Assembly (NCBI RefSeq): GCF_002288305.1
Contig: NZ_CP016779.1
Coordinates: 248,001-312,000, forward strand
From: Candidatus Nanopelagicus abundans
GTDB lineage: Bacteria > Actinomycetota > Actinomycetes > Nanopelagicales > Nanopelagicaceae
DNA length: 64,000 nucleotides
Direction: 5' to 3'
The notes beneath the pieces are model-generated. The model searched no databases and was not told the origin of the DNA. It was given only the letters and a program-made list of their open reading frames with translations. The position numbers were made by a program, and so were the translations under genes. Below are positions 1 to 64,000 of the stretch, piece after piece (the stretch's first letter is position 1; each line of letters begins with the position of its first letter).

Positions 1-305
1 ATTCCAAGAGCAGCACCGAAATCTGCAACTTTATGTTTGCGTGAGAAGTGTGTGAATAGCGCAGCTACAAAGTACAGAACTAGACAAGCAGAGGCTAATA
101 CCCCAAGAGGTTTACTCCAGATACCTACAATGATGCCAAGTCCACCAGCGATTTCAAGACATGCAAGAACTGGTATTTGATTTGGTTTAACGCCAACTTT
201 AGCCATCGCTGCCATGACATCTGGTACCTTTTTAAGCTTTGAAATAGCTGATCCAATAGCGGCAAATGCAAGAAGTGCTGCGAATATGTTGAGTGCGATA
301 GTCAT
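1..305 (-). CDS. DoxX-family membrane protein, C-terminus cut by window edge
   Basis: Reading the minus strand from an ATG at 303-305 gives an open frame of 101 codons that runs off the left edge. The translation begins MTIALNIFAALLAFAAIG and has hydrophobic segments at about residues 3-18, 45-62 and 68-85. A short KKVPDVMAAMAKVG loop and the phrase LEIAGGLGIIVGIW are typical of DoxX/DoxX-like small inner-membrane proteins. Members of this family are four-helix proteins of about 120 residues and unsettled function, some linked to oxidative stress. It is divergent from the NTF2-like gene. The family call rests on pattern only. Confidence 0.65.
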   Translation of the reverse strand, partial: MTIALNIFAALLAFAAIGSAISKLKKVPDVMAAMAKVGVKPNQIPVLACLEIAGGLGIIVGIWSKPLGVLASACLVLYFVAALFTHFSRKHKVADFGAALG

Positions 306-380
306 TTATTTATCTGCTTTCTTGTTGAGGAGGTAGTTTTCTAGGAGCCTACAGCCTTGAAACACTTGAATACCAAGATT

Positions 381-408
381 CCGGCCTATAGGGCGACTCT
401 TCTTTAAT
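381..408 (+). repeat. Short direct repeat, copy 1
   Basis: The copy reads CCGGCCTATA followed by GGGCGACTCTTCTTTAAT. It lies between the DoxX gene and the NTF2-like gene. It is one of four same-strand copies in 1.4 kb; the others start at 953, 1345 and 1726. It has no internal dyad that would make it a terminator. Confidence 0.8.
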
Positions 409-479
409 TAGCCACAAATTAATCCAGTTTTTGGTTTATATTTCTTCTTACTGATAAATATTGAAAGGTCCAAAAGCGC

Positions 480-941
480 ATGCTTATATATAGTTCAATA
501 GTTGAGAAAATTGTTCGTAAAACATTTCTTGCGGTCCAGAATCATGACTATCAAGCGGTATTAAATGGTGTTTCCTCTAATAACCTCACCCATCGTTTTG
601 CAGGTCCTAACTCATTGGGCGGCATCCGACATGACAAAGAAGCACTAGGTAGATGGTTCAAAAGAGTCGGCACAGTTCTACCAGAACTTAAGTTTGATGT
701 AACAAATGTTTTAGTCCTCGGTGGGCCATGGAACACAACAGTTGTCGCCCGCTGGGTTGCCACCTGCAAACTTGAAAATGGAGAGCCATACGTAAATCCT
801 GGAATTCATGTAATCAAACTGCGTTGGGGTAAGGCATACGACTTCGATGTATATGAAGATACTTTTGCCGTGACAGTCGGGCTTGAAAAACAAGCAAAGT
901 CAGGAATTGCGGAAGCGTTAGCCCCGCAAATTGTGAGCTAA
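480..941 (+). CDS. NTF2-like (SnoaL-type) fold protein
   Basis: The 153-residue protein has the size and pattern of the SnoaL-like NTF2 superfamily: an N-terminal helix with a VQNHDYQAVLNGV phrase, a central F(A/K)..F-type helix around residues 50-65, then alternating strands including VVARWVATCKLENGEPYVNPGIHV. Members are cone-shaped barrels used as small-ligand isomerases, hydrolases or binding modules, and the substrate cannot be read here. A GAAAGG-like ribosome site sits about 10 nt before the ATG. The gene stands alone between repeat copies 1 and 2, as if it were a separate cassette. The fold call is moderately firm; the function is unknown. Confidence 0.65.
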   Translation: MLIYSSIVEKIVRKTFLAVQNHDYQAVLNGVSSNNLTHRFAGPNSLGGIRHDKEALGRWFKRVGTVLPELKFDVTNVLVLGGPWNTTVVARWVATCKLENGEPYVNPGIHVIKLRWGKAYDFDVYEDTFAVTVGLEKQAKSGIAEALAPQIVS

Positions 942-952
942 TCCAAACTTTT

Positions 953-976
953 CCGGCTTAAAGGGCGACTCTTCTT
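953..976 (+). repeat. Short direct repeat, copy 2
   Basis: The copy reads CCGGCTTAAA followed by GGGCGACTCTTCTTTT. It starts 11 nt after the stop of the NTF2-like gene and ends about 50 nt before the next gene. The 3' end diverges from copies 1 and 3 after the T-run. Confidence 0.75.
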
Positions 977-1027
977 TTCCTTGGCTGGAAATGACTTTAT
1001 TTTCAAACTCTTTGGCAGAATACGATC

Positions 1028-1333
1028 ATGTCCTACGTAGTTATTTTCCGCTCTACTCGCAACTTAGATGATGGGCATTTGTATTCTGAGTGGTCTGAAA
1101 AAATGGAGAATTTAGTTAAGACAATAGATGGCTATGAACATCATTTCGGTTTTCGAGATGCAACAAGTCGTGATGGGGTAACTGTTTCCTATTTCAGTTC
1201 TTTAGAGGCAATTTCTGAGTGGAAGAACTTAGGTGAGCACAAAGTGGCACAACAATTGGGTCGAGATTCCTTCTACGAGGAGTACTCGATTCAAGTCTGT
1301 GAAGTACTTCGGGATTATGGCTTTGAAGCATAA
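1028..1333 (+). CDS. Antibiotic biosynthesis monooxygenase (ABM) domain protein
   Basis: This 101-residue protein fits the dimeric alpha+beta ABM fold: an N-terminal strand (YVVIFRSTR), a helix with YSEWSEKMENLVKTIDGYEHHFGF, a strand with VTVSYFSSLEAISEWKNLGEH, and the C-terminal YSIQVCEVLRDYGFEA. The phrase SLEAISEWKNLGEH is close to the W-x-x-x-x-x-H signature of ABM proteins similar to YgiN/HmoA. Members are cofactor-free monooxygenases or heme/ligand-binding proteins; which applies here cannot be told. It sits between repeat copies 2 and 3 and shares no operon with a neighbour. Confidence 0.7.
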   Translation: MSYVVIFRSTRNLDDGHLYSEWSEKMENLVKTIDGYEHHFGFRDATSRDGVTVSYFSSLEAISEWKNLGEHKVAQQLGRDSFYEEYSIQVCEVLRDYGFEA

Positions 1334-1344
1334 GAGTCTTAACT

Positions 1345-1372
1345 CCGGCTTATAGGGCGACTCTTCTTTAAT
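1345..1372 (+). repeat. Short direct repeat, copy 3
   Basis: The copy reads CCGGCTTATA followed by GGGCGACTCTTCTTTAAT, differing from copy 1 by one base. It starts 11 nt after the stop of the ABM gene, the same distance that copy 2 keeps from the NTF2-like gene stop. Confidence 0.8.
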
Positions 1373-1375
1373 TTT

Positions 1376-1470
1376 AGTTACTGCGAGTAACTGAGAAATG
1401 TGTAATACTTCTGCTTCAGATGTTTGGTAGTAATTGGGACTTGGTTAATTCCAAGTCCCTTTTGCTTTTT
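1376..1470 (+). ncRNA. Possible small RNA ending in a strong terminator
   Basis: Directly after repeat copy 3 is a perfect stem AGTTACT-GCG-AGTAACT (1376-1392), then about 40 nt with little self-pairing, then a terminator hairpin at 1436-1459. Stem, free middle and Rho-independent terminator is a common small-RNA plan. The middle (1410-1430) is complementary to 1578-1598 in the tRNA-like element downstream, with 17 Watson-Crick and 4 G-U pairs and a perfect 13-nt core CAGATGTTTGGTA. No promoter could be assigned, so expression is inferred. It could also be untranslated sequence of the ABM transcript. Confidence 0.4.
1436..1470 (+). terminator. Rho-independent terminator
   Basis: A perfect 9-bp stem GGGACTTGG / CCAAGTCCC encloses the loop TTAATT and is followed by TTTTGCTTTTT. 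It can end the ABM transcript or the putative small RNA. Confidence 0.85.
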
Positions 1471-1546
1471 ACTTCAAATTTTATCCACAGAGAACGCCAC
1501 TGAATAATTTCAAAAGTTTTAAAAGCCGTAACTTCACCCTTGTGAT

Positions 1547-1621
1547 GGGGGCGTGTTGTAATTGGCAGCCTAGTCGTTTACCAAACATCTGGAGCGGGTT
1601 CAAGTCCCGTCGTCTCCACCA
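1547..1621 (+). ncRNA. tRNA-like element with acceptor stem, T-arm and CCA but poor D and anticodon arms
   Basis: GGGGGCG (1547-1553) pairs with CGTCTCC (1611-1617), giving 7 pairs of which two are G-U. A T-arm follows normal rules: GCGGG, loop TTCAAGT, CCCGT (1594-1610). A discriminator A and encoded CCA end at 1621, and the total length of 75 nt is that of a tRNA. The middle does not fold properly: the D stem would be TTGT/CTAG with one mismatch and two wobbles, and the anticodon stem GTCGT/ACATC has two mismatches around loop TTACCAA. The 3' part also resembles tmRNA 3' ends (GGA..GCGGGTTCAA..CTCCACCA). Possible readings are a degenerate tRNA, an island attachment scar, or a tRNA-like regulatory RNA. 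Confidence 0.45.
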
Positions 1622-1628
1622 CAGTCTT

Positions 1629-1715
1629 AGCTAAGGCAATTCGATCTATTGGTAATGGTCAAAAGAATTGAGTTAGCTCTGCATGGGAGGGCCTTGAGAG
1701 ATCGAGGCCCTTCTC
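1629..1715 (+). terminator. Structured trailer and terminator after the tRNA-like element
   Basis: AGCTAA-GG-CAATTC (1629-1642) pairs with GAATTG-AG-TTAGCT (1665-1678) as a 12-bp helix with a 2x2 internal loop. It is followed by the hairpin AGGGCCT / AGGCCCT (1688-1711) and a weak pyrimidine tail. This marks the end of a structured transcript starting at or before the tRNA-like element. Confidence 0.6.
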
Positions 1716-1725
1716 TAAATTTCAA

Positions 1726-1750
1726 CCTTATCGGGCGACTTTTCTTTAAA
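1726..1750 (+). repeat. Short direct repeat, copy 4 (diverged)
   Basis: The copy reads CCTTATC followed by GGGCGACTTTTCTTTAAAT. It keeps the GGGCGACT core and the TTCTTTAA end but has lost the CCGGC start. It closes the patch just before the nrdF terminator. Confidence 0.65.
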
Positions 1751-1752
1751 TC

Positions 1753-1780
1753 AAGTGGCAGGAGATAAAGCCCGCCACTT
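1753..1780 (-). terminator. Terminator of the nrdHIEF operon
   Basis: On the minus strand AAGTGGC and GCCACTT form a 7-bp stem, extended by GG/CC, about 14 nt beyond the nrdF stop. The downstream T-run is short. Confidence 0.6.
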
Positions 1781-1794
1781 ATTTTAATTAGCTA

Positions 1795-2781
<987 letters not shown>

Positions 2782-2810
2782 CTATCTTTGGTGGTTGGTT
2801 TTATTCTTAC

Positions 2811-4955
2811 TTACAACATGCAACTTACGCAGTCAGATACTTCAGTTCCTTCAAGTGCCATTTGGCGAATACGGATGTAGTAAATAGTTTTAATTCCAGC
2901 CTTCCACGCTGATATCTGTGCTTTATTGATATCACGGGTAGTAGCTGTGTCTTTGAAAAACAAGGTTAAAGAAAGACCTTGATCAACATGTTGGGTAGCA
3001 GCTGCGTAGGTGGCAATGATCTTCTCAGGGCCAACCTCATAAGCATCCTCGTAGTACTCAACGTTTTCATTAGTTAGATATGGCGCTGGATAGTAAACCC
3101 GGCCAAGTTTTCCTTCCTTACGGATTTCAATCTTGGAAGCAACTGGGTGAATTGAGCTAGTTGAGTTGTTGATATAAGAAATAGATCCAGTTGGTGGGAC
3201 TGCTTGTAGGTTCTGGTTATAAATACCATCTTTCATAACACTAGCTTTTAGGCTCTGCCAATCTGCTTGAGTTGGAATAGCGATATTAGCTTTTGCAAAT
3301 ATTTGCTTAACTCGATCAGTCTTAGGTGCCCAAGCTTGGTCGGTATATTTGCTAAAGAACTCACCACTTGCATACTTTGATTTCTCAAAGCCGACAAATG
3401 TTTTACCACGCTCAATTGAGATGGTATTCGATGCTTTTAATGCGTGAAATAAAATTGTATAGAAGTAGATATTTGTGAAATCAATACCTTCCTCTGAACC
3501 GTAATGAATCTTTTCTCTACCGAAGTAGCCGTGCAGATTCATCTGTCCTAAGCCAATTGCATGTGACTTCTCATTACCTTCTTTAATAGAGGTAACAGAT
3601 TCAATATTACTGATATCAGATACTGCAGTAAGGGCCCTAATAGATGCCTCAACTGTTAGAGCAAAATCAGGGGAGTCCATAGTTTTTGCAATGTTTAGGG
3701 AACCTAGGTTGCAGGAGATGTCTTTACCAACGTTTTTATAACTTAGATCAGCGTTATAAGTAGTAGGAGTATTGACCTGCAAGATTTCAGAACAAAGGTT
3801 GGACATATTAATTCGGCCATCAATTGGATTTGCGCGATTTACCGTGTCCTCATAAACAATGTATGGATAGCCTGATTCAAATTGTAACTCGGCGATAGTT
3901 TGAAATAGTTGGCGGGCATTTATCGTTGTTTTATTTATACGGGTATCAGCAACCATTTCTTGATATTTCTCAGTAATTGAAATATCACTCATTGGCACGC
4001 CATAAACTCGTTCAACATCATATGGAGAAAAGAGATACATATCTTCATTATTTCTAGCTAATTCAAGAGTGATATCTGGAATTACCACACCAAGACTTAA
4101 GCTTTTAATACGAACCTTCTCATCAGCATTCTCACGCTTAGTATCTAAGAATTTAAGAATATCTGGGTGGTGAACATTTAAATAAACTGCGCCAGCACCT
4201 TGGCGGGCACCTAATTGATTTGCATAACTAAATGCATCTTCAAGCATCTTCATTACTGGAATAACACCGGAGGATTGACCCTCAATCTTCTTAATAGGGG
4301 CGCCGCTCTCACGAATATTTGTTAGTGAAAGGGCAACACCGCCACCACGCTTTGATAACTGAAGGGAGGAGTTAATGGCTCGAGCAATTGATTCCATATT
4401 ATCTTCAGTGCGAAGTAGGAAGCAGGAAACTAATTCACCGCGTTGGGCCTTGCCACTGTTTAAAAATGTAGGAGTTGCTGGTTGAAAGCGGCCAGTAATT
4501 ATTTCAGCTACTAGGGTTTTAGCACGTGCTGGATTTGCCTCAGCTAGTAGTAAGGCAACCATTACGGTGCGCTGTTCAAAGTTTTCTAGGTACTTCTTAC
4601 CATCAAAGGTTTTAAGTGCGTAGCTGGTATAAAACTTAAAGGCGCCTAAAAATGATTCAAACTCAAAATTAAATGAGGCGGCGTAATCATGGATTTCAGC
4701 TAAAAACTCTGGTGTGTATTTTGCTAGTAAATCAGCCTCGTAATACTCGTTATCTACTAAATAGGCTAAGCGTTGAGTGAGGTTATCAAAGGTAATGGTG
4801 TTATTAACAACATGATCTGAGAGATACATCTGAGCAGCCTGGCGATCCTTATCAAATTGGATCTTGCCATCTGGGCCATACAAATTAAGCATGGCATTTA
4901 GCTCGTGATAGCTGTACTTAGATTCTACCGGCTGATCAATTAAAATTGTGTCCAT
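2811..4955 (-). CDS. nrdE: Class Ib ribonucleoside-diphosphate reductase, alpha subunit
   Basis: NrdE is the catalytic subunit. The 714 residues match the class Ib size. Active-site elements are visible: [18 protein letters not shown] holds the first redox cysteine, NLCSEI carries the Asn-Cys-Glu catalytic triad with the thiyl cysteine, [12 protein letters not shown] carries the partner cysteine, and [19 protein letters not shown] is the phosphate-binding region. The C-terminus ends SDCVSCML, the CxxC shuttle that NrdH reduces. There is no N-terminal ATP-cone, as expected for class Ib. It overlaps nrdI by 16 nt. Confidence 0.97.
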
Positions 4956-5347
4956 AGGTTTTCCATTCTCTCAGTTACCATTTCAACATCATATTTAGTA
5001 CCAATTAATTCAAACTTGTAAAGCAACGGCACATTGCACTTATCTGCAACTAATTTACCGGCGTAGCAGTACTTACTTCCAAAATTAGTATTGCCAGAGG
5101 CAATTACTCCTTTTAGTAGAGCACGGTTATGGGCAAGATTGAGGAATTTAATTACCTGCTTTGGAATACCAGAGTCAGCATCGGTAGTTCCATAGGTTGG
5201 AGTAATTAAAACAAATGGCTTATTAACTTGAGGAATTTCTAACTTTTGGTTAAGCGGTATTCGCACAGCATCTACATCTAACTTCTCGACAAACCTTTTA
5301 GTGTTCTCAGATACATTTGAGAAGTAGACAACTTGGTGCATTGTCAT
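4940..5347 (-). CDS. nrdI: Flavodoxin-like NrdI protein for NrdF cofactor assembly
   Basis: NrdI is an FMN protein that supplies the oxidant for assembling the Mn(III)2-tyrosyl radical in NrdF. The 135-residue product starts with the flavodoxin-like strand [17 protein letters not shown] and contains [18 protein letters not shown] and [16 protein letters not shown], which are typical NrdI flavin-loop regions. It overlaps nrdH by 4 nt and nrdE by 16 nt, so translation is probably coupled. Confidence 0.95.
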
Positions 5348-5580
5348 ACTTTCTCACCTTTAGTTAGTTTGTATAACTTATCTGGGCGAAAGCCAGACCA
5401 GTGAGCGTCCCCTGCAATTACAACCGGTACTCGGTCATAACCTAGAGATTTAATAACATCATATTCTTTTGGATTTTCACTTAGATCAACAGTTTCATAG
5501 GCAAGATTGTTTTTCTCAAGATATAACTTAGTAGTCTCACACTGCGCGCAATCAGGCAGGGTATAGAGTGTGATAGCCAT
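5344..5580 (-). CDS. nrdH: NrdH glutaredoxin-like electron donor for NrdE
   Basis: This is a 78-residue thioredoxin-fold protein with the redox motif CAQC near residues 11-14 and the C-terminal WSGFRPDKL stretch that characterises NrdH redoxins rather than true glutaredoxins. It transfers electrons, usually from thioredoxin reductase, to the NrdE CxxC tail. It is the first gene of the operon. The AGGAG ribosome site just before its ATG is part of a long hairpin downstream of a cobalamin riboswitch. Confidence 0.95.
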   Translation of the reverse strand: MAITLYTLPDCAQCETTKLYLEKNNLAYETVDLSENPKEYDVIKSLGYDRVPVVIAGDAHWSGFRPDKLYKLTKGEKV

Positions 5581-5581
5581 G

Positions 5582-5631
5582 TTAATCTCCTAGGAATAGT
5601 TTCTTATTCGTCGAGTCCAAGGAGAGATTAA
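5582..5631 (-). promoter_or_regulatory. Hairpin sequestering the nrdH ribosome-binding site
   Basis: On the minus strand GAGATTAA, which includes the nrdH Shine-Dalgarno, pairs with TTAATCTC upstream (8 perfect pairs). After a 2-nt bulge the stem goes on with about five more pairs around TCCTAGG / CCTTGGA. A second hairpin, AAGCAGAT / ATCTGCTT, lies just upstream at 5638-5655. This is a plausible expression platform for translational control by the riboswitch. Confidence 0.65.
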
Positions 5632-5697
5632 TCAGGTAAGCAGATAAATCTGCTTCTAAAGCATCTCCCCGCTTTCCACGACGGGTATTACTTGCTC

Positions 5698-5786
5698 AGC
5701 ACTTGTTAGGCGATCCGACTTACTCTTTCGAGCTTACGGTTGCGGGACAGCACTAGAGTTTCACTAGTTTCCCCTATGAAGTGCTT
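5698..5786 (-). promoter_or_regulatory. Cobalamin (B12) riboswitch aptamer controlling nrdHIEF
   Basis: The minus strand has the conserved cobalamin core in order: GGGGAAACTAGTGAAACTC, then GTGCTGTCCCGCAACCGTAAGC, then AGTCGGATCGCC. A closing P1 stem AGCACTT / AAGTGCT pairs 5698-5704 with 5779-5785. These match the known aptamer consensus (GGGAA, GGTGAAA, CxGxCCCGCAACxGT, AGTCxGxxxxCC). It lies between a good -10 box and nrdH. In Streptomyces a B12 riboswitch represses the B12-independent reductase when coenzyme is available; the same logic is inferred here for a class Ib enzyme. Confidence 0.9.
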
Positions 5787-5802
5787 ACTTATTGGGAAAT
5801 GA

Positions 5803-5808
5803 ATTATA
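5803..5808 (-). promoter_or_regulatory. -10 box of the nrdHIEF promoter
   Basis: TATAAT is present on the minus strand, placing the start of transcription near 5796, about 10 nt before the aptamer P1 stem. No convincing -35 hexamer is seen at 16-18 nt. Confidence 0.6.
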
Positions 5809-5858
5809 GCCAAAAGCGGTGTCGCTACTAGGGAGGCAGAGTGGTGGCGGGTGTCTCA

Positions 5859-6530
5859 TTACCTACTGCTGGGGCGCAGGGTTTTAAAGGAATAGGGCAG
5901 CAGCTCTTTAACACAAATAGCCAACATGATCCCGGCCACAAAGCTAAGCAAGGCGCCAGCATTTTGAATATTTGCGAACAGATCATCACTTAAAAAGATC
6001 GCCGTTGCCCCAAGCATCTCAGCCAGGGTTGCCGTCAGGGTTAGTAGTAGGGATTTAAGGTGGCCATAGCCGGCCAATATGGCACTCGCGGTAATAGCAA
6101 TTCCTTCTGGAATATTGTGAAGTGCCATTAAGAGGGCAGTGGTAACCCCAGTTGGCAGATCAACCAAACTGGCAGCAATTGGAGCGGAGCCTTCAGGCAG
6201 ATTATGTAGTGATAGCGCTAGGGCAATAACTAAAGCTGAAGAAGATGGACCGCTGCCAACTTTTATTGACATTAATTTTGATATTAATAAGACAAGTGAA
6301 AAGCCTGCAATGAGAAAAATAAATACCTGCGTTTGCGCAAGGCCACTATCTAGCGCGGTTGGAATAAGTTGAATTAAATCAACTAAAATCATTGCAAGTG
6401 CAACAAAAAGGAATATGTAAGCAATTAGTCGCTCAGATGGATTTGATTTAATTCTCATTACTACCCAACCCAATAAAGTGGCAGAGGCAGCAGCTAGGGA
6501 GAGGATGTAACCAATCTCTAGTGACTGCAT
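5859..6530 (-). CDS. ZIP-family divalent metal transporter
   Basis: This 223-residue integral membrane protein has about seven hydrophobic segments and two copies of the ZIP metal-path motif, HNLPEG (around residue 108) and HNIPEG (around 137), in transmembrane helices 4 and 5. ZIP proteins move Zn2+, Fe2+ or Mn2+ into the cytosol. Its place directly upstream of the Mn/Fe-dependent reductase operon makes Mn or Fe uptake attractive, but the sequence does not decide the metal. nrdH has its own promoter downstream, so co-transcription is not required. Confidence 0.85.
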   Translation of the reverse strand: MQSLEIGYILSLAAASATLLGWVVMRIKSNPSERLIAYIFLFVALAMILVDLIQLIPTALDSGLAQTQVFIFLIAGFSLVLLISKLMSIKVGSGPSSSALVIALALSLHNLPEGSAPIAASLVDLPTGVTTALLMALHNIPEGIAITASAILAGYGHLKSLLLTLTATLAEMLGATAIFLSDDLFANIQNAGALLSFVAGIMLAICVKELLPYSFKTLRPSSR

Positions 6531-6594
6531 GTTTTAAAGTCTCTTTCTATAAAAGTTCTAGCAATCATATTGCCTAAATGACATTCGCGACTGA

Positions 6595-6837
6595 TTAACT
6601 TAACTCCACTAATTTATCAGCAACCTGCTGCGCAGATGGATTTGTCATAGCACTGCCATCTGAGAAGACTAGGGTTGGAACAGTTCGGTTGCCGTTATTT
6701 ACTTTTTCGACAATCTCAGCGCTTCCTTCGACCTCTTCAATATTAATCTCTTCAAATGAGATATCCATTCTCGCCAGCTGATTTTTTAGCCGCTTGCAAT
6801 AACCACACCAAGTAGTTGAATACATTACAAATGACAT
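6595..6837 (-). CDS. Mycoredoxin-like glutaredoxin
   Basis: This 80-residue thioredoxin-fold protein has the active site CGYC (residues 11-14) after MYSTTWCGYC, a TVPTLVF cis-proline loop and a C-terminal NPSAQQVADKL helix. This arrangement is that of actinobacterial mycoredoxin-1, which reduces mycothiol-mixed disulfides. NrdH function is less likely because the WSGFRPD region is absent. It lies between a ZIP gene and an acetyltransferase on the same strand. Confidence 0.8.
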   Translation of the reverse strand: MSFVMYSTTWCGYCKRLKNQLARMDISFEEINIEEVEGSAEIVEKVNNGNRTVPTLVFSDGSAMTNPSAQQVADKLVELS

Positions 6838-6870
6838 ATTTCCTCCATTTAAGGCTTTAATTGGCTTAAA

Positions 6871-7314
6871 TTACTTATTTAAATAGATCTTATACTCCAC
6901 CCTATTTGTAATCGCTATCTTGTCATAAAGTGTTCTAGCTAGTTCATTATCTGGGGCAGTTGTCCAGTAAAGTCGCTTTGAGCCTTTTGCTATTGCAATA
7001 TCTTCAACCGCTTTAATTAATGCTCTGCCAACTCCCTTACCTCTCACCTTTGGGTCGGTATAAAGATCCTCTAGGTAGCAAAAATCCTGCTCCTCCCAGG
7101 TGTCAGGACGCCAGATGTAGTGGGTAAAGCCGACTACCTTTGAATCTAATTCAGCTACTAGGCAATTAATATTAAAATCTGAGTTAATTCTTTGCCAGGT
7201 TAATTCAAATTGTTGATCAGTTAACTTAGAGTTATAAAAAGTGATGTAGTCGGCAAATAGTTCAAGCCAGCGTGATTTATCATCTTTGTTTACTGCTCTA
7301 ATTTTTATATCCAT
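6871..7314 (-). CDS. GNAT-family N-acetyltransferase
   Basis: The 147-residue protein contains the acetyl-CoA binding segment DLYTDPKVRGKGVGRALIKAV (motif A, R-x-x-G-x-G at about residues 94-100) and a typical C-terminal LYDKIAI-like Tyr region. The aromatic-rich WRPDTWEEQDFCYLEDLY precedes motif A. GNATs acetylate amines of small molecules or proteins; the substrate cannot be deduced. It follows the FGGY kinase by 44 nt on the same strand. Confidence 0.85.
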   Translation of the reverse strand: MDIKIRAVNKDDKSRWLELFADYITFYNSKLTDQQFELTWQRINSDFNINCLVAELDSKVVGFTHYIWRPDTWEEQDFCYLEDLYTDPKVRGKGVGRALIKAVEDIAIAKGSKRLYWTTAPDNELARTLYDKIAITNRVEYKIYLNK

Positions 7315-7358
7315 AATAGATCTTATACCTTTTATTTGTATCCCCGAATTAGATATCT

Positions 7359-8672
7359 TTAAATTGCAAGATTTATTATTCCAGCAGCAATTCCGGCAAA
7401 TTGCGCAGCACCCGTTGCACCCGCCTCCTGAGCATCGGAGACTTTATATTCCCCAAACTGCTTACTCTTCTGACTTGCAATCATGGGATTCTTTATCCAG
7501 CCACCAGCAATAATTACTTCTTTAGATTTTCCGGTGAACTTTTCAATCAGGCTAACCATTTGTTCAGAGTCCTTTACTAAATGTTCAGTTGCAGCTCTAA
7601 AAAGTGCGGCCGGTGAGGCACCTTCATCTAAGTTTGTTACTGAAAGTCCGTGATAATCATTAACAATTTGTAATGTATTTGTAGAGGAATCAACTTTTAA
7701 AGCTGCCTCTCCCAAAGCAATCTTTTCTGCGCGAGTTTTTACACCAACTAGGGCACATACTCGCTCCAGTGTTAGGCCAGTAGGAAGTGCTCCCAGTAAT
7801 GTGTAGTGATCTGGGATTACCGAGCAACTTAATCCAACATTTGCGGCCGCAAGTTCTGCGATTGCCTCCCTCGGTAATGAGGTTTTAAATGTGCGCAGAA
7901 GTGCTTCAGCAGTACCCATTGAATCAAAGAGAGTTCCCTCATTAATAGCGCCACTATAAAAAGCAGCGGTAAAGTGATCATGTCCTGCAATTGTTATTAT
8001 TGCCCCTCGTAAGTTTTCAGGTGCACTTTGATTAACTCGACCAATTACCTCACCGGCTACAACTAATCGAGCAAGGAAATCTTTACCACCACCTACTAAT
8101 GCAATTGCCTCAAGCCAAGGGGTGCGCGCTTCAACATCAAAGAATCCAGAGCGAGATATTAAAGATAATTCATTAACCATTTCAGCGCCTAAGCAGTAAG
8201 CAACCCATTCAGGAGCTGATAGAAAATATTTAGCGCTCCTTGTTTTGGGATACTCTTTATTAAGCCATAGAGTTTTAGAAAGTGAAACAATTTCATTAAC
8301 CGGGGCACCGGCGCGAGCACGGAATTCAAAATCTCCAAGCTCTTTAATTATTGGCTCAGTTAATCCGCGTGGATCATGCCAAGCAAGGCCTGGGGCAAGT
8401 GGGTTTCCGGCATCATCGAGCAAGAAGCCAGTCTCACTAAAACCAGTAAATGCAATTGCAGCTACAACTCCGCCAGCATCTTGGGCAGCTTTCGAGGCCA
8501 CAGAGATAACTGTCTGCGCGAGTTTGCGAGCATCGATTTCACTAAAATTTTTCTCATGTGTGAAAGGTGTAATCTCTGAATACTCTGCAAGTATTTTTAA
8601 ACTTGTATCAGTTGCTACAGCTTTAATATTTGATGTACCGATATCTACACCAATGAGTATTTGTTTAGACAT
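7359..8672 (-). CDS. FGGY-family carbohydrate kinase
   Basis: This is an ATP-dependent kinase of the glycerol/xylulose/gluconate kinase superfamily. The N-terminal ATPase loop GVDIGTSNIKAVATD (residues 8-22), the mid-protein GHDHFTAAFYSGAINEGTLFDSMGTAEALL and the C-terminal adenosine-site VIIAGGWIKNP are visible. At 437 residues it is shorter than the usual 480-520. It is the only minus-strand gene at the left end of the catabolic island, divergent from the aldolase, and would phosphorylate a sugar or polyol from that pathway. The substrate is not readable. Confidence 0.8.
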   Translation of the reverse strand: MSKQILIGVDIGTSNIKAVATDTSLKILAEYSEITPFTHEKNFSEIDARKLAQTVISVASKAAQDAGGVVAAIAFTGFSETGFLLDDAGNPLAPGLAWHDPRGLTEPIIKELGDFEFRARAGAPVNEIVSLSKTLWLNKEYPKTRSAKYFLSAPEWVAYCLGAEMVNELSLISRSGFFDVEARTPWLEAIALVGGGKDFLARLVVAGEVIGRVNQSAPENLRGAIITIAGHDHFTAAFYSGAINEGTLFDSMGTAEALLRTFKTSLPREAIAELAAANVGLSCSVIPDHYTLLGALPTGLTLERVCALVGVKTRAEKIALGEAALKVDSSTNTLQIVNDYHGLSVTNLDEGASPAALFRAATEHLVKDSEQMVSLIEKFTGKSKEVIIAGGWIKNPMIASQKSKQFGEYKVSDAQEAGATGAAQFAGIAAGIINLAI

Positions 8673-8714
8673 ATAAACCTAAATCTAGTCTTTCAACCTG
8701 GCATTTAATAGACC

Positions 8715-8735
8715 CTCATTAAAACATTTAATGAG
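8715..8735. promoter_or_regulatory. Palindrome, candidate operator
   Basis: CTCATTAA-AACAT-TTAATGAG is a perfect 8-bp dyad with a 5-bp spacer in the 179-bp region between the divergent kinase and aldolase genes. Its shape fits a homodimeric repressor site. No regulator gene is seen nearby. Confidence 0.5.
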
Positions 8736-8851
8736 ATAGGCAGGAGATTTAGTCGAGAAAAAATGCTTTTCAGGGCTGGTTGAATACTCTGGCATGGCTC
8801 TAGAATAAGGGCATAGCTGGTGAAATCACTAGTAAAAATTGGAGTTACCTA

Positions 8852-9682
8852 ATGTCTGATGTATCCATTCGCCTTAAGCGACTTTTTAATAATGGGCGTT
8901 GTCTTGATATTGCTATCGATCACGGGTTTTTTGGTGAAGTTACATTTCTTGCTGGTATCGAGGATATGAAAGTAGCAGTAGATACATTAGTAGCAGCCGC
9001 ACCAGATGCGATTCAATTAACTATTGGACAAGCAAAGTTACTTCAAAATAATCCTTACCCAAATAAACCAGCATTAGTACTTCGAACAGATGTAGCAAAT
9101 GTATATGGCAAGGTGATTCCAGATCATCTTTTTAGTATTTTATTAGGAGACCCAGTACTGCAAGCAGTTAGATTAGATGCCGCAATAGTTGTTGTGAATT
9201 TATTTGACTTACCGGGCCGGCCTGAACTTAAGGATGCTTGTATTAGAAATATTATGACCCTTAAAGCACAGTGTGAGCATTATGGAATGCCTTTAATGGT
9301 GGAGCCATTAGTAATGAAGGATGCTTCAGCAGGTGGATACACCTCTGATGGTGATCTAGATAAAATTCTTTCTTTAGTTCGCCAAGCAGTTGAACTCGGC
9401 GCCGATGTAATTAAGGCTGATCCAACTGATAATGCTGCCGATTATCACCATGTAGTTAAAATTTCCGGGGCAGTTCCAGTTTTAGTAAGAGGCGGTGGCA
9501 GGGTTGGCGATGAGGAACTTTTAAATCGCACCTCTGAAGTTCTAAAGCAAGGTGCGGCAGGAATTGTTTATGGCAGAAACATAATTGCGCACCCAAAACC
9601 TGCAAAAATTACAAAAGCCTTGATGGCTATGCTCCATAATCAAACATCAGTTTCTGAGGCACTAAAGATCATTTCTGCCTAA
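8852..9682 (+). CDS. Class I aldolase, DhnA/LsrF/DeoC-like TIM barrel
   Basis: This 276-residue protein begins with LKRLFNNGRCLDIAIDHGFFGE, the D-H-G signature of DhnA-type class I aldolases (fructose-bisphosphate aldolase FbaB, LsrF, AroA'). The DVIKADPTD strand contains the expected Schiff-base lysine, and VLVRGGGRVGDEE holds the phosphate-binding glycines. In a region with iolBCDE but no IolJ it is a good candidate for cleaving a phosphorylated keto-acid or ketose. A related gene begins at 63734. It is 1 nt from the next gene, so the two are one operon. Confidence 0.75.
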   Translation: MSDVSIRLKRLFNNGRCLDIAIDHGFFGEVTFLAGIEDMKVAVDTLVAAAPDAIQLTIGQAKLLQNNPYPNKPALVLRTDVANVYGKVIPDHLFSILLGDPVLQAVRLDAAIVVVNLFDLPGRPELKDACIRNIMTLKAQCEHYGMPLMVEPLVMKDASAGGYTSDGDLDKILSLVRQAVELGADVIKADPTDNAADYHHVVKISGAVPVLVRGGGRVGDEELLNRTSEVLKQGAAGIVYGRNIIAHPKPAKITKALMAMLHNQTSVSEALKIISA

Positions 9683-9683
9683 C

Positions 9684-10823
9684 ATGTTAACTCAAAAAAT
9701 CGTTAAGGTTGGAATTATTGGCGGTGGGCTAATGGGGCGTGAACTATTAGTTTTAGCTGGTAGATGGGATGCGTTAATTGAGCATCCAGTTCGACCAGTA
9801 ATTACTGCAATTGCTGATACATCAGATTCTGCGCGTGAGTTTTTTACCAAAGCAGGAGTTAGTGAGTCTTATTCTGACTATAAACAACTACTTGAAAGTA
9901 AAAATGTAGATGTTGTATATATTGCAGTTCCTCATAATCTTCACCAAGAAATCTACTTAGCTGCGATTAATGCAGGTAAAGATTTTTTAGCAGAAAAACC
10001 ATTTGGGATTGACTTAAACGCTGCTCAATCAATCTCTGATGCTTTGGTTGGTAAAAAAAACTTTGTTCGAGTATCAAGTGAGTTTCCCTTCTATCCAGGT
10101 GCTCAAGCAGCTCTAAAAGAGGTTAAGAGCGGGCGATTAGGTGAAATTGTCGAGGTTAGATCTGGGTTGTTACATTCTTCAGATATTGATCCATTGAAAT
10201 TAATTAATTGGAAGCGACAGAAAAAATTCTGTGGTGAAATCGGCGTCCTCGGAGATCTTGGTATGCATGCCGCTCATATTCCACTGCGCTTAGGTTTTAG
10301 GCCTACTAGTGTTTTTGCAATTTTAGATGACATTATTACTCACCGCCCAGATGCTAAGGGTGAATCAATTGTTTGTGACACTTTTGATAATGCAGTTCTA
10401 GCATTGCGCGCAAAAAGTTCTGAAAGTATTCGAGAATTTCCAATGTTCTGGGAGATGAAACGAATTGCCCCAGGTGAAATTAATACTTTCTATTTCACTG
10501 CGACTGGACTAACTGGTGGGGTTCGCTTTTCTACCCGAAATCCTGCTGTCTATCAAACTTTCACACTTAAAGATGGCAAGCAAATTTGGTCTGAAATACA
10601 ACCAGGCTATAACACTAATTGGCCGGTAGTTACTGGCCATATTTTTGAGTTTGGTTTTCTTGATGCACTACTTCAAATGTGGGCTTCATTTTTAGCAGAG
10701 CGCGAAGGAAGTCTGGGGGATCGATTTGCATGTGCTTCAGTTGCAGAAGTTTTAGATTCCCACAAAGTATTTGCTGCCGCACTTAATTCACATCAGAGCC
10801 GCGGGCAAGTATTAATAGCCTAA
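9684..10823 (+). CDS. Gfo/Idh/MocA-family NAD(P)-dependent oxidoreductase
   Basis: A Rossmann fold opens with VGIIGGGLMGRELL (residues 8-21). The canonical DVVYIAVPHNLHQE and the EKPFG motif (around residue 107), where the lysine is catalytic, follow. The C-terminal alpha/beta dimerisation domain includes GDLGMHAAHIPLRLG with the catalytic His. At 379 residues it is a normal length. It directly follows the aldolase gene and probably oxidises a sugar or cyclitol that feeds it. The specific substrate is unknown. Confidence 0.82.
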   Translation: MLTQKIVKVGIIGGGLMGRELLVLAGRWDALIEHPVRPVITAIADTSDSAREFFTKAGVSESYSDYKQLLESKNVDVVYIAVPHNLHQEIYLAAINAGKDFLAEKPFGIDLNAAQSISDALVGKKNFVRVSSEFPFYPGAQAALKEVKSGRLGEIVEVRSGLLHSSDIDPLKLINWKRQKKFCGEIGVLGDLGMHAAHIPLRLGFRPTSVFAILDDIITHRPDAKGESIVCDTFDNAVLALRAKSSESIREFPMFWEMKRIAPGEINTFYFTATGLTGGVRFSTRNPAVYQTFTLKDGKQIWSEIQPGYNTNWPVVTGHIFEFGFLDALLQMWASFLAEREGSLGDRFACASVAEVLDSHKVFAAALNSHQSRGQVLIA

Positions 10824-10824
10824 A

Positions 10825-11685
10825 TTAATACCGAGCTTTCATGTATTTAAGTGCATGAGCAGCTAGATCATCTGAGTCTTCCCATAGGTTTCTCCAAATA
10901 CATAAAGCATTAGAAAGTGCTGGGTCAACAACTACTGATGAGAATGATTCAAAGGTGATCGGGCCTGAATAATTTATCTTCTTTAATGCTGTGAAGAATG
11001 TATCAAAATCTACATTGCCAGACCCTAAGTAACCACGATGGCTTTCACCTATATGAACATATCCAAGAGCGTCACCAGCGTCTAATACTGCCTGTGACAT
11101 TCCATCCTCTTCGATATTCATATGATAAGTGTCTAAATGCAGATAAGCATTTGGTCTATTTACAGCTTCAAGAAACTTAAGTCCTTCTTTTCCAGTGTTC
11201 ATAATATTTGTTTCATATCTATTAACTACTTCTAGATTTATATTAATACCCTTATCAGCTGCGTAATCAGCAAGGCGGGCAACTGCCGCAATTGAGTTAG
11301 CTCGATTTTCAGCAGAGGCAGGTCCTGGATATTTACCTAAACTGCAGTAAATAACTCCACAAAGTTCAGTTGATCCAATCGCATGTAACTTATCAACAAC
11401 TTTTCTAAGAAGCTCATCGCCTTTTTTTACAATAGATGGATTTGTACTCGTAACATCTGTCTCAGGGGAAAGTCCCAATGAGGCAGTAGCAAATAATCCA
11501 TACTCTGATAACACCGCTTTTGTCATTGCCACATCTATTTTGTCTGGCTCGATCATCAACATTTCAATGTAGTCATAACCAGCTTTTTTTGCACTGGCGG
11601 CAGCCTTTCGAGCACTTGCCTCCGACCAATCACCGGCCCAAACAAGAGCATGCCCACCAAATTTTAAAGCATTTTTATTAGTCAT
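10825..11685 (-). CDS. Ketose 3-epimerase-type sugar isomerase (tagatose/psicose 3-epimerase family)
   Basis: The 286-residue TIM barrel carries the metal and catalytic residues of the D-tagatose/D-psicose 3-epimerase family in order: LEVVNRYE, HLDTYHMNIEE, HIGESHRGYLGSG and ITFESFSS. Two glutamates, one aspartate and one histidine bind Mn2+. Such enzymes epimerise free ketoses at C3. It is on the minus strand and converges on the oxidoreductase with a 1-nt gap. Broader sugar-phosphate isomerase roles cannot be excluded. Confidence 0.75.
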   Translation of the reverse strand: MTNKNALKFGGHALVWAGDWSEASARKAAASAKKAGYDYIEMLMIEPDKIDVAMTKAVLSEYGLFATASLGLSPETDVTSTNPSIVKKGDELLRKVVDKLHAIGSTELCGVIYCSLGKYPGPASAENRANSIAAVARLADYAADKGININLEVVNRYETNIMNTGKEGLKFLEAVNRPNAYLHLDTYHMNIEEDGMSQAVLDAGDALGYVHIGESHRGYLGSGNVDFDTFFTALKKINYSGPITFESFSSVVVDPALSNALCIWRNLWEDSDDLAAHALKYMKARY

Positions 11686-11773
11686 TTATTTTCCTATCTA
11701 TTGAATAGCAGACTAAAGGTAATTAGAATCTTAGAGTCTGTTTAACGATATAGGAAGGCTTTTTTAAATAATT

Positions 11774-12772
11774 ATGAAAGCTGTCCTTTTGACTGAAATC
11801 GGTAAGTTAGAAGTTAAAGAAATCCCAACTCCAAAACCAGGTAAAGATGAATTAGTTATCAAAATGCTTGCCTGCGGTATTTGTGGAACTGACAGACATA
11901 TTTTATTAGGTGAGCACCCAGCAGCAATGCATTTAGTTTTAGGTCATGAATTTGGTGGTGAAGTAACTGAAGTAGGTGAAGGTGTTGATTTTAAAGTAGG
12001 GGATCTAGTTTCAGTTGATCCAAACATTGTTTGCGGAACATGTGATCACTGCCTTGCAAAGCGAACAGCTCACTGTCGAAATCTTGCTGCCCTTGGCGTC
12101 ACATTAAATGGCGGATTTGCAGAGTATGTTCTGCTTCCTAAAAGCCAGGCCTATTTAGTTCCTAAGAACTTAAATCCGCTTTACTTAGGTTTAGTAGAGC
12201 CACTTGCTTGTTGTATTCGCGGAATGGATTTAGCCCAAGTAAAAGCAGGGGATCGTGTGGCAGTCCTGGGTGGTGGCTCGATGGGAATGTTAATTGTGCA
12301 ACTAGTTAAATTAGCTGGAGCAAGTGAAATCATATTAATCACAAGACAAAAAGAACGACGCGAAATTGCTATGAAACTAGGTGCAACCAGCACGATTGAT
12401 CCAGTAGCGGAGGATGTTACAAAGATTCTAAAAGATATTGATGTTTCATTTGAGGTTGCCGGCGTTAGTCAAACCTTTCAGCAAGCATGTGCGATAACTC
12501 GATCTGGTGGAACAGTTCTTGTGCTCGGCGTTGCTCCATCGCATGAGACAGTGCAATTTAGTGTTTATGATCTATTAATTAGGGGATTAAAGATAATTGG
12601 TTCATATATAAACCCATATACCCAAGGAAGGGCTGCTGAATTAATCTCAAGTGGAAAATTAAACCTTGACCTAATTATTTCAAAGACTGTCTCCTTAGAT
12701 GAATTACCAGCTGTATTAGCGGCTAATCCTGGTCAAGGTGATATCAAATATATTGTGACAGGAGATAAATAA
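11774..12772 (+). CDS. Zinc-dependent medium-chain alcohol/polyol dehydrogenase
   Basis: The 332-residue MDR protein has the catalytic zinc site CGICGTDRH and GHEFGGEV, the structural zinc loop CGTCDHCLAKRTAHC (four cysteines) and the NAD Rossmann segment VAVLGGGSMGMLIVQL. The architecture is that of sorbitol, threonine and L-idonate dehydrogenases. It starts a run of co-directional genes and is joined to the SDR gene by a 1-nt TAATG overlap. It probably oxidises a polyol to a ketose in the same pathway. Confidence 0.82.
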   Translation: MKAVLLTEIGKLEVKEIPTPKPGKDELVIKMLACGICGTDRHILLGEHPAAMHLVLGHEFGGEVTEVGEGVDFKVGDLVSVDPNIVCGTCDHCLAKRTAHCRNLAALGVTLNGGFAEYVLLPKSQAYLVPKNLNPLYLGLVEPLACCIRGMDLAQVKAGDRVAVLGGGSMGMLIVQLVKLAGASEIILITRQKERREIAMKLGATSTIDPVAEDVTKILKDIDVSFEVAGVSQTFQQACAITRSGGTVLVLGVAPSHETVQFSVYDLLIRGLKIIGSYINPYTQGRAAELISSGKLNLDLIISKTVSLDELPAVLAANPGQGDIKYIVTGDK

Positions 12773-13587
12773 TGACAATTGATCCGATTATGAATAGTGA
12801 AAACATCTTAGGGCGATTTTCTTTGCGTGGAAAAGTGGCTTTAGTGACAGGTGCGGGGCAAGGAATTGGAAGGGCTTTTGCACACGCCCTAGCTGATGCT
12901 GGCGCAGATGTTGCAGTAATTGATCGAGAAAAAGAAGCATCACAAATCGTAAGTGATGAGATCAAGCGGAGAAATCCAAGTCAAAAATCAATAGCTATTA
13001 CTGCTGATGTAACTGATGAATCACAAGTTAAAGAAACCATTAAAGAGGTTGTAAGTGAATTAGGGGATTTAACAATTGCCTGTAATAACGTTGGAACTGG
13101 GCAATGGATTGATAGCGAAAATATGCCCTACGCTGATTTTCAAGCAATGATGAGAATTAATCTTGATTCAGTTTTTTTATGTGCTCAGAATGAAGCAAAA
13201 CATATGTTTACGCGTGGTTACGGCAAGATAATAAATACCGCTTCAATGTCAGCACATGTTGCTAATTTCCCGCAAAATCAATCTCATTACAACACTTCAA
13301 AAGCTGGCGTGATTTCTCTGACCAGAAGTCTTGGAACTGAATGGGCTGATCGAGGGGTTCGAGTAAATAGCATTTCACCTGGCTACACAAGAACTCCATT
13401 AGTGGAGGAATTACTTGAAACAGAAATTGGGAAAAAAATGTGGCCAGTCTGGAAATCAAGAATTCCACAGCAGAAAATGGCTGAAGTAACTGATTTACAA
13501 GGCGCCATAGTCTTTCTGGCATCAGCAGTTTCAGACTACATGACTGGTTGCGATTTAGTTATCGATGGCGGGTATACAGCCTGGTAA
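12772..13587 (+). CDS. Short-chain dehydrogenase/reductase
   Basis: This is a classical SDR of 271 residues: the cofactor motif VTGAGQGIGRAFA (around 25-37), NNVGTG, the catalytic Ser in TASMSAHV and YNTSK with the catalytic Tyr and Lys (around 170-174), ending in a CDLVIDGGYTAW dimer tail. The ATG at 12772 overlaps the preceding stop; an in-frame ATG at 12790 is a possible alternative because the first residues are not conserved in SDRs. A sugar or polyol substrate is likely from context. Confidence 0.85.
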   Translation: MTIDPIMNSENILGRFSLRGKVALVTGAGQGIGRAFAHALADAGADVAVIDREKEASQIVSDEIKRRNPSQKSIAITADVTDESQVKETIKEVVSELGDLTIACNNVGTGQWIDSENMPYADFQAMMRINLDSVFLCAQNEAKHMFTRGYGKIINTASMSAHVANFPQNQSHYNTSKAGVISLTRSLGTEWADRGVRVNSISPGYTRTPLVEELLETEIGKKMWPVWKSRIPQQKMAEVTDLQGAIVFLASAVSDYMTGCDLVIDGGYTAW

Positions 13588-13618
13588 TTAATCAGATCAG
13601 AATGTATAAGATTTACTC

Positions 13619-14533
13619 ATGAGCGTTTTAGTCTTTGGTAGCTTAAATTTAGATTTAGTTACCTACGCCGATAAGTTGCCGGCAATTGGTGAAACTATTG
13701 TTGGCGAGAAACTACTTAAGTTTCCTGGTGGTAAAGGTTTAAATCAAGCAATCGCAGCAAGAAGAGCTGGTTCTGAAGTTTTAATGATTGGCTCAATCGG
13801 AAATGACTTAGATGGTGATTTTTTATTTGATATTTTAAAGAGTGAAAATATCGATCATAAATTTATTACCAAAACTTCAGAGCAAACTGGCATTGCCGTT
13901 ATTGAAGTATCAAAAAGTGGTGAAAATAGAATAATTATCATCGCTGGAGCTAATTCTAAAACTAAATTTTCAGATGAAGTTTTAACTAGTTCACCTTTAG
14001 TAACCGTCTCTTTAGCCCAGCTAGAAACACCAATTATTGAGGTTGCTAAGTTTATTCAAAAGAGTAAAGCGGCTGGAAAAATCACCATCTTAAATCCAGC
14101 ACCAATTCAAAAACTTGATGAAGCATTACTTCAAGATACCGATTATTTAATTGCCAATGAGACAGAGGCATCATTTTTAGTTGGCAAAGCTGTTGAACAC
14201 TTAAGTAAAGATGAGGCAGTTATAATTGCAAAACAATTACAAAAAAATGGCGCGAAAAAAGTGATAATTACATTAGGAGCGCAGGGAAGTATTTACTTAG
14301 ATCAGGAAAAGGATTTATTTACACCTGCCTATAAAGTGAACGCAGTGGATACAACGGCGGCAGGTGATGCATTTTGTGGCGCATTTGCAACTGCTATATC
14401 CGAACATAAACCAGTTGAATATGCGCTCAAATTCGCCTCAGCCGCAGGCGCCTTGGCTGCAACTAAAGCGGGGGCGGTGCCATCTCTGCCTAGTCAGCAG
14501 GAGATATTGTCAATGATTACATCTTTAGACTAA
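13619..14533 (+). CDS. rbsK: Ribokinase (PfkB family)
   Basis: The 304-residue PfkB kinase opens with VFGSLNLDLVTYADKLPAIGET and GGKGLNQAIAARRAG, the sugar-binding signature of ribokinases. VDTTAAGDAFCGAFA (around 240-254) holds the catalytic Asp and anion hole. The DTTAAGD form is also that of E. coli RbsK. It makes ribose-5-phosphate from ribose. It is followed 9 nt later by an rbsD-like gene, which supports ribose as substrate. Confidence 0.85.
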   Translation: MSVLVFGSLNLDLVTYADKLPAIGETIVGEKLLKFPGGKGLNQAIAARRAGSEVLMIGSIGNDLDGDFLFDILKSENIDHKFITKTSEQTGIAVIEVSKSGENRIIIIAGANSKTKFSDEVLTSSPLVTVSLAQLETPIIEVAKFIQKSKAAGKITILNPAPIQKLDEALLQDTDYLIANETEASFLVGKAVEHLSKDEAVIIAKQLQKNGAKKVIITLGAQGSIYLDQEKDLFTPAYKVNAVDTTAAGDAFCGAFATAISEHKPVEYALKFASAAGALAATKAGAVPSLPSQQEILSMITSLD

Positions 14534-14542
14534 GTTTTAATC

Positions 14543-14935
14543 ATGATTAAAAATGGAATCCTGCATCCACAGTTAGCCTCACTACTTGCCAGATTTAGGC
14601 ATGTTAATTCAATAGCAATTGTTGATGGTCCATTTCCATTTTATCCAGGTGTAGAAACAATTGAATTAGCAATTACTATGGGTTGGCCAACAATCCCACA
14701 AGTTCTGGATGAAATTTTGCCATTTCTAGATGTAACTTCTTTAGTTTTAGCAAATGAGTTTGAGGAAAAAGTTGATAAGCAGATAGTTGAAAAATATATT
14801 AGTCACCATAAAGGTATCCCTACAACAAAGGTTGCACATAGTGAGTTTAAGAAACTAGCAAGTCAATCTTTGGGAGTTATTCATACGGGCGATAGCATTC
14901 CGTATAGTTCAGTTATTTTAAGGTCAGGCTTCTAA
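14543..14935 (+). CDS. rbsD: RbsD/FucU-family sugar mutarotase
   Basis: This 130-residue protein follows the RbsD layout: N-terminal ILHPQLASLLARFRHVNSIAIVDG with the catalytic His in the RHVN position, a central ELAITMGWPTIPQVLDEIL and the C-terminal HTGDSIPYSSVILRSGF, equivalent to the RTGE.SPYANIIL tail. It interconverts pyranose and furanose ring forms for the kinase. RbsD is favoured over FucU from length and from the rbsK neighbour. Confidence 0.8.
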   Translation: MIKNGILHPQLASLLARFRHVNSIAIVDGPFPFYPGVETIELAITMGWPTIPQVLDEILPFLDVTSLVLANEFEEKVDKQIVEKYISHHKGIPTTKVAHSEFKKLASQSLGVIHTGDSIPYSSVILRSGF

Positions 14936-14940
14936 TAGTT

Positions 14941-15951
14941 ATGAAGAAAAAAGCTAGCGATATCTGCGTAGGTATAGTTGGCGCCGGAATTATGGGAAGT
15001 GGACACGCACTTTATATTTCAGAGAGTATTAAAGGTGCTCGAGTTGCTGGTATTTATGATGCAAATGCAATTGTTGCAAAGAAAGTAGCTAGTAAAGTTA
15101 AAAAAATTAGTAGCTATCCAGTTACCGTATATAACTCAATTGAAAGTTTGCTAGCGTCTAAAGAAATAACTGCAATCATCATTGCATCCCCAGATCAACT
15201 TCACGCCGAACACCTCTCAATGGCATTAGCTGCTGGAAAAGATGTGCTTTGCGAAAAACCATTAGCTTCAAATGACTCTGACGCTAAAAAAGTTGCACAA
15301 ATCGCAAATAAATCTAAGTCAATAGTCGGTATTGGATTTATGCGTAGATTTGATCCAGCATACCTAGAGCTAAAGCGCGTAGTACGCAGTGGAAAGTATG
15401 GAAAAGTTTTACAAATTCGCTGTACATCAAGAAATGTTAGTTCACCAACTGCAACTACAGCCATGTTACTTACAAATGTTGCAGTGCACGAGGTTGATGT
15501 AATTAGGTGGTTATTAGAGGAAGAGATTAAGTCTGTAAGTGTTAATTTAACTAAGGTTACAGCGAAGGCAAATTCAAAGCTTTTCGACCCAATTTCAGTA
15601 AATTGCTATACCTCATCTGGTGTATTAGCCACTATAGATATTTGCGCAAATAGCACCTATGGCTATGAAGTTGGCATGGAGGTAATAATGGAGAGTGCAT
15701 CCCTTGTTATTGAAAATCTTGGCGATTTAACAATTGTTAAAGATTTTTATCTACCAAAGCGAAAGTCTGGAAAGTTATATAAAGACTGGATGGGTCGGTT
15801 TAAACCAGCATATATTGCTGAATTAAATGCATTTGTTGAGTCAATTAAAAAACGTAAGCTTCATCCAAATTTTGCAACAGCAAATGATGGTTTAGCCGCC
15901 AGCATTGCATGCGGCCTTGGTGTTAAGAGTTTAAAAGGTTACAAACGCTGA
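14941..15951 (+). CDS. iolG: Gfo/Idh/MocA oxidoreductase, probable inositol 2-dehydrogenase
   Basis: The 336-residue product has the Rossmann start VGIVGAGIMGSGHAL, CEKPLAS with the catalytic lysine, and VAVHEVDVIRWLL, equivalent to the Asp/His catalytic pair of IolG. The reaction expected is myo-inositol to scyllo-inosose with NAD+. Placement beside iolD and near iolE, iolC and iolB supports inositol. The 3' end overlaps the convergent iolD by 13 nt. Other cyclitols or sugars cannot be excluded. Confidence 0.7.
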   Translation: MKKKASDICVGIVGAGIMGSGHALYISESIKGARVAGIYDANAIVAKKVASKVKKISSYPVTVYNSIESLLASKEITAIIIASPDQLHAEHLSMALAAGKDVLCEKPLASNDSDAKKVAQIANKSKSIVGIGFMRRFDPAYLELKRVVRSGKYGKVLQIRCTSRNVSSPTATTAMLLTNVAVHEVDVIRWLLEEEIKSVSVNLTKVTAKANSKLFDPISVNCYTSSGVLATIDICANSTYGYEVGMEVIMESASLVIENLGDLTIVKDFYLPKRKSGKLYKDWMGRFKPAYIAELNAFVESIKKRKLHPNFATANDGLAASIACGLGVKSLKGYKR

Positions 15952-17774
15952 TTAGATTTGCCTTCAGTTAAACGTTTATAAGCTTGCTTGATTTCAGAAA
16001 CTTCACTAATTCCAGAGATTGCAACCTCCCAGAATGCTCCACCTTCGGTCCAAATTTCTGGGTCTGTATCTATTACTAATACCGATACTCCTGGTGACTC
16101 CTTTGCTGCCTTAAACTCCGTAGCTAAATTATCAATTGTAACTTTTATAGCATTAGCACCAAGTGATTTAGCATGTGAAACAAAATCAACTTTAAATGGC
16201 TTATTTAGATCTGAATCATCAAACATTGTGCGATAGCTCTTAGAACCATTTGAAACCTGTAGCCGCTGAATTACTGCAAACCCTAGGTTGTCGCAAAGAA
16301 TATAAACCAGAGAGTCACCATTATTTACTGCAGATAATATTTCACTGTTTAACATCAGATAAGAGCCATCACCTAACATTGAAATAACTTTTCCCTTACT
16401 TCCAGATTGCTTTAATGCAATAGCTGCACCCCATGCACCTGCTACCTCATAACCCATACATGAGTAGCCATACTCACAATCAAAGGAATCAAGACTTTTA
16501 CTTAACCAATTATTATTTAGCTCACCAGGTAGTCCACCTGCTGCAGTAAGTACATAATCTTCAGGGGTAGCAGCTTTATTTATTAGCGCAACAACCTGAG
16601 CATATGAAGGTAAATCAAGTTTTTTACTGATCCTTTTTTCAATATTGCTCTTAACTAATTGCTGCGTAGTAGAGCGTTTTGCTGACCAACTTGAATCAGA
16701 TTTATAGCCAGTTAATTTAGTTTGTAAATCCACTATTGTTTCTTTAGCATCACCGATTAACGCAATGGCACTTCGCTTAGTAGCATCAAATCGTGCAGTG
16801 TTAATGGATATGATTTTTCGAAAAGGATTTTTAAATATCGTCCAAGATCCGGTTGTGAAGTCTTGCAGTCTGGTGCCGATAGAAATAATTAAATCAGCTT
16901 CTTCAGCTAGCTCATTTGCTGGATCACAGCCAGTTACTCCAACTGGACCGCACCAGGATGCATCTGTAGCAAGAAGTGATGATTTACCAGCCACAGTTTC
17001 AACAACTGGAATTTCAAAATTTGCTGCGAAATCTGATAACTCTTTATGTGCCTTGCTGTATCGAACACCACCACCGGCAATAATTAAGGGCTTTTTAGAT
17101 TTCTTTATTTCTTCAACAGCGGTAGCAAGAGAATTTAAATCAACTCTTGGCCTTCTAATTTCATGGATTACTTCCTTGAAAAACTCCTCTGGAAATTCGT
17201 AGCTTTCAACCTGAACATCTTGTGGGAATGCAAGAAATACTGGTCCACAATCTGAGGGATCTAATAAAGTTTGAACTGCATTTGGCAGAGTATTAAGTAG
17301 TTGTTCTGGCTTAGTTATTCGATCCCAGTATCTTGTAACAGATTTGAAAGAATCATTTACGGTTGTAGTTGGTGAATCAAAGTGCTCCACCTGCTGCAAG
17401 ACTGGATCAGGTCTACGCGATTGAAACGTATCACCGGATAAAATTAATAGTGGTAATCGATTTGCCATTGCAACGCCTGCGGCCGTAACAACGTTTGTTG
17501 CTCCTGGCCCAATTGAAGTGGTAACAATTCCACACTGTGTCCTAAGTTGAGCTTTGCTAAAACCTACCGCAGCTAATGCCATACCTTGTTCATTTTGTCC
17601 TTTAATTGTTGGCATATCTTTACGATATCGCTCAAGAGCATCACCAATACCTAATGCATTTCCGTGACCAAAAATTGCAAATGCAAATGGAAAAAAAGGC
17701 TTAACCTGACCACCACTTCGAATCTTTTGGGCGCTTAAATACTTAATTAAGGCTTCTGCGGTAGTGTATTTCAT
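15939..17774 (-). CDS. iolD: 3D-(3,5/4)-trihydroxycyclohexane-1,2-dione acylhydrolase
   Basis: IolD is a thiamine diphosphate enzyme that opens the inositol-derived ring diketone to 5-deoxyglucuronate. The 611-residue protein has the three ThDP domains: the pyrimidine domain with KGQNEQGMALAAVGFSKAQ (catalytic Glu), a central Rossmann-like domain with PLIIAGGGVRYS, and the PP domain with GDGSYLMLNSEI (GDG-x-x Mg site, around 465). It is divergent from iolE across 45 nt and is the only inositol gene on the minus strand. Confidence 0.88.
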   Translation of the reverse strand: MKYTTAEALIKYLSAQKIRSGGQVKPFFPFAFAIFGHGNALGIGDALERYRKDMPTIKGQNEQGMALAAVGFSKAQLRTQCGIVTTSIGPGATNVVTAAGVAMANRLPLLILSGDTFQSRRPDPVLQQVEHFDSPTTTVNDSFKSVTRYWDRITKPEQLLNTLPNAVQTLLDPSDCGPVFLAFPQDVQVESYEFPEEFFKEVIHEIRRPRVDLNSLATAVEEIKKSKKPLIIAGGGVRYSKAHKELSDFAANFEIPVVETVAGKSSLLATDASWCGPVGVTGCDPANELAEEADLIISIGTRLQDFTTGSWTIFKNPFRKIISINTARFDATKRSAIALIGDAKETIVDLQTKLTGYKSDSSWSAKRSTTQQLVKSNIEKRISKKLDLPSYAQVVALINKAATPEDYVLTAAGGLPGELNNNWLSKSLDSFDCEYGYSCMGYEVAGAWGAAIALKQSGSKGKVISMLGDGSYLMLNSEILSAVNNGDSLVYILCDNLGFAVIQRLQVSNGSKSYRTMFDDSDLNKPFKVDFVSHAKSLGANAIKVTIDNLATEFKAAKESPGVSVLVIDTDPEIWTEGGAFWEVAISGISEVSEIKQAYKRLTEGKSNQRL

Positions 17775-17819
17775 ATTCCTACTCTATCTAGTAATCCAAC
17801 TTTGTGAAAGAATACTTAT

Positions 17820-18707
17820 ATGAAATCTTTTTATTCAAGAATAGCGTCCGCGCCAATTTCTTGGGGAATATGTGAAGTTCCTGGTTGGGGAAAAATGCTC
17901 CCAACTGATCGTGTTTTATCAGAGATGAATAATTTAGGACTTCCAGCAACTGAATTAGGGGCACCAGGATTTCTGCCTAGTGAAGCAAACAAAATTTCTG
18001 AAAAATTAGATGAATTTGAGATGAGTTTAATTGGTGGATTCACTCCAGTTGTAGTTCATGATAAAAATCAAAATGAAGAAACCTTAAGACAAGTCAAGAA
18101 AGTAGCTGAGCTGTTTAAAAAAACAGGTGCAACACATTTAGTTTCTTCACCGGTTTATACCTGGGATTGGGATGCTCCTAAGCCTTTATCAGCGGATGAG
18201 TATAAAAATATGTTTAGTATGTTTTCGCAGATAGATAAAATTTGTGAAGATTTTGGCCTAACTAATGTATTACATCCACATCTTCAAACTACCGTTGAAT
18301 CTAAGGATGAAATCGAGCGAGTACTCGACGGTTGTGATGTTAAGTGGTGCCTAGATACCGGGCATATGGCAATTGGTGGAGTAGATATTGTTGAGTTCGC
18401 AAAAAATGCTGCAGATCGAGTTGGTCATGTGCATCTTAAAGATGTTGATCTTTCAAAGGCTGCGCCAGTTTTAGCTAGACAAGAGTCGATTATGGCTGGC
18501 GTGCAAAAAGGTTTATTCACTCCTCTTGGCTCAGGTGATGTTCCTATTGCGCAGGTAATTAACGTACTTGAGGGCGCTGGTTATCAAGGTTGGTATGTGA
18601 TTGAGCAAGACTGTGCAATTACAGGTGAGCTACCACCAGAGGGCGCCGGACCAGCATTGATGATGAATAAATCTATGGATTACTTAAAATCTTTGGCTAT
18701 TGGTTAG
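17820..18707 (+). CDS. iolE: Inosose dehydratase
   Basis: IolE dehydrates scyllo-inosose to the trihydroxycyclohexanedione used by IolD. This 295-residue TIM barrel begins with the very characteristic APISWGICEVPGWG (residues 10-23), then GGFTPVV, NVLHPHLQTTVE, WCLDTGHMAIGG and HVHLKDVD, which supply the metal-binding residues, and ends with GWYVIEQD. It starts an iolE-iolC-iolB run with gaps of 11 nt and a 4-nt overlap. Confidence 0.92.
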   Translation: MKSFYSRIASAPISWGICEVPGWGKMLPTDRVLSEMNNLGLPATELGAPGFLPSEANKISEKLDEFEMSLIGGFTPVVVHDKNQNEETLRQVKKVAELFKKTGATHLVSSPVYTWDWDAPKPLSADEYKNMFSMFSQIDKICEDFGLTNVLHPHLQTTVESKDEIERVLDGCDVKWCLDTGHMAIGGVDIVEFAKNAADRVGHVHLKDVDLSKAAPVLARQESIMAGVQKGLFTPLGSGDVPIAQVINVLEGAGYQGWYVIEQDCAITGELPPEGAGPALMMNKSMDYLKSLAIG

Positions 18708-18718
18708 ATAAATTAATA

Positions 18719-19669
18719 ATGTCTGATGAAAATGTAGATGTCATAACCGTTGGGCGTATTAGTTTAGATTTCTATGCAAATGAGTCAAATGTAGGATTTG
18801 AAAAAGTAAAAACTTTTACCATGTCGATCGGTGGCAGCCCCACTAATGTGGCAATTGCAGCGGCTAGATTAGGTAATAAAAGCGCGGTAGTTACAAATAT
18901 CGGTAAAGACTCATTTAGTGACTACATAATTTCAAAGCTAAAAGATTTTAAGGTAAATACGGATTTTGTTGGAATTGATCAAACTGAGTTCACACCTGCC
19001 GTTTTTGCTGCAATGGATGATCCATTTGATCCAACAATATTCTTTAATAGAGCAAAAAATGCGCCAGATACTAAGGTAGAAAAGTCTAGATTAAGTGATG
19101 AATTAGTAAAGAAGGTTAAGGTTTTTTGGGTATCAGCATGTGCACTATCTCAAGGTGAAACAGGTAATTCACTAAAATCATGGTTAGCTGTTAGAAATAA
19201 TGCAACCCACACAATATTAGATTTAGATTATCGACCAAGTTTTTGGGAAAGTGAAGCTATTGCTAAGAAAGTTACCCTTGAAGCGATCTCAAAGAGCACA
19301 GTCCTAGTCGGTAATCGCCGTGAGTTTGAGGTTGTATCAGGGTTAACAGATCCGAAGAAAATAAGTGAACATTATTTAGGAGATCAGATCTCAACTGTAA
19401 TTGTTAAGTTAGGTGAGCAGGGAGTTTATTTATCAGCGAAGGGTGAAGAGTATTTACTGCCTCCACTTAAAGTTGATGTTAGATGTGGTCTTGGCGCTGG
19501 GGATGGTTTTGGCGGAATGCTTATTCATGGTCTTTTAAATTCATGGTCACTTGAGAAAATCGGAAGTTATGCAAATGTTGCGGGCGCAATAGTTGCATCC
19601 AGACTTATGTGTTCAGATGCAATGCCAACCTTAAGTGAAGTTGAGGCGATGGTTAAGGAAAAAATATGA
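18719..19669 (+). CDS. iolC: 5-dehydro-2-deoxygluconokinase
   Basis: IolC is a PfkB kinase that makes 6-phospho-5-dehydro-2-deoxygluconate. The 316-residue product begins VITVGRISLDFYANE, a typical IolC start, followed by GGSPTNVAIAAARLG and the DPTIFFNRAKNAPD region specific to this subgroup. The catalytic GLGAGDGFGGML segment keeps the GAGD anion hole. It overlaps iolB by 4 nt. Confidence 0.9.
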   Translation: MSDENVDVITVGRISLDFYANESNVGFEKVKTFTMSIGGSPTNVAIAAARLGNKSAVVTNIGKDSFSDYIISKLKDFKVNTDFVGIDQTEFTPAVFAAMDDPFDPTIFFNRAKNAPDTKVEKSRLSDELVKKVKVFWVSACALSQGETGNSLKSWLAVRNNATHTILDLDYRPSFWESEAIAKKVTLEAISKSTVLVGNRREFEVVSGLTDPKKISEHYLGDQISTVIVKLGEQGVYLSAKGEEYLLPPLKVDVRCGLGAGDGFGGMLIHGLLNSWSLEKIGSYANVAGAIVASRLMCSDAMPTLSEVEAMVKEKI

Positions 19670-20532
19670 GTTGGTTACGCAGAGGAGAAACTGCAATAAC
19701 TCCTGAGTCAGCAGGCTGGAAGTACTGCGGAATGCAGATTTTTGATTTTTCAAAAAGTAAAAGTTACTCAATTAAAATGGATCAGAAGGAAGGTGTACTG
19801 CTTTCACTTTCTGCGGAAAATATTGAAGTTTTAGTAAATAATGAAAAATTCAAACTTCAGGGACGACCGGGAGTTTTTGCTGGCATATCAGATTGGATAT
19901 ACATTCCAGTTGGTTCTGAATTAAATATTTCAGCTAACTCAGGTTTAGTTGCACTTTCTACCGCCCAAAGCTCAAAACTTTATCCAGTTGCCTATAAGGA
20001 TAAGAGTCAAGTATCTATTGAACTAAGAGGAAGTGGTTTTGCTACACGGCAGGTGAATAACATTGCAACACCAGATAGCTTTGCAGAGGCTGATCGAATT
20101 TTAGTTTGTGAAGTATTAACTCCAGGTGGAAATTGGTCGTCTTGGCCACCGCATCGCCATGACGGAATAGCTGGATGTGAGTTTACTAATGAAGAGATTT
20201 ACTACTTCCAAATTGGTACAAACGAATCAGATCACGGCGCCGAAGTTGGACATGGTTTCTTTAAAGTTTATTCTTACGATGGTTTAATCGATGAGACTAT
20301 GACTATTAAAGATAGAGATTTAGTGATCGTTCCTCATGGATATCACGGCCCATCAATTGCAGCACCAGAGTATCCAATGTATTTCTTAAATGTCCTTGCT
20401 GGGCCATCAGAAAAAAGAAGTATGGGTTTTTGCGATGATCCAAATCATCATTGGATTAGAGATAGTTGGAAGGATCAAAAACAAGATTCCCGATGCCCGA
20501 TGACTTCAATTAGTGGAAGAAATACTAAGTAA
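19666..20532 (+). CDS. iolB: 5-deoxy-glucuronate isomerase
   Basis: IolB converts 5-deoxyglucuronate to 5-dehydro-2-deoxygluconate for IolC. The 288-residue bicupin has SSWPPHRHDG (around 160) and EEIYYFQI, supplying metal ligands of the second cupin, plus VPHGYHGPSIAAPEYPMYFLNVLAGP, a hallmark of IolB. The order of action is IolG, IolE, IolD, IolB, IolC. The final IolJ/IolA steps are not recognised nearby. Confidence 0.92.
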   Translation: MSWLRRGETAITPESAGWKYCGMQIFDFSKSKSYSIKMDQKEGVLLSLSAENIEVLVNNEKFKLQGRPGVFAGISDWIYIPVGSELNISANSGLVALSTAQSSKLYPVAYKDKSQVSIELRGSGFATRQVNNIATPDSFAEADRILVCEVLTPGGNWSSWPPHRHDGIAGCEFTNEEIYYFQIGTNESDHGAEVGHGFFKVYSYDGLIDETMTIKDRDLVIVPHGYHGPSIAAPEYPMYFLNVLAGPSEKRSMGFCDDPNHHWIRDSWKDQKQDSRCPMTSISGRNTK

Positions 20533-20589
20533 TTCAACTTATAGTAATACTTGCAACGCACTTTCATTAGGATCTGATTAACTAGCCCT

Positions 20590-21408
20590 ATGAAGTTAGA
20601 TTTTTTCTCTCACAGCCAAATCCTGGCACCATTTTTCTTCCTAATTGGCATGCAACTTCGTAATGAAACAACACATATTAAGCAAGTGCTGCTTCCTAGT
20701 TTTGCCGCAGTTGGGGGCATGATTTTTCCAGCGCTAATATTTATATCGCTAAATTCAGATTCAGAAATATCTACTGGCTGGCCACTTGTAATGCCTACTG
20801 ATATTGCATTAGTAATGTTGGTATTACTTACGTTAGGTAAGCGGGTAAGTGTTGAGCTTAAAACTTTTCTTTTAGCACTTGCTGTAGCAGATGACCTTTT
20901 ATCTATTTTAGTCTTAGCTGGAAAGTACTCTGGTGCGTTAAAGATCAGTGAGGTATTTGCAAGTATTGGCGCGGTACTACTTGGCGCGGCATTAGGTAAA
21001 GTACCGTTTGAGCGAATCTTTATTAATTTTGTTAATTTATTAGTACTGCCTCTTTATGTATTTGCAAATATCTATCCAACAATTACTGAGGGCTTTGAAT
21101 TTAACTCAACTTTGGGTAATTCAATCATTTTTTCAAGGCTACTTGGAAAGGTGATTGGCATAACTTTGTTTGCGCTAATTTTCAGTAAAATTTTTAAACA
21201 ACAATTAACTATCAAAAATAGTGAATTATTAGCAGGTGCATCTTTTGCTGGAATGGGACTTGCAGTTTCACTTATGATTGCTAATCTAAGTTATGACTCT
21301 GAGATACTGCTTAATCAAGTGAAATCTGGATTACTACTTGCTGCAATAATCTCAGGATTAGTAGGTAGTTTGATTTTAATAATTACTAAACGTACTAATG
21401 CTAAATAG
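20590..21408 (+). CDS. Short NhaA-like Na+/H+ antiporter
   Basis: The 272-residue membrane protein aligns by eye with NhaA from its second helix onward: FFFLIGMQLRNE, PTDIALVMLVLLTLGKRV, ALAVADDLLSILV (the paired aspartates of the ion site), LLGKVIGITLF (Lys of helix 10) and ASFAGMGLAVSLMIANLSYD. About 60 N-terminal residues including helix 1, present in the roughly 390-residue E. coli protein, are missing. An in-frame stop at 20575-20577 rules out a longer start. All core ion-site residues are kept, so it may be functional. Confidence 0.75.
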   Translation: MKLDFFSHSQILAPFFFLIGMQLRNETTHIKQVLLPSFAAVGGMIFPALIFISLNSDSEISTGWPLVMPTDIALVMLVLLTLGKRVSVELKTFLLALAVADDLLSILVLAGKYSGALKISEVFASIGAVLLGAALGKVPFERIFINFVNLLVLPLYVFANIYPTITEGFEFNSTLGNSIIFSRLLGKVIGITLFALIFSKIFKQQLTIKNSELLAGASFAGMGLAVSLMIANLSYDSEILLNQVKSGLLLAAIISGLVGSLILIITKRTNAK

Positions 21409-21417
21409 GAGATTTTT

Positions 21418-21582
21418 ATGTGCATAAAAGTAACTTGTAAAATATGTAAAAAACCAACCTGGTCTGGTTGTGGTGAACATATTGAAGAGGCATTAGATGG
21501 GATTGCAATATCTGATCGCTGCGCTGGCCATGCCGGTGAAGTTAAAAAAGTAGACATATTTAGTAGATTATTTAAACGCTAA
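21418..21582 (+). CDS. Small cysteine-rich conserved actinobacterial protein
   Basis: A 54-codon frame starts at ATG 21418 after the good ribosome site AGGAG. The product begins MCIKVTCKICKKPTWSGCGEH and later has DRCAGHAG. Four spaced cysteines with two histidines suggest a small zinc-binding fold. Similar short proteins with TCK.C.K.TW.GCG.H are widespread in Actinobacteria and have no assigned function. It sits 9 nt after the antiporter and 4 nt before the GNAT gene, all on one strand. Confidence 0.75.
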   Translation: MCIKVTCKICKKPTWSGCGEHIEEALDGIAISDRCAGHAGEVKKVDIFSRLFKR

Positions 21583-21586
21583 TTAA

Positions 21587-22096
21587 ATGCAGATTAAGGT
21601 TGAAGCAGCGACAGAAGTAGATGCTGACCGCCTTCGCACACTTCGTTTAGCAGCTCTTAGTGATTCACCAGATTCTTTTGGCGCCAAATATGAAGTTGAG
21701 AAAGAAAAACCAATAAATTTTTGGCAAAACTCAGCCCGGATTACCAATTGGTGTTTGGTATCTGCAGATGATTCCGACATTGGGTTAGTTGCCGTAGATA
21801 AAGCCACCCAGGATAGAACTGCAGATTGCTGGGTTTCAGCATGGTGGATTCAAAAGGAATTCAGGGGTAAGGGAGTAGCAAGGTTGATGATGGATTGGAT
21901 AGATCAACTAGCTAATAAAAACGATTGGCATCGGATAGGACTTGGCGTGTGGCCTGATAATAAACAGGGGATTAGCGCATATAAAAAGTTAGGATTCATT
22001 GCAGGTGGTGAGCTGATGCGAAGTAGATCTATTCCTGGCTTGTTATATCTACCTATGTTTAGAGATATTGGGGGTGAATCACTTGAGCAAGCGTGA
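21587..22096 (+). CDS. GNAT-family N-acetyltransferase
   Basis: The 169-residue protein has the acetyl-CoA motif WIQKEFRGKGVARLMMDWI (R-x-x-G-x-A around residues 91-96) and the C-terminal NKQGISAYKKLGF Tyr segment. The N-terminus begins directly with the first strand IKVEAATEVDADRLRTLRL. The substrate is unknown. It overlaps the DUF1801 gene by 14 nt. Confidence 0.85.
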   Translation: MQIKVEAATEVDADRLRTLRLAALSDSPDSFGAKYEVEKEKPINFWQNSARITNWCLVSADDSDIGLVAVDKATQDRTADCWVSAWWIQKEFRGKGVARLMMDWIDQLANKNDWHRIGLGVWPDNKQGISAYKKLGFIAGGELMRSRSIPGLLYLPMFRDIGGESLEQA

Positions 22097-22442
22097 GATT
22101 GATTCATATATTTCCCAACAGAGTGAGCCAAATAAAAGTAATTTAAAAGTAATGCGCGAAATCATTCTAGAGATTGAACCAACTTTAAAACAAGGTATTT
22201 CCTATGGAATACCAGCATTTAAATTAGATGGCGAAGTTGTTTGCGGAATTGCAGCCCGTAAAGGTGGCTGCTCTTACTACCCATTTAGTGGATCAGTACT
22301 TGCTGCACTTAAAAATGATTTAGTTACATATAAGCAAACAAAGAGTGCACTTCATTTTAATTCACCACTTCCTAAGACACTTGTGCGTAAATTGATGACC
22401 CAGCGCATGGTGCAGATGATGGTCAAAAAGAAACGCAAGTAA
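22083..22442 (+). CDS. DUF1801 (YdhG-like) protein
   Basis: The 119-residue product contains IEPTLKQGISYGIPAFKLDGEVVCGIAARKGGCSYYPFSG, the recognisable core of the DUF1801/iron-chaperone YdhG family. The TTG at 22083 is chosen because GGGGGTG at 22070-22076 lies at ribosome-site distance; a TTG at 22068 would add five residues. The proposed iron-delivery role comes from distant homologues and is weak. Confidence 0.75.
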   Translation: MSKREIDSYISQQSEPNKSNLKVMREIILEIEPTLKQGISYGIPAFKLDGEVVCGIAARKGGCSYYPFSGSVLAALKNDLVTYKQTKSALHFNSPLPKTLVRKLMTQRMVQMMVKKKRK

Positions 22443-22459
22443 AGTTGTAGTATTAGGCT

Positions 22460-22723
22460 GTGAAGAAGCCTAAGAAATCTAATCAAGACCTTGATATCTC
22501 TCAGGCGGAGTTAGATAGGTATGAGAGCCTGGATAGAGAATGGCGAGAGTATGGAATTTCCGCCCCTGCCAGACGAGCATTAGTGGATGCAAAATTATAT
22601 AAAGTCTCTGATCTTAGAAAGATTTCACAAAGTGACTTAGAGGATTTACATGGCATGGGAAAGAGCGCAGTTGCTAGACTTAAAGTCTTAATGAACGCCA
22701 AAAAGATTAAGTTTCTACCATGA
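22460..22723 (+). CDS. Small HhH / RNA polymerase alpha-CTD-like protein
   Basis: The GTG-started 87-residue protein has a charged N-terminus and then GISAPARRALVDAKLYKVSDLRKISQSDLEDLHGMGKSAVARLK. This reads as a helix-hairpin-helix pair like that of the RNA polymerase alpha C-terminal domain (gI...ARR.L..a.i.ti.dL.....l..l.GiG...l..L). Nucleic-acid binding is therefore plausible. It overlaps the FUSC gene by 4 nt. Confidence 0.65.
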   Translation: MKKPKKSNQDLDISQAELDRYESLDREWREYGISAPARRALVDAKLYKVSDLRKISQSDLEDLHGMGKSAVARLKVLMNAKKIKFLP

Positions 22724-23913
22724 AGCGTTTTTTTAATTGGTTTATTGGTTTATTTTCTAATCGTAGAAGTTGGGTACGCCAGATAACTGTTGCAGCTGTT
22801 GCCTCAGCTACTGCATGGATAGTCGGTGATAATTTAGTTTTTGAAGGTGGCTTAGTTGCGGCAATTGTTTGCGCACTTAGTATTCGAATCTCTCTTTATA
22901 AATCAGTTCGAGAGGGTTTGGGCCAGATTGTTGGAACAGCAATTGGGGCAGGTGTTGCACTCCTCACCGTTCACTACTTTAGCTTTGGCGTAATTGCTAT
23001 TGGCTTAACTGTGTTTCTCTGCTCAGTAGTGGCCAGAGGCCTTAGGTTAGGTGAAGTAGCATCGGTAAACGTTCCAGTAACAGCCCTTATTGTTATTGGC
23101 CCTGGTATCTCAGGCTCTACCGCTGAGCACAGATTAGTTTCAACTTTAATAGGCGCAGCAGTAGCAATAGTCTTTTCTTACTTTTCTCACGCCAGCACAC
23201 CAGCTGGGCGAACCGTTAATCAAATATCTAGATTAGGTATACGAAGTGCTGAATTAATAAGTGAAATGGCTGAGGGTGTAGCAGCTGGCTTTACCCAAAA
23301 ACAATCTGGTGCCTGGCTTTCAAAAGCAAGATTATTAGTGGAAGAAATTCCAATACTTAGATCACAAGCCATTGAGGCAAAAAGATATGCCCGCTGGTCA
23401 CCACTTGCTGAAGTTGATGAAGCAGAATCTTTATATATTCAAGGTATTGCTATTGAACACATGTTGGTACAGATTCGAAGCATGGCTAGAACACTATTTG
23501 ATGCAACATTAGACCCAGCACGTAAAGACATTGTTGACCGTCAAGTTGCTTACGCATTATCTGCCACAAGCAGTGCGATTACTGAGAAGTTAGAGTTATT
23601 AGAGTCAGAAAATCGTGACTCTCAAATAGATAATATTGCAAGAGATTTAAGGCTGGCAGCTGATAATTTAACGGAGGAATTAATTGAAAAAGATGACCAA
23701 TTACCTAGAAGCCAATTTGTTCGCTGTATATCACTAGTTTCACAGATGAAAATTATTGCTAACTCACTAGATGAAAGCTCACCAGCTTTATATAGTGTTT
23801 CAACCCCAGGTGAGCCAAGTTCTGCTCAGGTAATTGCGATTAAACCGGTTAAGTTAAGCACTAAATTAGGAAAAAAGATTAGTAAAAACATTCGTACATT
23901 CCTTCACCGCTAG
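22720..23913 (+). CDS. FUSC / aromatic acid exporter-like membrane protein
   Basis: The 397-residue protein has about six hydrophobic segments in residues 15-150 with glycine-rich GQIVGTAIGAGVALL, followed by a long soluble helical C-terminal half. This is the half-size plan of the FUSC/ArAE family (compare AaeB, YccS), which often exports aromatic acids or stabilises the envelope. Neither substrate nor partner is visible. Translation is coupled to the preceding small gene through an ATGA overlap. Confidence 0.7.
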   Translation: MKRFFNWFIGLFSNRRSWVRQITVAAVASATAWIVGDNLVFEGGLVAAIVCALSIRISLYKSVREGLGQIVGTAIGAGVALLTVHYFSFGVIAIGLTVFLCSVVARGLRLGEVASVNVPVTALIVIGPGISGSTAEHRLVSTLIGAAVAIVFSYFSHASTPAGRTVNQISRLGIRSAELISEMAEGVAAGFTQKQSGAWLSKARLLVEEIPILRSQAIEAKRYARWSPLAEVDEAESLYIQGIAIEHMLVQIRSMARTLFDATLDPARKDIVDRQVAYALSATSSAITEKLELLESENRDSQIDNIARDLRLAADNLTEELIEKDDQLPRSQFVRCISLVSQMKIIANSLDESSPALYSVSTPGEPSSAQVIAIKPVKLSTKLGKKISKNIRTFLHR

Positions 23914-23925
23914 TAGGATGATGTA

Positions 23926-24387
23926 ATGAGCACCCCAGAAATCACAGCCTTAGCCCTTGCATATGAGAGTGCAACAAATAATTTCTTAAAAGCGGTTGAA
24001 ACCCTAAATAAAGCTGATTTAGATCGCTCAATAAATGGTGGATGGAGTGCCCGCCAAATAATTCATCACTTATCCGATAGTGAGTCTCAATCTTGTGCAA
24101 GATTGCGTCGATTAGTTGCTGAGCCTGGAAGTGTGATTCAAAATTTTGATGAGAATATCTATGCTCAGAATACGACTCTTGGATACTCAGAGCTGCCGAT
24201 TGATACCGCATTAGCGTTATTTAAAGCTGCTAGAGCAGCCTCATTTGAATTAATTAAACGTTTAACACCAGCGCAACTAAGTAACTCAGGCCAGCATAGT
24301 GAGCTGGGTAAATACAGTATTTCTGATTGGCTGACTGGATATACAAATCATGCCAATGATCACGCTAAGCAGTTATTAGCCAATTAG
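23926..24387 (+). CDS. DinB-family four-helix protein
   Basis: The 153-residue product has the DinB/YfiT pattern: an N-terminal helix with FLKAVETLNKADLDRS, GGWSARQIIHHLSDSE (first metal His) and the C-terminal YTNHANDHAKQLL (H-x3-H). The three histidines would bind a divalent metal. DinB-like proteins include mycothiol-dependent transferases in Actinobacteria, a possible but unproven role here. Its 3' end overlaps trhO by 12 nt in convergent orientation. Confidence 0.82.
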   Translation: MSTPEITALALAYESATNNFLKAVETLNKADLDRSINGGWSARQIIHHLSDSESQSCARLRRLVAEPGSVIQNFDENIYAQNTTLGYSELPIDTALALFKAARAASFELIKRLTPAQLSNSGQHSELGKYSISDWLTGYTNHANDHAKQLLAN

Positions 24388-25284
24388 TTCGGCGTTTGAA
24401 TAATTTCGTTGTGGGTGATTACAAATCTCGCTACTCATTCCTTGCGCACACTTAGTACATAATAAACTAAGCGCGTTACACGGAACCTTTGGACAATCAT
24501 AAAATCTTGTTGCAGGTTCTGAGCAATCTTTACATTGCCCAATAGATTTTGATCTTGCGCTAAATTTAAGCGACATACGATTATCAAATGTGTGAAGAGC
24601 GCCCTCCCACAAGCCATCATCACCGATCTCTTTACCATAAGTAACAATTCCACCATCAATTTGATAAACCTCTTTAAATCCTCGAGTTTTCATAACTGCA
24701 GATAAGACCTCACACCTAATTCCGCCGGTGCAGTAGGTAACAATTGGTTTATCCTTTAAATGATCATACTTTCCACTTTCAATCTCACTTACAAAATCTC
24801 TTGTAGTTGCTGTATCTGGCACGACCGCATTTTTAAATCTGCCAACCTGAGCTTCAAAGGAGTTACGGCCATCAAAGAAAATAACATCATCACCACGTTT
24901 TGCTACTAATTCATCTACTTCAAAAGGCTTTAAATGCTTACCGCCGCCGATAACACCATTTTTATCAACCTTAATTTCATTTGGATTTCCAAAACCTACT
25001 AACTCAGGCCTAACCTTTACACTTAACTTTGGAAAATCATTGCCGGTGCCATCTGACCATTTAAATTTCATCTTGCTAAAGCCCGCATATGATCTTGTTT
25101 GGCGGGTATATTTTTTTAAATCGTCTATATCCCCACCTAATGTGCCATTAATGCCTTGGGGTGAAATGATTATTCGCCCTTTTAAATTTAAACCCTGGCA
25201 TAAGGTTTTCTGCCACACCTTTATTGCTGCCGGGTCTGGCAGTGGGGTAAAGGTGTAATAAAGGATTACCTTGGGAATGCTCAT
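24376..25284 (-). CDS. trhO: tRNA uridine(34) hydroxylase, rhodanese-type
   Basis: TrhO (YceA) makes 5-hydroxyuridine at tRNA position 34. The 302-residue protein has the family start VILYYTFTPLPDPA, LKGRIIISPQGINGTLGG, and the rhodanese loop TYCTGGIRCEVLS (around 183-195) with the catalytic cysteine. A C-terminal cysteine cluster (CKDC, C..VPC, CTKC) is typical of the longer actinobacterial form. Confidence 0.88.
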   Translation of the reverse strand: MSIPKVILYYTFTPLPDPAAIKVWQKTLCQGLNLKGRIIISPQGINGTLGGDIDDLKKYTRQTRSYAGFSKMKFKWSDGTGNDFPKLSVKVRPELVGFGNPNEIKVDKNGVIGGGKHLKPFEVDELVAKRGDDVIFFDGRNSFEAQVGRFKNAVVPDTATTRDFVSEIESGKYDHLKDKPIVTYCTGGIRCEVLSAVMKTRGFKEVYQIDGGIVTYGKEIGDDGLWEGALHTFDNRMSLKFSARSKSIGQCKDCSEPATRFYDCPKVPCNALSLLCTKCAQGMSSEICNHPQRNYSNAELIG

Positions 25285-25307
25285 GACCTGATTTTATCCT
25301 GCGGGTA

Positions 25308-26318
25308 TTAAATCTTAAGAGTGGGCCGTAGCGGTAAATTCGCAGATAGGTATGCTGAATCAATTAATTGAGATTGAGCCAGAGCATCTTTAGCATCAGT
25401 TTTAATCGGCTTACCAAGATCTATTGCATCAGCAAATGCCATTAATTGGTAGGTGTAAGTGGAAAGAGAAGGAAGATGTTCAACTCGTTTATTTCCAGCA
25501 ACATCAACAATAACTCTTGGATCCCAACCTGAAACAACAAAATTAGGTAGATGTACGCTTCCTTTACTTCCTGTAACAGTTAAAGGGGCATCAAAGGCGG
25601 GTGATTCAAAATCACCCTTAGCTAGTGCTGCAACTCCATTTGGATATTTAAGTTGCACATTTAACTTAGTATCTAGCTTGCCATCTGGGGCATTAGCCTC
25701 TGTATTAACAACAGTTGGTTCACCACCTGTGATTAATTGAGAAATCATTCGCTGGCTATGAAGTGCGTAGCAACCAACATCCATAATGGAGCCACCTGCT
25801 AGATCAAACTGTAAACGCAGATCAGTCTTATCTGGCATTGGAGTTTGTAAAGCTGATTCAACCTTAATTACTTCACCGATTTCACCTGATTTAATGATCT
25901 CAAGTAATCTTTGAAAAACTGGGTGATAGTAATAGTGAAAACCTTCCATAAAAACTTTACCTGATTTACTTGCTGCAGCCGCTACCTCTTTTGCCTCAGC
26001 TGCATTACTTGCAGAGGGCTTCTCACTTAAAACATGCTTTCCAGCAGCTAGGGCTCGAATGTTCCATGGTCCATGGGCATTATTAGGAAGTGGGTTATAA
26101 ATTACATCGATATCTGGGTCATCAATGACCTCTTGATATGAGCCATATACTTTTTCAATCATGTATTGCTTAGCAAACTCACTTGCTCGAACTTTATCTC
26201 TAGCGCCAACTGCAACTAATTTATGACCAGTTGCATGGGCTGGGAAAATAATCGCACTTGGAGCAATTCTTGCAGCTCCTAATATGCCAATTCGAAGTGG
26301 TTTCCTTGCGTTATCCAT
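25308..26318 (-). CDS. Gfo/Idh/MocA-family oxidoreductase
   Basis: The 336-residue product has the NAD(P) loop IGILGAARIAPSAII, YNPLPNNAHGPWN, SEKPSASNAAEA with the catalytic Lys, and GGSIMDVGCYALHSQRM (Asp and His positions). The subgroup resembles trans-1,2-dihydrodiol or glucose-fructose oxidoreductase-like enzymes. It sits 23 nt upstream of trhO on the same strand with no catabolic neighbours, so the substrate is open. Confidence 0.8.
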   Translation of the reverse strand: MDNARKPLRIGILGAARIAPSAIIFPAHATGHKLVAVGARDKVRASEFAKQYMIEKVYGSYQEVIDDPDIDVIYNPLPNNAHGPWNIRALAAGKHVLSEKPSASNAAEAKEVAAAASKSGKVFMEGFHYYYHPVFQRLLEIIKSGEIGEVIKVESALQTPMPDKTDLRLQFDLAGGSIMDVGCYALHSQRMISQLITGGEPTVVNTEANAPDGKLDTKLNVQLKYPNGVAALAKGDFESPAFDAPLTVTGSKGSVHLPNFVVSGWDPRVIVDVAGNKRVEHLPSLSTYTYQLMAFADAIDLGKPIKTDAKDALAQSQLIDSAYLSANLPLRPTLKI

Positions 26319-26338
26319 ATCTCTAATCTACCCCCAAA

Positions 26339-27574
26339 TTACTTTTTGTAGTATCTGGCCATAAACGCATCTTTAAACTCAAAAAATGTACCTTTTTCAA
26401 TACTTTCTCGCATCTGATCAACTAATCCAACAATAAAGTGTTGATTATGAATGGTTGCTAAGGTGGCAGCCACCATTTCCTTTGCTCTAAATAAATGGCA
26501 AAGGTAAGCTCGGGTGTAATTGCGGCAGGTGTAACAGGTGCAATCTTTTTCAATTGGAAAAAACTCATCTTTATGGGGAGCATTTGAAATATTAACTCGG
26601 CCATCTTTAGTAAAGACTGAGCTAGTTCTAGCTTGCCTAGATGGAGCTACGCAATCAAAGGTATCTGCGCCATTTTCTACGCCCACAAATAAATCATCAG
26701 GTTCACCAATACCTAAAAAGTGACGAGGCTTATCCGCAGGTAGCTCCTCATTTACCCACTTTAAAATATCTCCAAGTGTTTGCTTATCTAGAGCTCCACC
26801 AATACCAAATCCATCAAAGCTGATACCACTTTGACTCATCGTTGCTAAATCTTTTGCAGATTTTCTGCGCAGCTCTTCATATTGAGCCCCTTGAATAACC
26901 CCAAATAATGCTTGATATGGTTTATCACTTCGAGCCTTAGTTAAGCGATCATGTTCACTTAAGCACCGCTGGGCCCATAATCTGGTTCGCTCTAATGCTT
27001 TTTCTTGATAACTTCTTGTGTTGTGAAGAGTTGTGCACTCATCGAAGGCAAAAATGATATCGGCCCCGATGTGATGCTGCACCTGCATAGAAACTTCTGG
27101 GGTAAAGCGGTGTAGTGAGCCATCTAGGTGTGATTTAAAGGTAACCCCATCATCATCAACATGAGCAAGGCGCTGCTTATCATCTGCAATCACATCATCG
27201 GCTTGAAAGGTGTTCTCATCCATTGCGATAACTTTTTTAAACCCAACCCCAAGGGATAAAACCTGAAAGCCGCCAGAATCAGTAAAAGTTGGCCCATTCC
27301 AATTCATAAACTTTGCTAAGCCACCTGCTCTATCAATTAACTCAGATCCAGGTTGTAGATAGAGGTGATAAGCATTTGCTAAAACAGCTTGTGAACCAAG
27401 CTCTTTTAGTGATTCAGGAAGAACTGATTTAAGAGTTGCCTTTGTTCCCACTGGGATAAATGCTGGTGTCTTAATTACGCCATGGGGAGTAGATATCTGT
27501 CCAGTCCTCCCCAGTCGATTTTTAAGTGAGGTACCGACCTTAAATTTAAACTCACTACCCATATGCGTAGTCAA
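26339..27574 (-). CDS. tgt: tRNA-guanine transglycosylase
   Basis: Tgt inserts preQ1 (or queuine) at position 34 of GUN-anticodon tRNAs. The 411-residue protein has TDSGGFQVLSLG (substrate Asp), FDECTT, FGIGGALDK, FLGIGEPDDLFVGVENGADTFDCVAPSRQAR with the nucleophilic Asp, and the zinc site CTCYTCRNY with a later His. The tRNA-Asn in this window has anticodon GTT, a substrate type. The first codons (TTG, then ATG at residue 5) are uncertain; the ATG at 27562 is a reasonable alternative. Confidence 0.93.
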   Translation of the reverse strand: MTTHMGSEFKFKVGTSLKNRLGRTGQISTPHGVIKTPAFIPVGTKATLKSVLPESLKELGSQAVLANAYHLYLQPGSELIDRAGGLAKFMNWNGPTFTDSGGFQVLSLGVGFKKVIAMDENTFQADDVIADDKQRLAHVDDDGVTFKSHLDGSLHRFTPEVSMQVQHHIGADIIFAFDECTTLHNTRSYQEKALERTRLWAQRCLSEHDRLTKARSDKPYQALFGVIQGAQYEELRRKSAKDLATMSQSGISFDGFGIGGALDKQTLGDILKWVNEELPADKPRHFLGIGEPDDLFVGVENGADTFDCVAPSRQARTSSVFTKDGRVNISNAPHKDEFFPIEKDCTCYTCRNYTRAYLCHLFRAKEMVAATLATIHNQHFIVGLVDQMRESIEKGTFFEFKDAFMARYYKK

Positions 27575-27672
27575 CCATCCTCTGATTATTGGTAAAAAAA
27601 GATAAATAACATTATTGATACCGCTACTGAGCCTTATTCACCCCTTTAGACGGCTAGTTATATCCCCGGTAG

Positions 27673-27709
27673 TTGACTATCTTAGGGCTCATACAGCAAT
27701 TTTTAAGGA
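27673..27709 (+). promoter_or_regulatory. Probable -35 element and ribosome site of the peptide transporter operon
   Basis: TTGACT at 27673 lies upstream of a TACAGC-like -10 at usual distance, followed by AAGGAG at 27704-27709, 11 nt before the permease ATG. The -10 match is weak, so the promoter is tentative. Confidence 0.4.
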
Positions 27710-27720
27710 GCCTGTTATAA

Positions 27721-28686
27721 ATGAGCACTGCCGCAATTGCTACTCATTCAGGGATTGAAGGTCGTTCACCTACCCAGATGGCATGGCAGCGTTTAAAAAA
27801 AGATCGCTCTGCCAAAATCTCTGGTTCAGTAATCGCATTCTTCTTATTACTAGCCATTACCGCACCAGTCTTTACCTGGATTATGCACACCACTCCAGAT
27901 GAGTTTCACCCAGAGACATTAGATCCAGAGTTTGCAACTAATCCATTAGGCAAATTTGGGGGCATCTCAGGAACACATTGGTTTGGGGTAGAGCCAAGAA
28001 CAGGGCGTGATGTTTTCTTACGATTTGTTTATGGTGCTAGAACCTCTTTAACCATTGCATTAGCGGCAACCTTAGTTGCAACAGTAATTGGAATTGTAAT
28101 TGGTCTGATTTCGGGCTTTTTTGGTGGCAAGACTGATTTAGCTTTATCTCGAACCATGGAAATTACACTTGCGTTTCCATCTATTTTATTTGCATTAGCT
28201 ATTACGCCAGTCTTAGAAAATGTTTTTGAAGGTTGGGGCTTACCACCTGGAAATGGCACTCGAATTCCAGTAATGATATTTGTTCTGGCTATGTTTGGTT
28301 GGCCTTACATCGCACGTATTGTTAGAGGCCAAGTTATTTCGCTGCGTGAGCGCGAGTTTGTGGAAGCAGCCAGAGCACTTGGCGCCTCCAAGTTTCATTT
28401 AGTTTTTAATCAAATACTTCCAAACTTATGGGCACCAATTTTGGTAACAGTTGCGCTAAATATTCCAACTATGATTACCGCAGAGGCTGCCTTAACATTT
28501 TTAGGTGCAGGGGTAATTGATCCAACCTCAGATTGGGGAGCAATGCTTTTAGCCTCAGTGCCGTTTTATAGTATTAACCCAACCTACACATTTATTCCAG
28601 GTTTTGCTTTGTTCCTGCTTGTGCTCTCATTTAGTTTATTAGGTGACAGCATTCGAGACGCACTCGATCCCCGAAGTTCCCGGTAG
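27721..28686 (+). CDS. dppC: Peptide ABC transporter permease, DppC type
   Basis: The 321-residue inner-membrane protein has six hydrophobic segments. The BPD-transport loop EFVEAARALGASKFHLVFNQILPNLW (the EAA motif that contacts the ATPase) and the family GRDVFLRFVYGARTSL segment are present. The N-terminus has the OppC-like cytoplasmic lead before the first helix. The operon order here (C-type permease, binding protein, B-type permease, two ATPases) is unusual; most place the binding protein first. Confidence 0.85.
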   Translation: MSTAAIATHSGIEGRSPTQMAWQRLKKDRSAKISGSVIAFFLLLAITAPVFTWIMHTTPDEFHPETLDPEFATNPLGKFGGISGTHWFGVEPRTGRDVFLRFVYGARTSLTIALAATLVATVIGIVIGLISGFFGGKTDLALSRTMEITLAFPSILFALAITPVLENVFEGWGLPPGNGTRIPVMIFVLAMFGWPYIARIVRGQVISLREREFVEAARALGASKFHLVFNQILPNLWAPILVTVALNIPTMITAEAALTFLGAGVIDPTSDWGAMLLASVPFYSINPTYTFIPGFALFLLVLSFSLLGDSIRDALDPRSSR

Positions 28687-28736
28687 AACATATGACTACC
28701 GGGTTAAAAAAGAAACACCTACTAGGAAGGGTTCAA

Positions 28737-30461
28737 ATGAACCTTAAAAAGAAAGGTCTTGCAGTTGCTGGTGCACTTACACTTGGTGCATCTTTAATTG
28801 TTTCGATCACAGCTGCTGAGGCAGCAACCCCAGCTTCTTGGGTTGGACCTGTTCCAGCTAAGACTGGTGCAACAAAAGGTGGAACCGTAACCGTAATTAC
28901 ACAAGCAGATTTTGAGCACTTAGATCCTGCCCGTAACTATGTTGGCGGAACACTTGATTTCTATCGACTGTTTATTCGCACACTTACCCAATATCGCACT
29001 GTAAATGGCAAAACTGAACTTGTGCCAGATTTAGCTGCAGATTTGGGTACAACAAATGATGGTGGACTTAGCTGGACATTTAAGCTTCGCCCAAATCTAA
29101 AGTATGAAGATGGTTCAAAGATCACCTGTGAAGATTTGAAGTATGGAACTATGAGGTCCTACAACGATGACATCCTTGATGGTGGAACTACTTATGCTAA
29201 AGATTTCATTGATAACCCAACTAATTACAAGGGTCCATACACCGATCCAAATGGTGATCTATATGGTGTGCAGTGTTCAGCCAAGGGTGATGAAATCACC
29301 TATGTACTAACACAGCCAATCCCATATTTCCCATATGTAACTACATTTGGTTCATTTACAGCTATCCCAAAGGCAAAAGATACAAAACAGAACTACGACA
29401 ACCGTCCATTCTCATCTGGCCCATACAAAATTGAGTCGTATGATCGTGGTAAGCAGTTGACTTTAGTTCGTAACTCTTATTGGGATACAAAGACAGATCC
29501 AATTCGTTGGAACTATCCAGATAAGTTCGTAGTTAAAATGGGTGCTGATCAGAATGTTATTGAGCAATCACTGATTTCTGACTCAGGTGAAGCAAAGACA
29601 TCTGTGTCAACTGACACAAATATCGTTACTAACTTGTCAAAGGTTCTTGGAAAGCCTGCCTATAAGAATCGCTTATTTAGCTTCCTTTCACCTTACAACC
29701 GTTACTACGCAATAAATGTGGATACGGTTAAAGATGTAAATGTGCGCAAGGCGATTCAATGTGCATTTGACTTTAAGACCGTCCTTGCAGCTGCAGGTGG
29801 TACAAATTCTGGTCAATATGCAAACTCAACAATTCCGCCTTCAATCAAGACTGGATATCGTAACTTCACCGTGTGTGAGCGCGATGTAATAAAGAATCCA
29901 GAGGCGCAGATTGCCAAAGCAAAAGCTTACCTAGCTAAAGCAAGCGATAAGAAGACAACTCTTCGTCTGGCATATCGCGATAAGGGCGTGGAGCCACTAC
30001 GTGCTGCTGCAGTTGAGCAAGCACTTAAGGCTGCTGGCTTTACTGTGATCATGGATAAGTACCCAGGTTCTGGTTACTACTCTACGGTGTCTAAGCGCGG
30101 AGGCGATAAGGAACCAGACATTGTCCAAACCTCTTGGGCATTTGACTGGTCAGCAGCCTCTGGAATTGTTTATGCATTATTTGATGCAAGGACTATGACC
30201 AGCACTGATGCAAAGAGCAATTACTCTCGTGGTAATTTTGCCGACTTGCAAAAGTTATTTGCACAAGCTGATCAATCAGCTCCTGCTGCCCAAGAGAAAA
30301 TTCTTGGAGATATTGAGCAGAAGCTGATTCAAGATAAAGCAGCCCATATATCTATTTACTTTGAGCGAAGCCACATGATGTCGGGCTCAAAGTTGGGTGG
30401 CGTACAGATCGATAACGGTTGGGGAGACCTAAGCGTTATTGGTGCTTACGTAAAGAAGTAA
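28737..30461 (+). CDS. dppA: Peptide/nickel-type ABC transporter substrate-binding protein
   Basis: This is a secreted solute-binding protein of family 5 (DppA/OppA). The ATG at 28737 is chosen, giving 574 residues, because AGGAAGG precedes it and it puts the basic MNLKKKG directly before the signal segment; an in-frame ATG at 28692 would add 15 residues. The hydrophobic stretch ends near AEAATP, a plausible cleavage site; no lipobox cysteine is seen. GGTVTVITQADFEHLDPA and YEDGSKITCEDLKY match the family. The peptide substrate is inferred from family only. A strong hairpin follows the stop. Confidence 0.85.
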   Translation: MNLKKKGLAVAGALTLGASLIVSITAAEAATPASWVGPVPAKTGATKGGTVTVITQADFEHLDPARNYVGGTLDFYRLFIRTLTQYRTVNGKTELVPDLAADLGTTNDGGLSWTFKLRPNLKYEDGSKITCEDLKYGTMRSYNDDILDGGTTYAKDFIDNPTNYKGPYTDPNGDLYGVQCSAKGDEITYVLTQPIPYFPYVTTFGSFTAIPKAKDTKQNYDNRPFSSGPYKIESYDRGKQLTLVRNSYWDTKTDPIRWNYPDKFVVKMGADQNVIEQSLISDSGEAKTSVSTDTNIVTNLSKVLGKPAYKNRLFSFLSPYNRYYAINVDTVKDVNVRKAIQCAFDFKTVLAAAGGTNSGQYANSTIPPSIKTGYRNFTVCERDVIKNPEAQIAKAKAYLAKASDKKTTLRLAYRDKGVEPLRAAAVEQALKAAGFTVIMDKYPGSGYYSTVSKRGGDKEPDIVQTSWAFDWSAASGIVYALFDARTMTSTDAKSNYSRGNFADLQKLFAQADQSAPAAQEKILGDIEQKLIQDKAAHISIYFERSHMMSGSKLGGVQIDNGWGDLSVIGAYVKK

Positions 30462-30472
30462 AGCAATAACAC

Positions 30473-30512
30473 TTAAGTTGGTCGGTGGTTAAATAATCAT
30501 CGACCAACTTAA
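30473..30512 (+). terminator. Intercistronic hairpin after the binding-protein gene
   Basis: TTAAGTTGGTCG and CGACCAACTTAA form a perfect 12-bp stem, extended inward by wobble pairs. It lies between the binding-protein gene and the next permease gene. Without a proper T-run it more likely stabilises the upstream mRNA 3' end and dampens downstream expression than stops transcription fully. Confidence 0.75.
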
Positions 30513-30534
30513 ATAATTTAAGGACTATAAATAA

Positions 30535-31527
30535 ATGTTGAAATACATATTAAAGCGCACCTTTATTGGAGTATTTGTGCTTGCTATTGTTTCAGCGGTA
30601 GTTTTTGGAATTTTTTATATCTTGCCAGCAGATCCAGCGCGTCTTGCTTGTGGTAAAGCTTGTACACCAGAGTTAATGGATCGAATTCGTCACACACTTG
30701 AGTTAGATCAACCATTATCTGTGCAGTATGGCCGCTTTGTTAAAGGCATATTTGCTGGTCGAACCTATTTAGCTGGAACTGAGGCAGAGCTAAATTGTGA
30801 CGCTCCCTGCCTTGGCTACTCATATCAAAATGATTTACCAGTTACCTCACTTCTTATGGATCGCCTGCCGGCGACATTATCAATTGCATTTGGCGCCTCG
30901 ATTTTATGGCTATTAGTCGGGCTATCTAGCGGAATTGTTTCAGCACTTCGGCGCGGCACAATGTTAGATAAGTTTTCTCAAGGAATTGCACTCGGTGCCG
31001 CAAGTTTGCAGATCTACTTTGTCGGCTTGATCCTACAATTTATATTTGTAGATAAGTTAGCGATACTTCCGATACCTGGCTATACCTCACCATTTGACTC
31101 GGTAAGTGATTGGGCTAAACAAATGGCACTTGCCTGGTTTACCTTGGCATTTCTATTATCTGCAATTTATTCGCGCCTAACTAGGGCAGGCATGATTGAG
31201 GTAATGAGTGAGGATTATGTAAGAACAGCAAGGGCTAAGGGATTATCTGGACGAAAGATTAATTCAAGGCATGTACTGCGAGGTGCGATTACACCAATTG
31301 TCACAGTCTTTGGCTTAGATCTAGGCGCCCTACTTGGGGGTGCGGTAATTACTGAATATGTATTTAATATTCCAGGTCTAGGTAAGTTATCAACTGATGC
31401 GGTGGCAAATCTAGATATTCCAGTGGTAACTGGCACAGTTTTATTTTCAGCCTTCTTTGTTGTAACAGCAAATATTGTTGTAGATCTAATCTATTCAGCT
31501 TTAGATCCAAAGGTCAGGCTTACGTGA
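30535..31527 (+). CDS. dppB: Peptide ABC transporter permease, DppB type
   Basis: The 330-residue membrane protein begins with the DppB/OppB lead MLKYILKRTFIGVFVLAIVS and has six transmembrane segments. The EAA loop DYVRTARAKGLSGRKINSRHVLRGAI contacts the ATPase, and the C-terminal ITEYVFNIPGLGKL is a typical family segment. It overlaps the first ATPase gene by 4 nt. Confidence 0.87.
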   Translation: MLKYILKRTFIGVFVLAIVSAVVFGIFYILPADPARLACGKACTPELMDRIRHTLELDQPLSVQYGRFVKGIFAGRTYLAGTEAELNCDAPCLGYSYQNDLPVTSLLMDRLPATLSIAFGASILWLLVGLSSGIVSALRRGTMLDKFSQGIALGAASLQIYFVGLILQFIFVDKLAILPIPGYTSPFDSVSDWAKQMALAWFTLAFLLSAIYSRLTRAGMIEVMSEDYVRTARAKGLSGRKINSRHVLRGAITPIVTVFGLDLGALLGGAVITEYVFNIPGLGKLSTDAVANLDIPVVTGTVLFSAFFVVTANIVVDLIYSALDPKVRLT

Positions 31528-32549
31528 GTAATTTTTTAGAGGTAAAAAATCTTTGTATTAACTTTCCTACCGATGATGGGTTAGTAAAAGCGGTTGATAA
31601 CCTTTCGTTTTCAGTTGAAAAAGGAAAAACACTAGGACTAGTTGGTGAATCTGGCTCCGGAAAATCTGTAACAAGCCTTGCGATTTTAGGACTTCATAAA
31701 GGTAGTCGAGCGCAGGTAAGTGGGCAGATTTTTGTTGGCGGAGTAGAAATTAATGCCGGTAGTGAATCTGATATCCGTAAATTACGAGGTAAGCAGATGG
31801 CGATGATCTTTCAAGATTCACTAACTGCCTTAAATCCTTTCTACACAATTGGTGATCAAATAATTGAGGCATATCAAGTTCACAACAATGTCTCAAAAGC
31901 AGAGGCTAAAAAACATGCAATAGATATGCTTGATCGAGTTGGAATTGCTGAGCCGCAAAAACGAGCAGATGATTACCCGCACCAATTTTCAGGTGGTATG
32001 CGCCAGCGGGCGATGATTGCTATGGCTTTATCTTGTGATCCAAGTTTGTTAATTGCTGATGAACCGACCACAGCATTAGATGTGACAGTTCAGGCACAGA
32101 TTCTTGAACTTCTTCGCCAGTTACAAAAAGATTTTGGTACTGCAATTATTTTAATTACTCATGATTTAGGAGTTGTTGCTGAAACTACTGATGATGTTTT
32201 GCTTATGTATGCGGGTAAAGCAGTTGAATACGGAAGTGTGCGAGATGTACTGGCAAAGCCGCAACACCCATATGGTTGGGGTTTACTAACCTCAATACCT
32301 AGATTAACTGGTGACCCAGATAAACGATTAGCTGCAATTAGCGGTATGCCACCTTCAATGATCTCAGTCCCATCAGGTTGTGCTTTTCATCCAAGATGTT
32401 CTTATCAAAGCACAGTTGGCCCTGCCTGCTTAGCGAGTGTGCCGCAGCTGCTTCCAGTTTCAGAGGGTGATCATCATTTAGTTAGATGTCATCTGGATGT
32501 AAAAACTAGAGTAGATATATTTAATAATCAGGTGGCGCCTAAACTATGA
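31524..32549 (+). CDS. dppD: Peptide ABC transporter ATP-binding protein, DppD type
   Basis: The 341-residue ATPase has Walker A GESGSGKS (around 40), the signature [15 protein letters not shown], Walker [13 protein letters not shown] and the switch His in LITHDLGV. The C-terminal extension [16 protein letters not shown] carries the cysteines typical of oligopeptide ATPases, some of which bind Fe-S. It overlaps dppF by 4 nt. Confidence 0.9.
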
Positions 32550-33514
32550 GTGCAATTTTAAAAGTTACCGGGTTAACCAAACATTTTTCTGGTAGTAAGC
32601 ATGGGTTTTTTGGTAATGCAGATCTTATTCAGGCAGTTGATGGCCTTAATTTTGAAATCACTGCCGGTGAGGCACTTGGCTTAGTAGGTGAGTCTGGCTG
32701 TGGTAAATCAACTACTGGAAAGTTAATCACTAGGTTATTAGAGCCAAGTAGAGGAACGATTGAGTATGAGGGCCAAGATATAACTCACTTAACTAGCAAA
32801 GAGCTAAAACCAATTCGTCGGCAATTACAGATGATTTTTCAAGATCCATATTCTTCTTTAAATCCACGCCATACCGTTGGAACAATTATTGCTACCCCAT
32901 TTAAGATCAGTGGTATTACCCCAGAAGGTGGAGTTAAAAAGCGGGTGCAGGAGTTACTTGAGATTGTTGGTTTAAATCCTGAGCACTACAACCGGTATCC
33001 ACATGAGTTTTCAGGTGGGCAGCGGCAGCGCATTGGTATTGCTAGAGCATTAGCTCTTCGCCCTAAGGTGATAGTTGCAGATGAGCCCGTATCTGCGTTA
33101 GATGTTTCAATCCAAGCTCAGGTCATAAACCTCATGAAGGATTTGCAAAAAGATTTTGGCTTAACCTTCATTTTTATTGCCCATGATTTAGCAGTAGTTC
33201 GCCACTTTGCCCAGCGAGTAGCGGTGATGTATTTAGGAAAAATTGTTGAAATTGCAGATAGAGATACTCTCTACTCAAATCCAAAACATCCATATACCAA
33301 GGCCCTGTTATCTGCAGTTCCAGAGGTGGATCCAGATGCTGTGGGAGCAAGGCAGCGCATCACTTTAACCGGGGATGTTCCAAATCCAATTAATCCACCA
33401 TCAGGTTGCAGATTTAGAACCAGGTGTTGGAAAGCGCAAGAAGTATGCGCCGATAAGGCACCTGAACTACTTCAAGTTGGCAGGTCAACTGTTGCCTGCC
33501 ACTTTCCAGAGTAG
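32546..33514 (+). CDS. dppF: Peptide ABC transporter ATP-binding protein, DppF type
   Basis: The 322-residue second ATPase has [28 protein letters not shown] (Q-loop), [33 protein letters not shown] and the switch HDLAVV. The end has [16 protein letters not shown], matching the cysteine tail of DppD. It closes the operon, whose stop is adjacent to the stop of the convergent M13 peptidase gene. Confidence 0.9.
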
Positions 33515-35473
33515 TTACCAGATCCGCACTCGCTGATCTACTGGCATAAAGTGTTTATCACTTTGGCTAACTGTAAAAGCATCATAGAACTCAGTTAAGT
33601 TAGAAACTATCTGATTACATCTAAACTCATCAGGGGAGTGTGGATCAGTTGCAACCCTTCTTCTAACCTCCTCTGGTCGATATTTGCCCCGCCAAGATTG
33701 AGCCCAACCCATAAAAAATCTTTGCATCCCGCTATAGCCATCAAGTACTGGCGGCTCCTTTGCATTAAGTGAAATCTCATATGCTTTATAAGCAATTGTT
33801 AATCCACCTAGGTCGCCAATATTTTCACCAATTGTTAGTGCGCCATTGACCTTTATATCTGGGGCATTTTCAGGTGATAGCTGGTCATACTGATTAATTA
33901 ACTTACTAGTTCGTTTTTCAAACTCAGATCTATCTTTATCATTCCACCAGTTAACTAAGTTGCCATCTCCGTCATACTTTGACCCTTGATCATCAAAACC
34001 ATGGCCAATCTCATGGCCAATTACTGCGCCAATACCACCGTAGTTTGCAGCATCATCATCTGCTAACACATCAAAAAATGGCGGCTGCAAAATAGCAGCA
34101 GGAAAGACAATCTCATTCATTCCTGGGTTGTAATAGGCGTTAACCGTTTGCGGGGTCATATACCACTCAAATTTATCAACAGGCTTTCCTATTTTTGAGT
34201 ACTCATAATCTTGAGAATATTTTGCAATAGCACTCAGGTTGCCAATTAGGTCCCCTGGCTTAATAGACAAGTTTGAGTAATCCCGCCACTTATCTGGATA
34301 ACCAATCTTTGGCGTGAACTTATCTAACTTAAGGAATGCCTTCTGCTTAGTCTCATCACTCATCCAATCAAGGGCTGCAATATCTACGCGGTATGCCTGA
34401 ATAAGATTTTTAACTAGATCAACCATTCGCTCCTTAGCCGCTTTACCAAAGTGGCGCTGCACATAGATCTGCCCAACCGCCTCACCTAGGGCGCCTTCAA
34501 CTAAACCAGTTGCCCGCTTCCACCGCTCTTTTAGTTTTGGTATGCCAGAAAGGGTTGTGCCATAGAAGTTAAAGTTTTCATTTACTAAAGCTGAGTTTAG
34601 ATATGGGCTAGCACCGGAGAGAATGTGCCAGGTGAGCCAGCACCGCCACTTTATAACCTCAAAGTCACCAAGAAGTTTGGATAACTCTTCAAAGTAGGAG
34701 GGCTGCCTAACAACAACGTGGGTGAGCACATGCTCTGGGGTCACCGAACTTTTCATCCAAAGTGGCCAATTAAATGCCGGGCCTAGTTCAGATAGCTGGG
34801 TGAAACTCTTTTTGTTATAGGTCAGATCAGCATCTCGATCCTTAACCTGATCCCAGTGACAGGTGGCGATCGCAGTTTCTAATTCCAAAACTGCTAAGGC
34901 ACTGCTTTGCGCATTTTCAAGTCCTGCTAACTCAAACATATTTTTTATATGGGTAACAAAGGATTGCCTAATCTCTTTATATTCATCCTCACGGTAGTAG
35001 GCCTCATCCGGAAGTGATAATCCTGATTGGCCAAGGTAGACGATATTTTTAGAGGCATCTTTATTGTCAGTTGAAACATAGGAATAGAAAAGACCAGACA
35101 AACCATCTCTTTCTAGCTCACCTAAAAGCTGTAAAAACTCATCCTTATTATTAAAGCCTTGCGCAGCTGCTAGATCTTTAGCAATTGGGGAAATTCCTAA
35201 CTGCTCTATTTTTTCCTCATCCATAAATGAGTTATATAAATCGCCAATTTTTTGAGAGGTACTTCCAATTTCTCCTGCACTTTTTGCCTGATCAATAATG
35301 ATCTGTTTTACCTGTTTTTCAGCCTGTTCATATAGCTGATAAAAAGCGCCATCACTTGCTCTATCTTCTGGAATTTTAGATTCGGCTAACCACTTACCAT
35401 TCATAAATCTAAAGAGATCATCCTGGGGGCGGATAGCAGGATTTATATGAGTTAGATCTAGACCACTTCGCAT
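33515..35473 (-). CDS. pepO: M13-family zinc metallopeptidase (neprilysin/PepO type)
   Basis: The 652-residue protein keeps the whole M13 active site: NAYYNPGMNEIVFPAAIL (substrate-binding N-A-Y), GHEIGHGFDDQG (HExxH zinc motif near 488) and ENIGDLGGL (ExxxD third ligand). There is no signal peptide, so it is cytosolic like PepO. M13 enzymes cut oligopeptides, which suits the convergent peptide importer as a functional pair. Confidence 0.92.
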   Translation of the reverse strand: MRSGLDLTHINPAIRPQDDLFRFMNGKWLAESKIPEDRASDGAFYQLYEQAEKQVKQIIIDQAKSAGEIGSTSQKIGDLYNSFMDEEKIEQLGISPIAKDLAAAQGFNNKDEFLQLLGELERDGLSGLFYSYVSTDNKDASKNIVYLGQSGLSLPDEAYYREDEYKEIRQSFVTHIKNMFELAGLENAQSSALAVLELETAIATCHWDQVKDRDADLTYNKKSFTQLSELGPAFNWPLWMKSSVTPEHVLTHVVVRQPSYFEELSKLLGDFEVIKWRCWLTWHILSGASPYLNSALVNENFNFYGTTLSGIPKLKERWKRATGLVEGALGEAVGQIYVQRHFGKAAKERMVDLVKNLIQAYRVDIAALDWMSDETKQKAFLKLDKFTPKIGYPDKWRDYSNLSIKPGDLIGNLSAIAKYSQDYEYSKIGKPVDKFEWYMTPQTVNAYYNPGMNEIVFPAAILQPPFFDVLADDDAANYGGIGAVIGHEIGHGFDDQGSKYDGDGNLVNWWNDKDRSEFEKRTSKLINQYDQLSPENAPDIKVNGALTIGENIGDLGGLTIAYKAYEISLNAKEPPVLDGYSGMQRFFMGWAQSWRGKYRPEEVRRRVATDPHSPDEFRCNQIVSNLTEFYDAFTVSQSDKHFMPVDQRVRIW

Positions 35474-35515
35474 AATGGGGTAAGCCTATCTAGGCATTAA
35501 TTAATTTTGGGCAAT

Positions 35516-35549
35516 AAAAAATCCCGCCATTTAACTGGCGGGATTTTTT
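35516..35549. terminator. Bidirectional terminator
   Basis: ATCCCGCCA and TGGCGGGAT form a 9-bp stem around TTTAAC, flanked by AAAAA on the left and TTTTT on the right. It serves the repeat-protein gene on the minus strand and could stop transcripts from the other side. Confidence 0.9.
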
Positions 35550-35559
35550 AGTTAATAAT

Positions 35560-35748
35560 TTACTTTGAAGCTTTCTTACGACGACGACGCTTTGGGGCAG
35601 CCTTTGCTGCTTTCTTACGACGACGACGCTTTGGAGCAGCCTTAGCTGCTTTCTTACGACGACGACGCTTTGGGGCAGCCTTAGCAGCCTTACGACGACG
35701 ACGCTTTGGAGCAGCTTTTGCTGCTTTCTTACGACGCTTTGCAGCCAC
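35560..35748 (-). CDS. Arg/Lys/Ala-rich tandem-repeat protein, histone H1-like
   Basis: The 62-residue product is made of the unit AAKAAPKRRRRKK, present about four times, with a short MAAKRRKK start and KASK end. More than half of residues are Lys or Arg, giving an extreme net positive charge with Ala/Pro spacers, like the tails of histone H1 and actinobacterial HupB. DNA or rRNA compaction is the reasonable role. The start is GTG at 35746-35748 with AGGAG 6 nt upstream. It is monocistronic with its own terminator. No globular domain is present. Confidence 0.75.
   Translation of the reverse strand: MAAKRRKKAAKAAPKRRRRKAAKAAPKRRRRKKAAKAAPKRRRRKKAAKAAPKRRRRKKASK
35572..35740 (-). repeat. Tandem 39-bp coding repeats
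   Basis: The DNA of the Arg/Lys-rich gene is a nearly identical 39-bp unit in about four copies (one unit is 36 bp). Third-position variation is small, suggesting recent expansion or gene conversion. Confidence 0.8.
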
Positions 35749-36046
35749 GTATTTCTCCTATCAAAGTGGTTCGATCCGTCACCGAACCTGTTTCATGGAC
35801 AAGCGTGGCACTAAATGGCAAAACTTTCCACTTATTTGGCAATAAATATGTAGCGTGTCGCAACTTTCTTTTTAAGAAATTTTATGCATTTTTTTCTAAT
35901 TATTAGCAATTATTCTCCCCGCATTTAGCAAAAAACTACTGGTGAGTTAAATATTTGGCCAAATTTTCCAACTTCTAACCAAAATTTGGTAAAAAGTGGG
36001 AAAAATCCCAACTTAACCGTTTTTTGCCCCCAATAATGGGAAATAT
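35749..36046. other. AT-rich intergenic region with inverted repeats
   Basis: This 298-bp stretch is very AT-rich. It holds the upstream region of the Arg/Lys-rich gene and the trailer of panB. Repeated GGCAAA/TTTGCC and CCAAATTTT...AAAATTTGG inverted pieces are visible at about 35959-35989. No clear -35/-10 pair is assigned and no DnaA-box cluster is seen. Confidence 0.6.
35991..36014 (-). terminator. panB terminator
   Basis: On the minus strand AAGTTGGGA and TCCCACTT pair around a T-loop with a one-base bulge, followed by TTTTT. It lies about 33 nt beyond the panB stop. Confidence 0.65.
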
Positions 36047-36856
36047 TTAGCTAAAACTTTGATCTTTAGCTGGAAAATCACCATTTGCAACATCACGGGC
36101 AAATTCACCGGCTGCATCAGCGATCTCTTTGCGCAAATTTCGGTATGCCTTGGCAAATTTAGGTAATTTTTCAGTTATTCCAACCAAATCTGTCCAAACT
36201 AATACCTGGGCATCACAATCATTGCCGGCGCCAATGCCAATTATTGGAACCGATATTGATTTAGTTATTTCAGCAGCTAACGCAGCTGGAATTGCCTCAA
36301 GCACAATTGCAAATACCCCAGCCATTTCAAGGGCTTTGGCATCTTTTAGGATTTGTTCACCACTTTCACCGCGCCCCTGCACCTTAAAACCGCCCAGGAC
36401 ATGAACTGATTGTGGGGTAAGACCTAAGTGGCCCATAACTGGAATTCCGGCTGCGACTAATTTTTTAATCTGCGGCACAACCTTGGCGCCGCCCTCTAAC
36501 TTCACCGCGCCAACCCTTGCCTCTTTAAAAAATCTGACCCCAGTTACCAATGCCTGCTCGGGGGATGATTCATAGGAACCAAATGGAAAATCAACTACTA
36601 CCATTGCGTTTTTACTGGAGTTAACTACCGCCTTAGCCAAGGGGATTAACTCATCAATGGTTACTGGAATTGTGTTTTCATGTCCTAAAAAATTATTACC
36701 AGCAGAATCACCTACTAGTAGAACTGGAATACCTGCTTCATCAAAGATCTGCGCAGTCATTTGTTCATAGCAGGTCAACATCGCCCACTTTTTACCAGCT
36801 ACTTTCATCGCAGCTAAATCAGTGATTAAAACGCGAGATGTCTGGGCATTACTCAT
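36047..36856 (-). CDS. panB: 3-methyl-2-oxobutanoate hydroxymethyltransferase
   Basis: PanB makes ketopantoate, the first step to pantothenate and CoA. The 269-residue TIM barrel has KWAMLTCYEQMTAQIFDEAG, VLLVGDSAGNNFLGHENT with the metal Asp, VVDFPFGSYESSPEQAL, VKLEGG, MGHLGLTPQSVHVLGG and IGIGAGNDCDAQVLVW, all family landmarks. It is monocistronic and divergent from nadE across 106 nt. Confidence 0.94.
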   Translation of the reverse strand: MSNAQTSRVLITDLAAMKVAGKKWAMLTCYEQMTAQIFDEAGIPVLLVGDSAGNNFLGHENTIPVTIDELIPLAKAVVNSSKNAMVVVDFPFGSYESSPEQALVTGVRFFKEARVGAVKLEGGAKVVPQIKKLVAAGIPVMGHLGLTPQSVHVLGGFKVQGRGESGEQILKDAKALEMAGVFAIVLEAIPAALAAEITKSISVPIIGIGAGNDCDAQVLVWTDLVGITEKLPKFAKAYRNLRKEIADAAGEFARDVANGDFPAKDQSFS

Positions 36857-36962
36857 ACTTACTCCTTAAGATCAAGGCTGCCTACGCAGTCCCTGTCTTT
36901 GCTAGGTAGGTTAACTTTAACTTAACCTGCGCCAGATTGGCTACCTGAGGTACTCTTGAAAA

Positions 36963-38657
36963 GTGAGTCAATCTGGTCAGATCCGAGTAGCGCTAGCGCA
37001 GATCAATCCCACTGTGGGAGATCTGAAAAAAAATGCTGACCTAGTTTCTAAACATGCCTTTGATGCTGCAAATGCAGGAGCTGTAATTGTGGTTTATCCA
37101 GAGATGATTTTAACTGGATACCCAGTTGAAGATTTAGCTAACCGAGCATCTTTTAGAGAAGCCTCAATTGCCGCTGTTAGTGAGTTAGCAACTCGAATAA
37201 ATAATGAGGGAAATGGTGATCTAACTTTATTAGTTGGCTATCTTGGTCAAACCCAAGGGGGTAAGCCGCAGAATTGTGTGGCAGTAATTTATCGAGGAGA
37301 AATAGTTGCCACCTATATCAAACACCACCTGCCTAACTACGGCGTCTTTGATGAGTATCGCAACTTCACGCCAGGGGCGCACTCACTAGTAATTAGAGTA
37401 TGCGGTGTTGATATTGGTATTGCCATTTGTGAGGATATTTGGCAATCAGGTGGACCAGTTGCAGAGCTTGCAAAGCGTGATATCGGATTACTTCTAGTTC
37501 CTAATGGCTCCCCATATGAGATAAATAAAAATGATGCCCGGCTCATCCTCGTTAAGCAGCGAGCAATTGAGGTAGGGGCCCCACTTGCCTATGTAAATAT
37601 GACTGGTGGCCAAGATGATTTGGTCTTTGATGGCGACACAATTGTGGTTTCAAGTAGCGGTGAATTAATTGCCCGCGCCCCACAATTTGAAGATGGCCTT
37701 ATGGTTATTGATCTTGATGTAAAGCTAGCCTCAAGTGATCCAGATTTAATTATCTCTGCTGCGCCAACTTTAAAGTATAAAAAAATAGTTCCAGGTGTTG
37801 CCAGAAGGCTTGGGGATTTAGAGCAGATTTGGCAGGGGTTGGTAATTGGGCTGCGGGATTATGTGGGCAAGAATAATTTTAAGTCAGTAATTCTTGGAAT
37901 CTCAGGTGGTATTGATTCAGCATTAGTTGCTGCATTAGCAGCCGATGCTATTGGCGCAGATAAGGTCCATGGAATTGCATTGCCAAGTAAGTACTCATCT
38001 GAGCACTCACTCTCTGATGCTAAAGAGCTAGCCTCAAATATTGGTTTAAATTATCGAATTATCCAGATCACCCCAATGGTGGCAAACTTAATTGAAAACC
38101 TGCGAGTAGATGGCTTAGCTGAGGAGAACCTGCAGGCCAGAGTTCGAGGACTTACTTTGATGGCGCTGTCTAATCAAGAAGGGCATTTAGTTTTAGCAAC
38201 TGGTAATAAATCAGAGTTAGCAGTTGGCTACTCAACAATGTATGGGGACGCCGTAGGCGGCTTTGCCCCAATTAAAGATCTATATAAAACCCAAGTATGG
38301 CAATTAGCTACTTGGCGAAATGAGTTAGCAATGCTGCAGGGGCAAACCCCGCCAATTCCAGAAAATTCAATTAAAAAAGAGCCAAGTGCTGAGCTTGCCC
38401 CAAATCAAAAAGACAGTGATTCTCTGCCCGAGTACAAACTCTTGGATCAAATTCTCTCTATATATATAGATGAAGATGGCGGAAGAGCTGCTGCCCTGGC
38501 GGCCGGCTTTGATCCACTCCTAGTAGATAAAGTTGTTGGCTTAGTTGATCGGGCTGAGTATAAAAGACGGCAGTATCCACCAGGCACAAAGATCTCTGCT
38601 CGCGCATTTGGTAAGGATAGAAGATTGCCTATTACCTCACATTGGCGTGAATCTTAA
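36963..38657 (+). CDS. nadE: Glutamine-dependent NAD+ synthetase
   Basis: This 564-residue fusion has an N-terminal nitrilase-type glutaminase (residues 1-260; catalytic Glu in YPEMILTGYP, Lys in IKHHLPNYGVFDE, Cys in GIAICEDIW) and a C-terminal synthetase with the P-loop ILGISGGIDSALVAALA and TGNKSELAVGYSTMYGD. It amidates deamido-NAD. The GTG start is 7 nt after a TACTCT -10-like box and has no clear ribosome site, so the mRNA may be leaderless. Confidence 0.94.
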   Translation: MSQSGQIRVALAQINPTVGDLKKNADLVSKHAFDAANAGAVIVVYPEMILTGYPVEDLANRASFREASIAAVSELATRINNEGNGDLTLLVGYLGQTQGGKPQNCVAVIYRGEIVATYIKHHLPNYGVFDEYRNFTPGAHSLVIRVCGVDIGIAICEDIWQSGGPVAELAKRDIGLLLVPNGSPYEINKNDARLILVKQRAIEVGAPLAYVNMTGGQDDLVFDGDTIVVSSSGELIARAPQFEDGLMVIDLDVKLASSDPDLIISAAPTLKYKKIVPGVARRLGDLEQIWQGLVIGLRDYVGKNNFKSVILGISGGIDSALVAALAADAIGADKVHGIALPSKYSSEHSLSDAKELASNIGLNYRIIQITPMVANLIENLRVDGLAEENLQARVRGLTLMALSNQEGHLVLATGNKSELAVGYSTMYGDAVGGFAPIKDLYKTQVWQLATWRNELAMLQGQTPPIPENSIKKEPSAELAPNQKDSDSLPEYKLLDQILSIYIDEDGGRAAALAAGFDPLLVDKVVGLVDRAEYKRRQYPPGTKISARAFGKDRRLPITSHWRES

Positions 38658-38734
38658 ATATTTAACGCTTAAAAATAAACACGCAAATCATTTGCAATTA
38701 GTCTTTAGTTAAATTCTTTCCTAATATTACCCCT

Positions 38735-38833
38735 ATGGCCATTTCAACTAAAGAGCTCATCACAATGAAGCTCTGGTATTTCACCCGCCGCCGGGTAGTT
38801 GATTTCGCCCGTGCTACAACCTCTAGCTGCTAA
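38735..38833 (+). CDS. Leader peptide upstream of cysK-cysE (candidate cysteine attenuator)
   Basis: A 32-codon frame (or 22 codons from the inner ATG at 38765) ends TRRRVVDFARATTSSC followed by stop. The TRR..VD..R....C pattern is that of the putative leader peptides found before sulfur-metabolism genes in Actinobacteria. The only Cys codon is the last, so a ribosome short of Cys-tRNA would stall at the end. A small hairpin GGGC-TTT-GCCC at 38850-38860 follows, 56 nt before cysK. Regulation by cysteine is inferred, not shown. Confidence 0.7.
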   Translation: MAISTKELITMKLWYFTRRRVVDFARATTSSC

Positions 38834-38916
38834 CTCACACCCCTCTTATGGGCTTTGCCCTCTGCTTTTGCGTGCTTTAAAAAAATGAATAATCCAAATT
38901 ACTTAAGGAGATAAAA

Positions 38917-39843
38917 ATGAAGGTCTATAACAATATAACTGAGGTTTATGGCAATACCCCGTTGGTTAAGTTAAATAAAATGATGACTAACTCCACCGCT
39001 ACCGTTCTAGCAAAGCTTGAGTTTTATAACCCAACTTCAACAGTTAAGGATCGGCTAGCAATTGCGATGGTTGATGCTGCGGAAAAATCAGGTGAGTTAA
39101 AGCCAGGTGGCACAATCGTTGAGGCAACTAGTGGAAATACTGGAATTGCACTCGCAATGGTGGGAGCAGCAAGAGGGTATAAAACAATTCTTACAATGCC
39201 AGAGTCAATGTCTAGTGAGCGCAAAGCATTACTTAGAGCATTTGGCGCTGAATTAATTTTAACCCCAGCAGCTGAAGGTATGAAAGGTGCGGTGGCTAAG
39301 GCAGAGTCATATAAAGAATCTGGCGCAGTGTTAGTTCGCCAATTTGAAAATCAAGCAGGCCCAGAAGTTCACCGTCGCACTACTGGTGAAGAAATTTGGC
39401 GAGATACTGATGGCACCGTAGCTGCGGTTGTTTCAGGTATTGGTACCGGTGGCACGATCACTGGTGTTGGCCAATTATTAAAATCTAAGAATCCTGACGT
39501 AAAGATATTTGGCGTAGAGCCAGCTGCTTCACCAATTTTAAATGGCGGTGAGCCAGGTAAGCATCCACTGCAGGGAATTGGCGCAAACTTTGTGCCACCT
39601 GTTTTAGATAGAAATATCTATGATGAAATTTTTGATGCGCCAGCTGATCTCTCTGTTAAATATGCCAGAGCTGCTGGAACTTCGGAGGGAATCCTTGCTG
39701 GTCTCTCAAGTGGTGCAGCCCTTTGGGCCGCTCATCAAGTAGCGCAGCGAGCTGAGTTTGCTGGTAAAACTATTGTGGTAATTATTCCATCATTTGGTGA
39801 GCGATATATTTCAACAATACTTTTTGAAGATTTACTGGGCTAA
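38917..39843 (+). CDS. cysK: Cysteine synthase A
   Basis: CysK makes cysteine from O-acetylserine and sulfide using PLP. The 308-residue protein has [28 protein letters not shown] with the PLP lysine (around 44), [16 protein letters not shown] and [10 protein letters not shown] (phosphate-binding glycines), and [11 protein letters not shown] near the C-terminus. A strong AAGGAG site precedes the ATG. It is followed 1 nt later by cysE. Confidence 0.96.
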
Positions 39844-39844
39844 A

Positions 39845-40351
39845 TTGTTTAAATCAATTAAAGAAGATATCGATACCGCACTAAGGCTTGATCCATCTGC
39901 CCGTAATCACCTTGAGGTATTTCTTACCTACCCAGGCATTCATGCAGTCTGGGGCTATCGCATCGCGCATTTTCTTTGGAAAGTAAAACTAAAACTATTA
40001 GCACGTATTTACTCTAACTGGATAAGAGCTGTAACCGGTATTGAGATTCATCCAGGGGCCCAAATTGGTCGAAGGTTTTTTATTGACCATGGCATGGGCG
40101 TGGTAATTGGAGCGACTGCAATAGTTGGCGATGATGTAATGATTTATCATGATGTAACACTGGGTGCTCGCACTAATGAAGCGGGCAAGCGCCATCCAAC
40201 TGTCGGAAATAATGTAGTAATTGGATCGGGCGCTAAAGTGTTAGGTGACATTTCAATTGGTGATGGGGTAAAGATCAATGCCAATGTTGTAGTGACTAAG
40301 AGCGTTCCAGCTAGGACTATGGTTGATTCTTCTGAGTTTTTTGTTATCTAA
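39845..40351 (+). CDS. cysE: Serine O-acetyltransferase
   Basis: CysE makes O-acetylserine for CysK. The TTG at 39845, directly after the cysK stop, is preferred because it gives the usual short start ([20 protein letters not shown]) of this subgroup, 168 residues. An in-frame ATG at 39794 would overlap cysK by 50 nt and adds non-conserved residues. The left-handed beta-helix region [31 protein letters not shown] includes the catalytic His/Asp; [21 protein letters not shown] follows. Confidence 0.92.
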
Positions 40352-40419
40352 CCCCGCATAAAGGCGGTAAAAATTAGGTAGTTAACATAGCCGTAATCAT
40401 TAACGGCTTTAATATCCCT

Positions 40420-41730
40420 ATGACCTCCCCAAGTGATTTAGCTAAACAACAAGCATTTGTGCAGCGCACATTAGAAGAGCGCAATATTCGATTCGTCAGA
40501 CTTTGGTTTACCGATGTTCTAGGTTTTCTAAAATCAGTTGCGATTGCACCCGCTGAGCTTGAAAATGCATTTGCGGAAGGAATTGGTTTTGATGGCTCTG
40601 CCATTGAAGGCTTTGCCAGAGTTACTGAATCAGATATGTTGGCAAAACCTGATCCTGCAAGTTTTTCAATTCTGCCATGGCGAACCGAGGCACCAGGTGC
40701 TGCTCGAATGTTTTGCGATATCACACTGCCAGATGGTGAACCTGCCTCAGTTGATCCAAGAAGAGTTTTAAAACAAACATTAGAAAAAGCAGCAAAGCTT
40801 GGCTACACCTGTTACACACATCCTGAGATTGAATTTTTCCTATTTAAAGATGAACCACAGGTAGGAAAAGAACCAGTTCCAGTTGATTCAGCTGGCTACT
40901 TTGATCACACACCATCTGTAGTTGGTCATGATTTTAGAAGGCAAGCAATTACATTACTTGAAGCGATGGGTGTTTCAGTTGAGTTCTCACACCATGAAGG
41001 CGCACCAGGACAGCAGGAGATTGATTTGCGTTATGCCGATGCGTTATCAACAGCCGATAACATCATGACATTTAGACATGTAATTAAAGAAGTGGCACTT
41101 GATCAAGGTTTCTACGCATCCTTTATGCCAAAGCCATTTACTAATCATCCTGGCTCTGCCATGCATACTCATATCTCTTTATTTGATGGCGAGAAAAATG
41201 CATTTTATGAAGAGGGCGCCCCAATGCAATTATCTAAAGTAGGTAGATCATTTATTGCTGGCATTATTAAACATGCTGCTGAGATAACTGCAATTACTAA
41301 TCAATGGGTTAACTCATATAAAAGATTAAGTGGCGGCGGGGAAGCACCTGCATATGCAACATGGGCACAAAATGATCGAAACGCTATGGTCCGCATTCCA
41401 ACTTATAAACCAAAGAAGGAGGCCTCAACTCGCATTGAGGTTAGAACTCCAGATTCAGCATGTAATCCATATTTAGCATTTGCTGTAATTATTTCTGCCG
41501 GTCTTGCTGGAGTTGAAGGAAAGTATGAATTAAAAGAGAACTCTAATCCTGCCCCGCTGCCAACTGATTTGGCTGAGGCAATTACTGCGATGGAAAAGAG
41601 TGAATTAGTTAAGAAAACTTTAGGTGATGATGTATTTGAGTATGTTCTGCTAAATAAGCGAGCTGAATGGGATGAGTATCGCAAGCAGGTTAGTGCCTTT
41701 GAATTAAACAGGTATTTACCAGTTCTTTAG
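40420..41730 (+). CDS. glnA: Glutamine synthetase, GlnA2-like
   Basis: The 436-residue enzyme has FDGSAIEGFARVTESDM (family signature 1), HPEIEFFLF (metal Glu), HHEGAPGQQEIDLRY, MPKPFTNHPGSAMHTHISL and NSYKRLSGGGEAPAYATWA. The start FVRLWFTDVLGFLKSVAIAP with AELENAF is typical of actinobacterial GlnA2 rather than the adenylylated GlnA1 (which is about 470 residues with a KSYQLTP-like adenylylation loop not evident here). It is alone after cysE with 68 nt between. Confidence 0.92.
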   Translation: MTSPSDLAKQQAFVQRTLEERNIRFVRLWFTDVLGFLKSVAIAPAELENAFAEGIGFDGSAIEGFARVTESDMLAKPDPASFSILPWRTEAPGAARMFCDITLPDGEPASVDPRRVLKQTLEKAAKLGYTCYTHPEIEFFLFKDEPQVGKEPVPVDSAGYFDHTPSVVGHDFRRQAITLLEAMGVSVEFSHHEGAPGQQEIDLRYADALSTADNIMTFRHVIKEVALDQGFYASFMPKPFTNHPGSAMHTHISLFDGEKNAFYEEGAPMQLSKVGRSFIAGIIKHAAEITAITNQWVNSYKRLSGGGEAPAYATWAQNDRNAMVRIPTYKPKKEASTRIEVRTPDSACNPYLAFAVIISAGLAGVEGKYELKENSNPAPLPTDLAEAITAMEKSELVKKTLGDDVFEYVLLNKRAEWDEYRKQVSAFELNRYLPVL

Positions 41731-41742
41731 TATGCTCAGGGG

Positions 41743-42336
41743 ATGAGCAATCAAATACAAACTGAAATTCATGTTGATTTAGATAATCGAGATAAAAATA
41801 CCGCCCTTTTTAGAATTTTCTTAGTACTTCCAGCAGCGATATTTATCTCTAGTTTCTCCGAGTTTTCAGGTGATTTTATGGGAGTGATCGGTGGCTTTCT
41901 AGTACTACCTGTAGTTCTTTCTTTGCTAGTTAGAAATGTTTACCCTTCATATGTATTAGCGTTTAATAAATCTTTACTTGAGTTAAGTAATCGAATTAAT
42001 GCTTATGCATTAGTACTTACCGATGATTACCCATCTATTGAATCAAATCCAAAAGTTAGATTAATTTACCCTGATGTAGATGGCGGCAAAAAACTTAGCC
42101 CTTGGATGCCATTAGTTAAGTGGTTTCTAGCAATTCCACTTTTCATACTTGGCATTATTTATGCAATCTATGCTCTTGCATTAACAATTATTGCTTGGAT
42201 TAGCGTAGTTAAAAATGGTATTTACCCAGAGGATAAAGCTGAAGAGGCAGTTAAGGTAATTGCTTACTGGAATCGCTTGTATGGGTACGCCGTGCTGCTG
42301 ATAACAGATGAATATCCATCTTTTTCACTTAACTAA
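41743..42336 (+). CDS. DUF4389 membrane protein
   Basis: The 197-residue protein has an N-terminal soluble start, hydrophobic pairs at about residues 25-65 and 125-160, and the repeated phrase NRINAYALVLTDDYPSI and NRLYGYAVLLITDEYPSF. The RLxAYxxLLTDxYP pattern is the mark of DUF4389 proteins, which are common in Actinobacteria and functionally uncharacterised. Its stop overlaps the convergent P450 gene by 4 nt. Confidence 0.78.
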   Translation: MSNQIQTEIHVDLDNRDKNTALFRIFLVLPAAIFISSFSEFSGDFMGVIGGFLVLPVVLSLLVRNVYPSYVLAFNKSLLELSNRINAYALVLTDDYPSIESNPKVRLIYPDVDGGKKLSPWMPLVKWFLAIPLFILGIIYAIYALALTIIAWISVVKNGIYPEDKAEEAVKVIAYWNRLYGYAVLLITDEYPSFSLN

Positions 42337-43754
42337 CGCAGCGAAACCTTATTTTTAACCGCACCCTTTGGTCGGTAGGTAGCTCGTGGTTGAGCTTTCG
42401 GAAAATCCCCGCTTAATCTAAAGTTCTTGGCAACCATTAATAGAATTAATCTAGCTTCAGCGATAGCAAAGTACTCACCTAAACATTTACGACTGCCACC
42501 ACCAAATGGAAAGTAGGAACCACGGGGTAGAGATTTTTCAAAGTTGGCGTCTGCCCAGCGAGATGGATCCCATTTTTCTGGTTCTGGAAAAAATCTTGCA
42601 TTTCTATGTGTTACATATTGGCTAACTAATACATGAGCACCCTTTGGAATCTTAATGCCATCAATTGTGCAATCTTCGGTGGCAATTCTTGGTGCGATCC
42701 AAACAGGTGGTGCAAGGCGCATTGTCTCCTGCAAAATAGCTGATGCAACAGGGGATGAATCCTCTAACTCTTGATAGGTAGGTGTGCGATTTTCTTTAAT
42801 CCAACTTGCCGCATCTGCTTCATCCTCTAACTGTTTTCTTACCTGCGGATTTTTTGAAAGGTATGAGAATGCCCAACTCATAACATTGGCAGTTGTTTCA
42901 TGCCCACTTAAAATTAAAGTTAAAACCTCATCTCGAATGTGATCAACTGAGATCTCACCCTTCATCTGAAGCAGAATTCCTAGCAGATCATCATTTTTCT
43001 CTTCTTTACTTTCAATGCGCTTGCTGATAATCGCTTCGGCAATTTCAACTAGCCGATCAGATGCCACCTCAAACTCTTTGAAGTACTTAATGCCTGATTT
43101 ATCAAATCTTTCAAGTCCAGGCAGCATGGTTCTTTCAATTCGGTCAATTGCCACCTCCATAGATTCGGCAATTGCCTTGGTGTATTGATGTGAATCCAAG
43201 CCAAATAAACATCTTGAAACTATCTCAAGTGTTAGCGCCATCATTTCTGGGGCTAGCTCGATACTTTTTTTATCTTGCCAATCTTTTGTGTGTTCATTTA
43301 CCAGGTTGTGCATAATCGTCACATATGAATCTAAATTGCCGTGATGAAATGGTGGCTGCATCATTCGGCGATGGGCTAAGTGAATTGGCTCCTCATTAGT
43401 TAATAAACCTTCACCTAATACTTTGCGCATTCTGGCAAAACCAACACCTTTAACAAATTTATGTTGCTGAGCAACTGTGACCTCATGAACTGCGGAGGCA
43501 GAGAAGAGTCCAATGAATAATCTTCTAGATAAAAAGAAAGAGCAACTATCTCCATATTTTTTCTGCATTTTATGCATGAACCTTGGCGTATTAATCATGA
43601 ATGTTGCTGTTATAAAATCTGCAAATATTGGATTTGGACCTGGAAGATTTGAATCACCAAACCAATTTTTTCGTCTTATCGGATCTGGAATTTGCGCATA
43701 CTCAGGTGGCCGTGGGGCAAAGTAGGGCTTAGATGCTGCAATTGTCATGGTCAA
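42333..43754 (-). CDS. Cytochrome P450
   Basis: The 473-residue heme monooxygenase keeps all landmarks: the I-helix oxygen motif LSGHETTANV (around 285), ExxR in ETMRLAPP, and the heme loop FPFGGGSRKCLGEYFA with the thiolate Cys (around 420). No N-terminal membrane anchor is seen. No ferredoxin or reductase gene is adjacent, so electron partners must lie elsewhere. The sequence type resembles P450s of fatty-acid or terpenoid oxidation, but the substrate is unknown. Confidence 0.92.
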   Translation of the reverse strand: MTMTIAASKPYFAPRPPEYAQIPDPIRRKNWFGDSNLPGPNPIFADFITATFMINTPRFMHKMQKKYGDSCSFFLSRRLFIGLFSASAVHEVTVAQQHKFVKGVGFARMRKVLGEGLLTNEEPIHLAHRRMMQPPFHHGNLDSYVTIMHNLVNEHTKDWQDKKSIELAPEMMALTLEIVSRCLFGLDSHQYTKAIAESMEVAIDRIERTMLPGLERFDKSGIKYFKEFEVASDRLVEIAEAIISKRIESKEEKNDDLLGILLQMKGEISVDHIRDEVLTLILSGHETTANVMSWAFSYLSKNPQVRKQLEDEADAASWIKENRTPTYQELEDSSPVASAILQETMRLAPPVWIAPRIATEDCTIDGIKIPKGAHVLVSQYVTHRNARFFPEPEKWDPSRWADANFEKSLPRGSYFPFGGGSRKCLGEYFAIAEARLILLMVAKNFRLSGDFPKAQPRATYRPKGAVKNKVSLR

Positions 43755-43837
43755 ACGATAGGCAATTTGATACTCAAAGAGAATGGTCTTTGCTAGGTAA
43801 TTTGGTTAATTTCTCAAAGGTAAGTTAACCTTGAGCC

Positions 43838-43921
43838 ATGTTAATTACAGGCTTCACATCTTCACGTAACTCATTACGCCTGTCATCACTCCTTCTTACC
43901 TGCCGCGGCGGGGCCAAGTAA
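43838..43921 (+). CDS. Leucine-rich leader peptide of leuA
   Basis: A 27-codon frame starts at ATG 43838 and has Leu at codons 2, 13, 15, 18, 19 and 20, including the run CTC CTT CTT near 43889-43897, in LRLSSLLLTCRGGAK. It ends 68 nt before the leuA start. A Leu-codon run right before a strong alternative-pairing region is the classic form of a ribosome-mediated attenuator. It also matches the CRGG-type ending seen in other actinobacterial leaders. Confidence 0.8.
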   Translation: MLITGFTSSRNSLRLSSLLLTCRGGAK

Positions 43922-43980
43922 CCGGTCCCCTCGTCGCGGAGGTTGGTCACACCGGTAGACCACTTTTAACCGACGAGGAG
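43903..43980 (+). promoter_or_regulatory. leuA attenuator with mutually exclusive stems
   Basis: Segment A CCGCGGCGGGG (43903-43913) can pair with B CCCCTCGTCGCGG (43927-43939). B also holds CCTCGTCG (43929-43936), which pairs perfectly with CGACGAGG (43971-43978), covering the leuA ribosome site GAGGAG. A:B and B:ribosome-site pairings exclude each other. A further ACCGGT/ACCGGT pair frames B. Which state leucine starvation favours cannot be settled by eye, because a ribosome stalled on the Leu run would partly cover A. Confidence 0.7.
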
Positions 43981-43989
43981 AAGAAATAA

Positions 43990-45726
<1,737 letters not shown>

Positions 45727-45761
45727 CTAACTCTGCCTTACTCCTCTAGTAACTTAGGGGC

Positions 45762-46502
45762 ATGCCGCTATACCGTGATCAGGGAATAGTTCTTCGCACC
45801 CAAAAACTTGGTGAGGCTGATCGAATAATTACATTATTCACAAAGGAACATGGCCGAATTAAAGCGGTAGCAAAGGGTGTGCGGCGAACAAAATCTAGGT
45901 TTGGTGCAAGGCTTGAACCTGCAAGTTATGTTGATTTACAACTTTATACCGGGCGAACCTTTGACACTATTACGCAGGTTGTAAGCATTGAAAATTATGG
46001 CGATGTTTTATCTAGTGACTATCAAAGCTGGACAGTAGCGAGTGCCATATTAGAAGCAGCTGAGCGATTTACTCAAGCAGAACATGAACCCTATCTTCAA
46101 CAATACTTATTAGTTACTGGCTCACTTAAAGTGTTAGCAGAGCGCAGATATGATGCTTCATTAATCTTAGATGCATATTTACTACGTTCACTTTCAGTTG
46201 CCGGATACGCCCCATCATTAACTGATTGCTCAAGATGTGATGCACCAGGTCCGCATAAGTTTTTCTCACTACAAGGCGGTGGGTGTGTATGTGTTAGCTG
46301 TAAACCATCTGCATCTGCAACACCAACTGCTGCCACTTTAGAGCTAATGGCAAATTTGTTAACAGGTAATTGGGATAGCGCATCTAAAAGTGAGAGTAAG
46401 AATAGAAATGAGGCATCAGGCTTAATCGCTGCCTACCTACAATGGCACTTAGAACGGGGTTTACGTTCCCTGCCATTAGTTGAGAGAATTAGCCGTGGCT
46501 AA
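45762..46502 (+). CDS. recO: DNA repair protein RecO
   Basis: RecO loads RecA with RecR during recombinational repair. The 246-residue product has the N-terminal OB fold (YRDQGIVLRTQKLGEADRIITLFTKEHGRIKAVAKGVRR) and a C-terminal zinc site CSRCDA...CVCVSC. It overlaps uppS by 8 nt, an actinobacterial arrangement. Confidence 0.93.
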   Translation: MPLYRDQGIVLRTQKLGEADRIITLFTKEHGRIKAVAKGVRRTKSRFGARLEPASYVDLQLYTGRTFDTITQVVSIENYGDVLSSDYQSWTVASAILEAAERFTQAEHEPYLQQYLLVTGSLKVLAERRYDASLILDAYLLRSLSVAGYAPSLTDCSRCDAPGPHKFFSLQGGGCVCVSCKPSASATPTAATLELMANLLTGNWDSASKSESKNRNEASGLIAAYLQWHLERGLRSLPLVERISRG

Positions 46503-47259
46503 AAAAGTAAAGCAACCAAGTGCGCACCGTAATGGGATTAAGCCGCCTAAATTAGAGCGCAAGCAAATTCCAAATCATGTAGCAATTGTGATGGATGGCA
46601 ATGGCAGGTGGGCAAAGAGTCAGGGACTTCCTAGAACTGCCGGACATGAAGCGGGTGAGAAAGCATTAGTAGATATTGTTAATGGCGCAATTGAAATTGG
46701 TATTAAAGAGTTAAGCGTTTACGCCTTTTCAACAGAGAACTGGAAGAGATCCCCACAGGAGGTTAAATTCCTAATGGGATTTAATCGAGATGTTATACAT
46801 AGTAGGCGGGATGAATTAAATGATCTTGGCGTAAAGATTCGCTGGGTAGGACGGGAAAAAAGACTTTGGAAAACTGTAGTAGATGAGTTAGAGCAGGCCG
46901 AGTCTTTAACAAAAAATAATAAAGTTTTAACCTTAAATATGTGTATTAACTATGGTGGCAGGGCTGAAATATTAGATGCAGCAGTTGCTATTGCAAAAGA
47001 TGCGATGCGTAAGAAGATTAAGCCAGATGCTTTAACTGAAAAATCAATTACTAAATACCTTTACGCACCTTTAATGAGTGATGTTGATTTATTCATTCGC
47101 TCATCCGGTGAGCAGAGAACCAGTAATTTTTTGATGTGGCAGTCAGCATATGCTGAGATGGTATTTCTAGATGTGCTCTGGCCAGATGCTGATAGGCGAA
47201 CTCTTTGGAAAGCGATTGAGATATATGCCGAACGTGAGCGAAGGTTTGGTAAGGCTTAA
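46495..47259 (+). CDS. uppS: Isoprenyl (polyprenyl) diphosphate synthase, cis-type
   Basis: The cis-prenyltransferase makes undecaprenyl or decaprenyl diphosphate, the wall lipid carrier. HVAIVMDGNGRWAKSQGLPRTAGHEAG carries the catalytic Asp, and SVYAFSTENWKRS and DLFIRSSGEQRTSNFLMWQSAYAEM are present. GTG 46495 is chosen as start because it overlaps recO by only 8 nt and gives AKKVKQPS; a TTG at 46480 would add 5 residues. Length 254 is normal. Confidence 0.93.
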   Translation: MAKKVKQPSAHRNGIKPPKLERKQIPNHVAIVMDGNGRWAKSQGLPRTAGHEAGEKALVDIVNGAIEIGIKELSVYAFSTENWKRSPQEVKFLMGFNRDVIHSRRDELNDLGVKIRWVGREKRLWKTVVDELEQAESLTKNNKVLTLNMCINYGGRAEILDAAVAIAKDAMRKKIKPDALTEKSITKYLYAPLMSDVDLFIRSSGEQRTSNFLMWQSAYAEMVFLDVLWPDADRRTLWKAIEIYAERERRFGKA

Positions 47260-47994
47260 TTAAAGATTTGCAACAACTGCCCACATAATTACCACACCAG
47301 TTAATGTGGCAATCATTGTGACTCTAGAAGGATGTTTAGAGTGAGCTTCTGGCAAAATGTGTGATGTAGCAAGATAGATAACAATTCCAGAAAAAGCAGC
47401 AAGATATATAGCCAGATTGCTATCACTGATAGTTAAGGATGAGCCGATAAATGCACCAGAAATTCTTGCTATTGCATCAATCCCAAGTAAATACTTTCCT
47501 CTAGTGCGCCATTGACCAGTCTTTATCAGCAAAGAAACTGTATTTAAGCCATCACTAAAAGCGTGAACTAGCATTGCAATAAAAACTGCAAAACCTAACG
47601 CATCACTTACTTTAAAAGCTAAGGCAAGGGCAACGCCATCTAAAAATATATGACCTGCCATTGCAATTGCGCCAACTGTTCCAGCAATTTCAGCTTTATG
47701 TTTATGCTCATGTCCATAATCTGATTCAGCTGGTTCGTGTGAACCTGCAAATTGTTCAATAAAGTGAAGAGCTAGAAAGCCTGCAATTAAAGCAACTGAG
47801 GCGGTTCTTACGCCAACTAAATTATTATCACTCATTTCAAATACTTCAGGTAAGAGATCAAAACCAACTAAACCCAGCAGCAGTCCAGCAGAGAGACCTA
47901 GTACTAAGTGGAAGCGATCTTTAGCGCGAAGTGCCAACATTCCACCAAAAAATGTAGCTAATACGGTGGTGGCAGCGAGAGCGATAACTAACAT
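47260..47994 (-). CDS. ZIP-family metal transporter
   Basis: This 244-residue protein has about eight hydrophobic segments, a histidine-rich cytosolic loop GHEHKHK (around 93) and the ZIP motifs GHIFLDGVAL and HAFSDGLNT in helices 4 and 5. It is a second ZIP gene in the window and is distinct from the one at 5859, having the His loop that the other lacks. The stop abuts the uppS stop; it diverges from glyS. Confidence 0.82.
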   Translation of the reverse strand: MLVIALAATTVLATFFGGMLALRAKDRFHLVLGLSAGLLLGLVGFDLLPEVFEMSDNNLVGVRTASVALIAGFLALHFIEQFAGSHEPAESDYGHEHKHKAEIAGTVGAIAMAGHIFLDGVALALAFKVSDALGFAVFIAMLVHAFSDGLNTVSLLIKTGQWRTRGKYLLGIDAIARISGAFIGSSLTISDSNLAIYLAAFSGIVIYLATSHILPEAHSKHPSRVTMIATLTGVVIMWAVVANL

Positions 47995-48061
47995 TTGCTA
48001 AATCTAGCGTAAAGTAATCCCATAAGAGCAAGCCGCCGACAGCCAGCCGGATGGAGATTAA

Positions 48062-49441
48062 ATGGCGCAAGATCGTCTCGAGACAATTGTTTCATTGGCC
48101 AAACGTCGTGGCTTTGTTTATCCCTCATCAGAAATTTATGGTGGACTTCGTGCTTCCTGGGATTACGGTCCATTAGGTGTTGAATTAAAAAATAATATTA
48201 AGCGCCAATGGTGGAAATCAATGGTGCAGGGCAGAGATGATGTAGTTGGTTTAGATTCCTGCGTAATTTTAGCCCGCGAAGTTTGGCAAGCATCTGGCCA
48301 TGTTGAAACTTTTTCTGATCCATTAACTGAGTGCACTAGTTGTCATAAAAGATACCGCGCAGATCATTTAGAAGAGGCTTATGAGAATAAGCATAAGAAA
48401 AAGCCTGAATCACTAGCTGAAGTAAATTGCCCAAACTGTGGCACTAAAGGAAAGTTTACAACTCCTAAACAATTTTCTGGCCTTTTAAAAACTTATTTAG
48501 GGCCAGTTGAGGATGAATCAGGCCTTGCCTATTTACGCCCAGAGACAGCGCAAGGAATATTTATTAACTTTGATAATGTGGCATCAACTTCTAGAAAAAA
48601 ACCACCATTTGGTATTGGCCAGATTGGTAAATCATTTAGAAATGAAATTACTCCTGGAAACTTTATCTTTAGAACCCGTGAGTTTGAGCAGATGGAAATG
48701 GAGTTTTTCGTAGTTCCAGGAACTGATGAAACTTGGCATCAGTATTGGATCGACACCAGACTTGCTTGGTATAAAGATTTAGGAATTAATCCAGATCGCC
48801 TTCGAATTTTTGAACATCCAAAGGAAAAACTTTCCCACTACTCAAAGCGCACCGCAGATATTGAATACAAGTTTGAGTTCACTGGAACTGAGTGGGGTGA
48901 GCTTGAAGGTATTGCCAATCGAACTGATTATGATTTGAAATCACATTCAAGAGTATCTGGTGAAAATCTAACTTGGTTTGATCAAGAAAAAAATGAACGC
49001 TGGACACCTTATGTAATTGAACCAGCAGCTGGAGTAGATAGATGCGCTTTAACATTTATGATGGATGCATATACTGAAGATGAAGCGCCAAACTCAAAAG
49101 GTGAGATGGAAAAGCGGGCGCTGATGAAATTAGATTACCGATTAGCACCAGTAAAAATTGGTGTCCTGCCGCTATCTAGAAATGCTGATTTATCACCTAA
49201 AGCTAAAGATTTAGCAGATCAACTTCGAAAGAATTGGAATGTTGATTTTGATGATGCTGGCGCAATTGGGCGACGTTATCGCCGGCAGGATGAGATCGGC
49301 ACACCATTTTGTATCACTATTGATTTTGAAACCTTAGATGATCAAGCAGTGACAATTCGTGAGCGCGATTCAATGGCGCAATCTCGAATCGCTATTGATC
49401 AAGTTCAAAGTTATTTAGCAACTAAATTATTAGGCTGCTAA
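48062..49441 (+). CDS. glyS: Glycyl-tRNA synthetase (dimeric type)
   Basis: The 459-residue class II synthetase is the alpha2 form found in Actinobacteria. [25 protein letters not shown], a zinc-like insert [14 protein letters not shown], the motif 2 [12 protein letters not shown] and [26 protein letters not shown] are visible, and the C-terminal anticodon-binding domain begins near [10 protein letters not shown]. The ATG follows a GGAG ribosome site. Confidence 0.96.
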
Positions 49442-50608
49442 TTGTTAACACAGCTCAAGCCTCTTCGTCTGCCAATTTCTAATGGTAACTTTGAAAATAA
49501 TGAGGTAATACTTAATACCCCAGTAGTTCTAGCGCCTATGGCTGGAATTACTAACGCCGCTTTTAGAAGATTATGCAGGGAACAAGGCGCTGGTTTATTT
49601 GTTTCAGAGATGGTTACCGCCCGGGCGTTAATAGAGAGGCGCGAGGAAACATTTAGATTAATTAAGCCAGGAGTAGGAGAGACACCTAGATCAATTCAAC
49701 TATATGCAGTTGATCCAGTTGTTTTAGGTAAGGCAGTTGATTTATTGGGGAGTGAAAACTTAGCTGATCACATTGATTTAAATTTTGGTTGCCCGGTTCC
49801 AAAAGTTACCAGGCGCGGTGGCGGGGCAGCCTTGCCATTTAAGCGCAGATTATTTTCAGCAATTGTTGAATCAGCAGTTAGCGCAGCTAGTAAGTATGGA
49901 ATACCGGTAACGGTAAAGATGCGAGTTGGAATTGATTCAGATCATCAAACTTTTCTAGAGTCAGCAAAGTCTGCAGCTGATTTAGGAGTTACCTGGGTAG
50001 CACTACATGCTAGAACTGCAGCGCAGTTATATGAAGGTAGATCTGATTGGAATAAAATTACAGAGTTAGTTGAGCATCTTGCACCAACTGGTGTGCCAGT
50101 ACTTGGTAACGGTGATATTTGGTCAGGAAAAGATGCGCTAGCAATGATGCAGCAAACAGGATGTGCAGGCGTAGTTGTTGGCAGGGGTTGCCTAGGACGG
50201 CCCTGGTTATTTGCAGATTTAGTTAGTGCTTTAAATGGTGAAGATAAAAGGGTTAATCCAACTCTGTTTGAAGTTCGCCAGATCATGCTGCGCCATGGTC
50301 AGTTACTAGTTGAGTACTTTGAAAATGAAGATCGGGCTATGCGAGATATTAGAAAACATATGGCTTGGTACTTAAAAGGCTTCTCAGTTCCACGAGAGAT
50401 TAGAGCAAACCTTGGCATGGTCAATTCATTAGAGCATATGCAGCAATTACTTTCTAACATAGTTGATCAACCATATCCGCAAGAAATTGGCGATAGCCCA
50501 AGAGGTAGAACTAGCCATGGGCGGCAAGTAAAACTGCCTGATGGTTGGCTAGATGATCCAGATGAGTTTGCTACGATTTCAATTGATGATGCAATCTCTG
50601 GCGGTTAA
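49442..50608 (+). CDS. dusB: tRNA-dihydrouridine synthase
   Basis: The 388-residue FMN enzyme has VLAPMAGITNAAFRRLCREQGAGLFVSEM, the catalytic-cysteine DLNFGCPVPKVTRRGGGAALPF, VKMRVGIDSDHQTF, LHARTAAQLYEGRSDW and VVVGRGCLGRPW. It belongs to the DusB/NifR3 type. The start is a TTG directly after the glyS stop, so translation is likely coupled. Confidence 0.93.
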   Translation: MLTQLKPLRLPISNGNFENNEVILNTPVVLAPMAGITNAAFRRLCREQGAGLFVSEMVTARALIERREETFRLIKPGVGETPRSIQLYAVDPVVLGKAVDLLGSENLADHIDLNFGCPVPKVTRRGGGAALPFKRRLFSAIVESAVSAASKYGIPVTVKMRVGIDSDHQTFLESAKSAADLGVTWVALHARTAAQLYEGRSDWNKITELVEHLAPTGVPVLGNGDIWSGKDALAMMQQTGCAGVVVGRGCLGRPWLFADLVSALNGEDKRVNPTLFEVRQIMLRHGQLLVEYFENEDRAMRDIRKHMAWYLKGFSVPREIRANLGMVNSLEHMQQLLSNIVDQPYPQEIGDSPRGRTSHGRQVKLPDGWLDDPDEFATISIDDAISGG

Positions 50609-50612
50609 GTAA

Positions 50613-51233
50613 TTGTTTATATTTAGATTAATTAGAAGAGTTATCTCATTTATACTTCTACTAATAATTGCTATTCCACTCTATATTGCTGGAAGTATTT
50701 GGTATAGCGCAAGAAATAGTGAGCCAGTTAAATCTGACGTAATTTTAGTAATGGGGGCTGCTCAATTTGATGGCCGTCCTAGTGATGTTTTACTTGCCAG
50801 ACTTAAGCAAACTAAAATAATTTTTAATGAAAAGCTTGCGCCTAAAATATACACAATCGGAGCAGGTGCACCAGGGGATAGAACAACTGAGGCAGCGGCA
50901 AGTAGGACTTGGTTAGTAAGTAATGGAATTAAAAAATCTAATATCTTAGCTATCACAAAAGGGCGTGACACTTTAAGTAGTACAAAGGCATATGCAGCTC
51001 AGATGAAAAAAGCTAATCTTTCTTCAGTAGTTATTGTTACCGATCCTTATCACTGCTATCGAGTAATTAAAATGGCAAAGGATTTAGGAGTAACTCCTAC
51101 CTGCTCACCGGTTAAAAGTGGGGTAGCAGCAGTTGAAAATTCAAGTTTTAAGTATCTAGCAAGAGAAACTGGCGCCTACCTTGCATATGTAACTGTTGGC
51201 AGGCTTGGGATTAAATTAAGTGATCGCAGTTAA
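50613..51233 (+). CDS. YdcF-family (DUF218) protein
   Basis: The 206-residue protein has one N-terminal membrane helix (about 5-28) followed by the DUF218 domain: DVILVMGAAQFDGRPSDVLLARL, YTIGAGAPGDRTTEA, NILAITKGRDTLSSTKAYA and VVIVTDPYHCYRVIKMAKDLG. Members include ElyC/SanA, linked to envelope integrity. The TTG start follows dusB by 4 nt. Confidence 0.85.
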   Translation: MFIFRLIRRVISFILLLIIAIPLYIAGSIWYSARNSEPVKSDVILVMGAAQFDGRPSDVLLARLKQTKIIFNEKLAPKIYTIGAGAPGDRTTEAAASRTWLVSNGIKKSNILAITKGRDTLSSTKAYAAQMKKANLSSVVIVTDPYHCYRVIKMAKDLGVTPTCSPVKSGVAAVENSSFKYLARETGAYLAYVTVGRLGIKLSDRS

Positions 51234-51257
51234 TTTAACCCCCACTAGGATTAGAAA

Positions 51258-52502
51258 ATGGTAATTAGGCAAGCTAGTGAACATTCTGGCTATAGCAGCG
51301 CAGACCGCGCAAGATTTTTAGATGAACCAGCAAAGCGTCCTGGTAGAACTGAGTTTGCTAGAGATCGCGCAAGAATTATTCATTCATTTGCACTAAGACG
51401 TCTGGCTGCTAAAACACAGGTTGCAGTGCCATGGGCAACTGATTTTCCAAGAACAAGACTTTCCCACTCACTTGAGTGCGCCCAAGTTGGTAGAGAGTTA
51501 GGAGCAGCCCTCGGTGCTGATCCTGATTTAATGGAGGGAGCTTGTCTTGCTCATGACATAGGCCATCCACCTTTTGGACATAACGGTGAAGAGGTTTTAA
51601 ATCAATTAGCCCAAACATGTGGCGGCTTTGAAGGAAATGCGCAAAGTATTAGGTTATTAATTAGGCTTGAAGCTAAAACAGTTTTACCAGATGGTAAATC
51701 AATTGGTTTAAATTTAACTAGAGCATCCCTGGACGCTGCTACTAAATATCCGTGGAGTAGGGTTGAAAACGCTAAGAAGTTTGGTGTTTATGAAGATGAT
51801 CTTGAGATATTTAATTGGTATCGCCAAGGTGCTAAATCTGGTGAAATTTCTATGGAAGCACAGATAATGGATTGGTCAGATGATGTTGCCTATAGCGTTC
51901 ATGATCTAGAGGATTCACTCGTTTCAGGTCAGGTGAAACTTGATCAATTAAGTAATGATTTACCAAAATTATTTAAAGTTGCCCAGCAGATGTATTTAGC
52001 AGATATTACGCAGGCTGAAATGGAAAAAGCCTTAGCCTCACTTCAACAATTATCTTGTTGGCCTCGTTACTACGATGGCACACACCGATCTTTAGCCAGA
52101 TTAAAAGATCTAGCTAGCCAATTAATTGGCCGCTTTGCACAAGCTGCTGAAGTTGCAACTGGGGAAAAATATGGTGATGGGGATTTAACTAGATATAACG
52201 CAAATTTAGTAGTACCGAGGGAGCAACGAGTAGAAGTTGCATTACTTAAATCAATGGCCGGTCATTATGTTATTAACGCCGATGATTCACAGATTAGATA
52301 CGCCGGGCAACAAAAGCTGCTGACCGAGTTAGTAGAGGCGATATTAGAGACTGCCCCTAATAGCCTTGAGAGTTTTTTCCTGCAAGATTGGCAGCGGGCA
52401 CAAAATGATCAGCAACGGCTTCGGGTAGTAATTGACCAGGTGGCCTCTCTGACTGATCCTGGCGCCCTTTCCCTGCACGAGCGCTTAGTTAACAGGAAGT
52501 AA
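51258..52502 (+). CDS. dgt: dGTP triphosphohydrolase
   Basis: The 414-residue HD enzyme has RTEFARDRARIIHSFALRRL, RTRLSHSLECAQVGRELG (first His), CLAHDIGHPPFGHNGE (HD motif) and MDWSDDVAYSVHDLED (last Asp). It hydrolyses dGTP to deoxyguanosine and triphosphate. It lies directly before dnaG, an arrangement also common in other Actinobacteria. Confidence 0.93.
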   Translation: MVIRQASEHSGYSSADRARFLDEPAKRPGRTEFARDRARIIHSFALRRLAAKTQVAVPWATDFPRTRLSHSLECAQVGRELGAALGADPDLMEGACLAHDIGHPPFGHNGEEVLNQLAQTCGGFEGNAQSIRLLIRLEAKTVLPDGKSIGLNLTRASLDAATKYPWSRVENAKKFGVYEDDLEIFNWYRQGAKSGEISMEAQIMDWSDDVAYSVHDLEDSLVSGQVKLDQLSNDLPKLFKVAQQMYLADITQAEMEKALASLQQLSCWPRYYDGTHRSLARLKDLASQLIGRFAQAAEVATGEKYGDGDLTRYNANLVVPREQRVEVALLKSMAGHYVINADDSQIRYAGQQKLLTELVEAILETAPNSLESFFLQDWQRAQNDQQRLRVVIDQVASLTDPGALSLHERLVNRK

Positions 52503-52537
52503 TTTAAAAAGTTAAATAGGAAACTAGAATAGGAAGT

Positions 52538-54346
52538 ATGGCCGGTCGAATTAAAGATGAGGATGTCACCCACATCCGTGATCACTCACCAATTGATGAT
52601 GTCGTTGGTGATTATGTTCAATTAAAAAATGCTGGTGGTGGCCAGAAAAAAGGATTGTGTCCATTTCATGATGAGAAGAGTCCATCTTTTCATGTAACAC
52701 CAAGTAAAGGATATTTTCACTGCTTTGGTTGCCAGGTAGGCGGTGATGTAATTGCATTTATTATGAAATTAGAACACTTAACATTTATGGAGACGATTGA
52801 AAGATTAGCCGATCGAATTGGTTACACACTTCGATATGAGAACACAGGTGTTAATACTGGACCATCAATTAATCGATCAAGATTAGTGGCGGCAAATACA
52901 GCTGCCTCTATTTTTTATCAAGAGCAACTACAACTTCCAATAGCGCAAATTGGTCGAGATTTTTTAACTAAACGTGGCTTTGATCGCGATGCTGCAAAAA
53001 ACTTTAATGTTGGCTACGCCCCTGATGAATGGGATGGGCTATATAAACATCTAAAAGGATCAGGTTTTAGTGATGAAGAATTAAACCTTGCTGGCTTAGT
53101 TAAAGAGGGAAGTAAGGGCATGATTGATCGATATCGAAATCGATTGATCTGGCCAGTTAAAGATATTTCAGGTGATGTAGTTGGCTTTGGCGCAAGGAAA
53201 TTAGCAAGTGATGAGGTTGATACTGGACCAAAGTATTTAAATTCACCAGAGACGCCGGTATATAAAAAGAATCAAATTTTATACGGCCTTGATATGGCAA
53301 AAAAAGAGATTGCAAAAAATCGCCAAGTAGTAATTGTTGAAGGTTACACAGATGTAATGGCTGCACACCTTGCGGGGATAAGCACTGCAGTTGCTACTTG
53401 TGGCACAGCCTTCGGTGATGAACACATCAGAATTATTCGAAGATTACTTATGGATGCAGATGCTTTTCGTGGTGAGGTTATCTTTACATTTGATGGCGAT
53501 GCTGCGGGCCAAAAAGCTGCGCTACGTGCTTTTGAAGATGATCAAAAATTTGTTGCTCAAACATTTGTTGCCGTTGAACCAAATGGCATGGATCCATGTG
53601 AACTACGACAAGCCCATGGTGATGACGCTGTTCGAAACCTAGTTGCAAGAAGAGTTCCACTATTTGAGTTCGCCATTAAATCAGTGATTGCAAATTATGA
53701 TATTACTGCAGCTGAGGGAAGAGTTAATGCTTTAAATCAGGTTGCGCCATTAATTGGCAAGATTAGAGATGCTTCACTAAGGCCTGAGTATGTAAGGCTT
53801 CTTGCTGGCTGGCTTGGTATGGAAGTAGATATTGTTTCATCCGCTGTTAAGAAAATTGGTAAAGCTAGTGAAGGATTAAGTGAGAAAAGGGTTAATTTAA
53901 CTGATCCAGTTTTGGTATTAGAGCGTGAAGTATTAAAAGTTAAATTACAACTACCAGAACTTGCCCATGGCTGGGTTGACTTAGAATCAAGCGCCTTCTC
54001 ATTTCCATTGTATTCATCCCTTCGAACATTAATTGATAACCAAAAAGAATTTGATACCCAAGAGCTAATTAATAAGTGTGACAGCGATGAACTTAAGTCA
54101 TTAGTTACTGAATTAATTGTTGAACCAATTAGAACTGATGGTGAGGTTTCAGAACGCTACATCACTAGTATTTTTGCTCGCCTGCGTGAGGTTGCACTTA
54201 GTAGATCTATTGCTGAGATTAAGTCCACTTTGCAGCGTTTAAATCCAGTAGAGAATGATGCGCAGTACCAAGAGATATTTGGCCAACTAGTTGGCATGGA
54301 GGCAGCAAGGCGGGTTCAAAAAGAGTTGGCGCTGGGGGAGAGCTAG
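52538..54346 (+). CDS. dnaG: DNA primase
   Basis: The 602-residue primase has the N-terminal zinc finger CPFHDEKSPSFHVTPSKGYFHCFGC (split Cys/His ligands, around 42-66), the RNA polymerase domain with VIVEGYTDVMAAHLAG and TFDGDAAGQKAALRAFE (TOPRIM acidic residues), and a C-terminal helicase-binding region. Size and order match the family. Confidence 0.96.
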   Translation: MAGRIKDEDVTHIRDHSPIDDVVGDYVQLKNAGGGQKKGLCPFHDEKSPSFHVTPSKGYFHCFGCQVGGDVIAFIMKLEHLTFMETIERLADRIGYTLRYENTGVNTGPSINRSRLVAANTAASIFYQEQLQLPIAQIGRDFLTKRGFDRDAAKNFNVGYAPDEWDGLYKHLKGSGFSDEELNLAGLVKEGSKGMIDRYRNRLIWPVKDISGDVVGFGARKLASDEVDTGPKYLNSPETPVYKKNQILYGLDMAKKEIAKNRQVVIVEGYTDVMAAHLAGISTAVATCGTAFGDEHIRIIRRLLMDADAFRGEVIFTFDGDAAGQKAALRAFEDDQKFVAQTFVAVEPNGMDPCELRQAHGDDAVRNLVARRVPLFEFAIKSVIANYDITAAEGRVNALNQVAPLIGKIRDASLRPEYVRLLAGWLGMEVDIVSSAVKKIGKASEGLSEKRVNLTDPVLVLEREVLKVKLQLPELAHGWVDLESSAFSFPLYSSLRTLIDNQKEFDTQELINKCDSDELKSLVTELIVEPIRTDGEVSERYITSIFARLREVALSRSIAEIKSTLQRLNPVENDAQYQEIFGQLVGMEAARRVQKELALGES

Positions 54347-54364
54347 AGTAAAACTGCGCAGGAT

Positions 54365-54392
54365 TTGAGCACGACCTTTTATTAGATAGTAT
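54365..54392 (+). promoter_or_regulatory. Promoter of tRNA-Asn
   Basis: TTGAGC (54365-54370) and TAGTAT (54387-54392) are spaced 16 nt apart, 35 nt before the tRNA. The match to the consensus is moderate. Confidence 0.55.
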
Positions 54393-54427
54393 TTGCCCAC
54401 AACAAGGAATCAAAAAGTAAGTTGTAT

Positions 54428-54500
54428 TCCCTGATAGCTCAATTGGCAGAGCAGCCGGCTGTTAACCGGCAGGTTCTTGGTTCGAGTCCAAGTCAGGGAG
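54428..54500 (+). tRNA. tRNA-Asn (GTT)
   Basis: A full cloverleaf is present: acceptor TCCCTGA/TCAGGGA, D stem GCTC/GAGC, anticodon stem GCCGG/CCGGC with loop CTGTTAA (anticodon GTT), and T stem CTTGG/CCAAG with TTCGAGT. The discriminator is G at 54500. CCA is not encoded; the sequence continues C-A-T-G, so the ATG of the next gene begins 2 nt after the tRNA. Confidence 0.97.
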
Positions 54501-54501
54501 C

Positions 54502-54741
54502 ATGGCGCTATACCGAGTACAGGTTGCATTACCTGACCGACCAGGTTCACTTGGTGCGGTCGCATCTGCAATTGGTTTTGCAGGAGGAGATATTCGCGGT
54601 CTAGTTGTTTTAAGAAGTGAAGATGGTCGCGGTATTGATGACATCACAATCGCAGTTCCAGGAAGTGATCCAACTGATTTAGTTAATGTTTTAAAGGCAA
54701 TCGGTGGTGTTGAAGTTATTTCAATTACGCCAGTAAATTAA
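54502..54741 (+). CDS. ACT-domain protein
   Basis: The 79-residue protein is a single ACT domain: YRVQVALPDRPGSLGAVASAIGFAGGDI with the ligand-binding D-x-PGxLG turn, and a second strand-helix unit ending VEVISITP. ACT domains bind amino acids as regulators. The ATG is 2 nt after tRNA-Asn and no ribosome site is possible upstream except inside the tRNA. The mRNA is therefore probably leaderless after tRNA 3' processing. Confidence 0.85.
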   Translation: MALYRVQVALPDRPGSLGAVASAIGFAGGDIRGLVVLRSEDGRGIDDITIAVPGSDPTDLVNVLKAIGGVEVISITPVN

Positions 54742-55844
54742 AGCTTAACTGCGCTAAGTTGCTGAGCTGATTGTTCTGGCTCTAAATCCATAATAAATGC
54801 ACCCATTGCCGATTCAGATCCAGATAGGTACTTAAGTTTTCCAGGTTGACGCCTTACTGAAACTATTTGCCAATGCAGGCGCATACTATCTTTGCCAGAA
54901 TTTACAGGTGCCTGATACCAAGAGGCGATATAAGCCATTTCAATTCCAAATACACCATCTAATCTACTTAAAACCTCTTTAGCTATTGGAGCAAATGCAG
55001 CTGATTGCTTTTCATCTAAGCCGCTCATATTCGATACACCTCGCAATGGTGCTATATGAATTTCAAATGGGTATCTAGCAGCGTATGGAACATAGGCAAT
55101 CCATTCACTATTTTGAGAAATAATTCGCTTTTCATCTTTTATCTCACGCTTAATTACCTCATCAAGTAAGACTTTACCTGTCTTTGCTAAGTGATCATTT
55201 GCTACTTGTAGCATCTTTTCAATTTTAGGTGGCAGAAATGAGTAGGCATAGATCTGCCCATGTGGGTGAGAAAGTGTCACACCAACTTCCTCGCCTCGAT
55301 TTTCAAATATATAAACCTGCTCAATGAACGGTAATTTAGAAAGTGCGCTATCTCTATCTTTCCAAGCCTCTAATACTGCTCTGATTTGTTTCTCACTTAG
55401 TTTTGCAAAACTTGAACTGTGATCTGAGGTGTAGCAAACAACCTCACAAGCACCAGCTGCATCAACATCAGGAGTTGTTAGTCCAGAGAACTGCGCAAGT
55501 TTGAAATTACCTTTTGGAGTAGTAAGTGCGGGAGCGCGATTGCCAAAAACTGCAACCTCATAATCTTTATCTGGAATTTCAGTTAATTTATCATCGGTAC
55601 TTGCACATAATGGACACAATTCTTTAGGGGGTAAGAAAACTCGATGCTGGCGATGAGATGCAATTACTACCCATTCATCAACTAATGGATCAAGTCGTAA
55701 ATGGCCGATTCCAGGTTGGGCTTCTTCATTTCTCTTATCTGCTGCAGATCTATTTTTCTCACTGCTATCGTAGTAAGAGATATCTCTACCGTCTGCAAGT
55801 TTTAAATCACTGCGATAAATATCGCCAGGTAATTTTTGAACCAT
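54738..55844 (-). CDS. galT: Galactose-1-phosphate uridylyltransferase
   Basis: GalT of the Leloir pathway swaps galactose-1-phosphate and UDP-glucose. The 368-residue HIT-superfamily protein has CPLCAST (zinc), the catalytic SHPHGQIYAYSFLPP (H-P-H, around 198) and SEWIAYVPYAARYPFEIHIAP. galK and galE are not adjacent. It overlaps the convergent ACT gene by 4 nt. Confidence 0.93.
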   Translation of the reverse strand: MVQKLPGDIYRSDLKLADGRDISYYDSSEKNRSAADKRNEEAQPGIGHLRLDPLVDEWVVIASHRQHRVFLPPKELCPLCASTDDKLTEIPDKDYEVAVFGNRAPALTTPKGNFKLAQFSGLTTPDVDAAGACEVVCYTSDHSSSFAKLSEKQIRAVLEAWKDRDSALSKLPFIEQVYIFENRGEEVGVTLSHPHGQIYAYSFLPPKIEKMLQVANDHLAKTGKVLLDEVIKREIKDEKRIISQNSEWIAYVPYAARYPFEIHIAPLRGVSNMSGLDEKQSAAFAPIAKEVLSRLDGVFGIEMAYIASWYQAPVNSGKDSMRLHWQIVSVRRQPGKLKYLSGSESAMGAFIMDLEPEQSAQQLSAVKL

Positions 55845-55869
55845 AATGGGTTAAGAGTAGTGCAAAGAA

Positions 55870-57492
55870 TCAGTGCTTTATTTGTTTAGAGCAGCCGTCG
55901 GTTGGTTTTTTAGTAGTCGTTGGCTTTGGAGTTGGTGAGGGTTTAGGAAGATCTACCCCTTGTGCCAAGGTAATTGGCAGAAGTAATTCGATATCAGCAT
56001 GAGTTTTGGATATGTCAACATAATTTAGTGTTCCTTCGGTAATTCCAGCTGGCAGCCCTTCAATTGTTAATTCCCATCTACCACTGGCAGATCGAACTGG
56101 CGTTTGTTTTTTAATTTTAATATTTTTATCTGTTGGACGAAAAACTACTGTGCCAGTGACAACTGGAGTTCCAATACTTCTAAATACCTCAACATTTATT
56201 TCAACAGGCTTATTAGTATCTGTTGCAGCCACCGAAATAAGATTCATTTTAGTGGCTTCATTTATTGGCATTAAATCAACTGTTTCTGGTTGCCATTTAC
56301 CTTTAACAAGAGATAGAAATTGATCAGGAGTTCCCCTGAAAACATTTAAATCAAGACGTGCACTTGGTACGCCATATTTTTCACCGATTCCACATGATGA
56401 GTACTGCCAAATTTGCCATTGAGATGAACAGTTTGCAGTACTCCAAGAGTGAACAAAGCAACCAATAGGCAGCCTTTGACCAGGTTGAGCAATCGGATCT
56501 GCGGGATTAATTGTGTAGTGCGCAAGCCAAAGTGGATATTGACGCAATATCTCACTACGTGATGTAGCACTTTCTAGAAATTGTGAATAAGAGTATAAAA
56601 ATGGTTTACGTCCAGTTTTTTCTTCAACAGTTTGTAACCAGGTCTCTGCCCATAAGGTAACTAAACTTCTAGGTAAAGTTTTTATGCATGCTCCTGAACT
56701 ATTTTTCTTTACACAATTATTTTCCAAATCAAGGGCCAGTGGTAAATCTCGTTCGTTATACCCACCCAGGGAGGCTAGGCGCCAAATAACTTTTTGTGCC
56801 TGTGCTTTGGCATCTCTTATTACATATGCCTCATCAGTGCTGTTTGGCAGGTAAGCAAAGTGATACATCCCGGTATAAAGCCCGGCAGCTTGGGCAGCAT
56901 TTCTATCGCCAACTAACCACTTCATTGTTTCAATATCTGCTTTTTCTTGTGCATCAGATGCCTTAATTAACACAAAGCGCATGCCAGCATCAAACTTCTT
57001 TTTAAAATCTATCGGTTTATCATATGGATGCTGCCACCTACTTATATCTGAGCCTTGAATTCGCCCACCAGTTAACTTACTTGTCTCTGGGGTAATAAAT
57101 AAAGCATTTGTATCTATGAAAGTTTTAGAATTATCAACTGTAAAATTGGCAGATTTTGTTGTCAGTTTCTTCTTACCCACCGTAACAGTTGCTCGATACT
57201 TTCCCTCCGCTTTAATTGCAGTTGCAACAGTGGTAATTCGCCAGGATCCACTACTTGATGAGTTTGTTTTAAGTGGCGTAACTTTCCATACTTGTCCATC
57301 AAATGAACTTATTGAAATACTTGCCTTACCAGCAGGTTTAACTTGCCCATAGAAAGTAACTAAAGATTCACCAGCATTTGGTGTGCTTTGAACATAAAAA
57401 GTTGCAGAAGTTTTTGCAGTCGCACTATGAGAGGCAGGAGTAAGTCCTGAAAAAGTGACTAGCAGTACTAAAAAGGAGCTAAGTCTTTTCAC
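55870..57492 (-). CDS. Secreted GH25-family lysozyme-like protein
   Basis: The 540-residue protein has a signal peptide (MKRLSSFLVLLVTFSG..., cleavage near SHSA), an Ig-like/bacterial surface domain at about 30-120, and a GH25 catalytic domain at about 145-400 with GSDISRWQHPYDKPIDFKKKF, MYHFAYLP and LALDLENN (catalytic acids Asp and Glu). A second beta-rich domain and a Pro/Thr/Lys tail (PKPSPTPKPTTTKKP) follow. It would hydrolyse peptidoglycan at the cell surface. It is the last gene of a four-gene minus-strand operon. Confidence 0.85.
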   Translation of the reverse strand: MKRLSSFLVLLVTFSGLTPASHSATAKTSATFYVQSTPNAGESLVTFYGQVKPAGKASISISSFDGQVWKVTPLKTNSSSSGSWRITTVATAIKAEGKYRATVTVGKKKLTTKSANFTVDNSKTFIDTNALFITPETSKLTGGRIQGSDISRWQHPYDKPIDFKKKFDAGMRFVLIKASDAQEKADIETMKWLVGDRNAAQAAGLYTGMYHFAYLPNSTDEAYVIRDAKAQAQKVIWRLASLGGYNERDLPLALDLENNCVKKNSSGACIKTLPRSLVTLWAETWLQTVEEKTGRKPFLYSYSQFLESATSRSEILRQYPLWLAHYTINPADPIAQPGQRLPIGCFVHSWSTANCSSQWQIWQYSSCGIGEKYGVPSARLDLNVFRGTPDQFLSLVKGKWQPETVDLMPINEATKMNLISVAATDTNKPVEINVEVFRSIGTPVVTGTVVFRPTDKNIKIKKQTPVRSASGRWELTIEGLPAGITEGTLNYVDISKTHADIELLLPITLAQGVDLPKPSPTPKPTTTKKPTDGCSKQIKH

Positions 57493-57749
57493 CGCTCTAT
57501 TATTGTGGGTGTAATACCTAAAACTGATTTAATTGCGCTGATTAATGACTGAGTGTGGTCTGAATTACGAGTTTTTTTAAAATCATGAGGGTTTGCAAAC
57601 TTCTGGCTATCAGAAAAATCTAAGGTTAGCTCATTATTTTCAAAGGAAACCAATCTGGCATCAAAAAATGCAATCCAAGCAACTCGATTCTGATCTAGTA
57701 GTGAGTCTAGAACTTCATTCCAACTAGATTTAATTTGATCAAGATCCAT
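57489..57749 (-). CDS. Small protein like the C-terminal domain of DNA polymerase III gamma/tau
   Basis: The 86-residue product reads IKSSWNEVLDSLLDQNRVAWIAFFDARLVSFENNELTLDFSDS, then RNSDHTQSLISAIKSVLGITPTI. This resembles the domain after the ATPase core in actinobacterial DnaX (W..VL.....R..W......V.....TL.L.F, then .RN.D.....I..VLG). No AAA+ core, Walker motif or zinc finger is present. It overlaps the GH25 gene by 4 nt and the preceding small membrane gene is 3 nt away. The similarity is by eye. Confidence 0.5.
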   Translation of the reverse strand: MDLDQIKSSWNEVLDSLLDQNRVAWIAFFDARLVSFENNELTLDFSDSQKFANPHDFKKTRNSDHTQSLISAIKSVLGITPTIIER

Positions 57750-57752
57750 GTA

Positions 57753-57998
57753 TTAAATGATGAAGCTATAAGCAATTAAAATTACAAAGGCAGCTAATGA
57801 GATTAATTTAGTTACCCTTTTCAATAAGATATTAGAAATTTTAGGAATAAAGGTTAATCCAAGGATTACTGCGCCAATAAAGATTAAAACTGAGCTTTTA
57901 GAAAGATTTCCCTCTGAACCTGTTTGATACATAAGGTTAATCAAGCCTGTAGCTAATAAAGCATAGGCAGCAAATCTATAATTATTTAGCGGATTCAT
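57753..57998 (-). CDS. Small membrane protein of unknown function
   Basis: The 81-residue protein has hydrophobic segments at about residues 8-24, 35-52 and 62-80, with short charged turns. No motif is recognised. It overlaps the GMC oxidoreductase gene by 1 nt and lies directly before the DnaX-like gene, so it is a member of that operon. Confidence 0.65.
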   Translation of the reverse strand: MNPLNNYRFAAYALLATGLINLMYQTGSEGNLSKSSVLIFIGAVILGLTFIPKISNILLKRVTKLISLAAFVILIAYSFII

Positions 57999-59518
57999 TA
58001 TTTGGCTAAATCTGACTTAGCTACAACCCGTAAGGCTTGGGCGGCAATAGTTAATGCTGGATTTACCGAAGCAGATGATGGGAAAAAACCACCATCAATT
58101 AAATACAAATTTTCGACGTCATGAGTTTTACAGTACTGATCTACAACTGATTTTTTTGGATCATTTCCAGAAACGGTTGTACCGCATTGGTGGGCATTCA
58201 TTGATAAATCAAATGGTTGTTTAAAAATTGCTTGATATCCAGATTTTCTCATAACCTTTAAGGTTTTCTTCATAAGTTTCTTATGTGTACGCATACCAAC
58301 TGGTTTGCGGGTAATTTTCACCTGATTCTTTTCATCAATTGTAACTCTATTTTCTTTACTAGGTAGATCCTCATTCATCACAAGAAATTCAACACTTCGG
58401 TTCGCAATATAGTTAAGAATTGGTAGTGGTACTTTTGTAGCATAACTTTTCATCATAATTCCTTGAACTTTACCAATTAACTGGATAATTCCAAGTGGAT
58501 AGCCTTTTCCGCCATCAAAATACCAATCTGAAAAGGATAAAGTCTTTTGAAAAGTCACATTATTTTTACGTTTGAAATCAAAGGCAGCAATATGAGTATT
58601 AACATGCATCATAAAATTACGCCCCACCATATCTGAAGAATTTGCCACTCCATTTGGTGCTTTCACTGATTTGGATCTAAGAAGTAGGGCTGAAGTTAAT
58701 ACAGCACCACATGAGAGCACGAACTTCTTTCCGCGAACCTTATATTCACCATTTGGACCCTTAACCAGCAAATAATCAACTCTTTTACCATCATCGGTTA
58801 GTTCAATTTTAATTACTTCTGCTGAGGTTTGTAGTTTTACTTTTCCAGTAAGTAGGGCTGGATTTATTGCATTTATCTCTGCATCACTCTTTGCGCCAAC
58901 ACGGCAAGCAAATCCATCACATGTTCTACACACAATACATTTTCCATCATCACCATAATCAATACCCATCGAATTAGAGTGCGGTGTTACTCCAGCTTTT
59001 TTAAGTCGTGTAGCTAATGCAGATATGTATGGATCATGCGGAAGTGCGGGATAGGGGAATGGTTCACTTCTAGGTGGTTCAGTTGGATTCTCGCCAACAT
59101 TGTTATGCACCTTATACATTTTTTCAGCTTCAACATAAAAGGGTTCAATATCCCAATAAGTAAATGGCCATGCAGGAGATTTGCCTTCTAAATGTTGTAG
59201 CTCCTCAAAATCTTTCTCACGAAGGCGAGGTAGGGATGCTCCATACATTTTCGTATTACCACCTACATAAAAATGAACACCAGCCTCAAATTTTTTACCC
59301 TTGCTATCTACCCATACTTCTTTTGATTTATATCGTTTATTTAAAAATACCTCTTTTGGATCCCAATTCTGTTTCTCACTAGGCAATCTTTCACCGCGCT
59401 CTAAAACCAATACGTTCACACCTTTTTTAGCAAGTGCGTATGCAGTCGTTCCACCACCCATACCGGAACCGACAATTACTACATCACTTTCTAGATCAGG
59501 ATTGCTCAAGTTTTTCAC
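57998..59518 (-). CDS. GMC-family FAD oxidoreductase
   Basis: The 506-residue protein begins with VVIVGSGMGGGTTAYALAKKGVNVLVLERG, the FAD-binding Rossmann loop. The middle has CIVCRTCDGFACRVGAKSD (a cysteine-rich insert) and VLSCGAVLTSALLLRS. The end has MNAHQCGTTVSG and VNPALTIAAQALRVV, with the GMC catalytic-His region and C-terminal signature. GMC enzymes oxidise sterols, alcohols or sugars. No signal peptide is seen. It is the first gene of the operon. Confidence 0.82.
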   Translation of the reverse strand: MKNLSNPDLESDVVIVGSGMGGGTTAYALAKKGVNVLVLERGERLPSEKQNWDPKEVFLNKRYKSKEVWVDSKGKKFEAGVHFYVGGNTKMYGASLPRLREKDFEELQHLEGKSPAWPFTYWDIEPFYVEAEKMYKVHNNVGENPTEPPRSEPFPYPALPHDPYISALATRLKKAGVTPHSNSMGIDYGDDGKCIVCRTCDGFACRVGAKSDAEINAINPALLTGKVKLQTSAEVIKIELTDDGKRVDYLLVKGPNGEYKVRGKKFVLSCGAVLTSALLLRSKSVKAPNGVANSSDMVGRNFMMHVNTHIAAFDFKRKNNVTFQKTLSFSDWYFDGGKGYPLGIIQLIGKVQGIMMKSYATKVPLPILNYIANRSVEFLVMNEDLPSKENRVTIDEKNQVKITRKPVGMRTHKKLMKKTLKVMRKSGYQAIFKQPFDLSMNAHQCGTTVSGNDPKKSVVDQYCKTHDVENLYLIDGGFFPSSASVNPALTIAAQALRVVAKSDLAK

Positions 59519-59623
59519 TCCTTAGTAGTAATGCGCAATTTAATCAGATATGGCAGTAGTTGCCAATAGCGTCATCTCAGTTAGTCACTTCCATAATCAA
59601 CTGATTTTACCTATGATTGCTAA

Positions 59624-60463
59624 ATGAATTTTCTAAGCAAAATTACCGGCAGCTTTTCAACTCCATCTGCTGCAAATCCAACTGTTGCAATGGTGGAGGC
59701 TGCATATAAGCACCACGGACTTGATTTTAGATATTTAAATTGTGAGGTTTTGCCAAAAGATTTAGAGGCAGCAGTTAAGGGTGCTAGAGCGATGAACTGG
59801 GTGGGGTTTAATTGTTCCCTTCCTCACAAAGTTGAGGTAATTAAATTCTTAGATGGTCTTGGTGAATCAGCAAAATTAATGGGCGCCGTAAATTGTGTTG
59901 TATTAAGGGATGGTAAATATATTGGAGAAAATACTGATGGTAAGGGTTTTCTAAAATCTCTTAAATCAATTATTGATCCAGCAGGTAAAAGTATTGCCAT
60001 TTTAGGAGCAGGTGGGGCAGCTAGAGCAATAGCAGTTGAGTTAGCACTAGAGAATGCCAGCAGAATTACTGTTGTAAATCGTGATCAAAATAAAGGTAAA
60101 GACTTAGTAGATCTAATTAATAATAAAACTAAGTGTAAGTCTGAATTTAAAGATTGGAGCACTAAATTTGAAGTACCTGATCACGTTCAAATACTGGTAA
60201 ATGCAACCTCAATTGGAATGTCACCAGATATTGACGCCCGAATTAATATTAATCCAGATTCATTTAGGGCAGACTTAGTTGTAGCAGATGTAATTGTTAA
60301 CCCGCCAATGACCAACCTTTTAAAGGATGCCAAGGCAAAAGGATGCCAAATCGTTGATGGCTTGGGCATGGTTATCAACCAGGCCGTACTAGGAATTAAG
60401 TTCTGGACTGGGGAAGATGTTGATCCAGAGGTAATGCGTAAAAAACTTCTAGAAGTTCTTTAG
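59624..60463 (+). CDS. Shikimate dehydrogenase-family protein with variant substrate motif
   Basis: The 279-residue protein has the AroE layout: NCSLPHKVEVI with the catalytic Lys, GENTDGKGFLKSL with the catalytic Asp, AILGAGGAARAIAVEL (NADP loop), VNATSIGM and VDGLGMVINQAVLGIKFWTG. The N-terminal substrate loop reads GSFSTPSAANP where AroE has GxPIxHSLSP, so one of the two shikimate-binding serines is displaced and the specificity may have shifted. It converges on the sugar ABC operon with a 4-nt overlap. Confidence 0.8.
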   Translation: MNFLSKITGSFSTPSAANPTVAMVEAAYKHHGLDFRYLNCEVLPKDLEAAVKGARAMNWVGFNCSLPHKVEVIKFLDGLGESAKLMGAVNCVVLRDGKYIGENTDGKGFLKSLKSIIDPAGKSIAILGAGGAARAIAVELALENASRITVVNRDQNKGKDLVDLINNKTKCKSEFKDWSTKFEVPDHVQILVNATSIGMSPDIDARININPDSFRADLVVADVIVNPPMTNLLKDAKAKGCQIVDGLGMVINQAVLGIKFWTGEDVDPEVMRKKLLEVL

Positions 60464-61260
60464 TTAACTGGTCCTAGGGTTTGATCTTTAGGATCAACCT
60501 TTGTTGCACCAGTCATCACAGCTACAACCTCATTCATCGTGTGGGTCTTAGGAGTAACTACCGCTACTCGCTTACCAAGACGTTGAATGTGAATACGGTC
60601 TGCGATTTCAAATACCTGCGGCATATTGTGGCTAATTAAAATAACCGATAAACCTTTTTCGCGAAGGTTTAGAATCATCTTTAATACTTGCCCTGATTCT
60701 TTAACACCGAGTGCTGCGGTAGGTTCATCTAAAATAATAACCTTTTGCCCAAAAGCAGCCGCACGTGCAACTGAAACTGCTTGGCGCTGACCACCAGATA
60801 AAGTTTCAACCGCTTGCCCCATATTTTGAATAGTTCCAATACCTAGAGCTGCCATATGCTCCTTAGAACTTTTCTTCATGCCTGGGTTATCTAGCATTCT
60901 AAATATTGATCCAAGTGGTCCTTTTTTGCGAACCTCACGGCCCAGGTAAAGATTTGCTGCAATATCAAGTGCGGGTGAAACGGCTAAAGTTTGATAAACA
61001 GTTTCAATACCTGCATCTCTACTATCTTTCTGGCGACGAAAAGTTATCGGTTTTCCATCTATCTCCATAGTTCCGCCATCTGGTAACTCAGCTCCGGATA
61101 GACACTTAATCATCGTTGATTTACCAGCTCCGTTATCTCCAACTACAGCTAAAATCTCACCAGGGAAAAGTTGTAAATCCGCACCATCAATTGCGATTAC
61201 GCGACCATAGGTTTTAACCAGACTTTTTGCTTCAAGTACTGGCGACTTTGATTTACTCAT
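60460..61260 (-). CDS. frcA: Sugar ABC transporter ATP-binding protein, single-domain (FrcA type)
   Basis: The 266-residue ATPase has Walker A GDNGAGKS, the signature LSGGQRQAVSVARA, Walker B VIILDEPTAALG and the switch LISHNM. Ribose-type transporters usually have two fused nucleotide-binding domains (about 500 residues); here only one is present, as in the fructose transporter FrcBCA, so the active ATPase must be a homodimer. It overlaps the permease gene by 4 nt. Confidence 0.85.
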   Translation of the reverse strand: MSKSKSPVLEAKSLVKTYGRVIAIDGADLQLFPGEILAVVGDNGAGKSTMIKCLSGAELPDGGTMEIDGKPITFRRQKDSRDAGIETVYQTLAVSPALDIAANLYLGREVRKKGPLGSIFRMLDNPGMKKSSKEHMAALGIGTIQNMGQAVETLSGGQRQAVSVARAAAFGQKVIILDEPTAALGVKESGQVLKMILNLREKGLSVILISHNMPQVFEIADRIHIQRLGKRVAVVTPKTHTMNEVVAVMTGATKVDPKDQTLGPVN

Positions 61261-62285
61261 ACTCTTGCCTTTCTAATCCATTGATCGATTGAAACAGCTG
61301 TGATGATTAATAATCCGACGGCAAATGTTTGGTAGTAAAGATCTACTCCAGCAAGAGTAAGTCCATTTCTAAATACACCAACGATTACCGCTCCGATTAA
61401 TGAACCAAATATCGCACCCCGTCCACCAAACAAGCTTGTTCCACCGATTACAACCGCTGTGATTGAATCTAGGTTCAAGTTTGAACCGGAGTTAGGGCTT
61501 GCAGCTCCTACGCGTCCGATAATGATCCAAGAGGTGATTGCAAAAATAAATCCAGCGCTAACATAAACGCTCATAAGTACACGCTTTACCTGAATACCAG
61601 CTAATCGAGCAGCTTCAATATCATCGCCAACTGCATAAACGTGGCGGCCCCAAGCTGTATATCGAAGTGCGAAAGCCAAAATAATATACATAAAGATTAC
61701 GAGTAATACTCCGTAAGTAATTCTAAAGTTACTAAATAAGGTGATCGGCTCACCTAGGTAGAGGAACATTGGCGATAGCTCTTTATCCATAATTGTTCGA
61801 CCAGTTGCGTAGAAAAGAGTTAAGGCAGAAAAGACGTTAAATGTTCCCAGAGTTACGATAAATGGTGGCAAGTCGACCTTGGTAATTAACCAACCATTAA
61901 ATGCACCAGCACCAGTTCCAACTGCAATTCCTAATAGGAATGCTGCCCAGCCTGGCCAGCCATTAACGAAGGCAGTCTTTGCCATTACCATCGAAGCAAA
62001 AATTGCAATAGCGCCACAGGATAAATCAATACCCGCGGTTAAAATAATTAGAGTCTGACCTGCTGCAATTGCGCCAATTACCGCAGTCTGTTGCAGGATA
62101 AGGGAAAGGTTGTTAGTAGTTAAAAAATTCTCATTACCAAAATTAAATACGAATACTGCAGCAATTAATACTGCTGCTGAGCTTAACCAGGGATAGTTAT
62201 GTAGTGTAGTTTGCACCTTTTGTTTAGTTGTTGCACGATCTTTAAATGTTTCAGCTGCATCTATCGCCGTGTTCTCTTTACTCAC
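61257..62285 (-). CDS. frcC: Sugar ABC transporter permease (RbsC/FrcC type)
   Basis: The 342-residue protein has about eight to ten hydrophobic segments, the family AGIDLSCGAIAIFASMV region, AARLAGIQVKRVLMSVYVSAG (the ATPase contact region) and SITAVVIGGTSLFGGRGAIFGSLIGAVIVGVFRNGL, a hallmark of RbsC-like permeases. It forms the membrane channel with the single-domain ATPase. It is separated from the binding-protein gene by two hairpins. Confidence 0.9.
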   Translation of the reverse strand: MSKENTAIDAAETFKDRATTKQKVQTTLHNYPWLSSAAVLIAAVFVFNFGNENFLTTNNLSLILQQTAVIGAIAAGQTLIILTAGIDLSCGAIAIFASMVMAKTAFVNGWPGWAAFLLGIAVGTGAGAFNGWLITKVDLPPFIVTLGTFNVFSALTLFYATGRTIMDKELSPMFLYLGEPITLFSNFRITYGVLLVIFMYIILAFALRYTAWGRHVYAVGDDIEAARLAGIQVKRVLMSVYVSAGFIFAITSWIIIGRVGAASPNSGSNLNLDSITAVVIGGTSLFGGRGAIFGSLIGAVIVGVFRNGLTLAGVDLYYQTFAVGLLIITAVSIDQWIRKARV

Positions 62286-62341
62286 TATTTTCCCTCTCGC
62301 TACTTTTTTGTAGTTTATTAACTGTAGGTCAAATTGTAAAT

Positions 62342-62374
62342 AGTGGGGCGGCTGAATTTATCAGCCGCCCCACT
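62342..62374 (-). terminator. Strong intercistronic hairpin after the binding-protein gene
   Basis: AGTGGGGCGGCTGA and TCAGCCGCCCCACT make a perfect 14-bp stem around a 5-nt loop. It lies between the binding-protein stop and the permease start. There is no T-run on the minus strand, so mRNA 3'-end protection or partial attenuation is more likely than full termination. Confidence 0.8.
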
Positions 62375-62384
62375 TACTTCTTAA

Positions 62385-62403
62385 CTATTAGTTTTAACTA
62401 ATA
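62385..62403 (-). other. Second small AT-rich hairpin in the same intercistronic gap
   Basis: CTATTAGTT and AACTAATAG are perfect inverted copies 1 nt apart, so the tip of the helix must open to make a loop. It lies just after the binding-protein stop, before the large GC-rich hairpin. Confidence 0.6.
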
Positions 62404-62412
62404 GATCTGGGT

Positions 62413-63495
62413 TTAACCCCAGGCGTTATCTAGACCGTATTGAACTGACTCTGATGGAACTCCCTCTTGTGGGTCATCAGTAATCAACTTAACTCCGGTA
62501 TCAAAGAAATCTAGACCATCAGTTGTAGAAGGCTTTGTGCCAGTCTTGATGATGTCATAGATTGCTTGTACGCCAAGGTCAGCCATTAATAGTGGATACT
62601 GTTGTGAAGTAGCACCAATAACGCCAGCCTTAACATTCTCAACACCTGCGCGGCCACCGTCTACAGAGACGATAACTACACCCTTCTCTTTTCCTGCAGC
62701 CTTAAGCGCAGCGAATGCACCAGCAGCAGCTGGCTCATTTAGAGTGTAAACAAGGTTGATGTTTGGATTCTTAGCAAGTAATTGCTCCATGCCAGTACGT
62801 CCACCATCTTCAGCGCCAAGAGTAGCTACGTTACCAACGATCTGGTATGAACCGCCCTTACCACCTGTGTACTTACCAGTCTTTGGCTCATCAGCAAGCT
62901 TCTTAGGATCTCCTAGTGGAATTCCCATGCCCTTTAAGAAACCATTATCACGGCAGTAATCTGTTGGTACGTTCTTGTCATTGAAAATATCTAGAAGAGC
63001 GATAATAGCTTTCTTTCCGCCCATCTTTGCAGCTGCCCACTGACCGATTAACTCGCCAGCTTTGCAGTTGTCTGTTGCAAAAGTAATGTCAACAATGTCT
63101 GCAGGATCTGTTGGTGTATCAAGTGCGATTACATATAGACCAGCTTCGCGAGCCTTAGTAATTGCAGCATAAACTCCACCTGAAATAGGTGTAATTAAAA
63201 TACCAGCATCCTTCTTTGAGATTGCGTTTTCAATTGCAGCAATCTGTGCAGCATCATCAGTCTCATCTTTTCCGGATGCAACGCTTAGGTCTACGCCAAG
63301 TTCGGCTGCCTTAGCTTTTGCTCCAGCAATCATTGCGACGAAGAATGGGTTTGTATCATTCTTAGTGATAAGCGATACGCCTACCTTGTCGCCACCAGCA
63401 TCATCAGAAGATGATGAGCAAGCGGTTAGTATTAACGACGAAGCACCAATTACTGCGAATGCAGCTAAGGTGCGACGTGAGAAGAGTTTCTTCAT
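62413..63495 (-). CDS. frcB: Sugar ABC transporter substrate-binding lipoprotein (FrcB/RbsB type)
   Basis: The ATG at 63493-63495 is chosen, giving 360 residues, because AGGAGGAAC precedes it and it places MKKLFSRRTLAAFAVIG just before the lipobox LTACSS (lipidated Cys). An in-frame upstream start would add 12 residues. The type I periplasmic-binding fold is clear: VGVSLITKNDTNPFFVAMIAGAKAKAAELGVDL, DTPTDPADI and TLNEPAAAGAFAALKAAGKEKGVVIVSVDGG. Family members bind ribose, fructose or inositol; which cannot be decided. Confidence 0.9.
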   Translation of the reverse strand: MKKLFSRRTLAAFAVIGASSLILTACSSSSDDAGGDKVGVSLITKNDTNPFFVAMIAGAKAKAAELGVDLSVASGKDETDDAAQIAAIENAISKKDAGILITPISGGVYAAITKAREAGLYVIALDTPTDPADIVDITFATDNCKAGELIGQWAAAKMGGKKAIIALLDIFNDKNVPTDYCRDNGFLKGMGIPLGDPKKLADEPKTGKYTGGKGGSYQIVGNVATLGAEDGGRTGMEQLLAKNPNINLVYTLNEPAAAGAFAALKAAGKEKGVVIVSVDGGRAGVENVKAGVIGATSQQYPLLMADLGVQAIYDIIKTGTKPSTTDGLDFFDTGVKLITDDPQEGVPSESVQYGLDNAWG

Positions 63496-63531
63496 ACTTG
63501 TTCCTCCTATAGGGTTGAACTGCATGGACAT

Positions 63532-63733
63532 GTCTACTCTTTTACCCTAATTTAGGCAACAAATTTGATGTTAAATGCTGAAAATTACGCAAATGTTATA
63601 TTCAAATACCTTTAATACAGGTCTATACCCTTGCCCCAGCCATCTACCCCCAAACTTTAAATAAATAGCGCATAAGGGCAGATTTTCCTTTGCTCTATAG
63701 TTCAGTAATTAAGAATCCAGGGATGGGAAGATA
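63532..63733. promoter_or_regulatory. Divergent promoter region between sugar transporter and aldolase
   Basis: The 202-bp AT-rich region separates two divergent sugar genes. A small dyad CCTAA-T-TTAGG is at about 63545-63555. No convincing -35/-10 pair is assigned on either strand. Confidence 0.45.
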
Positions 63734-64000
63734 ATGAGTATTGGTCGCCAGGTAAGGCTTAAGCGGATCTTCTCAAACCCTTCTACTAATTTATTCGGCG
63801 TAGCGGTGGACCACTTTGTTGGTTACGGCAACGCAGTCTCTGGCGGCTTAGCTTCTCTACCAAAAGCACTGGCAGCAACAATGGCGGGAAAGCCTGACTC
63901 AGTAACAATTCAAGCAGGAACTGCTAAAAACTTATGGGTCCCATATGCAGGTAAGGCAGCATTAATTGTGCAAGGTGGTTGCTTCACTGTTGATGATCGA
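63734..64000 (+). CDS. DhnA-type class I aldolase, C-terminus cut by window edge
   Basis: An open frame of 89 codons starts at ATG 63734 (GGGAAG 7 nt before it) and runs off the right edge. The translation starts MSIGRQVRLKRIFSNPSTN and then has AVDHFVGYGNAVSG, where the D-H pair matches the D-H-G of the aldolase at 8852, and PDSVTIQAGTAKNLW, matching PDAIQLTIGQAKLL of that protein. It is a second, diverged member of the same family and is divergent from frcB. Confidence 0.7.
   Translation, partial: MSIGRQVRLKRIFSNPSTNLFGVAVDHFVGYGNAVSGGLASLPKALAATMAGKPDSVTIQAGTAKNLWVPYAGKAALIVQGGCFTVDDR

Follow-up and report, generated by a model that had tools for sequence, protein, structure and literature searches.

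Tandem islands at the 3' ends of tmRNA and tRNA genes have been described before (PMC3146451, PMC7771536, PMC10872708). In Dehalococcoides, ssrA-specific islands lie in tandem downstream of the single-copy, essential tmRNA gene and are bounded by 20-bp direct repeats of the tmRNA 3' end; certain islands have no integration module and were read as possible cis-mobilizable elements joined by accretion, and the integration modules also hold a tRNA-Gly-like locus (PMC3146451). Additive flexible islands, with small cassettes beside repeats of tRNA 3' parts, are reported for Ca. Actinomarinales (PMC7771536) and for fGI-2 of Ca. Methylopumilus (PMC10872708), as described in the parts of those papers on which we draw. 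The passages on tycheposons in the latter paper describe cargo elements of 4–200 kb that have a tyrosine recombinase and a tRNA target (PMC10872708). In CIME/IME accretion, elements that keep attL and attR and have lost their integration genes stand in tandem with an integrase-bearing element (PMC5704250).

Here we describe an array behind rnpB in the Nanopelagicaceae (acI). These actinobacteria are among the most abundant freshwater bacteria, and their streamlined genomes leave little obvious mobile DNA. A first-pass annotation of the DNA had proposed that the locus may mark an undescribed mechanism in this lineage. This was not supported: the motif concerned is the rnpB 3' end, tandem islands at RNA gene ends are known from the work cited above, and in relatives a tyrosine integrase sits between the same repeats.

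The repeat is the 3' end of rnpB

We analysed a window of 64,000 nucleotides (G000:C1 248001-312000) from the source genome G000, a single contig of 1,161,863 bases. Its first 1,750 nucleotides hold four same-direction copies of a short repeat (Table 1), as the first-pass annotation had reported; the 1726 given there for the last of them falls inside the diverged copy at 1723. The motif had also not been noticed elsewhere in the 64 kb, and an 18-mer search allowing up to three mismatches bore this out, with 4 matches against 0.06 expected and none of 100 shuffles reaching 4. Across the source genome, the 15-mer GGGCGACTCTTCTTT with up to two mismatches matched the plus strand at 247776, 247940, 248391, 248963, 249355 and 249733, and the remainder of the genome gave a related minus-strand copy at 241995 and three two-mismatch matches elsewhere.

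A full class A RNase P RNA lies directly upstream of the window (G000:C1:247438-247789; Rfam RF00010, 311.9 bits, model positions 1-367). Because its RF00010 alignment terminates in the motif (...CCGGCUUAUAGGGCGACUCUUCUU), the repeat is the rnpB 3' end, with rnpB itself providing copy 1. Copies 1 (247776) and 2 (247940) lie upstream of the window, and the window copies are numbers 3 to 6.

A second repeat, TAGGTCAGATATGGGCGA-like, follows minus-strand genes 4-7 kb upstream of rnpB (G000:C1 240811, 242021 and 243466, equivalent to L010:811, 2021 and 3466). It is fused to the rnpB-type GGGCGACTCTTCT in L071:751 and L063:4328, and is possibly a related second attachment site.

Table 1. Features at the start of the window (window coordinates)
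Feature	Position	Strand	Basis
DoxX_2-like unit, right part (unit start G000:C1:247930, left of the window)	1-380	.	Sequence and unit mapping
DoxX_2-like gene, runs out of the window	3-305	minus	Pfam DoxX_2, 65.6 bits
Single-gene cassette, SnoaL/NTF2-like	381-952	+	ORFs, Pfam, unit comparison
Repeat copy 3, CCGGCCTATAGGGCGACTCTTCTTTAAT; duplicated rnpB 3' end, core att-like site	381-408	+	Motif match and identity with rnpB end
SnoaL/NTF2-like gene, 153 aa	480-941	+	Pfam, 37.2 bits
Single-gene cassette, YqjZ/ABM-like	953-1344	+	Unit comparison
Repeat copy 4, CCGGCTTAAAGGGCGACTCTTCTTTTCC	953-980	+	Motif match
YqjZ/ABM-like gene, 101 aa	1028-1333	+	phmmer to PDB 2go8, E 1.8e-13
Two-small-RNA cassette, predicted sRNA and tRNA-like RNA; homologues widespread in the family	1345-1722	+	Unit and tRNA-module comparisons
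Repeat copy 5, CCGGCTTATAGGGCGACTCTTCTTTAAT; identical to rnpB end over CCGGCTTATAGGGCGACTCTTCTTT	1345-1372	+	Motif match and comparison
Palindrome GTTACTGCGAGTAAC, upstream of the -10-like element	1377-1391	+	Sequence; conserved in alignment
-10-like TAATACT	1403-1409	+	Sequence
Predicted sRNA: 13-nt antisense stretch CAGATGTTTGGTA (1417-1429), then terminator-like hairpin (1436-1459)	1417-1459	+	Module comparison, fold
TTATCCACA, DnaA-box-like, recurrent between sRNA and tRNA-like gene	1481-1489	+	Sequence, alignment
tRNA-like gene, G3.U70, A73-CCA	1547-1621	+	ARAGORN tRNA-Gly(acc), Rfam
Antisense target TACCAAACATCTG in tRNA-like gene	1579-1591	+	Pairing
Repeat copy 6, CAACCTTATCGGGCGACTTTTCTTTAAA; diverged, array end	1723-1750	+	Motif match
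Ribonucleotide reductase genes, beyond copy 6	1795-2766, 2811-4955	minus	ORF list

The array of the source genome comprises five units: behind rnpB come a 164-bp unit, a DoxX_2-like unit, a SnoaL-like unit, a YqjZ/ABM-like unit and an RNA unit, followed by the diverged copy and the ribonucleotide reductase genes. The window covers units 2 to 5 and the last copies. The first unit is geneless and carries repeated ATGGGCA-like words. Between successive window copies lies exactly one unit, as had been noted, the third of these being the one in which ARAGORN calls a tRNA-Gly(acc). The YqjZ/ABM-like protein (1028-1333) gave no Pfam match. A spacing of 11 nt between stop codon and next copy was confirmed for both coding units, whose stops end at 941 and 1333; it does not extend to a general rule, as other units have other spacings. 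Beyond the array, a cobalamin riboswitch match lies on the minus strand at window positions 5663-5811 (RF00174, 38 bits), with the ribonucleotide reductase genes further downstream on the same strand.

Small units with exact edges recur across the family

The first-pass annotation had likened the patch to gene cassettes, and had proposed searching relatives for clusters of short motif-flanked genes with variable content and aligning their junctions. This search found tandem single-gene units, content that varies at the rnpB locus and exact junctions. Within the genus, the 15-mer with up to one mismatch was found in 17 of 25 genomes, mostly clustered at one place. Our comparison set comprised 38 further genome stretches and at least 119 stretches of public contigs with the site pattern. 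Taking the 38 stretches together with 80 among the matches listed, there were 226 distinct sites, 67 of which are the rnpB end itself. Tandem rnpB 3' ends follow rnpB in many species of the family, with differing units between the copies.

Among the matches listed and the 38 stretches, 155 units were bounded on both sides by direct repeats of the 3' end of rnpB, with a median length of 566 bp (10th-90th percentile, 259-3119 bp). Most (110 of 155) are no longer than 1 kb, and by a mechanical count of open reading frames of at least 80 aa among the matches listed, 83 hold one and 39 hold none, so that 122 have at most one. A comparison restricted to matches covering most of a unit showed that units common to different contigs often run from a repeat into the following one. 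A 1138-bp unit is 99.7% identical in G004 and G005 and has different neighbours on both sides, and the YqjZ/ABM-like cassette recurs with the same edges and different neighbours in L215 (90.0%) and L160 (89.8%). Unit order also varies, with the ABM unit preceding the tRNA unit in the source genome and following it in L160. Homologues of the SnoaL/NTF2-like cassette occupy other array positions in G001 and G002, where they have a leader that is absent from the G000 copy. Between rnpB and this common SnoaL unit, G002 carries a 4.1-kb unit that is absent in G001, giving an occupied and an empty site in two species; a 4104-bp unit occurs at 94.6% in L198.

Beyond the genus, the distribution was as follows. 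Another genus of the family had the site in 17 of 17 genomes, 16 of them with at least two sites, which in three of those are partly on different contigs or far apart. In 118 genomes of the class (completeness of at least 90% requested; pattern CCGGCTTAYAGGSCGACTC, up to one mismatch), at least two copies were present in 7 of 9 family genomes, the source genome among them, whereas of the 109 others, 4 had a pair of copies on one contig no more than 20 kb apart; the criteria differ slightly inside and outside the family, and because the pattern is closest to the family's own rnpB, part of this contrast could stem from rnpB divergence elsewhere. In fragmented assemblies with rnpB, a contig end lay within 500 bp downstream of the gene in 13 of 23 and within 500 bp upstream in 1 of 23 (Wilcoxon p 0.014), in a set that was not randomly drawn and that leaves out genomes without a complete upstream distance. 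The tandem array offers an explanation for why many family assemblies break right after rnpB.

Several further loci bear on the range of the site. L080 (G038) has two full rnpB genes flanking an 8-kb unit, and one contig end of G026 (G026:C2:1076677-1082240) carries several sites along with partial matches to rnpB. The site also occurs on contigs named Ilumatobacteraceae, Phycisphaerae, Pseudobdellovibrionaceae, Chloroflexi and Dehalococcoidia (L105, L169/L208, L195, L201, L202, L205 and L210), which is likely to be misbinning. Of the site-bearing public contigs, some are named Nanopelagicaceae, Planktophila or Nanopelagicus, and some Bifidobacterium breve, Streptomycetaceae or Phycisphaerae; the latter are presumably misnamed or misbinned.

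Tyrosine integrases occupy the same site

We searched for family integrases with an HMM built from the extra integrases of family genomes. Related integrases are present on several site-bearing contigs, at the distal end of an element in L125, L128 and L173 and beside the site in L163 and L198. The L125 element, approximately 6.6 kb long, begins at the rnpB end and carries a 375-aa integrase gene that stops directly at the following copy. Genes are arranged alike in L128, where the distal core is degenerate. The L173 element measures approximately 4.8 kb, and its integrase lies 33 bp short of the copy; in L163, the distance from the integrase to a copy is 308 bp. The 4.1-kb unit known from G002 is present in L198, with a truncated integrase next to it. 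These proteins have a Pfam Phage_integrase domain and an N-terminal SAM-like domain and match a PHROG integrase family; the site-associated integrases are 43-87% identical to the first. Their neighbours include two HTH_17 proteins that weakly match excisionases, an endonuclease-like DUF4379 protein, and a protein of 432 aa that gave no match in the domain search. Extra family integrases in L218-L224 were considered as site-linked and rejected, as no convincing site copy lies nearby; several are close to tRNA genes.

Elements with an integrase make up only a small share of the loci seen. The window's own array has no integrase, and the PF00589 matches of the source genome are all far away: its recombinases are XerC/XerD-like proteins and a 251-aa relative 616 kb distant, a Phage_integrase-like protein at G000:C1:864482-865237 (L098:952-1707). 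Most family genomes have only XerC/XerD-like recombinases, so the small units would depend on an integrase supplied in trans. No phage relative of the site-associated integrase exceeded 33% identity, the rnpB-end site had no exact match in viral contigs and no match in phage records, and no circular form or attP was seen.

The ends of the units carry further shared sequence. Forty unit starts form one similarity cluster, many with a hairpin, then T residues, then ATGGGCA-like words, and another cluster unites 28 unit ends, many of which have GGGGGCAA-like words ahead of ...ATGTCGTCT. In 60 units of at least 700 bp, the density of TGGGCA-like words is 5.7 per kb over the first 170 bp and 2.5 over the last 170 bp, compared with 1.0 in the middle, and at least two such words are found in the first 170 bp of 16 units and the last 170 bp of 7; we read the words as candidate integrase arm sites, while unit ends may differ in composition. 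The first leader would presumably provide rnpB with a terminator. An arm-like leader is absent from most small units, among them the three complete ones of the window.

rnpB as a probable attachment site

Taken together, rnpB very probably serves as attB for a family of tyrosine integrases, and the units of the window would be integrase-less elements accreted in tandem. In this model, the integrases are carried on small integrative elements of the Nanopelagicaceae, for which the rnpB 3' end would be the chromosomal attB. Each insertion would hand rnpB a fresh, equivalent 3' end and push the old one downstream, leaving rnpB intact and a direct repeat of approximately 25 bp behind. Small units could then build up in tandem behind rnpB as further insertions occur, integrase genes are lost and the repeats recombine with one another. 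The integrase of relatives would make the crossovers, presumably within CTTATAGGGCGACTCTTCT, integrase-less units would be mobilised in trans, and a circular intermediate and a route between cells would be involved.

One possible alternative is that, once DNA has been taken up from relatives, homologous exchange at the short repeats and shared leaders is now the main mover, the integrase having only started the array. The restriction of most genomes to XerC/XerD-like recombinases would suit this explanation, as would the lack of an integrase in most units, and several leaders are alike between units and would provide longer homology. We nevertheless consider it unlikely: the neighbours of the 1138-bp unit differ on either side, and its identity ends within the repeat of approximately 19-25 bp, which is short for RecA-type exchange, and integrase-bearing elements do occupy the site. 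If the rnpB end had been duplicated locally in tandem and unrelated DNA had entered later by chance, this would account for the longer partial or whole rnpB copies in some genomes, but chance insertion fails to explain identical units with the same edges across genomes and orders, and leaves the integrase elements at the site unexplained; we regard it as very improbable.

An integron-type cassette array with attC sites and IntI was suggested by the small single genes in tandem, each followed by a same-direction repeat, and by the variable content. The probability of this reading is slight in the extreme, as the repeat is the rnpB end and the integrase found is of the phage/ICE type with a SAM-like N-terminal domain. 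The first-pass annotation had itself remarked that the motif lacks the GTTRRRY core of attC; the core is indeed absent on both strands, and no integron integrase was found beside the array in a search of the source genome with PF00589. It had also named, as a finding that would speak against cassettes, a motif scattered genome-wide after unrelated genes. A transcription end or RNA-processing signal of that kind would be expected 3' of rnpB, and the copies do follow gene ends; yet they are nearly confined to one locus per genome, they also follow non-coding units, and the units move with exact edges at the motif, which makes such a signal just as improbable as an integron.

A unit with a tRNA-like RNA and a predicted matching antisense RNA

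The RNA unit (1345-1722) contains a tRNA-like gene preceded by a predicted sRNA. The palindrome and TAATACT are presumed to be the promoter/operator of the sRNA. The tRNA-like gene scores 34.7 bits against Rfam tRNA and weakly matches tmRNA (32.3 bits, under the cut-off), resembling the tRNA-like domain of tmRNA. We rejected a canonical tRNA-Gly: ARAGORN calls Gly(acc), but the anticodon stem is mismatched, and the gene has G3.U70 and ACCA, which are an alanine signature. From the sequence alone, we also weighed reading the unit as a T-box or a tmRNA and adopted neither. A conserved word of the unit was found in 47 of 201 family genomes. Acceptor and T-arm checks left 41 instances, of which 35 carry G3.U70 and 35 have an ACCA end; both counts are marginal, and the 41 include some instances of another tRNA type.

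The 13-nt stretch of the sRNA faces TACCA and eight further bases of the anticodon arm, and 12 or 13 of the 13 bases pair in 36 of 37 instances with an upstream candidate. In 22 distinct pairs with eight variable positions, 173 of 176 cells were paired, against a shuffled mean of 117.5 (sd 5.1, maximum 140; 20,000 shuffles); the test took the best TGG[TC][AG] stretch within 330 bp upstream of each tRNA and kept only pairs scoring at least 12, two selections that lift the observed value and have no counterpart in the shuffles, and it counted related sequences more than once. An earlier permutation test on 17 distinct pairs went in the same direction, with 116 of 136 cells paired against a mean of 89.6 (sd 4.3, maximum 106; 10,000 shuffles); it drew on 22 instances located through a fixed sRNA anchor, included clear mis-picks and made no best-of choice. 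Most cognate stretches lie approximately 130 bp upstream of the tRNA-like gene, and a few lie near -220. In a hand-assembled 14-sequence alignment with pairing taken from the G000 sequence, 98.0% of cells across the whole structure were paired, against 90.1% when shuffled and 38-58% at slid registers, and 29 cells had changed on both sides against 10.2 when shuffled; two of the five measures were not clearly above the shuffles (both-side-changed pairs, 78/500; further pair types, 381/500).

Some units, L131, L140, L234, L249 and L250 among them, have two sRNAs, one cognate and one non-cognate, and in some cases the non-cognate sRNA matches the tRNA-like gene of another unit. At L073:1057, an sRNA stands with no matching tRNA-like gene detected downstream, and L131:7716 looks similar; L135 and L198 are truncated by contig ends. 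On viral contigs, the tRNA-like gene and the palindrome gave exact word matches at most, none of them with a tRNA-like gene. One fold of the tRNA-like RNA predicts a hairpin in its trailer (window 1621-1722), and the loop of this hairpin, TATTGGTAAT, could pair with the constant portion of the anticodon loop. We also noticed, by eye, a second type of tRNA-like module in which the upstream stretch matches the 3' acceptor strand of the tRNA (L069:346, L073:5760, L140:2275 and L154:3524; GGAGCTGGTGAC / GTCACCAGCTCC in two of the four).

The pairing of a tRNA-like RNA with an antisense RNA of its own is apparently undescribed. A toxin-antitoxin or incompatibility role would fit the unit, and a regulatory or replication-control role is equally conceivable. 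Tentatively, and with more doubt than belief, we propose that the third unit represents an undescribed mobile two-RNA class, with a tRNA-like toxin of alanine identity and ACC anticodon and an antisense sRNA antitoxin. If charged with alanine, the tRNA-like RNA would put alanine at glycine GGU codons and so act as a toxin. The sRNA, antisense to the anticodon arm, would be the antitoxin, the address sequences diverging yet staying complementary, and extra non-cognate or orphan sRNAs might protect against other modules.

Comparison with known systems

For the acI actinobacteria, these results provide a concrete site of gene exchange, integrase candidates and unit boundaries, and the RNA module of the third unit, with its strong covariation, is a testable RNA-RNA system. 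Our search of the open-licence literature found no paper naming rnpB as attB. What is new is rnpB as the target, the very small, single-gene unit size and the RNA module of the third unit; the tmRNA and tRNA precedents were already known. rnpB joins the RNA genes used as tandem landing sites, with units small enough to resemble integron cassettes.

The arrays share with the Dehalococcoides ssrA islands the tandem units behind an essential RNA gene and the repeats of its 3' end. The Dehalococcoides islands are larger and use a serine recombinase, whereas the acI arrays have rnpB as target, a tyrosine recombinase and mostly no gene or one gene per unit. The parts of the studies on Ca. Actinomarinales and Ca. 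Methylopumilus considered here likewise concern streamlined aquatic bacteria with small cassettes of variable content; the target there is a tRNA rather than rnpB, and in those parts no integrase is tied to the repeats. With tycheposons, on the passages cited, the acI units share the association of cargo with a tyrosine recombinase and an RNA gene, again among streamlined aquatic bacteria, but their attachment site is rnpB and not a tRNA, and most are below 1 kb. Compared with CIMEs and IMEs (PMC5704250), the acI units are far smaller and their arrays longer. Like integrons, the arrays hold single-gene cassettes in tandem at one locus and may work alike; unlike them, they have no attC and showed no IntI, and their site comes from rnpB.

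What the first reader, a model, noticed from the sequence alone, without database searches (positions are those of the whole stretch)
1410..1598. A putative small RNA is complementary over 21 positions to a tRNA-like RNA 150 nt downstream
1410-1430 pairs with 1578-1598 with 17 Watson-Crick and 4 G-U pairs, including the perfect 13-mer CAGATGTTTGGTA / TACCAAACATCTG. The upstream segment sits between a perfect 7-bp hairpin and a strong Rho-independent terminator, a small-RNA plan. The target spans the anticodon-loop position and the 5' strand of the T stem of the tRNA-like element. A 13-nt perfect match within about 300 nt is very unlikely by chance. It could be an RNA-RNA regulatory pair, a folded recombination site, or a long helix of one larger RNA.
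Basis: partly seen in the sequence, partly recalled or inferred. Interest (0 to 1): 0.72.

Follow-up and report, generated by a model that had tools for sequence, protein, structure and literature searches.

The report
Antisense RNA guarding a mobile tRNA
Freshwater acI-type actinobacteria carry a mobile pair of small RNAs, an odd tRNA-like RNA and a short antisense RNA that pairs exactly with its anticodon arm; the two co-vary across dozens of genomes, which suggests an all-RNA poison-and-antidote system.

Summary
The pairing is conserved: across relatives the anticodon-arm sequence is hypervariable, and the upstream RNA changes with it. Of 46 distinct tRNA-likes, 43 have a near-perfect antisense segment upstream (12% against other loci, 0.2% against shuffles). 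In 42 adjacent pairs the complementarity sum was 291, against 204 (sd 6.6) when partners were permuted. These are two RNAs: the antisense has its own extended -10 and terminator, and solo copies exist. Solo and extra antisense RNAs usually match tRNA-likes of other genomes, like orphan antidotes. The unit sits in cassette arrays whose repeats are the 3' end of rnpB. A second class of antisense RNA pairs instead with the acceptor 3' strand. The main-class tRNA-like is a hybrid: host tRNA-Ala acceptor identity (G3.U70, A73) with a glycine anticodon loop (TTACCAA; host tRNA-Gly TTGCCAA). Best reading: a mobile RNA-only addiction/immunity module whose effector would be an Ala-charged tRNA that misreads Gly GGY codons, silenced by a cognate antisense RNA. 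Pairing and covariation are shown; expression, charging, mistranslation and toxicity are inferred. No Rfam family covers the antisense RNA.

The parts
1344..1369 (+). direct repeat = 3' end of rnpB (TCCGGCTTATAGGGCGACTCTTCTTT), left edge of the cassette
   Evidence: four copies in this genome within 3 mismatches; first copy is the end of the rnpB gene
1378..1390 (.). palindrome TTAC-TGCGA-GTAA, BldD-box-like (TNACN5GTNA), probable operator of the antisense promoter
   Evidence: motif within 60 nt upstream of the -10 in 35/56 cognate antisense genes versus 1.4% of shuffles
1401..1409 (+). extended -10 element TGTAATACT of the antisense RNA
   Evidence: TG, A5-T6 and T9 of the element invariant in 32 aligned relatives
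1416..1429 (+). antisense segment ('guide') at the predicted 5' end of the small RNA
   Evidence: pairs with 1579-1592, 13 WC + 1 GU; covaries
1436..1470 (+). intrinsic terminator of the antisense RNA (stem 1436-1444/1451-1459, T tract)
   Evidence: sequence, fold, conserved in A2
1547..1621 (+). tRNA-like RNA: Ala-type acceptor stem (G3=1549.U70=1615, A73=1618, CCA 1619-1621), Gly-type anticodon ACC 1580-1582 in loop TTACCAA
   Evidence: ARAGORN/Rfam; cloverleaf covariation; acceptor comparison
1579..1592 (+). target of the antisense RNA: anticodon loop + hypervariable 3' anticodon-stem strand
   Evidence: 36 distinct targets in 46 distinct tRNA-likes
1637..1670 (+). trailer hairpin; its loop TTGGTA (1649-1654) complements the anticodon loop TACCAA
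   Evidence: stems covary; loop-loop pairing 96.5% of cells, A34-U / G34-C exchange
1689..1716 (+). intrinsic terminator of the tRNA-like transcript
   Evidence: sequence, predicted stem
1724..1747 (+). degenerate rnpB-end repeat, right edge of the cassette

Best explanation
A mobile, RNA-only addiction/immunity module. RNA 1 (about 75 nt mature, transcribed with a 3' trailer and terminator) is a functional hybrid-identity tRNA. In the main class it should be charged with alanine, because it has the G3.U70/A73 acceptor of tRNA-Ala, while it reads glycine GGU/GGC codons through anticodon ACC (GCC in a minority class). RNA 2 (about 50-55 nt) is an antisense RNA whose 5' end pairs over 13-14 nt with the anticodon loop and 3' anticodon stem and so blocks decoding (and perhaps triggers RNase attack). 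In the precursor, the trailer hairpin loop may hold the anticodon loop closed until 3' processing. Because the antisense sequence is specific, each tRNA-like must travel with its own antidote; hosts collect extra antidotes against foreign versions. Shown: the pairing, its covariation, the cloverleaf, the cassette setting and the acceptor/anticodon mismatch. Inferred: expression of two transcripts, alanylation, mistranslation, toxicity and the addiction/immunity role.
For: Covariation: 43/46 distinct tRNA-likes have an upstream antisense scoring >=12/14, against 11.6% with other loci and 0.2% with shuffles; 42 pairs sum 291 versus 204 +- 6.6 permuted, max 234 of 10,000. In the 16 loci checked from complete or near-complete genomes, every tRNA-like has an antisense RNA pairing at >=12 of 14 positions (counting G-U); extra antisense RNAs in 6 of them mostly match their own tRNA-like less well. 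18 of 25 extra/solo antisense segments match a known tRNA-like elsewhere at >=13/14, against 30% for column-shuffled segments. A second antisense class pairs with the acceptor 3' strand (11-12 of 12, co-varying, four loci): two independent ways to block a working tRNA end. G3.U70 + A73 in 42/53 tRNA-likes; in the host, of the tRNAs examined only the two tRNA-Ala have G3.U70 and the first four acceptor pairs + A73 are identical; the anticodon loop equals host tRNA-Gly(GCC) except G34->A. The resemblance to the alanylated end of tmRNA fits. G3:U70 is sufficient for AlaRS, and a human tRNA-Ala(ACC) is described as reading Gly codons as Ala (PMC11415595). Patchy, cassette-borne distribution. GGU is the commonest Gly codon in long ORFs of the window.
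Against: No expression, charging or toxicity data. The GCC/9-nt-loop class mostly lacks G3.U70 and the acceptor-paired class has U73, so alanine cannot be the common payload of all classes. The anticodon stem carries a conserved 29-41 mismatch and the D stem is weak, so decoding efficiency is uncertain. Ala-for-Gly substitution may be only mildly harmful. One tRNA-like (L018) has no adjacent antisense, but its acceptor stem is broken. The genomes are related, so the pairs are not fully independent.
Confidence: 0.55

Rival explanations
1. Ordinary regulation: a useful accessory tRNA (or tRNA-like regulator) whose level is tuned by a BldD-type-controlled antisense sRNA.
For: Operator-like box upstream of many antisense promoters; intact cloverleaf.
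Against: Regulation does not predict hypervariable specificity, solo antisense genes directed at absent partners, cassette carriage or patchy presence. The Ala-acceptor/Gly-anticodon mismatch is hard to call useful.
Confidence: 0.17
2. RNA addiction/immunity module whose tRNA-like acts without mistranslation: for example it enters the ribosome uncharged or frameshifts (9-nt loops), or titrates AlaRS, EF-Tu, RNase P or a nuclease.
For: Expanded 9-nt anticodon loops and U73/non-G3.U70 acceptors in minority classes; the acceptor-paired antisense class shows that the acceptor end also matters.
Against: Main class keeps a complete Ala identity set and a Gly anticodon loop, which a pure decoy would not need.
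Confidence: 0.17
3. The two segments form an intramolecular helix of one RNA, or a folded recombination site of the cassette.
For: Co-folding of 1372-1720 gives the helix.
Against: Terminator and promoters between the segments; the cognate antisense gene can be the distal one of two (L054, L078, L072); solo copies; the recombination-like repeat is the rnpB end.
Confidence: 0.04
4. Anti-phage or anti-nuclease decoy: the tRNA-like is a sensor or decoy for phage anticodon nucleases, held in reserve by the antisense RNA.
For: Hypervariable loop flanks resemble an arms race; mobile setting.
Against: Exact-pattern scans of viral contigs found neither RNA; no linked defence genes were seen, but none were searched for systematically.
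Confidence: 0.06

Closest known systems
Type VIII toxin-antitoxin systems (SdsR-RyeA; CreTA)
   Same: Both partners are RNAs encoded close together; TADB 3.0 lists creTA and SdsR-RyeA as the validated examples (PMC10767807). CreT toxins also act on translation, by sequestering tRNA (PMC8501985).
   Different: CreA works through Cascade on the creT promoter; SdsR and RyeA lie on opposite strands. Here the putative toxin is itself tRNA-like and the antisense RNA is separate, trans-acting and hypervariable. Toxicity is not shown.
Hybrid-identity (mistranslating) bacterial tRNAs, e.g. tRNA-ProX of Streptomyces
   Same: Actinobacterial tRNAs with one amino acid's body and another's anticodon, with A34 (PMC11415595).
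   Different: tRNA-ProX is paired with a dedicated synthetase (ProRSx); here the host AlaRS would suffice and the partner is an antisense RNA. No mobile arrays or hypervariable arms are described there.
Plasmid copy-control / type I antisense RNA pairs (CopA-CopT, RNAI-RNAII, hok-sok)
   Same: Specific antisense pairing with compensatory divergence into incompatibility-like specificities (own knowledge).
   Different: Targets there are replication primers or mRNAs, not tRNAs, and the antisense is usually transcribed from the opposite strand of the same DNA (own knowledge).
tmRNA / tRNA-Ala
   Same: Acceptor end GGGG..CUCC-A-CCA with G3.U70; weak Rfam tmRNA match, 32.3 bits.
   Different: Full D and anticodon arms with an ACC anticodon, no tag reading frame.

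Membership tests
Type VIII toxin-antitoxin | toxin is an RNA that arrests or kills the cell | not testable with these tools
   no expression system; toxicity inferred only
Type VIII toxin-antitoxin | antitoxin is an RNA acting on the toxin RNA (or its gene) | tested here: inconclusive
   specific pairing with covariation is met, 93% versus 12% cross and 0.2% shuffled; that the pairing silences the tRNA-like is not shown
Type VIII toxin-antitoxin | linked partners; putative toxin not kept without antitoxin | tested here: met
   all 17 tRNA-likes checked in 16 loci have an antisense partner pairing at >=12 of 14 positions; the one clear exception among 46 (L018) has a broken acceptor stem
CreTA | antitoxin resembles crRNA and needs type I Cascade | not tested
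   no CRISPR repeats seen in the aligned antisense RNAs; cas genes not searched
tRNA (canonical, RF00005) | cloverleaf with covariation and CCA end | tested here: met
   34.7 bits; acceptor 99.4% and T stem 98.3% of cells paired, anticodon stem 73% with a conserved 29-41 mismatch, D stem 65%
tRNA-Ala by synthetase identity | G3.U70 with A73 | tested here: met
   42/53, the exceptions in the ACC class having damaged acceptor stems; same in host tRNA-Ala
tRNA-Ala by synthetase identity | identity kept in all classes of the family | tested here: not met
   GCC class mostly U3.G70, G3-C70 or U3-A70; acceptor-paired class U73
tRNA-ProX-type mistranslating tRNA | dedicated linked aminoacyl-tRNA synthetase | tested here: inconclusive
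   ORFs of window 1-8000 listed and four nearby genes searched in Pfam; none of these four is a synthetase
tmRNA | tag-encoding mRNA part and no anticodon arm | tested here: not met
   75-nt cloverleaf; 32.3 bits, below the gathering score of 47

The most novel reading that the evidence does not exclude
A selfish all-RNA poison-antidote system in which the poison is a working tRNA that recodes glycine GGY codons as alanine, with a diversified set of antisense antidotes. Cassettes and hosts exchange these like immunity genes; deliberate mistranslation is used as the weapon.
Probability: 0.42. Interest if true: 0.95.

Novelty: categorically new. Interest (0 to 1): 0.88.

Why it matters
If confirmed, this would be a toxin that is itself a tRNA and an antitoxin that silences it by pairing with its anticodon arm. 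It would link hybrid-identity tRNAs, whose purpose in bacteria is unknown (PMC11415595), to mobile-element addiction and immunity. It would also give a large natural set of orthogonal antisense/tRNA pairs, and explain part of the cargo of cassette arrays in abundant freshwater bacteria. The specificity code (about 7-8 variable positions) makes the addiction/immunity question directly testable by swapping partners.

Tried and rejected
Rfam at gathering and lax thresholds: only tRNA and a weak tmRNA match; the lax sX12 hit is only a terminator-like hairpin. Viral contigs: exact patterns of both RNAs gave nothing. The palindrome 1378-1390 as an RNA hairpin: rejected, because it lies before the -10 and varies as a DNA box would. 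T-box-like reading: rejected, because pairing spans 13-14 nt and no gene follows the terminator. Integron attC reading: the repeats are the rnpB 3' end, not the pairing segments; no integrase search was made. Duplex energy as a classifier: own partners are stronger (median -27.4 versus -17.8 kcal/mol) but the nearest antisense is the best partner in only 20 of 52 cases, since several loci share target types and the nearest one is not always the cognate one. The anticodon-arm complementarity test does not apply to the acceptor-paired class (L096), which pairs elsewhere.

Full report
Observation. The two segments pair as stated: 17 Watson-Crick and 4 G-U pairs, no mismatch, 13 contiguous. Random 300-nt pieces of the window reach at most 9 nt for arms >=100 nt apart. 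The downstream segment lies in a tRNA-like gene at 1547-1621, anticodon ACC. The upstream one lies between an extended -10 (1401-1409) and an intrinsic terminator (1436-1470).

Relatives. The window is part of a 1.16-Mb genome. Homologous units occur in 56 of 251 genomes of its family, and the antisense RNA in 18 of 395 class-level genomes, all but one in the family. Named records carrying the tRNA-like include Nanopelagicaceae, Candidatus Planktophila and the acI bin LBMAG; Candidatus Planktophila lacus MMS-21-148 (NZ_CP016769.1, 1,460,061 bp) has the same length as the contig of genome G123.

Covariation. The anticodon-arm target is hypervariable and the antisense segment follows it. Examples: CAGATGTTTGGTA/TACCAAACATCTG here; CAGTGGTTTGGTA/TACCAAACCACTG in G023; CGATGGATTGGTA/TACCAATCCATCG in G022; CTTCAGTTTGGCA/TGCCAAATTGAAG in G013, with one G-U. 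Over 42 adjacent pairs the eight variable positions give 291 pairs; permuted partners give 204 +- 6.6, maximum 234 of 10,000. In a scan of upstream sequence that does not assume where the antisense lies, 43 of 46 distinct tRNA-likes find a segment scoring >=12/14; upstream regions of other loci do so in 11.6% and shuffles in 0.2%. Of the three exceptions, one (L096) uses another pairing site, one (L244) still pairs 12 of 14 with two G-U, and one (L018) has a broken acceptor stem. The genomes are related, so these counts are not independent events; but 36 distinct targets are involved.

Two RNAs, not one. Tandem antisense genes occur, and the cognate one may be the distal one (L054, L072, L078). 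Solo antisense genes occur without a tRNA-like nearby. In the 16 loci checked from complete or near-complete genomes, every tRNA-like has an antisense RNA pairing at >=12 of 14 positions, and extra antisense RNAs mostly match it less well. Of 25 extra or solo antisense segments, 18 match a tRNA-like known from another genome at >=13 of 14, against 30% for column-shuffled segments. This is the pattern of antidote genes kept for immunity, and ordinary regulation does not predict it.

A second pairing site. Four tRNA-likes with U73 (G163 L096, G035 L033:3123, G026 C2:204026 and C3:306808) have a longer upstream RNA that pairs 11-12 of 12 positions with the 3' acceptor strand, again with co-variation; non-cognate combinations are mostly worse. 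So two kinds of antisense RNA block the two functional ends of a tRNA, the anticodon and the aminoacyl end.

What the tRNA-like is. The alignment supports acceptor and T stems with compensatory changes, a four-pair anticodon stem with a conserved mismatch at 29-41, and a trailer hairpin whose loop (TTGGTA) complements the anticodon loop, with one A-U to G-C exchange between classes. G3.U70 with A73 is present in 42 of 53; the ACC-class members without it have damaged acceptor stems. In the host, of the tRNAs examined only the two tRNA-Ala have G3.U70, and their first four acceptor pairs and A73 are the same; the host tRNA-Gly(GCC) loop is TTGCCAA, the tRNA-like loop TTACCAA. In a second genome G3.U70 is again confined to tRNA-Ala, apart from one ARAGORN call that looks like the tmRNA end. 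Literature: G3:U70 suffices for AlaRS, and a human tRNA-Ala with ACC anticodon is described as reading Gly codons as Ala (PMC11415595); tRNA-Gly with A34 has been nearly banished from organisms (PMC6720975); Streptomyces tRNA-ProX are hybrid tRNAs with A34 (PMC11415595). GGU is the commonest Gly codon in long ORFs of the window, 534 of 1300.

Setting. The unit is a cassette bounded by copies of the rnpB 3' end. In G026 and G130 related units sit beside two other dispersed repeats. A BldD-box-like palindrome precedes many antisense promoters, 35 of 56 cognate ones versus 1.4% of shuffles; the BldD consensus is from own knowledge, and whether a BldD homologue binds it was not tested.

Mechanism (inferred). 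The tRNA-like is transcribed with a trailer that can hold its anticodon loop; 3' processing frees it; AlaRS charges it in the main class; it would insert Ala at GGY codons. The antisense RNA, made from its own promoter, covers the anticodon loop and 3' stem and silences it. Loss of the cassette would leave a stabler tRNA unguarded (addiction); antidotes for foreign types give immunity. Weak points: minority classes lack the Ala identity, so their payload must differ; and nothing here measures expression, stability or harm.

Novelty. No Rfam family matches the antisense RNA. By components it would fall under type VIII toxin-antitoxin systems if toxicity were shown, but both validated examples (creTA, SdsR-RyeA; PMC10767807) work differently. 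I found no report of a tRNA-like toxin silenced by an antisense RNA in the library searched; subscription journals are largely missing from it.

Noticed in passing
window 368-1747 and L031:19767-19990; also L033, L037-L043: Integron-like array: short gene cassettes separated by copies of the rnpB 3' end (TCCGGCTTATAGGGCGACTCTTCT), starting at rnpB itself and ending before nrdB; 2-6 copies within 3 mismatches in the six genomes searched. Recombinase not identified.
   Followed up: partly
L292, L290, L291, L297-L308 (G026, G130): Two further dispersed repeats, GGCAAYCCCRCTAGTCRTTAAT (22 and 13 copies) and GTGCCCARTTYCATCCCTTCGGGCGYA (11 and 10 copies), with none for the reversed control pattern, lie just upstream of some antisense units: probably other cassette attachment sites.
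   Followed up: partly
L096, L033:2950-3200, L290, L291: Second class of the system: U73 tRNA-likes with 9-nt anticodon loops and strong stems, whose longer antisense RNA pairs with the acceptor 3' strand.
   Followed up: partly
window 1637-1670: Trailer hairpin loop TTGGTA complements the anticodon loop of the same RNA and covaries with it between classes; possible self-inhibition of the precursor.
   Followed up: partly
window 1480-1492: TTATCCACA, a DnaA-box-like 9-mer, or TTTTCCACA lies shortly after the antisense terminator in many relatives; meaning unknown.
   Followed up: no
window 5663-5811 (-): Cobalamin riboswitch upstream of the nrd gene group on the minus strand (Rfam RF00174).
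   Followed up: no
window 480-941: Cassette gene for a SnoaL-like protein; the neighbouring cassette ORF 1028-1333 matches no Pfam family.
   Followed up: no
L213, L220, L224, L229, L237, L242, L256: Several public MAGs titled Bifidobacterium breve carry this unit and look like mislabelled Nanopelagicaceae; the Janthinobacterium, Chloroflexi, Prevotellaceae and archaeal exact-pattern hits (L221, L235, L251, L257) do not match the tRNA-like model.
   Followed up: partly
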